Shown: positions 1 to 38,746 of the stretch, in pieces
Layout: every line of letters starts with the position of its first letter
Numbering within the stretch: position 1 is the stretch's first letter
NCBI GenBank assembly: GCA_003568315.1
Contig: PWYL01000059.1
Span: forward strand, 1-38,746
Direction: 5' to 3'
Length of the DNA: 38,746 nt
Source: Mollicutes bacterium
GTDB taxonomy: Bacteria; Bacillota_I; Bacilli_A; Izemoplasmatales; Izemoplasmataceae
Position numbers and translations under genes: made by a program
The notes under the pieces: generated by a model
What the model was told of the DNA's origin: nothing
Seen by the model: the letters and a program-made list of their open reading frames with translations, nothing else
Databases searched by the model: none

Positions 1-143
1 AGGTCGCCGCCATAAGGAACAAAGCGGACCATCCGTATTCCTTCTACGAGAAACTCGGCTACAGCATCGTCGGTGTCATCCCCGACGCAAACGGCGCAAA
101 CAAGCCCGACATCATCATGGCCAAGCGCATCCGGAATGTCTGA
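1..143 (+). CDS. GNAT N-acetyltransferase, C-terminal end (AAC(6')-like)
   Basis: Only the last 46 codons are present; the reading frame enters from the left edge at base 3 and ends at TGA 141-143. The peptide contains HPYSFYEKLGYSIVGVIPDA followed by KPDIIMAKRI, the typical end of GNAT acetyltransferases resembling the aminoglycoside 6'-N-acetyltransferase group: the FYEKLGY strand-helix element and a closing beta strand. These enzymes transfer acetyl from acetyl-CoA to an amine. Substrate cannot be deduced from a C-terminus, and many chromosomal relatives do not act on drugs. The next gene has its own promoter, so this looks like the end of a separate unit. Confidence 0.7.
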   Translation, partial: VAAIRNKADHPYSFYEKLGYSIVGVIPDANGANKPDIIMAKRIRNV

Positions 144-194
144 GAGTTCTTCTGCATCCCGGGTGTGCTCGCCATGTCCGATGATTCCGTTCAT

Positions 195-203
195 GGTATA
201 ATG
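195..203 (+). promoter_or_regulatory. Extended -10 promoter before rsmF-like gene
   Basis: TGGTATAAT gives a consensus -10 (198-203) with the TGn extension; no good -35 is seen 17 bases upstream. It lies between the two candidate starts of the methyltransferase, which supports the ATG at 240 over the upstream ATG at 165. Confidence 0.65.
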
Positions 204-239
204 TCCACACACGTCGCGAAGAAAGCGAAGAGATGGAGC

Positions 240-1568
240 ATGCGGCTTCCCGAATCGTTCCAAAGACACATGAAAGAGATCCTCGGAGAAGAATTCGCCG
301 ATTTCCTCTCCGTGTACACGAAACGTCATCACCGGGGACTCGTCTTGAATACCTTGAAGATGAGCGAAACAGAGTTTCGCGAACAATTTCCGCATGAACT
401 CGAAAAAGTTCCTTGGCATCCCGGTGGTTTCTATGCGCCCAAAGTGCGTGCCCTCGGTGACGACCCCCATCATCATGCGGGGCTCTTCTACATCCAGGAA
501 CCTTCCGCCATGGCCCCGGCGGCCGCAATGGAGGCGAAGCCCGGCGAGCGCATCCTCGATTTGTGTGCGGCGCCCGGCGGGAAAAGCGTCTCCATGGCTT
601 TCGCCATGGAGGGTGAGGGTTTGCTTGTGGCGAACGATGCCGATTACGGCCGCGCCCGCACGCTTTCGCAGAACATCGAACGGATGGGTGTAGCAAACGC
701 GCTCGTCGTCAACCACCGCGCCGCCGATCTCGCCGCCCGCTTTCCCGCCTGTTTCGATGCGGTCATGGTCGATGTGCCCTGTTCTTTGGAAGGGATGTTC
801 CGCAAGGAGGAAGAAGCTGTCTCACTCTACAGGGAATCCCTTCCCGGGCGTTTGGCCCCCATGCAGGAAGGTTTGTTGGAAAATGCCCATACACTCACAC
901 GCAAAGGCGGCCGGATCGTCTATTCCACCTGCACATTGAACACCATCGAGAATGAAGGTGTCGTCCGCTCCTTTCTGAAGAGACATCCGGACGCCACCTT
1001 GAGGCCGATCGATAAGGACGTCTTCCTCTCGAAAGGGGTGGGCATGGAGGAGGCTTGGCGGATCTGGCCCCACAAGGCGAAAGGGGAAGGTCATTTCGTC
1101 GCTTTGATCGAGAAGGGGGAGGACTCTCCTTTGCCTCCGCCCCGGTTGGAAGCGAGCATCCGCAAACCCTCCCTGTATGAATCGTTCGAAAAATCTTTCC
1201 TTTGGGATTCTTTGGAAGGGACCCTCATCCGGCGGAAAGACACCCTCCATCTTTTCCCGGGGCCCTTGATTTCTCTTTCGGGGTTGAAGGTGCTCCGGGC
1301 GGGCATCATGCTCGGCGAGATGAAAAAGAAACGGTTCGTGCCGGCCCATGCCCTTTCTCACGCTCTGCAGAAAGAGGCTTTCCGGCGTTTCGTCGATTTC
1401 GAGAGAGATAGCGAAGACATCAGACGCTACATGCGGGGGGAGACACTGCGAACGAAGGAAAAGAACGGCCTCTTGGTTGTTGGTGTGGACGGGGTCCCCC
1501 TCGGTTTCGCCAAGGCCGTCGACGGTGTGTTGAAGAACCATTATCCCAAGGGATTGCGCATATACTGA
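240..1568 (+). CDS. rsmF: RsmF-like rRNA (cytosine-C5)-methyltransferase
   Basis: A 442-residue NOL1/NOP2/Sun-family RNA m5C methyltransferase using S-adenosylmethionine. The N-terminal MRLPESFQRHMKEILGEEF is typical of the RsmF/YebU branch. The SAM-binding loop is LDLCAAPGGKS, motif IV is DVPCS and motif VI is YSTCTLNTIENEG; the two cysteines in PC and TC are the release and catalytic residues in this family. After about residue 290 comes a PUA-like RNA-binding part with LRAGIMLGEMKKKRF, as in RsmF. The frame is open back to 165, but the promoter -10 at 198-203 makes the ATG at 240 (GGAG just upstream) the better start. Likely target is small-subunit rRNA; the exact base is not readable from sequence. 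Confidence 0.88.
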   Translation: MRLPESFQRHMKEILGEEFADFLSVYTKRHHRGLVLNTLKMSETEFREQFPHELEKVPWHPGGFYAPKVRALGDDPHHHAGLFYIQEPSAMAPAAAMEAKPGERILDLCAAPGGKSVSMAFAMEGEGLLVANDADYGRARTLSQNIERMGVANALVVNHRAADLAARFPACFDAVMVDVPCSLEGMFRKEEEAVSLYRESLPGRLAPMQEGLLENAHTLTRKGGRIVYSTCTLNTIENEGVVRSFLKRHPDATLRPIDKDVFLSKGVGMEEAWRIWPHKAKGEGHFVALIEKGEDSPLPPPRLEASIRKPSLYESFEKSFLWDSLEGTLIRRKDTLHLFPGPLISLSGLKVLRAGIMLGEMKKKRFVPAHALSHALQKEAFRRFVDFERDSEDIRRYMRGETLRTKEKNGLLVVGVDGVPLGFAKAVDGVLKNHYPKGLRIY

Positions 1569-1580
1569 GGAGGTGTCCTT

Positions 1581-2375
1581 TTGGATCTTGCAGGCAAGAA
1601 TGTCGTCCTGACCGGCGCCTCGAAGGGCATCGGCAGAGAGCTTCTGCACCTCCTTCTCGACGAAGGGGCGAACGTCCTCGGGGTGAGCCGTTCCATCGAG
1701 AAGGATTCCACCCTCTCACATGAGAGGCTCAAGGTGAAAAACGCCGACCTGTCCCGCCCCGAGGAGGTCGATGCCGTCTTCGCCCACGCCATCGCCACCT
1801 TCGGCCGCATCGACGTCTTTGTCGCGAATGCCGGATTCACTTACTACGAGTTGCTCGAGCGGGCCGATTGGGAACACATCCGTTCCATCATGGATGTGAA
1901 TGCGACCAGCGTCATCTATAGTGCGGTCAAAATGCGCGAGCTCTATCCCTCTGCGCCCTTCGTGTTCATGGCGACGCTTTCCGCCGTCAGTTTCCTATCA
2001 CTGCCGGGATACGGTCTCTATAGCGCCACCAAGGCGGCACTACGCGGTTTTTTTGATGCTTTCGAGCATGAGCTCTCGGCGAATCAGAAACTCCTCCGGG
2101 TCTATCCGGTCTCGACCGAGACGGCCTTTTTCGAAGAGGCTAATCAGAAAAACCCCCCGCCGCCCGTGCAACCGGCCTCGCATGTGGCCGAAAAGATGCT
2201 TGTGGGTTTGAAGAAGGAAAAAACACACATCTATCCTTCGCGCCTTTTCAAATGGATATACAGACTCTTTCCCCGGGCTTATGGCCCCTATTTGAAAAAA
2301 CGGAGAAAGGAATTGTTCGCGGCCTTGGGCATCCCCCTTGGCGAAACCGATGAACGGAAGGATGGAAGACCATGA
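1581..2375 (+). CDS. Short-chain dehydrogenase/reductase (SDR)
   Basis: A 264-residue classical SDR oxidoreductase. It begins with TTG, supported by GAGGAGG at 1568-1574 and by the MDLAGKNVVLTGASKGIG start. The dinucleotide loop is TGASKGIG (TGxxxGxG), followed by NAG (NAGFTY), the catalytic Ser region TLSAVSF and the YSATK active site (YxxxK). The ending is basic (KKRRKELFAAL), with an aromatic RLFKWIYRLFPRAYGPYL stretch that may lie on the membrane, as in 3-ketoacyl/sphinganine-reductase-like SDRs. Substrate is unknown. It follows rsmF by 12 bases and overlaps the PAP2 gene by four (ATGA), so it is probably co-transcribed with both; pairing with a lipid-phosphatase family enzyme hints at lipid metabolism (inference). 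Confidence 0.85.
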   Translation: MDLAGKNVVLTGASKGIGRELLHLLLDEGANVLGVSRSIEKDSTLSHERLKVKNADLSRPEEVDAVFAHAIATFGRIDVFVANAGFTYYELLERADWEHIRSIMDVNATSVIYSAVKMRELYPSAPFVFMATLSAVSFLSLPGYGLYSATKAALRGFFDAFEHELSANQKLLRVYPVSTETAFFEEANQKNPPPPVQPASHVAEKMLVGLKKEKTHIYPSRLFKWIYRLFPRAYGPYLKKRRKELFAALGIPLGETDERKDGRP

Positions 2376-3274
2376 AAGATTTCAGTGTCGATCTCATCGT
2401 CTGGCTACAGGAAACCGGAGGAAGGTTCTTCGAGTTGTTTTGGAACGCCGTGAGTCTTCTCGGCGAGGAATACTTCTACATCATCGTCCTGGCGTCGATC
2501 TATTGGACCCTGAACAAGAAGATGGGAGAGTTTCTCGCGGTTTCTTTGGGCATCGGGCTCTCTTTGAACAACGCGTTGAAGAATTTCTTCATGCGCCCAA
2601 GGCCGTTTGAGCAGGGGGAACCCGGTCACGGAATCATCGAAAACCGCCGTCCCGATACCGCGACGGGATCCGCTTTCCCGAGCGGACACACACAAGGGGC
2701 GACGACGCTCTTCTTCTCGATCGCCGCCTTCCTCAACAAATGGAAATGGTACGTTCTCGCTATCGTGGTCATGGTTCTCATGATGCTTAGCCGCCTCGCG
2801 TTGGGCGTGCACTATGTCGAAGATGTGCTTGTCGGCGGCCTTCTCGGTATCGGCGTGGCCTTCGGACACGCTTACATCTATGCGAAATGCAAGGGCAACG
2901 ATGAATCCTTGCACCGGTATTATTCGATCATCGCCATCGTCTTCATGCCGGGCATCTTCTATTTCCAAGGCGTTGAAGCCGCCGATTTCTACAAGGCCTA
3001 CGGCCTCCTCATCGGCATCATCATCGCTTTGGCCATGGAGAAGAAACACATCAATTTCCGTGTCGATGTGCCCTGGAAACTGAAGATTCTCCGCATCGTG
3101 ATCGGCATTGTTCTTGTGGCGGGTGTCCTCATATTGCTCGGACGGCTCTTCGGTCTTTTCGGCCTGGTAGAGGAAAGTTGGTTCTTCAACCTCCTGCAAT
3201 TCGTCCGTTACGCGCTTGTGGCCTACACCGGGTTCTTCATCTTTCCGGGCATTTTCCACCGTTTGGGCAAGTGA
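2372..3274 (+). CDS. PAP2-family membrane phosphatase
   Basis: A 300-residue integral membrane phosphatase of the PAP2/phosphatidic acid phosphatase superfamily. All three signature blocks are visible: KX6RP (KNFFMRPRP), PSGH (FPSGHTQG) and SRX5HX3D (SRLALGVHYVED), giving the His/Arg phosphate pocket on the outer face. Hydrophobic segments surround them, and several further helices follow to residue 300, longer than a minimal six-helix PAP2. Members dephosphorylate phosphatidate, undecaprenyl-PP or related lipids; which one is not decidable here. Its ATG overlaps the SDR stop, indicating translational coupling. A strong terminator follows at 3297-3328. Confidence 0.88.
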   Translation: MKDFSVDLIVWLQETGGRFFELFWNAVSLLGEEYFYIIVLASIYWTLNKKMGEFLAVSLGIGLSLNNALKNFFMRPRPFEQGEPGHGIIENRRPDTATGSAFPSGHTQGATTLFFSIAAFLNKWKWYVLAIVVMVLMMLSRLALGVHYVEDVLVGGLLGIGVAFGHAYIYAKCKGNDESLHRYYSIIAIVFMPGIFYFQGVEAADFYKAYGLLIGIIIALAMEKKHINFRVDVPWKLKILRIVIGIVLVAGVLILLGRLFGLFGLVEESWFFNLLQFVRYALVAYTGFFIFPGIFHRLGK

Positions 3275-3296
3275 TGTTTTCGCGAGTCTCCCAATC

Positions 3297-3328
3297 GAAG
3301 GTTTCCCGTCCGGGAAGCCTTCTTTTTT
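3297..3328 (+). terminator. Intrinsic terminator after the PAP2 gene
   Basis: An 11-bp stem (297-307 with 312-322, one G-T pair) around the loop GTCC, followed by six T. It closes the rsmF-SDR-PAP2 unit. Confidence 0.85.
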
Positions 3329-3351
3329 GTTTCATCAAAGGAGGACAAATC

Positions 3352-3405
3352 ATGAGAGTCCGCCCTTTCTACCGGTCGGATTTGTTTGACAAAACCGCAG
3401 AATGA
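3352..3405 (+). CDS. Possible 17-residue peptide with a strong Shine-Dalgarno
   Basis: ATG at 3352 follows AAAGGAGG at 3338-3345 with ideal spacing and opens a 17-codon frame, MRVRPFYRSDLFDKTAE, ending in TGA. The frame runs through the -35 box of the nagB promoter and stops before its -10. No promoter is visible between the preceding terminator and this start, so expression would need read-through. It could be a leader peptide or the relic of a deleted gene's start. I do not recognise the peptide. Confidence 0.25.
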   Translation: MRVRPFYRSDLFDKTAE

Positions 3406-3415
3406 CGCGTATAAT
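3386..3415 (+). promoter_or_regulatory. Sigma-A type promoter of nagB
   Basis: TTGACA (3386-3391), 18-base spacer, TATAAT (3410-3415): a consensus vegetative promoter. Confidence 0.85.
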
Positions 3416-3420
3416 CGTTA

Positions 3421-3433
3421 TATATACCATATA
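3421..3433 (+). promoter_or_regulatory. Candidate operator between nagB promoter and start
   Basis: TATATACCATATA is an inverted repeat (TATAT / ATATA around ACC) just downstream of the -10 and touching the ribosome site. Position suits a repressor site of the GntR type, but the match is short and AT-rich, so this is tentative. Confidence 0.3.
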
Positions 3434-3447
3434 GGGAGGCGATGCTC

Positions 3448-4179
3448 ATGGAAGTGAAAATCCTCAAGGACAAGGCGGCACTTAGCGATTACATCGCCGA
3501 TCTCATCGTCAAAGGGATCAGGGCGAAGGATTCCTTCAATCTCGGTTGCGCGACGGGATCGACATATGAAGGGGTGTATGAGCGCCTTGTGAAAAAACAC
3601 AAACAGGGTCTCGTCTCGTTCAAACACGTCCGTACGTTCAATCTCGATGAATATCTCGACATCAACGAGGACCATCCCGAAACCTACAAGAACATCATGG
3701 CGAGAAACTTTTTCGATCATGTGGACATACAAGCTGTGCACACACATTTTCCCCCGAGCGACGAACATGCCGAATACGAGTCATATGACAGTCTCATCGA
3801 ATCCCAAGGAGGTATCGACCTCCAACTTCTCGGCATCGGTACGAACGGACACATCGCCTTCAACGAGCCGGGAACTTCATTTTCTGAGAAAACACACAAG
3901 ATCCGACTGGCCGAGGAGACGAGACAGGCGAACAGCCGGTTTTTCGCCTCCCTCTCCGATGTGCCGCACTATGCGGTGACGATGGGAATCGCGACCATCC
4001 TCGGTGCCAAACGGGTACTTATCGCCGCCAGCGGCAAGAAGAAAGCCGACATTGTCAAGACCTTCATCGACGGACCCGTGGACGAGAACGTCCCGGCAAG
4101 CGCCCTCAAAAAACATGACGATGTGCTCGTCTTGTTGGATGAAGCGGCAGCGAGCGCACTCGGTGGCGAGACGGGTTGA
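3448..4179 (+). CDS. nagB: Glucosamine-6-phosphate deaminase
   Basis: A 243-residue NagB-family enzyme converting glucosamine-6-phosphate to fructose-6-phosphate and ammonia. Visible hallmarks are the phosphate loop GCATGSTYEGVYERL, FNLDEYLDINEDHPETY and LLGIGTNGHIAFNEPGTSF, which carries the conserved Asp/His/Glu of the active site. Two in-frame ATGs exist; the one at 3448 sits eight bases after GGGAGG (3434-3439), while the one at 3442 is too close. It has a consensus promoter and stands alone: no nagA is in the window. The stop overlaps a TTG that opens a broken GntR-like frame, the usual partner regulator of nag genes. Confidence 0.93.
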   Translation: MEVKILKDKAALSDYIADLIVKGIRAKDSFNLGCATGSTYEGVYERLVKKHKQGLVSFKHVRTFNLDEYLDINEDHPETYKNIMARNFFDHVDIQAVHTHFPPSDEHAEYESYDSLIESQGGIDLQLLGIGTNGHIAFNEPGTSFSEKTHKIRLAEETRQANSRFFASLSDVPHYAVTMGIATILGAKRVLIAASGKKKADIVKTFIDGPVDENVPASALKKHDDVLVLLDEAAASALGGETG

Positions 4180-4410
4180 AAGCGAAATACCTCTATCTTG
4201 TGAAGATGCTCGAAGACATGCTGGAAAACATGGATATGGATGAACCGATTCCTGCGGAACGCGACTTCACCGCTACATACGACATGAGCCGGATGACGAT
4301 GCGCAAATAAGAATACGTATGCTGGTGAGCGTCGCGTTTTTGTTTTCACCACAAGGCCTTATGTGCACACAGCCCGTAACGGCCTTTTCGTCTCGACGCC
4401 GCTGACAAGG
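4176..4410 (+). pseudogene. Decayed GntR-family regulator (winged-helix part only)
   Basis: The TTG overlapping the nagB stop opens a 44-codon frame with KYLYLVKMLEDMLEN, then PIPAERDF and MSRMTMRK before TAA at 4308-4310. This matches the first helices and recognition helix of a GntR winged-helix domain (PLYxQLKxxL ... LPSERELA ... VSRMTVRxA). The expected continuation appears in other frames: IRMLVSVAFLF at about 4313-4345, then YVHTARNGLFVSTPL at about 4360-4404, which resembles the wing (GKGTFVSxPL). At least two frameshifts and no effector domain point to a pseudogene of a NagR-like repressor. The fetA start follows directly. Assignment rests on motif recognition by eye. Confidence 0.6.
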
Positions 4411-4420
4411 AGCGATACCG

Positions 4421-5059
4421 ATGATCGAATTCCATGATGTCGCCTACAAGGACATCATCAAAATCGACAATCTCGTCATCCGGGAGGGGGAGGTCACCTG
4501 TCTTGTCGGCAAGAGCGGCGGCGGGAAGAGCACCCTTTTGAAACTTTTGAACAAGACCATATCTCCCACCCGGGGAAAAATCCTCTACAAAGGCGAGGAC
4601 CTGGCCGCGATCGATTCTGTCGAACACAGACGTCGCGTGGTCTATCTCAACCAAAAACCCCATCTTTTCCCGGGCACGATCAAAGACAACCTTTTGCAGG
4701 GTTTTTACTTCCAACGACGTAAAGCTCCTTCCGATGAGGCGTTGCAAGACGTTTTGGAATGGGTCCGGTTGCGAAAGCCTTTGAGTACGGATGTCGCGAA
4801 CTTCTCGGGGGGCGAGGCGCAACGACTGGCGCTCGCACGGGTGTTGCTTCTGGATGCGGAAGTGTACCTTTTCGACGAACCTTCGAGCGCCTTGGACGAC
4901 GAGACGGAAGACATCGTCCTCGACACGGTCGTGAGATGTGTCAAAGAGAAAAAGAAGACGTTGGTCATGGTGACGCATTCGAAAGAACATGCGAGACGTC
5001 ACGCCGACAGCATTCACCATATGCATGAAGGACGTTTGCAAGGTGGTGGGAAAACATGA
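4421..5059 (+). CDS. fetA: ABC transporter ATP-binding protein, FetA-like
   Basis: A 212-residue ATPase: Walker A GKSGGGKST, Q-loop YLNQKPHLF, signature FSGGEAQRLALAR, Walker B VYLFDEPSSALDD and the switch His in MVTHSKEH. The short length and the immediately following YbbM/FetB-type permease, overlapped by four bases, mark it as the ATPase of the FetAB (YbbL-YbbM) exporter, which in Escherichia coli is linked to iron export and oxidative-stress resistance. The start has AAGGAG eleven bases upstream. No clear promoter was found; transcription may come from nagB through the decayed regulator. Confidence 0.85.
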   Translation: MIEFHDVAYKDIIKIDNLVIREGEVTCLVGKSGGGKSTLLKLLNKTISPTRGKILYKGEDLAAIDSVEHRRRVVYLNQKPHLFPGTIKDNLLQGFYFQRRKAPSDEALQDVLEWVRLRKPLSTDVANFSGGEAQRLALARVLLLDAEVYLFDEPSSALDDETEDIVLDTVVRCVKEKKKTLVMVTHSKEHARRHADSIHHMHEGRLQGGGKT

Positions 5060-5844
5060 ACACCGAAATCATCGAACTCACCCACATCCAGGTGCTTTTG
5101 GGCTATGTGTTCATTCTCTTGGTCTTTTTCATCCTGAAAAGACAAAGCATCCGTCGGGAGAAGGAACTCTTCATCGCCACGTTGCGGATGACACTGCAAC
5201 TCGTGTTGGTGGGCTATCTCCTCACCGTCATCATCGAGAATCCCCATCCACTTGTGACGTTCGCGGTGATCACCGTGATGCTCGGTTTCGCGGTGTTCAC
5301 GGTTTTCCGCAAATTCAAGGGGCGTCTGAGTCCCTCTTTGAAACGGGTCGCTCTTTTCGCCCTGCCTTCGGGGAGTCTCATCGCCCTTTTCTATTTCATC
5401 TTCGCCGTGATCCGGGTGGAACCCTACTACAATCCCCAATATTTCATCCCCATCGCGGGCATGATCGTCGGCAACAGCATGACCGGCATCACCTTGGGCA
5501 TCCACACCATGCTCACCCGTTTCACCGACAAAAAGGAGGCGGTGATGGAGGCATTGCATCTCGGGGCGACGCCCATGGACGCATCCCGAGATATCGTGAA
5601 CGATTCCTTCGATGCGGCCATCATGCCCACATTGAACAACATGCTCGGCATGGGGATCATCTTTCTACCGGGGATGATGACGGGCCAGATTCTTGCCGGT
5701 GTCTCACCGGTGACAAGCATCCTCTATCAGATCGGTGTCATGCTCGGGATTCTCGGCGGTGTCGCGCTTTCCACCTACTTCTTTTTGGTTTTGGGATATC
5801 GCACCTTCTTCAACAGCGAGGCCCAATTGAAGACGATGTTGTGA
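5056..5844 (+). CDS. fetB: ABC transporter permease, FetB/YbbM family
   Basis: A 262-residue membrane protein of the UPF0014/FetB family with about seven hydrophobic segments. Family hallmarks are RMTLQLVLVGYLL near the N-terminus, IPIAGMIVGNSMTGITLG in the middle, EALHLGATPMDA (cytoplasmic coupling helix) and MLGMGIIFLPGMMTGQILAG near the end. It forms the membrane part of the exporter with the upstream ATPase (ATGA overlap). Metal specificity, probably iron, is inferred from family only. Confidence 0.9.
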   Translation: MNTEIIELTHIQVLLGYVFILLVFFILKRQSIRREKELFIATLRMTLQLVLVGYLLTVIIENPHPLVTFAVITVMLGFAVFTVFRKFKGRLSPSLKRVALFALPSGSLIALFYFIFAVIRVEPYYNPQYFIPIAGMIVGNSMTGITLGIHTMLTRFTDKKEAVMEALHLGATPMDASRDIVNDSFDAAIMPTLNNMLGMGIIFLPGMMTGQILAGVSPVTSILYQIGVMLGILGGVALSTYFFLVLGYRTFFNSEAQLKTML

Positions 5845-5871
5845 AATAGGGCTGTTATCCCGCTCACTATG

Positions 5872-5880
5872 TGCTATAAT
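5872..5880 (+). promoter_or_regulatory. Extended -10 promoter before the EAL gene
   Basis: TGCTATAAT with a full -10 at 5875-5880; the -35 position holds only CTGTTA. Transcription would begin about 50 bases before the GTG start. Confidence 0.65.
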
Positions 5881-5939
5881 GCGTTTGAGGAAGAGGGATG
5901 CGGAAGAAGAAACCCTCAGCCAAGAAAGGTTGACCTCTT

Positions 5940-7583
5940 GTGGACAAAAAAGACCCGCTGCTCTATTCGATCATCATCGAAGGTTCCAAGAAAAACCGCT
6001 CGATTCTCTTTTTCGTTACCGCCGCATTGTTCCCCATTGTCTATCTGGTCGTGTATTTCACCGGCGGAACGCAATATGCGTATCTCCACATCATGTACAT
6101 CCCCGTGATCCTCACCGCCTTCCTCTATGGACTCAAGGGCGGCGTTTTCGCCGGCATTTTCGCCGGCGTACTTCTTGGTCCCCTGATGCCTTTGGACACG
6201 GTGGCGGGGACACCGCAACCCGTCTTGAACTGGATTTATCGGATGGTCTATTTCATGCTCATCGGCGGGGTCGTCGGGTTCATCCTCGAGAATCTCAGGG
6301 ACCAGGTCCAGCGGACTTTCGAACTCCATACCCGCAGTCCGGAGACGGGCATCGTCAACCACTACCATTACAGGAAACATCACGACATGGATGCCGTCCA
6401 CGCCGAAAGCGTGGTCATGAGCGTTCAAATCAACAATTACGAGGCGCTCATCATCCTGCTCGGACGCGAAGCCTACAACCGTGTTTTCATGAACTTCCAC
6501 AAGGTACTCTTGAAGGTTCTGCCGAAACGTGCCCTCATTTTCCAAGTCGACACGAACCGTTTCTGGGTGGAGATGCCGGCCGAGGATTTCAAGGACGTGC
6601 GCGACGCCCTTCCCGGAAAACTCGAGAAGGAGACCTTCTACAGCGAGAATGTCCCCCTCTATCTCAGCTTCTCCATCGGAACGAGCCTTCCCGCTCCCGG
6701 GAAGAGTGTCCACGCCCGTTTCCAAGAAAGCGATGTCGCGGCGATGCATGCGAAGAACCACGGCCTCCGGTTCGTGGTCTATCACGAGGACTATCAATAC
6801 GACGAACTCTTGATCCATCGCTTGGGAGAATTACCTGTGGCTTTGAAGGAGAACCGTTTCTTCTTGGAATACCAACCCATTATCGATTTGGAAACGGAGA
6901 CCGTTGTGGGTGTCGAGGCCCTCATTCGCTGGCAATACGGCGACAAGACCCTCTATCCGCAAGATTTCATCCCGCTTGCCGAAGAGACGAGGATCATCGA
7001 TGAGATCACCCTCTGGGTTTTCGACACCGCCTTTAACGATTTTGAATCCTTGAAAGAAATCGCACCCGGTGTCGACATGGCCGTGAACATCTCCCAAAAG
7101 AACCTTTTGAACCCCGACATCGTGGAGAAGGTGCGCAATCGGATCAGACAACTCGAACTCAGCGGCAGGAACGTCCATATCGAGATGACAGAATCGGCGA
7201 TGATGACCAACCGCACATCGACGAGCATGTTCTTTTCGTCTTTCAAGGATTTGAACGTCAAGACCATCATGGATGATTTCGGCACGGGATACTCGTCCTT
7301 GTCCTGTCTCAGGGACCTTCCTGTCGACACGGTGAAAATCGACAGGGAATTCACTTTGAATATCGACGATGACATCTCGATGCGCTACATGGTCGAGTCT
7401 ATCATCGATCTCGCGCACAATCTCGATTTGAAAGTCATTGCCGAAGGGGTCGAGGACGCATCCATCCTCGAACGTTTGCAAGAACTCGGCTGTGACTATG
7501 TACAGGGCTATTATTATGCCAGGCCGATGCGTTGGCCCGACCTTGTCGAATGGTTGAAAGACAAAACCCTCCCCTCCGACTGA
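5940..7583 (+). CDS. Membrane-bound cyclic-di-GMP phosphodiesterase (degenerate GGDEF, EAL)
   Basis: 547 residues. Residues 20-120 form a membrane module of about four to five helices; 130-290 is a GGDEF-like domain whose signature is replaced by TNRFW, so cyclase activity is unlikely; from about 300 a full EAL domain follows with EALIRW (Glu326), VNISQKNL, EMTES, DDFGTGYSSL, VKIDREF, IAEGVED and QGYYYARP. The metal-binding acidic residues therefore look intact and hydrolysis of c-di-GMP to pGpG is expected. Start is GTG at 5940. The membrane module could sense a signal and the degenerate GGDEF may bind GTP to tune the EAL domain, as known for related enzymes. It is monocistronic: own promoter and a terminator overlapping its end. 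Confidence 0.88.
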   Translation: MDKKDPLLYSIIIEGSKKNRSILFFVTAALFPIVYLVVYFTGGTQYAYLHIMYIPVILTAFLYGLKGGVFAGIFAGVLLGPLMPLDTVAGTPQPVLNWIYRMVYFMLIGGVVGFILENLRDQVQRTFELHTRSPETGIVNHYHYRKHHDMDAVHAESVVMSVQINNYEALIILLGREAYNRVFMNFHKVLLKVLPKRALIFQVDTNRFWVEMPAEDFKDVRDALPGKLEKETFYSENVPLYLSFSIGTSLPAPGKSVHARFQESDVAAMHAKNHGLRFVVYHEDYQYDELLIHRLGELPVALKENRFFLEYQPIIDLETETVVGVEALIRWQYGDKTLYPQDFIPLAEETRIIDEITLWVFDTAFNDFESLKEIAPGVDMAVNISQKNLLNPDIVEKVRNRIRQLELSGRNVHIEMTESAMMTNRTSTSMFFSSFKDLNVKTIMDDFGTGYSSLSCLRDLPVDTVKIDREFTLNIDDDISMRYMVESIIDLAHNLDLKVIAEGVEDASILERLQELGCDYVQGYYYARPMRWPDLVEWLKDKTLPSD

Positions 7584-7599
7584 TGTCCGAGGGGTTTTT
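7571..7599 (+). terminator. Intrinsic terminator at the end of the EAL gene
   Basis: Nine-base arms (571-579 with 586-594, one mismatch) followed by five T. The stop codon of the EAL gene lies in the loop. Confidence 0.7.
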
Positions 7600-7601
7600 C
7601 A

Positions 7602-7630
7602 TTGCCAGAGGGCTTTCTTTTCGGTAGAAT
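7602..7630 (+). promoter_or_regulatory. Promoter of the gltS-like gene
   Basis: TTGCCA (7602-7607), 17-base spacer, TAGAAT (7625-7630). The implied start of transcription lies so close to the ATG at 7643 that the ATG at 7661 is the better initiation codon. Confidence 0.75.
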
Positions 7631-7660
7631 GGACATGAATACATGGAAAGGTGGGATCAC

Positions 7661-9088
7661 ATGAGTCCGGAAGTCGTCGGCTTTTCCCTCTTGCTTGTCG
7701 GTGTGGCTTTGGTTTTTGCCAAGCTGATCCGTTTGCGCTTCCGTATCTTTTCGACATTCTTCCTCCCGAGTTCCGTCATCGCGGGGTTTTTGCTGCTTCT
7801 GATCGGGCCCGAGGTCCTCGGAAGGATCCTTACCGGTTTCGAGAGACTCTCCCACATGGAACATGGGCTTTTGACCGGACCCGTCGTTAATGTTCTCTCG
7901 ACCATACCGGGGCTTCTCATCAGCGTGATTTTCGCATCACTCTTCTTGGGCAAGACGATTCCTTCTATCAAAGAAATCTGGTTGACTGCGGGACCGCAGG
8001 TCTCTTTCGGCCAGACGGTCGCCTGGGGACAATACGTCTTCGGCATCTTCATCGTCATGGCGCTTCTCGGGCCCTTGTTCGGAGTGAATCCGATGGCCGG
8101 CGCCTTGATCGAGATCGCTTTCGAGGGCGGTCACGGAACGGCCGCGGGTCTTGCCGACACCTTCGCGACCATCGGTGACGGCGAGTTCGCCGAAGGGGCG
8201 GATCTGGCCATGGGGCTTGCGACGGTCGGTGTCGTGAGCGGTGTCGTCTTGGGAGTCGTGCTCATCAACTGGGGGGTCCGGAAAGGGAAGACCAAATACC
8301 TGCAAGACCCGAAAGATTTCGACGAGGCGCAGCTCCGCGGTGTCGTCGACATCGAGGACCGGGTGGCCACCGGTGTCCTCACCACGAGTCCACAATCCAT
8401 CGAGCCTCTGGCGCTGCATGTCGGTATCATCGGCATCGCCGTCTTGCTCGGGCGGGGGATTTTGGAGTTGTTGCTCCGGTTGGAGAATGCGACCTGGGGT
8501 GAGAGTTTTGTCATCATCGGTTATATGCCCTTGTTCCCGCTCGCGATGCTGGGCGGTGTGCTGGTGCAGCTTTTCCTCATGAAATTCGACAAGTTCCACC
8601 TGGTCGACCGCGACATGATCAACCGCATCTCGGGGCTCTGTCTCGACTTTCTGGTCGTGAGTGCCATCGCGACGCTCTCTTTGCAAGTCATCGGCGCGAA
8701 TATCGGCGTCTTCTTGATACTCGCCCTCACGGGGATACTCTGGAATGTGGGCGCTTTCTTGTTCTTGGCCAGACGGATGATTCCCAAGAACTGGTTCGAA
8801 CGCGGCATCGGCGATTTCGGTCAATCCATGGGGATGACGGCCGCCGGGCTCATGCTCATCCGCATTGTCGACAGCAAGGGCGACACCCGCGCCATGGAAG
8901 CCTTCGGATATAAGCAGCTCCTTTTTGAGCCCTTCGTCGGCGGGGGTATCATGACGGCGATCAGTGTGCCTTTGATTTTCCAGTTCGGGCCCCTGGCGAT
9001 CTTCATCTTCTCGCTTGTGGTGATGGTGACCTGGCTTCTTCTCGGTCTTCTCTATTTCGGCAAGGAGGACGCAGAAGAAATCCGCTAG
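7661..9088 (+). CDS. gltS: Sodium/glutamate symporter, GltS-like
   Basis: A 475-residue, highly hydrophobic permease of the ESS/GltS family, which imports glutamate with sodium. The two glycine-rich half-membrane regions are visible: FEGGHGTAAGLADTF with AMGLATVGVVSGVVLG in the first half, and GDFGQSMGMTAAGLMLIR in the second. The FLPSSVIAGFLLLLIGP start and inverted-repeat topology fit. Start chosen at ATG 7661 because AAGGTGG at 7648-7654 is well placed. It has its own promoter and no partner gene. Length is slightly above the approximately 400-residue E. coli protein, with a longer central loop (GKTKYLQDPKDFDEAQLRG). Confidence 0.88.
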   Translation: MSPEVVGFSLLLVGVALVFAKLIRLRFRIFSTFFLPSSVIAGFLLLLIGPEVLGRILTGFERLSHMEHGLLTGPVVNVLSTIPGLLISVIFASLFLGKTIPSIKEIWLTAGPQVSFGQTVAWGQYVFGIFIVMALLGPLFGVNPMAGALIEIAFEGGHGTAAGLADTFATIGDGEFAEGADLAMGLATVGVVSGVVLGVVLINWGVRKGKTKYLQDPKDFDEAQLRGVVDIEDRVATGVLTTSPQSIEPLALHVGIIGIAVLLGRGILELLLRLENATWGESFVIIGYMPLFPLAMLGGVLVQLFLMKFDKFHLVDRDMINRISGLCLDFLVVSAIATLSLQVIGANIGVFLILALTGILWNVGAFLFLARRMIPKNWFERGIGDFGQSMGMTAAGLMLIRIVDSKGDTRAMEAFGYKQLLFEPFVGGGIMTAISVPLIFQFGPLAIFIFSLVVMVTWLLLGLLYFGKEDAEEIR

Positions 9089-9098
9089 TGCGGACGGC

Positions 9099-9127
9099 TT
9101 GCTTTTTTGCAACGGTTTGCCTATACT
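9099..9127 (+). promoter_or_regulatory. Promoter of the ZIP transporter gene
   Basis: TTGCTT (9099-9104), 17-base spacer, TATACT (9122-9127). It begins right after the gltS stop; a small TCCGC/GCGGA hairpin and a T run just upstream may end gltS transcription. Confidence 0.6.
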
Positions 9128-9170
9128 GGCCCGTAACATATGATTACGACAGGGAAACGAGGTGGATACC

Positions 9171-10007
9171 ATGGATGTGACAACCGGACAATTCCTTTTC
9201 GCATTCTTGCTGACGCTCGGTGCCGGACTGGCCACAGGTATAGGCAGTGCGATCGCCTTCTTCACCAAACGGACGAATCCGACCTTCCTCGCTTTGAGCC
9301 TCGGTTTTGCCGCCGGGGTGATGGTCTATCTCAGTTTCGTGGAAATCTTCCCGGAAGCCTTGGAAAGTCTCGAAGAAGCGACCAACCAACAGAACGCCTA
9401 TGTTTTGGCCACAATCGCTTTTTTCGGCGGGATAGGGGTGACGGCGCTCATCGACCATCTTATCCCCCAAGAGATCAATCCGCACGAAATACGGGATGTG
9501 AGCGAGATGGAAGAGGTGGGCGAAGAAGAGCGGGACAAACAGAAAAAGGGCTTGATGCGCACCGGACTCTTCGTGGCCTTGGCCATCGGACTGCATAATC
9601 TCCCCGAAGGTCTCGCCACTTTCATGGCGGCGTTGGAAAACCCCGCCCTCGGCATCGGGATTGCCATCGCCATCGCCATCCACAACATCCCCGAAGGCAT
9701 CTCGGTCTCGATTCCGATCTATTATGCCACGGGCTCGCGCATCAAGGCTTTCTGGTATTCGTTCCTCTCCGGCTTGGCCCAACCCGTGGGCGCGCTCATC
9801 GGTTTCTTCATCCTCTCCGCATTCCTCACGGATATGACCTTCGGTATCGTCTTCGCCGCCGTCGGTGGCATCATGGTCTATATCGCTTTCGATGAACTTC
9901 TGCCGTTGGCGGAAAAATACGGGAAACATCACGTCGTCATCTATGGCCTCATCGCCGGGATGGGCGTCATGGCGCTCTCCCTCATCCTTCTTGAAGGATC
10001 ATTCTGA
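9171..10007 (+). CDS. zupT: ZIP-family metal (zinc) transporter, ZupT-like
   Basis: A 278-residue divalent-metal uptake protein with eight hydrophobic segments. The metal-binding helices carry HNLPEG and, about 36 residues later, HNIPEG, the paired ZIP motifs; the first helix pair reads LSLGFAAGVMVYLSFVEI with the conserved Ser/Glu, and an acidic, charged loop (EMEEVGEEERDKQKKG) lies between helices 3 and 4. ATG at 9171 is preferred to the in-frame GTG at 9162 because GAGGTGG (9159-9165) is then correctly spaced. No zinc-responsive operator was recognised. Substrates of this branch include Zn, Fe and Mn. Confidence 0.9.
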   Translation: MDVTTGQFLFAFLLTLGAGLATGIGSAIAFFTKRTNPTFLALSLGFAAGVMVYLSFVEIFPEALESLEEATNQQNAYVLATIAFFGGIGVTALIDHLIPQEINPHEIRDVSEMEEVGEEERDKQKKGLMRTGLFVALAIGLHNLPEGLATFMAALENPALGIGIAIAIAIHNIPEGISVSIPIYYATGSRIKAFWYSFLSGLAQPVGALIGFFILSAFLTDMTFGIVFAAVGGIMVYIAFDELLPLAEKYGKHHVVIYGLIAGMGVMALSLILLEGSF

Positions 10008-10026
10008 ATGTGGTGAAAAAATTCTT

Positions 10027-10056
10027 ACGCCCCCCTTGACAAACCGGGGGGGGCGT
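10027..10056 (+). terminator. GC hairpin overlapping the hsp20 promoter
   Basis: ACGCCCCCC (10027-10035) is the exact reverse complement of GGGGGGCGT (10048-10056), with the hsp20 -35 box TTGACA in the loop. It may terminate the ZIP transcript (weak T content follows), so terminator and promoter share DNA. Confidence 0.5.
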
Positions 10057-10065
10057 ATTTATAAT
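10036..10065 (+). promoter_or_regulatory. Heat-shock promoter of hsp20-clpB
   Basis: TTGACA (10036-10041), 18-base spacer, TATAAT (10060-10065), directly upstream of the CIRCE element. Confidence 0.9.
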
Positions 10066-10076
10066 GAAAATAGAAA

Positions 10077-10103
10077 TTAGCACTCGGTAGCGATGACTGC
10101 TAA
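10077..10103 (+). promoter_or_regulatory. CIRCE operator (HrcA binding site)
   Basis: TTAGCACTC, nine-base spacer, GACTGCTAA: the consensus TTAGCACTC-N9-GAGTGCTAA with a single mismatch in the right arm. It sits over the transcription start, the normal place for HrcA repression, so hsp20 and probably clpB should be heat-induced. hrcA itself is not in the window. Confidence 0.92.
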
Positions 10104-10129
10104 CAAGATGAAAAAAAGGAGGGATTCCA

Positions 10130-10561
10130 ATGTTCAAACTGACACCTTTCCGTTCCACACCCGCACATCGAGACGATTTCATGGATTTCACCGACATGCT
10201 TGACGACTTCTTCAATGCACCGTTCCGTACACTGCGTCATGACACTTTCAAAATCGATGTCGAGGAGAAAGACGGCGCCTATCTCATCAAGGCCGACCTT
10301 CCCGGCGTCAAGAAGGACGAGCTCAAGGTTTCCTACGAGGACCAAACTTTGACCATCGAAGTGCAACGTGACGAAAAGAAGGAAGACGAGGACAAAAACT
10401 ATATCCATCGCGAACGCCGGGTCTCTTCGATGCGTCGTGCGATCCATCTGCCCGACGTCGATCCGCAAAAGGTCAAAGCCAAACTCGATGACGGTGTGTT
10501 GAACATCACCGCGGAAAAAACCGAAGTGCAAGACAAAGGTTACGTGGTCGATGTTGAGTGA
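10130..10561 (+). CDS. hsp20: Small heat-shock protein, Hsp20/alpha-crystallin family
   Basis: 143 residues. The alpha-crystallin domain spans about 37-143: FKIDVEEKDGAYLIKADLPG (beta 2-3), VKKDELKVSYEDQTLTIEV, and the closing KAKLDDGVLNITAEK with the GVLNI signature. A short N-terminal part with MDFTDMLDDFFNAPF is typical. It is an ATP-independent holdase that keeps unfolding proteins for refolding by ClpB/DnaK. The C-terminal IxI/V motif is unclear (YVVDVE). The ribosome site AAAGGAGGG precedes ATG 10130. First gene of a CIRCE-controlled unit. Confidence 0.95.
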   Translation: MFKLTPFRSTPAHRDDFMDFTDMLDDFFNAPFRTLRHDTFKIDVEEKDGAYLIKADLPGVKKDELKVSYEDQTLTIEVQRDEKKEDEDKNYIHRERRVSSMRRAIHLPDVDPQKVKAKLDDGVLNITAEKTEVQDKGYVVDVE

Positions 10562-10563
10562 TG

Positions 10564-10591
10564 CTTCAGGGCCTCGGCCCTGAAGTTTTTT
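10564..10591 (+). terminator. Intrinsic terminator between hsp20 and clpB
   Basis: CTTCAGGGCC (10564-10573) pairs perfectly with GGCCCTGAAG (10576-10585), followed by six T. It starts three bases after the hsp20 stop and 24 bases before the clpB ATG; no second promoter is visible in the gap. Confidence 0.9.
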
Positions 10592-10614
10592 GTGAAGGAG
10601 GAAAAAAACAGCCC

Positions 10615-13209
10615 ATGAATCCTGAAAACATGACCCAGAAGATGCGTGAGACGGCCCAGGAGGCACAATCGGTCGCTTTGCGCATGAACCAACAGAACAT
10701 CACGCCCGAGCATTTCCATCTCGCCATGCTCACGATTTCGGACTCCCTCGTCGTGGAGATCATCAAGAAGATGGATGTCGATGTCGGCGCCTATCGCGAG
10801 AGAGTCCGTGAATTCGTCGAGAAGAACCCGACTGTAGAGAACGCAAGCGAGATGTACATGTCGCGTGAAGCCAGCCGGCTTCTCCTCAAGGCCGAGGATG
10901 TGATGAAGAAGTTCAAAGACAACTATCTCTCCCTAGAACATCTCTATATCGCTCTTCTCGGCTTGAAAGAGGCTGAAAGCCAAAAGGTCTTCGAAGAATT
11001 CGGCATCGACGAGAAGAAGTTCCGTGACGCTCTAAGGGCGGTGAGGGGGGATCGCAACGTGACAAGTGACAATCCCGAGGCTTCCTACAACGTGTTGGAA
11101 AAATACGGAAGAGACCTGGTGCGGCTCGCCAAGGACGGCAAGCTCGATCCCGTCATCGGTCGTGATGCGGAAATCAGAAGAGTTATCCGCATCCTCTCGC
11201 GCCGCACCAAGAACAACCCTGTCCTCGTGGGCGAGGCCGGCGTGGGAAAGACCGCTATCGCCGAAGGATTGGCACAGCGCATCGTCAAGGGCGATGTGCC
11301 CGACGGTCTGAAGGAAAAGACCATCTTCGCTCTCGACATGGGCGCGCTCGTGGCCGGGGCGAAATACCGTGGCGAATTCGAAGAACGCTTGAAGAGCGTC
11401 CTGAAAGAGGTCGCCGACTCCGACGGACGGATCCTGCTTTTCATCGACGAGCTGCATCTCATCGTCGGCGCGGGCAAGACCGAAGGAGCGATGGACGCCG
11501 GCAACATCCTGAAACCCATGCTCGCCCGCGGCGAGCTCCACTGCATCGGGGCGACGACCTATGACGAATACCGGAAATACATCGAGAAGGACGCCGCTTT
11601 GGAGAGGCGTTTCCAAGTCGTCATGATCGATGAACCTTCTGTCGAGGACACCGTCAGCATCCTCCGCGGCATCAAGGACAAGTTCGAGATCCACCACGGA
11701 GTCCGCATAAGCGACCAGGCTATTGTCGCCTGCGCGGAACTCTCCCACAAATACATCAGCGACCGGTTCCTCCCCGACAAGGCCATCGACCTCATGGACG
11801 AGGCCGCGGCCCTGATCCGGACGGAGATCGACTCCATGCCGAGCGAGCTCGATGAACTGCAGCGGAAACTCCTGCAGCTCGAGATCGAAGAGACTTCCCT
11901 CAAGAAGGAAAAGGACGCCCAGTCGAAGAAACGTCTCGAGAAGCTCGAAGAAGAGATCCGGTCGTTGAAAGAGAAATACGACACTTTGAAGGCCCAATGG
12001 GAGCGTGAACGTTCGGGGCTCACCGACGTGAAGAGATTGAAACAGCGAATCGAGGACATCAACCGTGAAATCGACGAAGCGAGCCGGAACTACGACCTCG
12101 AGAAACTCGCCAAGTTGAAATACGGAGATCTTCCCGAAGCCGAGAAAGCGCTCGAAAAAGCCAAGAAAGAAGAAAAGACCGAAGACAAGAAACTGATCAA
12201 GGAAGAAGTCTCGGAAGAAGAGATCGCCGAAATCGTCTCCCGGTGGACGGGCATCCCCGTGAAACGGCTCGTCGAGAGCGAAAAGGAGAAACTCCTCAAC
12301 CTCGACGAACAACTGCATCGCCGCGTTGTCGGTCAGAATGAGGCCGTGAAGAGCGTGGCCGATGCGATCCTGCGCGCCCGGGCGTTCTTGAAGGATCCGA
12401 GAAGACCCATCGGCACCTTCATCTTCCTCGGGCCCACGGGCGTGGGCAAGACGGAACTGGCCAAGACCCTCGCCGAAGCGCTCTTCGATTCCGAGGACCG
12501 GATGGTCCGCATCGACATGAGCGAATATCAAGAACGCCACACGGTCGCGAGACTCATCGGGGCGCCGCCGGGCTATGTGGGCTATGAAGAGGGCGGCCAA
12601 CTCACCGAACAGGTGCGAAGGAAGCCCTACAGCGTCATCCTCTTCGATGAGATCGAAAAGGCCCATCCGGAAGTCTTCAACACGTTGTTGCAGATTTTCG
12701 ATGACGGACGGCTGACGGATGCCAAGGGGAGAGTCGTCAATTTCAAGAACACCGTCATCATCATGACGAGCAATATCGGCAGCGACCTCCTTCTCGAAGG
12801 TCTCGATGATGCCGGCCGGATCAGGTCCGATGTCGAAAAAGAGGTCTTCGACCTCCTCCACAAGCATTTCAAGCCCGAATTCTTGAACCGTATCGACGAC
12901 ACCCTCCTTTTCAAACCCTTGACGGAAGAGGAACTGATGGCAATCATCGATTTGCAGATCAGGGATTTGAATGTGCGGCTGAAGGACGAAGACATCAGGG
13001 TCAGCCTCACCAAGGAGGCGAAGGAGCACGTCCTCTCCGAAGCCTATTCGCCGCAATATGGTGCTCGCCCGATGAAACGTTTCCTGCAGAAGAATCTCGA
13101 GACGGAACTCGGTCGGGAAATGATCAAGGGGCACATCAGACCGAACACCGAGATTGAGGTCGATATCGAGAACGGCCGATTCGCTTTCCGACAATCATTT
13201 GTCTCTTGA
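10615..13209 (+). CDS. clpB: ATP-dependent chaperone ClpB
   Basis: 864 residues, the normal length for ClpB disaggregase. The N domain covers about 1-145; NBD1 has Walker A GEAGVGKT (206-213) and Walker [16 protein letters not shown]; the coiled-coil middle domain (about 400-525, rich in Lys/Glu heptads) distinguishes ClpB from ClpA/ClpC; NBD2 has GPTGVGKT (606-613), [16 protein letters not shown] and [10 protein letters not shown] near the end. It extracts proteins from aggregates together with DnaK and small Hsps. The ATG at 10615 with AAGGAGG upstream is clear. Expression is presumably from the CIRCE promoter through the hsp20-clpB terminator. Confidence 0.97.
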
Positions 13210-13232
13210 AGCACCCGCAGGGGTGCTTTTTT
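13210..13232 (+). terminator. Intrinsic terminator after clpB
   Basis: AGCACCC pairs with GGGTGCT around the loop GCAG, followed by six T. Confidence 0.9.
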
Positions 13233-13242
13233 CTAGGGGTGA

Positions 13243-13271
13243 TTGGTACGGATAGATGGTTGTGTTATAAT
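13243..13271 (+). promoter_or_regulatory. Promoter of the imino-acid oxidation operon
   Basis: TTGGTA (13243-13248), 17-base spacer, TATAAT (13266-13271) with a TG extension (TGTTATAAT). No operator was recognised. Confidence 0.75.
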
Positions 13272-13318
13272 GTTTTTGGTTAGCGTTTCCAGCAAAACAT
13301 TACTGAGCGAGGTGGCCT

Positions 13319-13630
13319 ATGCGAATACGGAAACACCCGATTCTGAGTTTCCCCGAAAAGGACTCGGTGCCTTTCTATTACAACGGGAAGAAACTCTACG
13401 GCATCGAGGGCGACACCATCGCGAGCGCCCTGCATGCGAACGGTGTGAAGAAACTCAGCGAAAGCATCAATCTCAAGCGACCGCGCGGATTCTATTGCGC
13501 GATTGGCAATTGTGCTTCTTGCGATATGGAAGTCGACGGGAAGACCAATGTGCGAACTTGCATCACGCCCCTGAAAGCGGGCATGGAAGTGAAGACACAG
13601 AGAGGGAAGGGGCGTTTGCATGGTAACTAG
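13319..13630 (+). CDS. [2Fe-2S] subunit of amino/imino-acid dehydrogenase (HcnA-like)
   Basis: 103 residues. The plant-type ferredoxin fold is marked by RPRGFYCAIGNCASC with Cys60, Cys65, Cys68 and the fourth ligand Cys81 (VRTCITP), as in HcnA and the N-terminal part of heterotetrameric sarcosine oxidase alpha. The N-terminal VPFYYNGKKLYGIEGDTIASAL is the matching beta-grasp element. It would shuttle electrons within the flavoprotein complex encoded downstream. The GTG/ATG choice is simple: ATG at 13319 with GAGCGAGGTGG upstream. It overlaps the next gene by 11 bases. The substrate assignment comes from the operon, not from this subunit. Confidence 0.82.
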   Translation: MRIRKHPILSFPEKDSVPFYYNGKKLYGIEGDTIASALHANGVKKLSESINLKRPRGFYCAIGNCASCDMEVDGKTNVRTCITPLKAGMEVKTQRGKGRLHGN

Positions 13631-14705
13631 CGAATGCGTCATCGTGGGCGGTGGGCCCGCGGGCCTCTCCGCGGCCAAGGAACTCTTGGAAGCCGGTGCT
13701 CGTGTCACCATCATCGACCGGAACGAGCGCCTCGGCGGACAACTCATCAAACAGACCCACATGTTTTTCGGCAGCGAGAAACAATACGCGTCTCACAGAG
13801 GAATCGACATCTTGGAATATCTAGTGAACGACCTCGCCCCTTATGGCGACAGACTGGAAATCCGCACCGGGACGACGGTCGCCGCCATCTATCAAGACAA
13901 GGTCCTCGGCTGTCTCAAGGACGAAAAATACTTCAAGATCAAAGCCGAAAGCGTCATCATCGCCACGGGAGCCAGTGAAAAAGCGCTCCCCTTCGAGAAT
14001 AACGACCTTCCGGGCGTCTATGCGGCGGGAGCCGTGCAGACCCTCATGAACGAATACGGCATCAAACCGGGGCAGAAGGTCCTCATGGTCGGCAGCGGAA
14101 ACATCGGCCTCATCGTCGGCTATCAACTTTTGCAGGCCGGTATCGAGGTGAAAGCCCTCGTCGAGGCGGCCGACCGCATCGGAGGCTATCTCGTGCACGC
14201 CTCGAAGATCCGCCGTCTGGGCGTGCCCGTATTGCCCAAGACTTCCATCAAGCGAGCCATTGGTGAAGATGCCGTCGAAGCGGCGGAGATCTGGTCGCTG
14301 GATGAGAACTGGCAGGGTATTCCCGGAACGGAGAAGAAACTCGATGTCGACACCATCTGCATCGCCGTCGGCCTGTCACCCCTGACCGAACTCTTGCAAC
14401 AGACCGGGGTCAGAGTCGAATACGTCCGGGAACTCGGCGGGAATGTCCCCTTGTTGGATGAAGGCTATCGCACGACGGTGGACAAAGTCTATGCCTGCGG
14501 CGATGTGGCCAATATCGAGGAAGCGAGCAGCGCCATGGTGGAAGGACGCATCACCGGCATACACGCCGCAAGGGATCTCGGCCACGAAGTGGAAAACGCC
14601 GGTTTCCGCATCAAGGCCCTGCAACACGAGTTGTATGATTTGCGCGGCGGACCGCCGGGCGAGAAGGTGCGTCAAGGCATCAAGAAGCGGGAGGTGTTGG
14701 CATGA
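13620..14705 (+). CDS. FAD/NAD(P)-dependent oxidoreductase subunit (HcnB/PDH-alpha-like)
   Basis: 361 residues. An N-terminal FAD loop VGGGPAGLSAAKELLEAG, GGQLIKQTHMFFG (typical of HcnB/sarcosine oxidase alpha), a VIIATGASEKALPFENNDLPGV block, a second dinucleotide loop MVGSGNIGLIVGYQLLQAG for NAD(P), and the closing VYACGDVANIEEASSAMVEGR flavin motif. It belongs to the pyridine nucleotide-disulphide-like family that forms the diaphorase subunit of dye-linked proline dehydrogenases and hydrogen cyanide synthase. Unlike the fused alpha chains of sarcosine oxidase, the [2Fe-2S] domain is a separate upstream gene and the BFD domain a separate downstream gene. The ATGA overlap with the next gene implies coupled synthesis. 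Confidence 0.85.
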   Translation: MVTSECVIVGGGPAGLSAAKELLEAGARVTIIDRNERLGGQLIKQTHMFFGSEKQYASHRGIDILEYLVNDLAPYGDRLEIRTGTTVAAIYQDKVLGCLKDEKYFKIKAESVIIATGASEKALPFENNDLPGVYAAGAVQTLMNEYGIKPGQKVLMVGSGNIGLIVGYQLLQAGIEVKALVEAADRIGGYLVHASKIRRLGVPVLPKTSIKRAIGEDAVEAAEIWSLDENWQGIPGTEKKLDVDTICIAVGLSPLTELLQQTGVRVEYVRELGGNVPLLDEGYRTTVDKVYACGDVANIEEASSAMVEGRITGIHAARDLGHEVENAGFRIKALQHELYDLRGGPPGEKVRQGIKKREVLA

Positions 14706-15190
14706 TTGAGCAAGACGGCATCGCGAGCGAAAACATGGTGAAAGCCGAATTCCCGACCCAAGAGGAACTAGAAAGACCGAAAGCCGTCATCGAATGCTAC
14801 AAACGGATACCTTGCAATCCTTGTGAGACGAGTTGTCCGTTTGACGCCATAACCGTCGGCGAGGACATCAACGACCGCCCCGTGATCGATTTCGACAAAT
14901 GCACGGGCTGCGGCATCTGCGTCTTCAACTGTCCGGGGCTCGCCATCACGGTGTTCCAGATTAATGATGACGAGGTACTCATGAAGATCCCCTACGAGTT
15001 CCACCCCCTCCCCGAAGAAGGGGACGATGTGCACGTCGTGAACCGTGCGGGCGAGAGGATCACCAAAGGAAGAGTCCACAAGGTCCAAGCGGGCAGAAGA
15101 CAGAACAAGACCGCCCTCATCCATTTGTCCGTCCCGGCCGACTATCTTTATGACGCCATCACGATCGAGGTGATTCCCTTTGAAGAATGA
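14702..15190 (+). CDS. Dicluster 4Fe-4S ferredoxin subunit with C-terminal extension
   Basis: 162 residues. Two cysteine groups: Cys32, Cys38, Cys41, Cys45-Pro (spaced C-x5-C-x2-C-x3-C) and the classical CTGCGICVFNCP (Cys67, 70, 73, 77). The longer first gap is unusual for a bacterial 2[4Fe-4S] ferredoxin, but eight cysteines allow two clusters. Residues 90-162 form a non-ferredoxin extension with VHVVNRAGERITKGRVHKVQ, possibly a docking domain. It fits the ferredoxin-like subunit of multisubunit proline dehydrogenases. The start overlaps the preceding stop by four bases and the next gene's TTG lies inside its end. Confidence 0.82.
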   Translation: MIEQDGIASENMVKAEFPTQEELERPKAVIECYKRIPCNPCETSCPFDAITVGEDINDRPVIDFDKCTGCGICVFNCPGLAITVFQINDDEVLMKIPYEFHPLPEEGDDVHVVNRAGERITKGRVHKVQAGRRQNKTALIHLSVPADYLYDAITIEVIPFEE

Positions 15191-15461
15191 AGACATCGTC
15201 ATCTGCCGTTGTTCGGACGTGACGTTGGCGGACCTCTATGAACTTTTCGAGCAGGGCTACGACAATTTCGAGGAGTTGAAACGCATCGCCCGCGTGGGCA
15301 TGGGACCCTGTCAAGGGAACACCTGCGCGAAGATGATCCAATGGGAGATCGCCAAATACTTCGATAGGCCTCTTGAGGCATGCGCCATCAAGAACATCCG
15401 TCCTTTCACGATGGGTGTCAAACTGCAAGCGATCAAGGAGGCGGCCGAAGATGAGGACTAG
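15180..15461 (+). CDS. BFD-like [2Fe-2S] subunit
   Basis: 93 residues with the bacterioferredoxin-associated-ferredoxin fold: ICRCSDVTLADL (Cys9, Cys11) and VGMGPCQGNTC (Cys44, Cys49), the CxC-n-CxxxxC pattern for one [2Fe-2S] cluster. In related enzymes this domain is fused to the C-terminus of the FAD/NAD subunit; here it is free. The start must be TTG at 15180, inside the preceding gene, since no ATG/GTG precedes the first Cys pair. The end overlaps the next ATG by 11 bases. Role: electron relay between the flavoprotein subunits (inference from family). Confidence 0.82.
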   Translation: MKNEDIVICRCSDVTLADLYELFEQGYDNFEELKRIARVGMGPCQGNTCAKMIQWEIAKYFDRPLEACAIKNIRPFTMGVKLQAIKEAAEDED

Positions 15462-16599
15462 AGCGGACTATGTCATCGTCGGCGGCGGCATAAGTGGCGC
15501 GGCCATCGCCTACAATCTCGCCAAAAAGGGCGAAACAGACATCGTCGTGATCGAGAAATCCTACATGACCGCGGGCGCGACCGGTCGTTGTGGCGCCGGT
15601 GTGCGCCAACAATGGGGCACGAAGATGAACTGCACCATCGCGAAGATGGCAATCGAGTTTTTCGAGAACGCCGAAGAGATCCTCGACTATGACGGCGACA
15701 TCGAGTTCAAGCAAAGGGGCTATCTCGTCGTCGCCTCCAACAAGGACGAAGACGAGCAGTTCGCCAAGAATGTCGCTCTGCAGAATTCCTTGGGCATCCC
15801 GACGAAACATCTCACCCCGAAGCAAGCGCAAGATATCGTTCCCCATCTGAACACCGAGAACATGACCAGCGCGACATTCTGCGCGACGGACGGACATCTG
15901 AACCCCTTCACGATGACGGATGCCTATTACAAGGCCGCAAGAAGGCTCGGAGTAAAGATCCATACCGGCACGTCCGTCGAGGACATCGTCGTCGAGAACG
16001 GTCGCGTGCAAGCCGTCGTCACGGACAAGGGCACCATCAAGACCGATGTCGTCATCAATGCCGCCGGCGGCTATGCCAAACAGATCGGCGATATGGCCGG
16101 CGTCGACATCCCCGTCTTCAGCCAGAACCGAGAGATTCTCGTCACAGAACCCGTGGAACCCTTCCAAAACCCGATGGTGATTTCTTTCTCGAAGAACATC
16201 TATTGCCAACAGGTGCCTCATGGAGCTTTCATCATGGGTCGAGGCGACGATCGTGAGCCCGGTCTGTCGACGGAATCGACATGGCGTTTCCTCGACGAGA
16301 TGGCCAAGACCGCCGTGGGCCTCTTGCCGCCGCTCGGAGAACTCCGTGTCATACGGCAATGGGGCGGTCTCTACAACATGAGTCCCGATCGTCAGCCCAT
16401 CATCTCGGGCACCGACGAGGTCCAAGGCTTCTACATGGCCTGCGGGTTCAGCGGCCACGGTTTCATGTTCGCGCCGATGACGGGTCTGCTCTTGAGCGAA
16501 CTCATCCTCGGTGAAGAAACGACCGTCCCCATGGATGAACTCGCGCTTTCCCGCTTCGACGGCAAGGACCTCGAAGCGTATGAAACCAGCGTCGTCTAA
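15451..16599 (+). CDS. FAD-dependent amino/imino-acid dehydrogenase (DAO family, proline dehydrogenase beta-like)
   Basis: 382 residues. The FAD loop VIVGGGISGAAIAYNLAKKG begins at residue 8, followed by the DAO-family TAGATGRCGAGVRQQWG (flavin-contact segment), VVINAAGGYAKQIG and a closing GFYMACGFSGHGFMFAP. This is the catalytic subunit type of sarcosine oxidase beta, dye-linked L-proline dehydrogenase beta and D-hydroxyproline dehydrogenase. Start is ATG 15451 with AAGGAGG at 15435-15441; the frame is open further upstream, but that part lies in the BFD gene. With rocA directly downstream, proline (or hydroxyproline) is the most likely substrate; sarcosine or another N-alkyl amino acid cannot be excluded. 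Confidence 0.83.
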   Translation: MRTRADYVIVGGGISGAAIAYNLAKKGETDIVVIEKSYMTAGATGRCGAGVRQQWGTKMNCTIAKMAIEFFENAEEILDYDGDIEFKQRGYLVVASNKDEDEQFAKNVALQNSLGIPTKHLTPKQAQDIVPHLNTENMTSATFCATDGHLNPFTMTDAYYKAARRLGVKIHTGTSVEDIVVENGRVQAVVTDKGTIKTDVVINAAGGYAKQIGDMAGVDIPVFSQNREILVTEPVEPFQNPMVISFSKNIYCQQVPHGAFIMGRGDDREPGLSTESTWRFLDEMAKTAVGLLPPLGELRVIRQWGGLYNMSPDRQPIISGTDEVQGFYMACGFSGHGFMFAPMTGLLLSELILGEETTVPMDELALSRFDGKDLEAYETSVV

Positions 16600-16628
16600 G
16601 TCTCTAATATGAATGAGGAGAAACGACC

Positions 16629-18185
16629 ATGGAAACCTATCCCTACCGCCATGAACCGCTCACCGATTTCACCCGGGAAGAGAACTACGAAAAATACAAG
16701 GAAGGCTTGAAGATTGTCGAGACCGATCTCGGCAAAACCTATCCGCTCGTCATCGGCGGCGAGCGTGTGAAAAGCGAAGAGACGAAAGTCTCCTTGAATC
16801 CTGCGAATCACGAGGAAGTGGTCGGCATCATCCACCAGGCGAGTGTGCAGGATTGCAAGAAAGCGATGGCCGTGGCCCTCTCGACATTCGAGACATGGTC
16901 GCGCGTCGATCCGATGTTCCGTGCGGATGTGCTCTTCAAATCGGCGGCGATCCTCCGCCGCCGGCGTTTCGAGTTCGCGGCAATCCTCACGAAGGAGGCC
17001 GGTAAGCCCTACTCGGAGGCCGATGCCGATGTGGCCGAGGGAATCGACTTTTTGGAGTATTACGGAAGAGAGATGCTAAGGATCCGTGAGAAGGGCAAAG
17101 AGGTTCTCTCCCGCAGGAACATCGAACGGAACGAATACCGTTTTCTCCCCTTGGGTGTCGGTGTCGTCATCACACCGTTCAATTTTCCCTTGGCTATTCT
17201 CACAGGTATGACGAGTGCGGCCGTCGTGACCGGTAACACTGTGCTTTTGAAACCCGCGAGCACAACCCAGACCATCGCCTACAAGATGCTCGAGGTGTTC
17301 GAAGAGGCGGGACTTCCCGACGGTGTCGTCAATTTCGTGCCCTGCGAGGGGAAAGAGGCCGGCGACTACATGGTGAAGCATTCGAAAACCCGTTTCGTGA
17401 GTTTCACCGGCAGCAAGGATGTCGGGGTGAAAATCTATGAGAATGCGGCCAAGGTCCGGAAAGGACAGATCTGGTTCAAGCGCGTCATCGCCGAGATGGG
17501 CGGCAAGGGAGCCATCATCGTCGATGAGGATGTGGACGTCGAAGAAGCCGCGGACATCCTCATCAAGAGCGCCTTCGGCTTCAGTGGGCAAAAATGCAGC
17601 GCGGCGACCCGCGCTTTCGTCCATGAGAGCCTCTATGATGACTTCCTCGCGACACTGAAGCTCAAGACGGAAAAACTCAAAGTGAACGATCCCGAAACGT
17701 CTTCGACCTTCATGGGTCCCTTGATCGATGAAATTGCCTTCAAGAAGGTCATGTCCTACATCGAGAAAGGCAAGGAGGAAGGGACGCTCCTCACCGGCGG
17801 ACGGGGTGACGATTCCAAAGGCTATTTCGTTGAACCGACGATCTTCACCGACGTGAAGCCGAAAGGAAGCATCATGCAAGAGGAGATTTTCGGTCCCGTC
17901 CTTTGCGTGAACAAGTTCAAAAAGTTCGAGGATGCGATCCGCAAGGCCAACGACACCGAGTACGGCCTCACGGGCGCAATCCTTTCGAAAAACCGCGAGC
18001 ATCTCGAGATGGCCCGGCGGGATTTCCATGTCGGCAATCTCTATTTCAACCGGGGCTGTACCGCGGCCATCGTCGGGTACCAACCCTTCGGCGGTTTCAA
18101 CATGAGCGGCACGAACGCCAAGGCGGGCGGACCCGAATATCTCACGCTCCACATGCAGGCCAAGACGGTGACCGAACAGTACTGA
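16629..18185 (+). CDS. rocA: 1-pyrroline-5-carboxylate (glutamate semialdehyde) dehydrogenase
   Basis: 518 residues, the length of Bacillus RocA (about 515), and collinear with it from HEPLTDF at the start to [20 protein letters not shown] at the end. It oxidises glutamate-5-semialdehyde/P5C to glutamate with NAD+. Catalytic features: Glu289 in IAEMGGKG, nucleophile Cys323 in FSGQKCSA, the NAD-binding TPFNFPLAI and FTGSKDVG, and EEIFGPVL. It follows the DAO gene by 29 bases with TGAGGAG upstream of its ATG, so it completes a substrate-to-glutamate route. A terminator follows at 18214. Confidence 0.95.
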
Positions 18186-18213
18186 GTCCTTTCCGCAAGG
18201 CCTTCATCGACAG

Positions 18214-18243
18214 AAAAAGTGTTGTTATAGCAACACTTTTTTT
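18214..18243 (+). terminator. Intrinsic terminator after rocA
   Basis: Perfect 11-bp stem (AAAAAGTGTTG with CAACACTTTTT) and loop TTATAG, with a T run on the + side and an A run on the other, so it may act in both directions. Its loop overlaps the -35 of the next promoter. Confidence 0.9.
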
Positions 18244-18251
18244 GTTATGAT
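18222..18251 (+). promoter_or_regulatory. Promoter of the CHR transporter genes
   Basis: TTGTTA (18222-18227), 18-base spacer, TATGAT (18246-18251); the whole -35 and spacer lie in the rocA terminator. Confidence 0.6.
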
Positions 18252-18273
18252 AGGGTTGATTGGACGTGATGGT

Positions 18274-18828
18274 ATGCGAATCAGCCTCGCGAAGCTCTTT
18301 TTTTCCTTCTTGAAGATCGGCGCTTTCACGTTCGGGGGAGGATATGCGATGATCCCTCTTTTCGAACGCGAGTTCGTCAAACGCTACGGCTATCTCGACG
18401 AAGACGAGTTCTATGATGTGCTCGTCATTTGTCAGTCGCTGCCCGGGGTCATCGCCATCAATTTCAGTGTTTTCATCGGCATCAAGCTCCGGGGCAAGGT
18501 GGGCGGCTTCGTCGCCGGTCTCGGGGTGGCCCTTCCTTCTTTCCTCATCATCCTCGTCATCGCCGCCTTCCTTTTCGCCTACATCGAGAACCCTTACGTC
18601 GAAGCGGCCTTCAAAGGGGTGCGGGTCTCGGTCATCGCCCTCATCTTCACTGCGGGCTTCCGTCTCTTCAAACAGAACAAGCACCTTTTCGGCGTCTTCA
18701 TGGCGGTCTTGACCTTTGCGCTTGTCGCCATGGTGCGCTTGCACCCTTTCTTCGTGATTCTCGCCATGGGCGCTTTCGGCTACATCACGACGAAAGTCGG
18801 GGAGGTGGTGCGCCATGCTTCTCATTAA
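18274..18828 (+). CDS. CHR-domain (chromate-type) transporter subunit 1
   Basis: 184 residues with one CHR domain: FLKIGAFTFGGGYAMIPLF at the N-terminus, LPGVIAINFSVFIGIKLRGK in the middle and about five hydrophobic segments. Short CHR proteins are encoded as pairs that assemble as heterodimers, as in Bacillus subtilis ChrA/ChrB (YwrB/YwrA). They export chromate in tested cases; the natural substrate in chromate-free habitats is uncertain. ATG 18274 is chosen because the ATG at 18247 lies inside the -10 box; the ribosome site is weak (GGACGTG), so a TTG at 18256 remains possible. Confidence 0.85.
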   Translation: MRISLAKLFFSFLKIGAFTFGGGYAMIPLFEREFVKRYGYLDEDEFYDVLVICQSLPGVIAINFSVFIGIKLRGKVGGFVAGLGVALPSFLIILVIAAFLFAYIENPYVEAAFKGVRVSVIALIFTAGFRLFKQNKHLFGVFMAVLTFALVAMVRLHPFFVILAMGAFGYITTKVGEVVRHASH

Positions 18829-19336
18829 GCTCTTCTTCACGTTCTTGGGCATCGGCGCGGTCGCTTTCGGCGGGGGATATGCGATGTTGCCGCTATTTGA
18901 GAGGATGATCGTCGAACAGCACGGCTGGTTGGACAGGTCCCTCTTTTTGGACATGATCGCCATCAGCCAGATGACACCCGGTCCCATCGCCATAAACAGC
19001 GCCACTTTCATCGGTTTCCAGATCCAAGGCGTCATCGGGGCGCTTGTGGCCACGATCGGCATGATCACGATTCCCGTCATCCTCATCTCGCTCGTCAGTG
19101 TCTATCGGGAACCGTTCAAGAACTCGAAAGTCGTCCAGGCGATCTTCACGGGCTTGCGGCCGGCCTTGGTCGGACTCATCTTCGCGAGTGTCTTCTCGTT
19201 GGCCAGGGATGCCGTTTTCGACCTCTGGGGACTCATCCTTTTCTTCGTCTTTTTTGGCCTCCTTGCCGTTTTCCGCATCCACCCCATCCTCGTGATTCTC
19301 ATTTCCGCCGTTTTGGGCTTGATTATTTACGCATAG
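18815..19336 (+). CDS. CHR-domain (chromate-type) transporter subunit 2
   Basis: 173 residues, one CHR domain: FLGIGAVAFGGGYAMLPLF, MTPGPIAINSATFIGFQIQG and five hydrophobic segments. It is homologous to the preceding subunit, the same GGGYAM motif being followed by PLFER in each, and overlaps it by 14 bases (GGGAGGTGG upstream of its ATG), so the two are co-translated and should form the antiparallel heterodimer typical of short CHR proteins. The promoter of the next gene begins within its last codons. Confidence 0.87.
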   Translation: MLLIKLFFTFLGIGAVAFGGGYAMLPLFERMIVEQHGWLDRSLFLDMIAISQMTPGPIAINSATFIGFQIQGVIGALVATIGMITIPVILISLVSVYREPFKNSKVVQAIFTGLRPALVGLIFASVFSLARDAVFDLWGLILFFVFFGLLAVFRIHPILVILISAVLGLIIYA

Positions 19337-19347
19337 AGGCATACAAT
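19319..19347 (+). promoter_or_regulatory. Promoter of the ktrB-like gene
   Basis: TTGATT (19319-19324), 17-base spacer, TACAAT (19342-19347); the -35 lies in the end of the upstream coding region. Confidence 0.65.
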
Positions 19348-19385
19348 AGTCCACATGACACATGTCGGTCTTAAGGTGTGTGGCC

Positions 19386-20765
19386 ATGAAAAAGATCCTT
19401 GGGATTCTCAAGAAGGTATTCACGGGGACTTACGCCCGCGGGTTCGTATCAATCTATCTCGTCGCAGCGGTTGTCGGCGCGACGCTTTTGAAATTGCCCG
19501 TGAGTGTGCAAAGCGGGGTCGAGCTTTCGTGGGTCGACGCGCTCTTCGTCTCGGCGAGCGGTCTATCCACGACAGGACTCACGCCTGTCGTGGTGAAGGA
19601 CACGTTCACCATATTCGGACAGACCGTACTCGCCTTCATCATCCAGTTCGGTGGTATCGGTCTCATCATGATGGTCGCGATATTCTGGCTCGCTGTCCGG
19701 AAAAAGATCGGTTTCCGCGAACGCGGGATGATGATGACAGACCAGAACCAGCTCTCCCAAGAGGGAATCGTCCGGTTTGTGCGGAATGTGCTCATCGTCA
19801 TCTTCACAATCGAGATTATCGCTTTCACAATCATGAGCGGATACCTCTTTTTTTCAGGGACTTTCGCTCTTCGCGAGGCCTTGTTCCAGTCTTTCTTTTT
19901 AACGATCTCGCTTTTCACGAACGCCGGTTTCGACATTGCCCCCGGGGCGGACAGTTTCGCGATGTTCGCCAATGACTATTTCATGCAGACACTCGCGATG
20001 AGTCTCATGTTCATGGGAGCTATGGGTTTTTGGCCTTTGGCCGAGCTGAAGGAGTTCGTCGTCGCCAAGATGAACGGTGAAAAATTCAAGTTCTCGATAT
20101 TTGTGAAGCTTCTCGTCGGACTTCACCTTTCCATCTGGCTTTTGAGCGCTTTATTGCTTTTTGTCGTGGAACGGGGAGATTTCCTCGCTGGAAAAGGTTT
20201 TTTCGAAGGTCTCTATTACACACTCTTCATGTCCTTGACGACAAGGAACGCCGGATTTTCGACGATGGATGTCGGCGATTTTTCATCGTCGACGCATGTC
20301 CTCTTTGTCATGTTGATGTTTTTGGGCAGCTCCCCGAACAGTGCCGGGGGAGGTATCCGCACGACGACACTCTTTGTGATTCTTCTTACGTTGCGCTCCT
20401 TCGCGAGAGGCTACGACCAGATCGTCTTCCGGGAACGATCCATCAAGGCGGAGACCATCCGGAAAGCATTCATCGCGCTCGTCATGGCCGGGTTCCTGGT
20501 TGTCACGGGGACGTTTCTTCTCACCATCTTCGAGAATCACTCCACAAAAGAGATCGTCTTCGAGGTCACGAGCGCTTTCGGGACGACGGGGCTTTCATTG
20601 GGCGTGACCGCTGACAGTGCGACGAGATGGGTTTCGAAACTGGTGCTCGTGTTTGTCATGTTCGTCGGTAGGGTAGGCGTGGTAGCTTTCCTCTTGATGT
20701 TCCGTCCGGAAAGGAAAATCAAGGGCTATGTGCAGTATCCGGAAATGGATGTCATCGTTGGGTGA
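19386..20765 (+). CDS. ktrB: Potassium uptake protein, KtrB/TrkH family
   Basis: 459 residues; four M1-P-M2 repeats with the pore loops visible as SGLSTTGLT, FTNAGFD, TTRNAGFST and TTGLSLG, each carrying the single filter glycine typical of KtrB/TrkH. The third M2 helix is broken by the Gly-rich SSPNSAGGGIRT gate loop seen in KtrB. It imports K+ and needs a cytosolic RCK ring (KtrA), which is not adjacent. Start: the frame opens at ATG 19362, only about eight bases after the predicted transcription start, so ATG 19386 (MKKILGILKK, with TAAGGTG upstream) is preferred. Confidence 0.9.
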   Translation: MKKILGILKKVFTGTYARGFVSIYLVAAVVGATLLKLPVSVQSGVELSWVDALFVSASGLSTTGLTPVVVKDTFTIFGQTVLAFIIQFGGIGLIMMVAIFWLAVRKKIGFRERGMMMTDQNQLSQEGIVRFVRNVLIVIFTIEIIAFTIMSGYLFFSGTFALREALFQSFFLTISLFTNAGFDIAPGADSFAMFANDYFMQTLAMSLMFMGAMGFWPLAELKEFVVAKMNGEKFKFSIFVKLLVGLHLSIWLLSALLLFVVERGDFLAGKGFFEGLYYTLFMSLTTRNAGFSTMDVGDFSSSTHVLFVMLMFLGSSPNSAGGGIRTTTLFVILLTLRSFARGYDQIVFRERSIKAETIRKAFIALVMAGFLVVTGTFLLTIFENHSTKEIVFEVTSAFGTTGLSLGVTADSATRWVSKLVLVFVMFVGRVGVVAFLLMFRPERKIKGYVQYPEMDVIVG

Positions 20766-20786
20766 GAACCGGGTGTTTTCTCCGTA

Positions 20787-20795
20787 TGGTATAAT
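20787..20795 (+). promoter_or_regulatory. Extended -10 promoter of trmFO-xerC-rlmH
   Basis: TGGTATAAT, with -10 at 20790-20795; no recognisable -35. Confidence 0.65.
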
Positions 20796-20826
20796 GGGAT
20801 GGAAGGAATAGGGAGAGGATGGCAAC

Positions 20827-22128
20827 ATGGAACGTGTCAAAGTGATCGGAGCCGGCCTCGCCGGAAGCGAGGCCGCCTACCAGCTCGCCAAAAGGGACAT
20901 TCCCGTGACGCTTTGCGAGATGCGTCCGAAAAAGATGACCCCGGCCCACCAGACGGGGCTTTTCGCCGAGCTCGTCTGTTCGAACTCTCTGCGGAGCGAC
21001 AGACTCAAAAACGCCGTCGGCGTCCTCAAAGAAGAGATGCGTTTGTTCGATTCTCTGATCATGAAAGCCGCCGGAGAGACGAGAGTCGCCGCCGGCGGGG
21101 CACTCGCCGTCGACAGGACGAAATTCGCGAATAAAGTGACCGATACGCTCAAGAACCATCCGCTCGTCACGGTGCGTCAAGAAGAAATCGAAAGGATTCC
21201 CGAAGATGGCTACACCATCGTCGCTTCGGGCCCTTTGACGGAAGGGGCCCTCGCCGAAAGCATAAAAGCGCACACCAAGGACGAAGGTCTTTTCTTCTTC
21301 GACGCCGTGGCGCCGATCGTCACCGCGGATTCCATAGACCAGAAGAAATGTTATCGGAAGAACCGCTATGAAGAAGGGGAAGGGGACTATCTGAACTGCC
21401 CCATGACAAAAGCGGAATACGATCTGTTCTACCACACCCTGTTGAAAAGCGAGACGGTCGGACTGCGCGAGTTCGAAAAGAAGGTCTTCGAGGGCTGTGT
21501 TCCCATCGAGACCCTCGCGAGAAGAGGAAAGGACACCCTCCGGTTCGGACCCTTGAAACCGGTCGGGCTCGAAAAAGACGAAGACCACGAGCCCCACGCC
21601 GTCGTGCAACTGCGCCAAGACGATGCGCGCGAGGTCCTCTACAATCTGGTGGGCTTTCAGACCCGGCTCACGCATCCGGCACAACGCGAACTCATAAGGA
21701 CGATCCCCGGCCTCGAGAACGCGGAGATCGTCCGCTACGGCGTCATGCACAAGAACACCTTCTTGAATGCTCCCCGTCACCTCAAGAGCACCTATCAGAG
21801 CAGACACGACGAGAAAGTCTTTTTCGCCGGACAGATCACCGGCGTCGAAGGCTATGTCGAGAGTGCCGCGAGCGGCTTGGTCGCCGCCTTCAACATGGCC
21901 CGTCTCATCCAGGGGAAAGAACTTGTCGCTTTCCCGAAGACGACCGTGACAGGAGCGCAGGCCGACTATATCGCAATGGCCGATCCGGGCCGTTTCCAAC
22001 CGATGAATGCCAACTTCGGCCTTTTGCCCCCTTTGCAGTATCGTCTTCCCAAGCCGGAAAGGAAGAAGGCCTACGCCGAAAGGGCGCTCGATGCCATGCG
22101 GGCCTTCCGGAGTGAACATGATGCGTGA
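20827..22128 (+). CDS. trmFO: Methylenetetrahydrofolate--tRNA-(uracil-5-)-methyltransferase
   Basis: 433 residues, normal for TrmFO, which makes ribothymidine at U54 of tRNA from methylene-THF and FADH2. The FAD loop [19 protein letters not shown] lies at the N-terminus; family blocks [10 protein letters not shown] (Cys51) and [14 protein letters not shown] (Cys224) carry the two cysteines equivalent to Bacillus subtilis Cys53/Cys226, and [11 protein letters not shown] and [18 protein letters not shown] are diagnostic. Gene order trmFO-xerC is common in Bacillota. The stop overlaps the xerC start. Confidence 0.97.
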
Positions 22129-23020
22129 TGAAGTCCTGATCGGCGAATTCGAGGATTATCTCTTGGGCATCAGACGCTACAGCGAGGCCACCGCCAAGGC
22201 CTACACCCACGACATCGGCGAGCTTCTCGCCTTTTTGCGGCGGGAGGATTTCGCCGGTCTGACAAAGGTCTCCCCGCGCATCGCGAAGTTCTATGTCGGT
22301 GAACTCGCCGGGCGTTTCGAGCCCGCGAGTGTCGCGAGGAAAATATCCACACTCAGATCCTTCTATCGTTTTCTCGTCGATGAAGGACATATGGAGACCC
22401 ACCCTTTTCTCGAGGTGAAGATTCCCAAAGTGAAAAGACGGTTACCCCGTTTCGTCTATCCCGAGGACATCGAAGAAGTCTTCGCTTCCATCGACAGAAC
22501 GACCGACAAAGGCAAACGCAATCTGACCCTTTTGGAGCTTCTCTACACGAGCGGCATCCGCATCGGCGAATGCGTGCAAGTGAAGACGCGTGATGTTTCC
22601 TTGGAAAAAAGAACTCTCATCGTCCACGGAAAAGGCGGAAAGGACCGGATCGTACCCCTGGGAGAGAGGTTCGTCGACACGTGCCGGGACTATCTCCTTT
22701 CGGCCAGGAAGAATATCATGAAGAAAAAGGACCACCCCCATCTCTTCGTGAATCTCCGGGGAGACCCTGTGACTGCACGCGGGGTGCGCCACATCCTCGA
22801 TTCCCTCCTCAAAGAGGCCGGAAGCATCCTCGAACTGAAACCGCACACGCTCAGACACACCTTCGCTTCGCACATGCTTTCACGGGGCGCGGACATGCGG
22901 AGTGTGCAGGAGATGCTCGGACACGAACACATATCGAGCACCCAGATCTACACACAGATCACGAAAGAGGATCTGAAGGCGCGCTACCTCGAAGCGCATC
23001 CGCGGGCGAAGAAGAAATGA
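22118..23020 (+). CDS. xerC: Tyrosine recombinase XerC-type
   Basis: 300 residues, standard for XerC/XerD. The N-terminal SAM-like DNA-binding domain covers about 1-95; the catalytic domain has all six active residues: Arg148 (SGIRIGE), Lys175 (KGGKDR), His243 and Arg246 ([10 protein letters not shown]), His269 (LGHEHISS) and Tyr278 (TQIYTQI). It resolves chromosome dimers at dif with a XerD partner. Position behind trmFO favours the XerC/CodV identity over XerD. The ATG at 22118 overlaps the trmFO stop; GGAG at 22109-22112 is suitably spaced. The dif site was not seen in the window. Confidence 0.92.
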
Positions 23021-23496
23021 TGCATGTCCAAATCATAGCCGTAGGGAAAATCAAGAAAGAGCCCATTCGCGAAGCCATCGCCGAATATGAGACCCGGCTG
23101 ACTGCCCAGATGAAGGTGGAAGTGACGGAAGTCGCGCCGGCCCGACTTTCTTCCGATCCTTCACAGAAAGAAATCCAAAAAGCCAAGGAAAAAGAGGGCG
23201 AAGCACTCCTCGCCAGAGCCTCCGCAGGCTACAAGGTGGCCTTGGACCAACGAGGCAGGATGACAGACAGCGAATCCTTCGCCCGTCTTTTGCGTGATGT
23301 GCGCGATTTCCGGGGTGGCCGCTTCGTCTTTTTCATCGGTGGCTCACACGGTCTTTCGCGTGAAGTGCGAAAGACGGCCGACCTTGTCCTCTCGTTCTCG
23401 AAGATGACCTTTCCGCACGAGCTTTTCCGTTTGATCCTTATCGAACAATTATACCGAGGCATGAAAATCCTCCAAGGTGCGGCATATCACAAATGA
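23017..23496 (+). CDS. rlmH: 23S rRNA (pseudouridine1915-N3)-methyltransferase
   Basis: 159 residues, the exact size class of RlmH (YbeA/YydA), a SPOUT-fold homodimer that methylates pseudouridine 1915 in helix 69 of 23S rRNA. Hallmarks: IIAVGKIKKE at the start, VALDQRGRMTDSESFA, the knotted SAM pocket FFIGGSHGLS and the C-terminal LSFSKMTFPHELFRLILIEQLYR. The ATG overlaps the xerC stop (ATGA); a second in-frame ATG follows at 23020. It is the last gene of the trmFO-xerC-rlmH unit. Confidence 0.96.
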   Translation: MMHVQIIAVGKIKKEPIREAIAEYETRLTAQMKVEVTEVAPARLSSDPSQKEIQKAKEKEGEALLARASAGYKVALDQRGRMTDSESFARLLRDVRDFRGGRFVFFIGGSHGLSREVRKTADLVLSFSKMTFPHELFRLILIEQLYRGMKILQGAAYHK

Positions 23497-23569
23497 CCGG
23501 AAAGGACCCCCCCGGGGTCAGGATGATATTTTCGTTTCCGGACATTCCACCTGCATGATCACCCCCCAA

Positions 23570-23590
23570 AAACCGCAACCGGCGGTTTTA
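23570..23590 (+). terminator. Terminator after rlmH
   Basis: AAAACCGC pairs with GCGGTTTT around AACCG; the right arm itself supplies the T run. Confidence 0.7.
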
Positions 23591-23684
23591 TGTTTGCCCG
23601 CTCAGATTCCCGCTTGTCGGTTTTACGCTTTCTCACATGCCGTGATCAACCAAGAATGCATCCAATACATCATGTTGGAAACGG

Positions 23685-23704
23685 TCGGGAAACCCGAAGT
23701 TTTT
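23685..23704 (+). terminator. Second small terminator-like hairpin
   Basis: TCGGG-AAA-CCCGA followed by AG and five T. A short stem, so only moderately likely. Confidence 0.4.
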
Positions 23705-23770
23705 GTTTCGGATGAAAGCCTCATGAGCGGAAATACTTTCTTCGCACCTCTTTTATTCTTTGCCACTTTT

Positions 23771-23779
23771 TGGTAGAAT
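23771..23779 (+). promoter_or_regulatory. Extended -10 promoter of the DUF1576-like pair
   Basis: TGGTAGAAT, with -10 at 23774-23779; the -35 region (TTTTAT) is poor. Confidence 0.55.
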
Positions 23780-23811
23780 TTACAAGACAGCGTTCGCATC
23801 TATGGGGGGTC

Positions 23812-25116
23812 ATGCATGAGATGATGTTCAAAACCTTGTTGAAACCTCGGACGGCTCTGATTTTGATGTTCTTGATCCTTTTCGCGATGGCCTTCTTTTT
23901 TGACGATGCATCAACGATCTATCATGGCTATATCGCCATCTTGAAGAGTCCGAGCATCCTGATAAGCGACTATCTGGAGATCGGCGGCTTGGGTGCAACG
24001 CTTTTTAATGTCGCCACCATCCTCCTCATCAACGTCATCATGATCAGTTTCTTGAAAACGAAGATGTCCGGACCCGTTTTCGCCGGCATTTTGACGATCG
24101 CCGGCTTTTCTTTCTTCGGCAAGAACATCTTCAACACCATCCCCATCTATGTCGGGATATATCTATATGCCCGGTTGCAGAAACTCGACTTCAAATCCTT
24201 CCTCATCGTCGTGCTTTTCTCGACGGGTATCTCGCCTGTCGTCAGTTTCATGATCTTCGGGATCGACTGGTCGGGATGGTTCCGATTAGCCCCCTTTTGG
24301 AACTATTGGATAGGCATCCCCGCGGGTGTCCTCGTCGGCATTTTCACGGGGTTCGTCCTGCCGGCGCTTTCCGCCCACACGATCCGCTTCCACAAAGGCT
24401 ACAACCTCTACAATATCGGGTTCGCGATGGGAATCCTCTCCATGCTCTTTTCCGCCCTGTTCAGAAGTTTCCGGGCCATCGATCTCGACCAGGGTGGCCC
24501 CACGAGCGAAGCGTACCATGCGGAGTTGATGGTTCTGACGATCGTTTTGTCACTCATCTTCATCGCCATCGCCTACATCAACGATCCGCGGGTGCACAAG
24601 AAGTACATCGGGCTCATGAAGTCGTCGGGGAGACTCGTTTCGGATTTCATCCGTGATTACGGCCGCAGCGTATCCATGCTCAATGTCGGCATCATGGGAC
24701 TGCTTTGCGCACTGGTGCTATGGCTCCTCGGGTTCGAGATCAACGGACCCATGATGGGCGCCATTCTGACGGTGATGGGTTTCGGCGCTTTCGGAAAGCA
24801 TCCCAGGAACTGTCTTCCGGTGATGCTTGGGGCCTATCTCGCAGTCGTACTCACCGACTACACTTTCGATGGCATCGGGATGATGATCGCCATACTCTTC
24901 GTGACGGCCGCTTCCCCCATCGCGGGCCGTTACGGCGTGCTCATCGGCATTTTGGCCGGTTTCATCCACGTGGCCATCACACCGTTGGCTCTCGTGTTCC
25001 AAGAAGGCGGCTTCAACCTCTACAACAACGGTTTCGCCGCCGGCTTCGTGGCGGCCTTGATGGTTCCGTTCCTTGAAGCGCTGACCAAGAAGAACAATGA
25101 GGAGGAAGAGGAATGA
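23812..25116 (+). CDS. DUF1576-like polytopic membrane protein
   Basis: About 434 residues with roughly ten to twelve hydrophobic segments and a Glu-rich tail (NNEEEEE). I place it in the DUF1576 family of Bacillota membrane proteins of unknown function, from overall look. It has an internal duplication: MSGPVFAGILTIAGFSFFGK with NTIPIYVGIYLYA in the first half matches INGPMMGAILTVMGFGAFGK with NCLPVMLGAYLAV in the second, and KGYNLYNIGFAMG matches GGFNLYNNGFAAG. Paired repeats with conserved polar NLYN motifs suggest a two-fold transporter. ATG 23812 follows GGGGGG closely; ATG 23821 is an alternative. It overlaps the next gene by four bases. Confidence 0.75.
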   Translation: MHEMMFKTLLKPRTALILMFLILFAMAFFFDDASTIYHGYIAILKSPSILISDYLEIGGLGATLFNVATILLINVIMISFLKTKMSGPVFAGILTIAGFSFFGKNIFNTIPIYVGIYLYARLQKLDFKSFLIVVLFSTGISPVVSFMIFGIDWSGWFRLAPFWNYWIGIPAGVLVGIFTGFVLPALSAHTIRFHKGYNLYNIGFAMGILSMLFSALFRSFRAIDLDQGGPTSEAYHAELMVLTIVLSLIFIAIAYINDPRVHKKYIGLMKSSGRLVSDFIRDYGRSVSMLNVGIMGLLCALVLWLLGFEINGPMMGAILTVMGFGAFGKHPRNCLPVMLGAYLAVVLTDYTFDGIGMMIAILFVTAASPIAGRYGVLIGILAGFIHVAITPLALVFQEGGFNLYNNGFAAGFVAALMVPFLEALTKKNNEEEEE

Positions 25117-25463
25117 AGAGACAAGAAATCCGCATTCTCACAATGATCATCCGCGAATTGAGCCTTGTGATGTTGATGAACAATCACGACACGTTTTCCG
25201 TCACCCTCGAGAAACGCCCCAAGGAGACCCGGTTCATCCTGAAGACGGACACCCTCGCCGACGAGTTGTTGACGCGCATGCAAGAAAAAGTGAACCGGGA
25301 GCGGGAAATGGAGGTGGAAACCTACGGCTGGGAACTCGTGGGTGATGTCGATAAGCAAAGCGAATTCGAGATTCTCGGGTTGTTGATCGACTATATGGAG
25401 GTTGAAGAGACGGATGGAGAAATGGTGCTCACTTTCGTGAGAAAAAGCATGTACAGAGAATGA
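25113..25463 (+). CDS. Hypothetical protein coupled to the DUF1576-like gene
   Basis: 116 residues, soluble, with no signal peptide and no motif I recognise. The start (ATGA overlap with the upstream stop, GAGGAAGAGG just before) shows tight translational coupling, so a functional link with the membrane protein is likely. Predicted layout: helix (EIRILTMIIRELSLVMLMNN), two strands (DTFSVTLEKRP, TRFILKTDT), helix (LADELLTRMQEKVNREREME), then a strand-helix-strand end. It could be a cytoplasmic regulatory or assembly partner (inference). Confidence 0.75.
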   Translation: MKRQEIRILTMIIRELSLVMLMNNHDTFSVTLEKRPKETRFILKTDTLADELLTRMQEKVNREREMEVETYGWELVGDVDKQSEFEILGLLIDYMEVEETDGEMVLTFVRKSMYRE

Positions 25464-25762
25464 TTTCTCCGTCTCATCTTCTTTCTGGTTGATTAGATTG
25501 ACACGGCCTTCACCATGGAATGTGAAAAAACAAACGATTCACCCATGTGCCCGTCTTGTTTTCAAGAGATATCACAGGGGGGATCGTTTTTGTATTACCG
25601 GAACACGAGAAAAAAATGCTCGCCCGAAAGACACGCAAGAAAACGTGGGTCCGGGGGCTTTTTTGTCCGGAGTGATACCTTGAAGAACGGAAAGGTCCTC
25701 TTGAGATGAGACTAGTGCGCTCACCAAAGACAGGGGGTTTTTGATGTTGCAAGGGAAAGTGG

Positions 25763-25791
25763 TGGACAGAAGTGCGTTCACTACTTACAAT
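25763..25791 (+). promoter_or_regulatory. Promoter of the K+ channel gene
   Basis: TGGACA (25763-25768), 17-base spacer, TACAAT (25786-25791). Confidence 0.6.
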
Positions 25792-25799
25792 GATAGTGA
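25778..25799 (+). promoter_or_regulatory. Candidate operator over the channel -10 box
   Basis: TCACTA (25778-25783) and TAGTGA (25794-25799) form a perfect inverted repeat with a ten-base spacer centred on the -10, the position of a repressor site. Regulator unknown. Confidence 0.35.
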
Positions 25800-25916
25800 G
25801 GGTAGATTGTTGTCCTCGAAAGCACTCGCGACAACCAAAGATGTCATGTATGCACCGGCATGCAGGAAAAGAAGTCGTCGCAACCAATACCCGTTCAAGA
25901 GGGGATTTGACTGCTC

Positions 25917-26927
25917 ATGCCCAACATGAAACGAATCATGATACTTGTCCTGGTTTTGTTGTTTCTCGTGTTCGGCGCCACCGCCGGATACATCATCCTG
26001 CTTGATCTGAGTTTTGTGGATGCCCTCTATATGACCATCATCACCATCTCCACCGTGGGCTACACCGAAGTGGCCGAGATGACAAAAGCGGCCCAAGTTT
26101 TCTCCATCTTTGTCATCGTGACAAGTGTCGGTACGGTGGGATTCGTCATATCGCGGATCGGGGCGTTTTTCACGCGCGGCCATCTGAACGAAATCTGGAG
26201 GCGAAACAGAATGGAAAAGAACATCGAACATCTGAAAGACCACTATATCATCGCCGGATCGGGCGAGACCGGATTCTACATCATCCAACAGTTCCAAAAC
26301 CGGGGGGTGCCCTTTGTCGTCATCGAGAAGGACTCCGAAGTCATTGAAGAACTGAAAGAGGCCGAAGTCGACCACATCGCCGGCGACGCGACCCATGAGG
26401 AGGTGTTGCGGCGTGCACACATCGAACGGGCGAAAGGACTCGTCGCGACCCTTTCCAAGGATGCGGACAACGTGTTCGTCGTGCTCACCGCCCGCCAGAT
26501 GAACAAGAATCTGCATATCGTCGCCCGGGCCATCGACAAGAACGCCCACCAGAAACTCAAGCGGGCCGGGGCGAACTACACGGTCTCCCCGAACGAGATT
26601 GGCGGCAGGAAGATGGCCGCCATGATGTTGAAACCTTCGACGACGTATTTCATGGAAAACATCATCCACACGGAAGACATCACATTGGAACTCGAAGAGA
26701 TCGAGATTTTTCCCAAATCCCGCTTGTGTCATAAAAGACTCGAAGAAGCGCGTATCTCCGACAGGACCGGCCTCATCGTCCTGGCGATAAAACATGATGA
26801 GGACGAAAAATTCCGTTTCAATCCCCGTGCCGAAGAAATCCTGTCGCCTCATGACAAGATCATCGTCATCGGCCAACAGGACCAGATTGACACCTTGAAA
26901 GACCTTGCCAAAGAACAGGCGGAATGA
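25917..26927 (+). CDS. Potassium channel with RCK (TrkA-N/TrkA-C) domains, MthK-like
   Basis: 336 residues. Two transmembrane helices (about 5-25 and 60-85) flank a pore loop with TISTVGYTE, a K+-filter-type TVGY. A Rossmann RCK domain follows: YIIAGSGETGFYIIQQF (GxGxxG), acidic end VIEKD, HIAGDATHEE and ARAIDKNAHQKLKRAGA. A TrkA-C-like domain with LGAIKHD-type strands ends the protein (HDKIIVIGQQDQID). It fits ligand-gated K+ channels rather than KtrA, which has no membrane part. Start at ATG 25917 (AAGAGGGG upstream); ATG 25926 is possible. It is the only RCK protein near ktrB. Confidence 0.88.
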   Translation: MPNMKRIMILVLVLLFLVFGATAGYIILLDLSFVDALYMTIITISTVGYTEVAEMTKAAQVFSIFVIVTSVGTVGFVISRIGAFFTRGHLNEIWRRNRMEKNIEHLKDHYIIAGSGETGFYIIQQFQNRGVPFVVIEKDSEVIEELKEAEVDHIAGDATHEEVLRRAHIERAKGLVATLSKDADNVFVVLTARQMNKNLHIVARAIDKNAHQKLKRAGANYTVSPNEIGGRKMAAMMLKPSTTYFMENIIHTEDITLELEEIEIFPKSRLCHKRLEEARISDRTGLIVLAIKHDEDEKFRFNPRAEEILSPHDKIIVIGQQDQIDTLKDLAKEQAE

Positions 26928-27097
26928 CGATTCTTCATTCTGGAGAACAGATCATGGCAAGGACACATGCCGTCGATGCCGGATCTTTGTTTTCTATTGG
27001 TCACATCCCGTTTTTCCTTCGTCGGCATTTTTGTTTTCTAAAGACGGAGCTTTTGATAGAATGATTAACAGACCAGGATTGAATAGGAGGAAATCGC

Positions 27098-28012
27098 ATG
27101 GAAGAACTTCTCATCGTCTTGAACAAGGATGAAGACACGCTCTCTTTCATCGACCTGGCAAAGAAAGAGGTCGTGAAGACCATCGAGACCGACCACAATC
27201 CGCATGAGATCGCCATCAGTCCCGACAAAAGACAAGCGTTTGTGACCTGTTCGCTCGGGAATGCGGTCGATGTGATCGACATCGAATCGATGGAAATCGC
27301 CGAAAGGATCACGGAGGAGGATTTCGCTTTTCCCCACGGGGTGGGGGTGACCACCTCCGGAAGACTCTACATTGCCTCGACCAAAAGCAGCATGATCCAC
27401 ATCTTCGATGCCTCGGATTACGAACTCTTGCGAAAATTCCCGACCTATCAGCACCTTTCGCACATGATCGAGTTCTCCCCCGACGAGAAAAGGGTCTATG
27501 TCCCCAACATCGGCAGCCACAACATCACCGTGATCGATGCCGAAAAGGACGAGATCCTCACCCACATCCCCGTCGGCAAGGGGCCCGAAGGAATCGCCGT
27601 CCATCCCGGAGGAAACGAACTCTATGTCGCGAACCAGCATGACGGCACCCTCTACGTGTTGGACACAAAGACCTATGAAACTCTGCATAAACGCCGTCTC
27701 GGCAGTGTCCCCGTCCGGCTCGTCTTCGCGAAAGACGGCAAATACGCCCTGGTGCCGAACAGGGAATCGGACGATGTCTCCATCATCGACACGAAACACA
27801 TTGTAAAAGGGGAGACTCGACCTTGGGAGATCAAGCGGCTTCCCGTGGGGGTGTGGCCCGGCGGCACCGTCTTCAACGAGGATAACACGATCGCCTATGT
27901 CGCCAACAACAAGACCAATGACATCTCCATCATCGACATGCGGACCTTGAAAGAGAAAGGAAGGATCGAGGCGGGCATCCATCCTGATGGCATCGCCTAT
28001 CTCAAACGCTGA
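27098..28012 (+). CDS. YVTN-type beta-propeller protein without signal peptide
   Basis: 304 residues made of about seven repeats of roughly 42 residues with the YVTN/cytochrome cd1-like pattern: VTCSLGNAVDVIDIESMEI, VPNIGSHNITVIDAEKDEI, VANQHDGTLYVLDTKTYET and VANNKTNDISIIDMRTLKE, each followed by GxxPxGIAxxPDG-like turns. A seven-bladed propeller is expected. Most such proteins are exported; this begins MEELLIVLNKDED directly in the first blade and has no leader, so it should stay in the cytoplasm. No catalytic residues are recognisable; a scaffold or binding role is likely. GGAGG lies upstream of ATG; a weak -10 TAGAAT is at 27057-27062. Confidence 0.85.
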   Translation: MEELLIVLNKDEDTLSFIDLAKKEVVKTIETDHNPHEIAISPDKRQAFVTCSLGNAVDVIDIESMEIAERITEEDFAFPHGVGVTTSGRLYIASTKSSMIHIFDASDYELLRKFPTYQHLSHMIEFSPDEKRVYVPNIGSHNITVIDAEKDEILTHIPVGKGPEGIAVHPGGNELYVANQHDGTLYVLDTKTYETLHKRRLGSVPVRLVFAKDGKYALVPNRESDDVSIIDTKHIVKGETRPWEIKRLPVGVWPGGTVFNEDNTIAYVANNKTNDISIIDMRTLKEKGRIEAGIHPDGIAYLKR

Positions 28013-28017
28013 GAATA

Positions 28018-28026
28018 TGGTATAGT
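28018..28026 (+). promoter_or_regulatory. Extended -10 promoter of the GNAT gene
   Basis: TGGTATAGT, starting five bases after the propeller stop; no clear -35. Confidence 0.5.
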
Positions 28027-28065
28027 GAAAACCGTATGTGACCCTAGGTGAAAAGAGGTGTCCCC

Positions 28066-28545
28066 ATGCAAATCCAAGAACTCGTTCGACCCGATGCGGG
28101 TCTCAGACGGTTGGTGGGGTTGTTTCGGGGAAGGCTCCACAAGATGAACCTCATCGAGAGGGAAGTCTCCCTTGCCGAAATCGAAGAAGACGCCCGTTCC
28201 CATTTCCAAGAGGGAAAAACCGTCTTCGGCGGCTATGCGGATGAAAGACTCGTCGCTTTCGCCGTCTTGAAACAAGAAGATTCCACCTACTGGCTCGATT
28301 GGCTCTTTGTCGATCCGGTAGAAAGAAGAAAGGGCCATGCGTCAAAACTTTTCGACCATTGTGAGCGTTTTGTGCAGGAAAAAGGCGAAGAGAAACTCTA
28401 TGTATATGTGCACCCCGACAACGATCGAATGATCCGTTTCTTGCGCAAGAAAGGCTATGACGCTTTGAACCTCATCGAGATCACCAAGAAAGTAAAGACC
28501 AAAGGGAAAGAGATAGAGATTCTCGGCAACACCTACCGGTACTGA
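28066..28545 (+). CDS. GNAT family N-acetyltransferase
   Basis: 159 residues. The GNAT core is visible: VFGGYADERLVAFAVLKQE (beta 2-3), YWLDWLFVDPVERRKGHASKLF (motif A with the pyrophosphate loop R/QxxGxG/A as RRKGHA) and KLYVYVHPDNDRMIRFLRKKGYDALNL (motif B). It transfers acetyl from acetyl-CoA; substrate unknown. Start at ATG 28066, with AGAGGTG upstream, is preferred to the upstream in-frame ATG at 28048, which has no ribosome site. Confidence 0.87.
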   Translation: MQIQELVRPDAGLRRLVGLFRGRLHKMNLIEREVSLAEIEEDARSHFQEGKTVFGGYADERLVAFAVLKQEDSTYWLDWLFVDPVERRKGHASKLFDHCERFVQEKGEEKLYVYVHPDNDRMIRFLRKKGYDALNLIEITKKVKTKGKEIEILGNTYRY

Positions 28546-28596
28546 GAATGAAGAACGTTGCGGAGTTGTCACTCCAAACCGTGCAGAATCATCAAG

Positions 28597-28640
28597 CCCT
28601 CGGGTAGGATGGAAAACCACCTTCCTGCGGGTCTTTTATA
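28597..28640 (+). terminator. Possible terminator after the GNAT gene
   Basis: Imperfect long hairpin: a CCCTCGGGTAGGATGG arm against CCACCTTCCTGCGGG around AAAA, followed by TCTTTTA. Mismatches make it only plausible. Confidence 0.4.
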
Positions 28641-28656
28641 TGTCACCATAAAAGTG

Positions 28657-28685
28657 TTGAAACTACGCCTATTCGCCTATATAAT
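28657..28685 (+). promoter_or_regulatory. Promoter of the ABC exporter genes
   Basis: TTGAAA (28657-28662), 17-base spacer, TATAAT (28680-28685): near-consensus. A leader of about 80 bases follows. Confidence 0.8.
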
Positions 28686-28773
28686 AGGGATAAAGCGTGT
28701 TTGAGCCTTGGATGATCGCTGAACAAAGGACGTCATGAGCATACTCCACTTCATAGGGAAATGAGGAAAACGC

Positions 28774-29676
28774 ATGTTGGAAGTCAAGGATGTGCAACTC
28801 CGCTACGGTGATTTCATCGCCGTGCACCACTTGGATTTCTCTATCAGACCGGGGGAAATCTTCGGGCTTTTGGGCACGAACGGCGCCGGGAAGACGACCA
28901 CGTTCCGTGTGATCATGGGATTGCTCGAGCCGACCGAGGGCGAAGTCCGTTACTACGGTGATTCCGTCGGCTATCACAATGTCGACGAGATCGGCTACAT
29001 GATCGAGGAGAGGTCCCTTTTGCCGAAGATGACGGTAAAGGAGTTCATCCTCTATATCGGGCAATTGAAAAGCATGCCGAAACCGCTCATCCTGGAGCGT
29101 TTGGACTATTGGCTCGAGTATTTCGATATCGTATCCTACAAAGACAAGAAAATCAAGGAACTCTCCAAGGGGAATCAACAGAAGGTCCAGTTCATGTCCC
29201 CCCTCATCAACGATCCGAAACTGCTTGTCCTCGATGAACCTTTTGCGGGACTCGATCCCATCAACACGGACCTCTTCGTGAAAGTGATCCGCGAGTTCCA
29301 AAAGCAGGGCAAGATGATCGTCTTCTCCTCCCACCAGCTCGATCATGTCGAATCTTTCTGTGAAAAGGTCGTCGTGTTGGAAAAGGGAGAGGTCATCATC
29401 CAAGGAGACATCAAGAAGGTCAAGGAGGATTTCAAGAAATTGACGATAAGCATCAACGCGGATGTCGATGTCGAAATCTTACAGGGGCTCGACGGCGTGT
29501 ACCGCGTCATCGAGGACACAGACGCCATCAGGGTGAAAATTAAGTCGGACGAGTATGTGCGGGATGTTTTCGACTATGTGAAATCTTGCGACAACATCAG
29601 GAAATTCGACGTCGAACAGGCCAGTCTCAGTGAGATATTCGTGGCGAAAGTGGGTGGCGCTCGTGGCCAAGTTTAA
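28774..29676 (+). CDS. ABC transporter ATP-binding protein, NatA-type
   Basis: 300 residues. Walker A GTNGAGKTTT, signature LSKGNQQKVQ, Walker B LLVLDEPFAGLDP and switch His in SSHQLDHVE. Beyond about residue 220 it has the beta-rich C-terminal extension (KKLTISINADVD ... LSEIFVAKV) of the NatA/YhaQ-like ATPases that work with ABC-2 permeases. Energises export by the permease encoded next; overlap of 14 bases implies coupling. The substrate might be Na+ (NatAB), a peptide or a drug; the sequence does not decide. The ribosome site is AATGAGG. Confidence 0.88.
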   Translation: MLEVKDVQLRYGDFIAVHHLDFSIRPGEIFGLLGTNGAGKTTTFRVIMGLLEPTEGEVRYYGDSVGYHNVDEIGYMIEERSLLPKMTVKEFILYIGQLKSMPKPLILERLDYWLEYFDIVSYKDKKIKELSKGNQQKVQFMSPLINDPKLLVLDEPFAGLDPINTDLFVKVIREFQKQGKMIVFSSHQLDHVESFCEKVVVLEKGEVIIQGDIKKVKEDFKKLTISINADVDVEILQGLDGVYRVIEDTDAIRVKIKSDEYVRDVFDYVKSCDNIRKFDVEQASLSEIFVAKVGGARGQV

Positions 29677-30922
29677 ATTCCTCATCATGCACGGTTTGAA
29701 GAGTCGGTTGCTCAAGAAGAGTTTCATCATCACGAACATCGTGTTGGGTCTTGTCATCGTGGGGCTTGTGAACGTGCCCTCGATCATCGATTTCTTTTCC
29801 GGTGAAGAAGAGATTGAAAGCCAACATGTGATGGTCGTCAATGACACGCACGACGATGCCTTTCCTTTGGAAGAGACACTTCTCGCCCATTTCAACCAAG
29901 CCTACGAACACGAACAGTACAAGGCTTACGAAGGTGATCTTGCGACATTCGATGATTTCTGGGAAACGGGAGATATCGACATTCTCCTCGTTTTCACGGG
30001 AGACCTGATCGCGCCGGATGTCGATGTCTACATCAAGGATGACGGTCACAGAAACCACATCCTCTCCAACATCCAGGTTTTCTTGAACGAATACCAAGAC
30101 ATACAATACGCGAACTACACCTTCATCGAAGCGCCCGATGTCGGCGATGATCCGGGAATGGACGACGAGACACGGATGTTCATCCAGGGCATCGTGAGCA
30201 TTCTTGTCCTGCCGATGTTCATCCTCATCATCATCACGACACAGTTCCTCGGGGTTGACATCATCGAGGAGAAATCTTCCAAAGCGATCGAGACGATCAT
30301 CTCCAGTGTACCCGCCAAGGTGCATCTCTTGTCCAAAATTGTCACCAACATCACCTTTTTGATTGTCCAATCCGTCATTTTCCTCGTTTTCGGCATTTTG
30401 GGAATCCTCATCAGTCATGCCATCCTGACCACGACCGACATCGAAGCGATGTCTCTGCTTGCAGAATTGGCCGAACGCATTCCGAACTGGCCCGGCATGC
30501 TCGCCTTCATGCTCGCTTTCATGATAGTGGGGACTTTGCTGTATCTTTGTCTGGCGGCCCTCATCGCCTCCATCGCGACGACACAGGAGGACTACCAGAC
30601 GTTCCAGGCTCCGCTCATCTTCCTTCTTCTCGGCTCCTATTACATCGCCATTTTCCTCCCTATGCTCGGATTGGATTCCGTGGTCCAGGTTGCGGCCTAT
30701 ATTCCGTTTTTCTCCACCCTCATCGCACCCATCACCTATGCGACCGGTGTGACGGGTCTCATGGAAACAGTGCTCATCCTGATATTGACAGGAGCCTTCA
30801 CGGTGCTTTTCATGTACTACATCGCTCCCATCTACAGGGTGGCGATCCTCTCATATGAAGAGACGAAATTCTTCAAACGCATAGCCTTCTATGTGAAAAA
30901 AGCCTTTGCCAAAAACAAGTAA
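29663..30922 (+). CDS. ABC-2 type permease, NatB/YhaP-like
   Basis: About 419 residues from GTG 29663 (a GTG at 29654 is equally in frame; GGGTGG lies just upstream). One transmembrane helix near the N-terminus (IITNIVLGLVIVGLVNV), then an extracytoplasmic domain of about 130 acidic residues (EESQHVMVVND ... DDPGMDDETR), then five to six helices. Between the first two of these is the cytoplasmic EEKSSKAIETIISSVPAK, the ABC-2 elbow motif. The topology matches NatB, the Na+-export permease, and related YhaP proteins. Basic C-terminal tail. Confidence 0.86.
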   Translation: MAKFKFLIMHGLKSRLLKKSFIITNIVLGLVIVGLVNVPSIIDFFSGEEEIESQHVMVVNDTHDDAFPLEETLLAHFNQAYEHEQYKAYEGDLATFDDFWETGDIDILLVFTGDLIAPDVDVYIKDDGHRNHILSNIQVFLNEYQDIQYANYTFIEAPDVGDDPGMDDETRMFIQGIVSILVLPMFILIIITTQFLGVDIIEEKSSKAIETIISSVPAKVHLLSKIVTNITFLIVQSVIFLVFGILGILISHAILTTTDIEAMSLLAELAERIPNWPGMLAFMLAFMIVGTLLYLCLAALIASIATTQEDYQTFQAPLIFLLLGSYYIAIFLPMLGLDSVVQVAAYIPFFSTLIAPITYATGVTGLMETVLILILTGAFTVLFMYYIAPIYRVAILSYEETKFFKRIAFYVKKAFAKNK

Positions 30923-31039
30923 GGGCTTATGGCCATTCCTGACGGCAATCAATATTCCCTGGTTACATAGCACTTATGGGACGGTGGGATGTTGGATTGC
31001 AGCCGTATTCGTTCCGGTGACTCTTTTCCCCCTCTTGAT

Positions 31040-31072
31040 GCGGGAAGAGAGGACGTGAAATTGTTTTCCCGC
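31040..31072 (+). repeat. Inverted repeat spanning the -35 box of a lipoprotein promoter
   Basis: GCGGGAA (31040-31046) and TTCCCGC (31066-31072) are exact reverse complements 19 bases apart; the right arm touches the -35 hexamer. Possible operator or RNA hairpin of the upstream transcript. Confidence 0.35.
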
Positions 31073-31089
31073 TTTCTTCGTGTTACAAT
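31061..31089 (+). promoter_or_regulatory. Promoter of the acidic lipoprotein gene
   Basis: TTGTTT (31061-31066), 17-base spacer, TACAAT (31084-31089). It gives a leader of about 100 bases. Confidence 0.65.
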
Positions 31090-31134
31090 GCACATGTCAC
31101 AAAATCATGGTTTCAGTACATTTCCATTAGACTG

Positions 31135-31171
31135 GCTCGCACCTACGCTTGCGTATGGACGAGCTTTTTTT
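31135..31171 (+). terminator. Terminator-like hairpin in the lipoprotein leader
   Basis: Outer stem GCTCG/CGAGC, inner stem TACGC/GCGTA with an internal loop, followed directly by seven T. It lies between the promoter at 31061-31089 and the ribosome site at about 31187, so it could be an attenuator; alternatively it ends the ABC exporter transcript. Confidence 0.6.
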
Positions 31172-31198
31172 GGTTCAAAAATCGAAAGGGGGAGTAAC

Positions 31199-32047
31199 AT
31201 GTTTACCAGACGTTTCGGCATCTTTTTGTTCTTTGTGTTGTTCATCACCATGCTTTCGGCTTGCGGCCAAGTGCCCGACATCCCGGACATCCCGGACATC
31301 CCGGGTATCGGTGAAGGGGAGGATGTCTCCGATGATATCACCCACGAGATGACTATCGAGTATGACCTGGCCACATACTCGCTCTATACCTCGATGCTAG
31401 ACTATGAGGAGACAGAAGAGGAGTTCGCCGCCTATCTCGAGGACCAAGGTTACACATTAGCCGACGAGGAAGAGGTGGACAAATCGTTCTTCATCCAGTA
31501 CGGAGACGGAACGAGTGCCGGTGGCGCAGTCTATGAGGAAGATGACTATTACCTCTATGTGTATATAACGGGGGACGCTGATGGCGCAATGGTCTATACC
31601 GTCGGTACGACCAAAGAGAATTATGAAGGCTACAAGGAAGGCGATCTGGACGAAGGCCAGTTGGACGATGAAGATAACGATGAAGATCCGGACGAGGATC
31701 CGGTTCCCGAAGAAGACACCGCCGAAGGGGAGGAGATCCCCGACTTGGACCGCCACCCCGGTGCCGTCATGGTCAGCCACACGAAAGTCGTTTTTGAAGA
31801 TGAGACCGATTATTACATCGAATATCTTGTCGAAGGCGATTTGCGCGATGTGTTCGACTTTTATGAAGATGAACTCGAAGCGGCATGGGTGATTGACGAC
31901 CAATGGTTCGTTGCGGGCGAAGGAGGACAGTTCATCGCCTATCTTGGTGATGCATATGGCCTCACGCTCGCCGTCGAGCTCGAAGACGAAGAGATGGACA
32001 TCATCCGGATCCATGTCTATGCGAGCGAATACCACGATGACGAATGA
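31199..32047 (+). CDS. Acidic lipoprotein with DIP repeats
   Basis: 282 residues. A type II signal peptide (MFTRRFGIFLFFVLF...LSAC, Cys22) predicts a membrane-anchored surface lipoprotein. The mature chain starts with three PDI tripeptides, a linker, and then two weakly similar alpha/beta stretches (TYSLYTSMLDYEETEEEF... and DTVYYIEYLVEGDL-like VVFEDETDYYIEYLVEGDL) on either side of an Asp/Glu-rich segment (DDEDNDEDPDEDP). By hand count the mature part has about 82 acidic and only seven basic residues. No enzyme motif is recognisable. ATG 31199 follows AAAGGGGGAG. Confidence 0.83.
   Translation: MFTRRFGIFLFFVLFITMLSACGQVPDIPDIPDIPGIGEGEDVSDDITHEMTIEYDLATYSLYTSMLDYEETEEEFAAYLEDQGYTLADEEEVDKSFFIQYGDGTSAGGAVYEEDDYYLYVYITGDADGAMVYTVGTTKENYEGYKEGDLDEGQLDDEDNDEDPDEDPVPEEDTAEGEEIPDLDRHPGAVMVSHTKVVFEDETDYYIEYLVEGDLRDVFDFYEDELEAAWVIDDQWFVAGEGGQFIAYLGDAYGLTLAVELEDEEMDIIRIHVYASEYHDDE
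31277..31303 (+). repeat. Three tandem copies of a 9-bp repeat
   Basis: GACATCCCG repeats three times without change, encoding the DIP units just behind the lipid-anchored Cys; a short repeat prone to slippage in frame. Confidence 0.8.
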
Positions 32048-32060
32048 GGGGATGTGAATC

Positions 32061-32165
32061 ATGGACCGCTATCTCAAGCGCCGGGTGCGTCGCTATGTGC
32101 GAAAGGCCATCGTCTTTTTGGTCGTCATCGTGGCGGCACTCGTCTGGTGGTTGTTTTTCGCTTGA
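32061..32165 (+). CDS. Small single-span membrane protein (34 residues)
   Basis: ATG 32061 with GAGGGGATG upstream opens a 34-codon frame. It has a strongly basic N-terminus (MDRYLKRRVRRYVRK) followed by one hydrophobic stretch (AIVFLVVIVAALVWWLFFA) ending at TGA 32163-32165. Thirteen bases separate it from the lipoprotein, and a strong terminator follows at 32201, so it is the second gene of that unit. A positive-inside tail-type membrane peptide; function unknown. Confidence 0.65.
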   Translation: MDRYLKRRVRRYVRKAIVFLVVIVAALVWWLFFA

Positions 32166-32200
32166 TGGGTTTCTATGACATTTCGGACCATATATACGAC

Positions 32201-32243
32201 AAAGATGTTCAAAGGCGTCGTGGCTGTTTTTGAACATCTTTTT
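32201..32243 (+). terminator. Strong terminator after the small membrane protein
   Basis: Perfect 13-bp stem (AAAGATGTTCAAA with TTTGAACATCTTT), 15-base loop, then continuing T. Confidence 0.9.
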
Positions 32244-32448
32244 GTTTCTTCTGTTCCATATTTCAGGTGGAGGCCGTTTTTTGCATTATCTTCTGTTTGT
32301 GGTACTTTGGAAATACAAAGACCCGATGCCGGCCAACCGTCCGCAAGTCCTATGAATATGAAAAAACGCCAAAGAAAGCGGTTGATGTCGGATTGACTTT
32401 GCAAAGGACAATTGAAGCGTGACTCAAAATCATAAGGGGGATTTTCTC
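32244..32448 (+). other. Leader region of the large beta-helix lipoprotein
   Basis: No gene supported. Candidate but imperfect promoter TTGATG (32382-32387) with GACAAT (32407-32412), spacer 19, and ribosome site AAGGGGG at 32434-32440. The GC-rich stretch 32320-32345 (GACCCGATGCCGGCC...) could fold but matches no riboswitch I know. Confidence 0.4.
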
Positions 32449-35328
32449 ATGTTACAGTTTTTGCAACGGGCAATGACGATTTTGGCGTTTGTACTCGCAT
32501 CTTTTGCGATTGCGGGATGTGAGCTTTTGGATGAAGGGAAGACGGAGACGAAACCGATCGAGTTCCAAACCACGGACGAACATATCCAATGGCGTCATGA
32601 AGGCGAAGAAGAGTGGCAAGACCTCATCGCTTTGAGCGAACTCGAAGGCGATGACGGTATCAGCACTGTCGATGCGACCATCAACGAAGACGGCGAGCTG
32701 GTCCTCGAACTTTCCGACGGTGAGACCATCAATGTCGGAGAGATTCTCGGTGAAGACGGCCGCGACGTCGAGTTCCGTGTCGAAGACGAAGAAATCCAAT
32801 GGCGCCATGAGGATGACGAATGGCAAAAACTCATCGCCGTTGCCGACCTTTCCGGTGACGATGGTCGTTCGGCCTATGAAATCTATCTCGACCACCATCC
32901 CGATTATGAAGGGGATGAGGAGACTTGGCTCTGCGATCTGGTGAACGGTCGCTTGGCGGACAAGGAAGAAGTCGTCGTGAGTTTCGACCTCGGAGAAGCA
33001 CCCCTTCCTGAAAACTTCGAGCCCGAAATCACCGTGAAACGTTTCACGACCTTGGAACTTCCCGTCCCCACTTGGGACTATCATGCTTTCCTTGGGTGGT
33101 ACAGCGGTTTCGAGGTGAATGATGCTCGCTTCACGAATGTGTCTCCCGTGATGGAAGACATCACACTGCAAGCGAAATGGGAATTCCAAGAAAGCCTCTG
33201 GATTGATGATTTGAACGCCGTCACGGATTGGGAAGAATACCGCGACATCCTCTTTGTTGAACAACTCGAATGGATCGACGAAGAAGGTCTCGCGGATTAT
33301 GCGGTGCTTCGGGACATCCACGCCAACCGACCCTTCATTGACAAAGATGCTTTCGACGCCCTCTTTTCCGACGCCATGGCCTTCCGCATGGCCACGCGCG
33401 ATGCCGTCGCTTATGCGAACGGGCTCGAAGAAGGGGATGCATTGGACCTCGAGAAACTCATCATGGACGTCCACACCGCTTTGGATGAAGGGGACCTGGA
33501 CCACATCCATGGGTATCCCGTCGCCGAAGTCCTCACGCATCTCGAAAACATCCATGCGCATCTTTCAAAAGAAGAGGACCTTGAAGAGCTCGTCACCATG
33601 CTCGCCGCAGAAGAGATCACCCAATACAAAGACATCCTCGCCATCATCGACGACTATCTCCCCGAGGGCATCATCGTCGAAGAAGGCGACGACCTCCAAG
33701 TAGTAATCGATGCCGCCGATCCCGGCGATACCATCATCGTTGAGCCCGGCGTCTATGCAGGCGCTTTGGTGATCACAACAGCCGATCTCACCATCCGTTC
33801 TTCGCAGGGCGCGGCCGAAACCGTGATTGATGCGGAAGGCGAGAATCTGGCTCTCTCCATCGAAGCTTCGGACATCGTCTTCGAAGGTTTCACGATCGAG
33901 AATTGGGAGTTGACCGGTCTGACGATCACCGAGGTCCAAGACATCCGCATCAAAGACAACCACATCGAAGCCGGTGTCTCCTTTTTGAAGGGGGCCCTTT
34001 ATCCTGTCTGGATCTGGGATGCCGAAAACATCGAATTTTCCAACAATACCGTGGTTGTACCGACGCATGACCTGTATGGTTCCTACGGCATAGTTTTCGA
34101 GGGAGTTTCCGATTTCAACGTTTCCGGAAACACCTTCATCGGCGGTGAATACCCAGACGATCAATATGAAAGCCATGTGGGCATTCTTGTATACAACTAC
34201 CTTGATGATGCCATGGAAGGCGGCATCATCGAGGGTAACACCTTCGCTGGTTTCGAATACGCCATGCAGATCGCACTCTTTGAGGATTATGACGTTCTCG
34301 ACCTCGTTGTGAAGGACAACCATCTCCAAAACAACGATTACGGCGTGGAATTTGTGGATTGGGACTATGCCGGCGCCACCGTGACCTTTTCCACCTTCGC
34401 GGGAAACATTTTTGAAGCGAACGGAATCGATGTCATCGACAACTCGGAACATGCCTTCGACCTTGAGGCGATTCTCGCCGAGAACACCTTCATCCCTGAG
34501 GCCGTTGTGGAAGAGAATCGTATCTGGCGAGCACCCGCGACCCATACGGTGGAAGATGGGGACGACCTCCAAGCGGCAATCGATGGAGCGGCTTCCCGTG
34601 ACATCATCGAAGTCGGTCCGGGAACCTATGAAGGCGCCTTGACCATCGATACGGAAGAGCTTTCCATCATCGCGGTCGATGGTGCCGAAGCGACCACGAT
34701 CGATGTTGAAGGAGCAGAAGTCGCCATCCGGATCACCGCCGCGAATGTTGTCTTTGAGGGTTTCAGCGTCACGAACTGGAGCGAGAACTACGGTGTCGGC
34801 ATCTATGTCGATGCCGCGGATGGGGTAAACATCAGTGAAAACACCATCAATATGATGGACAAGGGGACCGCCATCATGGTCACGGATTCTTCCGACACCC
34901 TGATACAAAACAACACGATCCCCGGTTTCGACGTTCCCGACCACGGCGCCTATACGGGTATCTATCTAAGGAACTATGACGATGAACCCATGGTGGGGAC
35001 CACCATGCAGGAAAACACCATCGAGGGCGTCCAGGCGGGCATTGTGATCGATGGGTTGCATGACAACGACATCGTCGATATCGTCCTCACGGACAACCAT
35101 CTGGAGGAGAACCTCAAAGGGGTGTTCATCAATGCTTCTTCGCCCCTAGACATCACCATCGAGTTCAGCCAATTCACCGGCAACCATTTTGCACATAACG
35201 ACATCCAAATGCTGCACGAGGAAGACCTCGATTTCGACCTCGATGCGATACTTGCCGATAACACGTTCACACCCGAATCGATCGTGGATGGAAACGCCAT
35301 CGTCCCCGATGAAGAGAACGATGGATGA
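32449..35328 (+). CDS. Large lipoprotein with duplicated beta-helix and InlB-type repeat
   Basis: 959 residues. Lipobox AIAGC (Cys24). Order: two short repeats with IQWRHE and DD(G)-turns (about 40-75 and 107-145); the SAYEIYLDHHPDYEG...WLCDLVNGRL module; an InlB/Flg_new-like repeat (VVVSFDLGEAPLPENFEP ... FLGWYSGFEV ... LQAKWE, about 180-245); a helical acidic region to 407; then two right-handed beta-helix modules (about 408-690 and 698-959), each starting with GDDLQxxID and repeating VFEGFTIENW, NTI/NHI turns as in NosD-like/pectate-lyase-like folds. Likely a cell-surface carbohydrate-binding or -cleaving protein; no catalytic triad is assigned. ATG 32449 follows AAGGGGG. Confidence 0.85.
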   Translation: MLQFLQRAMTILAFVLASFAIAGCELLDEGKTETKPIEFQTTDEHIQWRHEGEEEWQDLIALSELEGDDGISTVDATINEDGELVLELSDGETINVGEILGEDGRDVEFRVEDEEIQWRHEDDEWQKLIAVADLSGDDGRSAYEIYLDHHPDYEGDEETWLCDLVNGRLADKEEVVVSFDLGEAPLPENFEPEITVKRFTTLELPVPTWDYHAFLGWYSGFEVNDARFTNVSPVMEDITLQAKWEFQESLWIDDLNAVTDWEEYRDILFVEQLEWIDEEGLADYAVLRDIHANRPFIDKDAFDALFSDAMAFRMATRDAVAYANGLEEGDALDLEKLIMDVHTALDEGDLDHIHGYPVAEVLTHLENIHAHLSKEEDLEELVTMLAAEEITQYKDILAIIDDYLPEGIIVEEGDDLQVVIDAADPGDTIIVEPGVYAGALVITTADLTIRSSQGAAETVIDAEGENLALSIEASDIVFEGFTIENWELTGLTITEVQDIRIKDNHIEAGVSFLKGALYPVWIWDAENIEFSNNTVVVPTHDLYGSYGIVFEGVSDFNVSGNTFIGGEYPDDQYESHVGILVYNYLDDAMEGGIIEGNTFAGFEYAMQIALFEDYDVLDLVVKDNHLQNNDYGVEFVDWDYAGATVTFSTFAGNIFEANGIDVIDNSEHAFDLEAILAENTFIPEAVVEENRIWRAPATHTVEDGDDLQAAIDGAASRDIIEVGPGTYEGALTIDTEELSIIAVDGAEATTIDVEGAEVAIRITAANVVFEGFSVTNWSENYGVGIYVDAADGVNISENTINMMDKGTAIMVTDSSDTLIQNNTIPGFDVPDHGAYTGIYLRNYDDEPMVGTTMQENTIEGVQAGIVIDGLHDNDIVDIVLTDNHLEENLKGVFINASSPLDITIEFSQFTGNHFAHNDIQMLHEEDLDFDLDAILADNTFTPESIVDGNAIVPDEENDG

Positions 35329-35370
35329 ATCCGACTCCCCTTTCCATCCAAGAAAGGATTGTCGAATATA

Positions 35371-35394
35371 GCCCCATCGCTTTATCGATGAGGC
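35371..35394 (+). terminator. Hairpin after the beta-helix lipoprotein
   Basis: GCC-C-CATCG with CGATG-A-GGC around a short loop (one mismatch); only sparse T follows, so terminator activity is uncertain. Confidence 0.4.
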
Positions 35395-35433
35395 CTGTCG
35401 CTTTCACACAAACGTTTTTCCCAAGCACATGGG

Positions 35434-35462
35434 TTTCATGAAATAAGCGGCCATGTTATCAT
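35434..35462 (+). promoter_or_regulatory. Weak promoter of the third lipoprotein
   Basis: TTTCAT (35434-35439), 17-base spacer, TATCAT (35457-35462). Confidence 0.35.
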
Positions 35463-35493
35463 GGAATGACAGTATCCCAAAGGAGTGACGATT

Positions 35494-36099
35494 GTGAAAA
35501 GACTGCTTGTCATCATGTTGCCCCTTCTCTTCGTGATTGTTCTTTCCGGTTGCGACATCATCCAAGAAGAGATCGAGAGGGCCCAATCGCTGGAACTCGA
35601 AGATTTCGAAGTCGACATCCCCGAACAGAGCATCCTTTTGAAAATCACAAGCGACGCCGATGAACAGGTCATCGAAAGTGTCGTTGTCAACGGTAAGGAA
35701 TACGACCTTGTCAGCCAAGGCGATGATTGGTATCTTCTCGAGGATGTGCCCATCGAGACCGCTTATGAAATAGGCGATGTCTATTATCGCACCGGAATCG
35801 GTGCCGGTCTGACATATAATGTCGATTTCGACATCACCCTCGGCGAGGCCTTGGAGAAACTGCCGCAAGAAAAACTCGAAGAAGTGGATGAAGAGCTCGC
35901 CATCGGCGACTACCTTTTCAAAGCCGACGAGAGCGAGCTGGCCGTCATCGAGAGTGACCGCGATTTCACCATCGAGGAACTGGAAGAGTGGGCATGGCTC
36001 GTGTTCGAGGACGAGACCCCCGTGTTCGCAATCTTCGAGCATGAAGACACCTTGTATGTCGTGATAGCCCCCGAAGAGATCGAGGAACACGTGGAATGA
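35494..36099 (+). CDS. Acidic lipoprotein of unknown function
   Basis: 201 residues from GTG 35494; AAAGGAG at 35479-35485 gives correct spacing, whereas an in-frame GTG at 35485 overlaps that site. Signal peptide MKRLLVIMLPLLFVIVLSGC puts the lipidated Cys at 20. The mature part is rich in Glu/Asp, and has an N-terminal beta domain (QSILLKITSDADEQVIESVVVNGKEYDL...) followed by a helix and a last strand pair (PVFAIFEHEDTLYVVIAPEE). It resembles no enzyme I know. It is probably monocistronic: own weak promoter, strong terminator behind. Confidence 0.8.
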   Translation: MKRLLVIMLPLLFVIVLSGCDIIQEEIERAQSLELEDFEVDIPEQSILLKITSDADEQVIESVVVNGKEYDLVSQGDDWYLLEDVPIETAYEIGDVYYRTGIGAGLTYNVDFDITLGEALEKLPQEKLEEVDEELAIGDYLFKADESELAVIESDRDFTIEELEEWAWLVFEDETPVFAIFEHEDTLYVVIAPEEIEEHVE

Positions 36100-36106
36100 G
36101 ACGAAG

Positions 36107-36132
36107 AAAGCCGGCAATCTACCGGCTTTTTT
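36107..36132 (+). terminator. Terminator after the third lipoprotein
   Basis: AAAGCCGG/CCGGCTTT stem, loop CAATCTA, six T. Confidence 0.88.
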
Positions 36133-36179
36133 CTTGTCTTTGATGCGTCTTTTCCGGTGGAATCGCATTGACGAAAGAA

Positions 36180-36605
36180 CAAAAAAAGAGTTCCGCTTGT
36201 CTGCGGAACCCCGTGTCATGTAATCATTTTCACGCTACGCCTTTTCACGAGTCGGTGTCGAGGTGATAGTTGATGCTCACAATCATTCCCCTTTGTGCTA
36301 ATGTGTCCTATTTCCCGATCGGAATTGACTACATCGATGTAGTAACCACACCTCAACCATAACATGACGAAAATTGGTTGTCGGTAAACGGTAGATGTTT
36401 GAGGAATTCGATGAAGCGTCTGTATTGCGAGATATCCATGTCGAGATGTCTTCAAGCGTTTTGAACGGATATTGCGGTGGAAGCCTTATTTTATTGGATT
36501 TTGAGAATTCGGACATTCTTTCAAAAATATACATGATGATGCAGGAGGTTCTCCAAACTGTCTGCTTGCGTCTATATTGAGCTTTTCCATATGAAAACCG
36601 GGGCC
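36180..36605 (-). pseudogene. Decayed IS200/IS605-like transposase (tnpA) remnant
   Basis: Read on the minus strand, one frame ends with LWLRCGYYIDVVNSDREI and EHQLS, resembling the C-terminal FWxRGYYVDTVGxN...I...QLS block of Y1 transposases of IS200/IS605. Another frame upstream has AQYRRKQ, similar to their N-terminal PKYRRK. The span is shorter than a full tnpA (about 420 against 450 bases), frames are broken, and the HUH motif is not found. A hairpin GTTCCGC/GCGGAAC (36190-36209) next to an A/T run lies at its downstream end, where IS200-type elements carry subterminal hairpins; it would also terminate minus-strand transcription. Tentative. Confidence 0.4.
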
Positions 36606-36653
36606 ATGATGCACATGAGATAAGATAGTGGTCAATATTTTCGCCGTTTGATT

Positions 36654-36662
36654 TGTTATAAT
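36654..36662 (+). promoter_or_regulatory. Extended -10 promoter of the YeaQ-like gene
   Basis: TGTTATAAT, with -10 at 36657-36662, 27 bases before the ATG; no good -35. Confidence 0.65.
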
Positions 36663-36688
36663 ACATATATAGAAGAGGAGGAATCATC

Positions 36689-36937
36689 ATGCCTGTATTG
36701 GTCATACTCGTCTGGATCGTATTCGGTGCTTTGGTCGGTTGGGTCGCGAGCATTATCATGAAAACCCGCCGCCGCGGTCTCATCCGCAACATCATCGTCG
36801 GTCTTCTCGGTGCCGTGCTCGGGGGACTGATCGCTTCTTTCTTCGGCTTTGGATCGGTCGAAGCTTTCACATTGCAAGGTTTCGGCATCGCCCTTTTGGG
36901 CGCGGTGCTTTTGATCTGGCTCGCACGCCGACTGTGA
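36689..36937 (+). CDS. GlsB/YeaQ/YmgE-family membrane protein
   Basis: 82 residues with three hydrophobic segments and the family signature: WIVFGALVGWVASIIMKTRR, RGLIRNIIVGLLGAVLGGLI and FTLQGFGIALLGAVLLIWLARR. These small transglycosylase-associated-like proteins are linked to general stress responses (for example enterococcal GlsB), but their biochemical role is unknown. The ribosome site AGAGGAGGAA is strong. Monocistronic; a GACCGA/TCGGTC hairpin at about 36942-36963 with TTTC follows. Confidence 0.9.
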   Translation: MPVLVILVWIVFGALVGWVASIIMKTRRRGLIRNIIVGLLGAVLGGLIASFFGFGSVEAFTLQGFGIALLGAVLLIWLARRL

Positions 36938-37022
36938 CATGACCGACGGCGTCAGTTTTCGGTCTTTCGGCTTTTCTATCGTATGTCGGCGGTCTATCCA
37001 GTCATTTCCCCGGCCGTATCCC

Positions 37023-37050
37023 TTGCACATGGATATGTTCGTGCTATAAT
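37023..37050 (+). promoter_or_regulatory. Promoter of the last lipoprotein
   Basis: TTGCAC (37023-37028), 16-base spacer, TATAAT (37045-37050) with TG extension (TGCTATAAT). Transcription would start at about 37057, leaving a leader of roughly 130 bases. Confidence 0.7.
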
Positions 37051-37059
37051 AATGGCACA

Positions 37060-37170
37060 AGGGAAACGGTCGGTCAGGCGGAAACCGCGGACGATTTTCG
37101 ACTGTGAAAACATATTCATCACAGAGTTGCTGGTTTTCGGCCCGACCGGAGACCGGCTTTCTTTTGTAAT
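37060..37170 (+). ncRNA. Structured leader RNA, candidate regulatory element
   Basis: The leader can fold into a three-way junction: P1 CGGTCGG (37067-37073) with CCGACCG (37142-37148); P2 GCGG-AAA-CCGC (37078-37088); P3 CTGTGA/TCACAG (37102-37107 with 37119-37124). The right arm of P1 can instead join a CCGG-AGA-CCGG hairpin (37146-37156) followed by CTTTCTTTT, a weak terminator. Mutually exclusive pairing suggests attenuation, though no known riboswitch consensus is matched. Confidence 0.4.
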
Positions 37171-37189
37171 AGGTCAAAAGGAGTGTTTT

Positions 37190-38746
37190 ATGATGAGAAG
37201 ATTGCTTGCCGCAGCTTTGTTTTTTGTGGGCATGTTTATGCTTGCCGCATGCGATGTGACAGAGGAGTTCGAAATCGACATAAGCAGTGAACTCGAAGAA
37301 GCCACCTTCACCATCGAGCCCGACGGTATCGTCGAGGAAGGCACCGATGTGACCGTCACGGCCGAAGCGGTAGAAGGTTATGTGTTTAGCCACTGGGAAC
37401 ATCCGGAGACCGGCGCCACCCTCTCGGAGGAAGACACCTACACGTTCACAATGACAGAAGATACAGAATTGCAGGCCGTCTATGAGGAAACCTTGGATGT
37501 GGTGCTCGAATCCGAACATGATGAGGCCGTCCTCACCATGAACCCCGAATTCGTGACCTCCGGTGCGGAGGTGACCATCGAGGCTTCGGAGATCGAAGAC
37601 TACGTGTTCCAACATTGGTATGACACCATAGCGGACGAAGTGTTCACAGAAGAGAGGACACATACTTTCGTGGTTGAAGAGGATGTGCATCTCGAAGCCG
37701 TCTATCTCGATGAGGAAATCTCGGCGGCTGAGGAAGTTGTCGAGACGTTCGAGGGAGACCTCTCGCATCTTGAGGACCTCGTCGAAAACCTGGAGACAAG
37801 CGACGCCTTGACCATGGAGATGGACTTCTTCGTCGAAGTGGAAGGCCCCGAAGGAATGGAACAACTCCATCTGAACTACATCCAGAAAATTGTCGAAGAG
37901 GATCATCGCCTCATGGAGAAGATTGTGACACTCAAAGTTCCTGAAGCCATTGAAGAAGAGATGGAAGAGATCACTTTCCATATCATCGTCGAAGAAACCG
38001 ACCACCTCCACAACATCTATCTGGATGTGGGCATGATTCTCGACATGATCGAAGAGGAAGAGGAAATCGATGCCAGGGAAGTCTTCGCTTTCGAGAGCGA
38101 TTTCCTCCATGTCTCCGTTCCCCACACCTTGATCGAGGACATCTGGGGCGAAGTCCATGAAGCGCTCGAAGAGGAACTGCCCGAAGATTTCGATGAAGAA
38201 ATGATCGAAGAGATCATCGAAGAACTGGAGCGTTTCGAGAAATATCTCGACCTGGATTATTTGAACAGTCTCGAGCATATCGAGGCCGAAATCGAGATTC
38301 ATGAAGAGACAGACATCCTGACGAGTCTCATCGTGAATCCCGACATGGCGGCAGAGATTTTCGAAGATGTCTTCAAAGACGTCTATACCATTCTCGAAAT
38401 GCTCGATGAGGAAGGCGAACTCCCCCCTTATGAGGACTTCGTCGAATCAGAGGAATACGCACAGATGATCGAGATGATCCAGCACATGCCCACATTGGAG
38501 GTCGATTTCCTCCACAACCCCGCTCATGAGGATTGGCTGCATGTGGAATTCCACCTCCTTCCCATGTTGGATATGATCGAGGAGTTCGACCCGGATGAAC
38601 TGGAAACTCTCGAATTCACCATGACCTTCTTTACCGAAGCGGAAATCACCGAAGTCGATGACGCGAAAGATGCGGCCGAAATCGCCGAAGAGCTCATCAT
38701 GTTCTTCATGATTGCGGAAGCCGCTCGCTATGGACATCTCGTGGCC
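37190..38746 (+). CDS. Very acidic lipoprotein with tandem InlB-type repeats (partial)
   Basis: At least 519 residues; the frame has no stop up to the right edge. Lipobox MLAAC (Cys21) after MMRRLLAAALFFVG. Two divergent InlB B-repeat-like domains follow: one with EEGTDVTVTAEAVEGYVFSH and TELQAVYE (about 43-103), the second with TSGAEVTIEASEIEDYVFQH and HLEAVY (about 110-170). The rest is a long helical, heptad-like region extremely rich in Glu/Asp with few Lys/Arg. Probably surface-exposed; function unknown. ATG 37190 (or 37193) follows AAAAGGAGTG. It is the third lipoprotein in the window with InlB-like or acidic architecture. Confidence 0.85.
   Translation, partial: MMRRLLAAALFFVGMFMLAACDVTEEFEIDISSELEEATFTIEPDGIVEEGTDVTVTAEAVEGYVFSHWEHPETGATLSEEDTYTFTMTEDTELQAVYEETLDVVLESEHDEAVLTMNPEFVTSGAEVTIEASEIEDYVFQHWYDTIADEVFTEERTHTFVVEEDVHLEAVYLDEEISAAEEVVETFEGDLSHLEDLVENLETSDALTMEMDFFVEVEGPEGMEQLHLNYIQKIVEEDHRLMEKIVTLKVPEAIEEEMEEITFHIIVEETDHLHNIYLDVGMILDMIEEEEEIDAREVFAFESDFLHVSVPHTLIEDIWGEVHEALEEELPEDFDEEMIEEIIEELERFEKYLDLDYLNSLEHIEAEIEIHEETDILTSLIVNPDMAAEIFEDVFKDVYTILEMLDEEGELPPYEDFVESEEYAQMIEMIQHMPTLEVDFLHNPAHEDWLHVEFHLLPMLDMIEEFDPDELETLEFTMTFFTEAEITEVDDAKDAAEIAEELIMFFMIAEAARYGHLVA

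Follow-up and report, generated by a model that had tools for sequence, protein, structure and literature searches.

A small soluble protein encoded beside DUF1576 membrane proteins: a candidate regulatory subunit of possible GHKL descent

Soluble domains of the kind that regulate sigma factors are also known to act on transporters, as excerpts of two reports describe for the STAS domain of SulP/SLC26 proteins and for MlaB of the MlaFEDB complex (PMC8256260, PMC7367683). The membrane protein family DUF1576, labelled "of unknown function" by Pfam, appears neither under that name nor as PF07613 in any paper of the literature searched, from which most subscription-journal papers are absent. A member of this family, no different from the rest of it, is encoded in the 38,746-nucleotide stretch of DNA analysed here (the window), which comes from a 1.41 Mb genome in 83 contigs. 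The gene downstream of it encodes a 116-residue protein that we call SML, and the pair is laid out as follows:

23812–25116, + strand: DUF1576 membrane protein, 434 residues, a probable inverted-repeat transporter (PF07613, E 7.4e-101), with topology predicted from hydropathy and loop charge
25113–25463, + strand: SML, small soluble partner, 116 residues, modelled as two beta hairpins and four helices (pLDDT 78)
25100–25105 and 25113–25116, + strand: AGGAGG and the ATGA stop/start overlap, probable signs of translational coupling

The DUF1576 reading frame starts at ATG 23812, with an in-frame TTG also present at 23770, and the SML start lies inside the DUF1576 stop codon (ATGA, a 4-nt overlap), just as the initial annotation had read it. 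Such a stop/start overlap is found in 24 of 25 distinct DUF1576–SML pairs, the remaining pair being 2 nt apart when the first start codon is used. An rlmH-like gene (ending at 23496) flanks the pair on one side, and a K+ channel/TrkA-like gene (25917–26927) on the other, about 450 bases downstream. The named relatives that carry SML are metagenome-assembled genomes titled Mollicutes bacterium and Candidatus Izimaplasma.

The pair is real, conserved and, within reach of the searches made, undescribed. An SML profile (A4) found matches in 42 of 395 genomes of the class, and 40 of these 42 matches lie directly downstream of a DUF1576 gene on the same strand (gap below 250 bases), spread over eight family codes (f1, f2, f10, f14, f16, f19, f21, and f22); the other two, in G406 (E 6.6e-5) and G105 (E 8.4e-4), are both weak. 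The small soluble-looking partner proposed in the initial annotation thus keeps its neighbourhood in many genomes, and the comparison suggested there, of small genes beside DUF1576 across genomes, comes out in its favour. DUF1576 itself is present in 42 of 90 genomes of the order (41 over the cut-off), in 80 of the 395 of the class (74 over the cut-off), and in 44 of 392 in an overlapping set drawn from the phylum (42 over the cut-off). A single-sequence search for SML gave a match in 33 of the 90 order genomes, a six-frame scan with its profile recovered it at 26 of the 30 loci from the order, where one of the misses lies at a contig end, and at 14 of the 29 from the class, and it was found in 27 of 40 DUF1576 loci hand-picked for diversity and taken with wide flanks. 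About half of the DUF1576 genes are without SML, to judge from 40 adjacent pairs in a class set where 74 of 395 genomes have DUF1576 over the cut-off, and SML is therefore not obligatory.

Outside the class, an Oscillospiraceae plasmid (CP141730, Clostridia) carries the pair, with SML at E 1.4e-20, and records of Fusobacterium vincentii and Enterococcus gallinarum have DUF1576 without SML; the F. vincentii record NZ_CP084075.1, a "plasmid" of 2.1 Mb, is probably a chromosome. The pair also occurs in OR847155.1 and OR849191.1, with an identical SML in both (E 3.4e-20). These are unverified wastewater contigs labelled Listeria phage, and they resemble pieces of a bacterial chromosome. No relatives were found in the viral contigs searched.

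A tree of 44 DUF1576 proteins, 29 with SML and 15 without, requires seven changes of the label, at least six of them forced by well-supported branches, with six long-branch rows unsurely placed. The simplest reading of these sequences is that SML would be an old partner lost several times, gains also being possible. In the window's own genus, one DUF1576 match is split over frames beside an SML match containing one TGA (G073:C7:39068-40455), and another DUF1576 match contains a stop (G076:C14:60366-60976); either both genes are decaying jointly or these are assembly errors. In G033 (L022/L130), a hydrophobic protein of 235 residues stands in the place of SML, with a 4-nt overlap with the DUF1576 stop.

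The membrane protein is a full member of PF07613 (335.5 bits against a curated cut-off of 25), and it contains two copies of the 178-position unit, each half passing the cut-off:

23914–24465, + strand: repeat unit 1 (PF07613, E 4.6e-57)
24589–25077, + strand: repeat unit 2 (PF07613, E 5.3e-46)
24070–24123, + strand: motif GPxxAGILTxxGFxxFGK, copy 1, GPVFAGILTIAGFSFFGK, residues 87–104 (G87, G103, and K104 invariant in 22 homologues)
24745–24798, + strand: the same motif, copy 2, GPMMGAILTVMGFGAFGK, residues 312–329 (G312, G323, and G328 invariant in 22 homologues)
24403–24426, + strand: motif NLYNxGFA, copy 1, NLYNIGFA, residues 198–205 (from the translation)
25015–25038, + strand: the same motif, copy 2, NLYNNGFA, residues 402–409 (from the translation)

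Aligned as profiles of 44 homologues, the N half and the C half match with Prob 99.9, P 1.2e-36, and a score of 234.6 (hhalign), while the N half against 100 column-shuffled C halves gave a mean score of 14.5 and a maximum of 22.7. The repetition of the two halves noted at the outset, with both of its motifs present twice, is thus borne out. Because PF07613 matches twice, the Pfam family is itself already the repeat unit and so implies the duplication, which is nothing unusual in a transporter family.

Sequence searches of the PDB gave nothing significant for DUF1576, SML, or the profiles A1, A4, and A5. An AlphaFold2 model of DUF1576 built from four sequences was too poor (pLDDT 53), and the Foldseek and VIA lists derived from it were discarded. 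Internal repeats with half-helices are a feature of UppP, DUF368/PopT, and UraA. DUF1576 may resemble them in this; its profiles gave only background scores against all three (PF02673, PF04018, and PF00860), in a comparison in which UppP and DUF368 find each other (P 5.7e-6); a shared fold is possible. For kinship with urea transporters there is a single sub-threshold PF03253 match in 247 genomes.

Topology was predicted from three sources combined: hydropathy, loop charge, and the helices that the poor model shows. The mean net charges over 44 homologues are +1.7, +1.8, +2.3, +0.8, +2.2, +0.3, and +0.2 in the predicted internal loops and −1.7, −0.5, −0.7, −0.1, −0.6, and −0.2 in the external ones, and the predicted cytoplasmic loops exceed the external ones in all 44 homologues; the charges were partly used for the inside/outside assignment and then compared, so the same data serve both ways. 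Equivalent loops of the two halves carry opposite charges, as an inverted repeat predicts: for the TM3–TM4 loop the values in the N and C halves are +2.3 and −0.6, and for the loop that precedes the unit's second helix they are −1.7 and +2.2. Against a simple opposite-charge rule stand the GKN/GKH segments, which carry positive charge in each half (+1.0 and +1.6); we counted them as membrane, where an inverted-repeat reading must place them. The charges suggest, on balance, that the two halves form an inverted repeat, and the two-fold pseudosymmetry first proposed from the motifs gains support from the repeat itself.

The predicted cytoplasmic loops also hold most of the positions that best tell SML-bearing from SML-less DUF1576 proteins, and the linker between the halves is a candidate contact site:

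24580–24663, + strand: predicted cytoplasmic linker, residues 257–284 (mean net charge +2.2 in 44 homologues)

Among the top 25 positions that discriminate the two groups, 14 fall in predicted cytoplasmic loops, ten in the membrane, and one in external loops, and several of the best lie in this linker. Of two groups of 13 proteins each, matched in diversity, the SML-bearing one has 0.24 bits less entropy in the cytoplasmic loops, which are thus better conserved, and 0.08 bits more in the external loops. The difference of 0.32 bits was reached in none of 500 label shuffles (one of 500 with ten proteins in each group, two of 500 with eight), shuffles that ignore phylogeny; moreover, the loop boundaries were set from hydropathy, model helices, and charge after the first list of discriminating positions had been seen, so that this test is not blind. 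Six sister comparisons point in the same direction as the entropy, with summed changes of 83.7 versus 56.6 in cytoplasmic loops, 41.0 versus 45.0 in external loops, and 160.5 versus 138.1 in the membrane; as a phylogenetically independent test these six pairs are not significant (Fisher P 0.17 and 0.10), three of the six showing no excess.

Neither Pfam nor NCBIfam has a family whose cut-off SML passes, whether the window protein is searched or further members (25 against Pfam, 27 against NCBIfam), and it has no PDB relative by sequence. The initial description of the partner as having no recognisable family therefore holds at the curated cut-offs of both collections, neither of which contains this family of small proteins. 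Names suggested by weak matches, namely HisRS (4 of 25 members, best E 0.011), DUF4440 (1 of 25, E 0.001), EboE (5 of 27, best E 0.0061), and the PADLOC model Drt5 (0.0019), were rejected; these matches are scattered and lie under the cut-offs or, in the case of PADLOC, are weak, and so were taken as chance, as was an NCBIfam histidine-kinase model (1 of 27 members, E 0.0011, under the cut-off), even though this last one agrees with the reading favoured below. Eleven positions are conserved in at least 36 of 42 distinct members: I12, E15, R64, E67, E69, Y71, W73, L75, G77, D93, and R110. An AlphaFold2 model from four sequences (pLDDT 78, falling to 60 over residues 71–80) has the order helix-strand-strand-helix-helix-helix-strand-strand, and the protein is probably cytoplasmic, to judge from its sequence. 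Two of its segments bear on the fold:

25146–25187, + strand: helix 1, which lines up with the GHKL N-box (Glu15 is retained; the Asn position is F/Y in most members and V in the window)
25296–25346, + strand: signature RERxxExExYGWELxGD, residues 62–78, the most conserved stretch, modelled with lower confidence

The model points toward the GHKL fold without settling it. Roughly 20 of the 50 Foldseek matches listed have entry titles that name GHKL kinases (chain identity unchecked), including one whose title we take to refer to such a kinase, and all E-values are 0.04 or worse. In VIA, chains of GHKL entries reach Z 5.0 (79–84 residues, 3.0–3.5 Å), and a PilO chain ranks first with Z 6.4 (81 residues, 2.9 Å), so that the fold search alone does not decide. 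GHKL families in Pfam gave no match up to E 1 for the window SML and 25 members. A profile comparison of 39 SML with 30 HATPase_c_2 (PF13581) domains aligned them over the full length, with the register that a GHKL domain should show (score 23.1, P 0.0025, Prob 11.8%). All nulls stayed below this score: the best of 200 shuffles reached 20.2, the best of 56 decoy windows 17.2, the reversed alignment 14.8, and an ACT alignment 14.4. With the 42 distinct members the figures are 21.9, P 0.0039, and Prob 8.6%. Subsets of SML (18.6 and 20.1) or of HATPase (17.3 and 19.8) aligned over part of the length, with scores that the upper end of the null also reaches. Forty random subsamples, drawn from 44 SML rows, two of which duplicate proteins of the same genomes, gave a mean of 22.1 (16.7–31.9) against a shuffle mean of 11.4 (at most 17.4). 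The full-length register recurs in 24 of the 40, and the weakest subsample (16.7) scores less than the best shuffle (17.4).

In this register the likeness to SpoIIAB/RsbW proteins extends to the N-box glutamate (Glu15 in 38 of 42 distinct members), an HG[YF] turn, and a C-terminal LxxxGxLID hairpin, and the helix and strand order of the model agrees with what we take to be the GHKL order. The nucleotide site is what differs: the N-box asparagine that serves Mg/ATP is missing, position 19 being F/Y in 39 of 42 members and V in the window; the DxGxG and GxGxG boxes are missing too, with no glycine in more than 20% of the 42 members over positions 28–70, and only Gly89 above that level over 79–92; and the RExxExExYGWELxGD helix sits where the ATP lid is in SpoIIAB and RsbW. 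Alignment and model together suggest a degenerate GHKL/SpoIIAB-like domain that would have neither the ATP-site asparagine nor the glycine boxes, and we regard GHKL origin as an evenly balanced proposition. Since sporulation is reported lost in Izemoplasmatales in the excerpt available of one study (PMC10868615), a sporulation role for such a protein is unlikely here.

We consider it slightly favoured that DUF1576 and SML form one functional unit in which SML acts on its partner; that SML directly regulates transport has somewhat less than an even chance. An assembly chaperone or structural subunit, serving folding or stability of DUF1576 rather than its regulation, is the strongest competitor. 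Adjacency, the start/stop overlap, and the loop data fit it equally, absence from many lineages would suit a dispensable assembly aid, and nothing specific speaks against it, sequence being unable to separate an assembly role from regulation; we give it an appreciable minority share. A signalling arrangement, in which DUF1576 would be the sensor or carrier of a ligand and SML the relay to a protein encoded elsewhere, in the manner of anti-sigma factors or kinases, draws on the resemblance of SML to SpoIIAB/RsbW, yet the replaced ATP-site asparagine and the lack of conserved glycines at the glycine boxes make it improbable.

Simple co-transcription of two genes that do no joint work is very improbable. 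Other neighbours do remain together within a single genome family, and where a cluster reaches seven of the 40 diverse loci, it reflects synteny in the family to which the window belongs; but no cluster apart from SML exceeds seven loci when neighbour genes are grouped by clustering, SML tracks DUF1576 through eight family codes and onto the Clostridia plasmid while the surroundings change, and 40 of its 42 matches in the 395 class genomes adjoin DUF1576. No riboswitch serving the pair was found at Rfam gathering thresholds in these loci (flanks of about 1.5 kb) or in the window; a T-box at one locus (L017) lies downstream of the pair.

Within f22, genes named by resemblance as UppP-like (five loci) and PAP2-like (six loci) adjoin the pair, and in five loci (L144, L145, L146, L152, and L158) the order is UppP-like, DUF1576, SML, PAP2-like, close together. 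The window genome has a gene of the DUF368 family (G000:C27:7290-7997), a family of the undecaprenyl phosphate translocase type, and lacks any UppP match, which is odd for a reportedly wall-less lineage. A role of the pair in lipid-carrier recycling, with DUF1576 as an undecaprenyl phosphate flippase-like protein, is suggested by the f22 neighbours and is rejected as a general explanation, with very little probability left to it, on the restriction of those neighbours to f22 among the 40 loci, the lack of any PF02673 match in the window genome, the background profile scores, and the loss of peptidoglycan reported for Izemoplasmatales in the available part of the same study (PMC10868615).

Our best reading of these sequences is a secondary transporter served by its own regulatory subunit in the cytoplasm, which may be a GHKL pseudo-ATPase. 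DUF1576 would be the membrane part, made of two fused units of about seven segments each that, going by the loop charges, run in opposite directions through the membrane, and a shared path would be lined by the symmetric motifs GPxxAGILTxxGFxxFGK and NLYNxGFA, an arrangement like that of secondary transporters or channels. Because its gene starts at the overlapping DUF1576 stop, synthesis of SML is probably coupled to that of the membrane protein; SML would most likely bind the cytoplasmic loops, above all the linker between the halves, to stabilise or gate the transporter. With several lineages lacking it, SML would modulate rather than drive transport. As a protein it is probably a GHKL domain, on weak to moderate evidence, in which nucleotide binding was lost and the ATP lid was swapped for the RExxExExYGWELxGD helix. 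The joint claim, that a SpoIIAB-type GHKL domain without its ATP site was recruited as a dedicated cytoplasmic regulatory subunit of the DUF1576 family, is a tentative one that we hold to be more doubtful than its parts. In any case, an uncharacterised membrane family gains a conserved partner, and with it a concrete handle on its function.

The STAS domain has the fold of SpoIIAA, the antagonist, and not that of SpoIIAB, and DUF1576 matches neither the SulP nor the ABC families of Pfam; in both respects the DUF1576–SML pair, as read here, differs from SulP–STAS and MlaB. What would be new here is the dedicated partner SML and its possible descent from GHKL regulators. The likeness is a working one, a sigma-regulator-type soluble domain placed on a transporter, as parts of two reports describe for SulP/SLC26–STAS and for MlaB in MlaFEDB (PMC8256260, PMC7367683). 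If our proposal is true, an ATP-less GHKL subunit on DUF1576 mirrors the SpoIIAA-type STAS domain of SulP transporters, and, given GHKL origin, the STAS and the GHKL fold, which make up the SpoIIA sigma switch, would both have been reused in transporter control.
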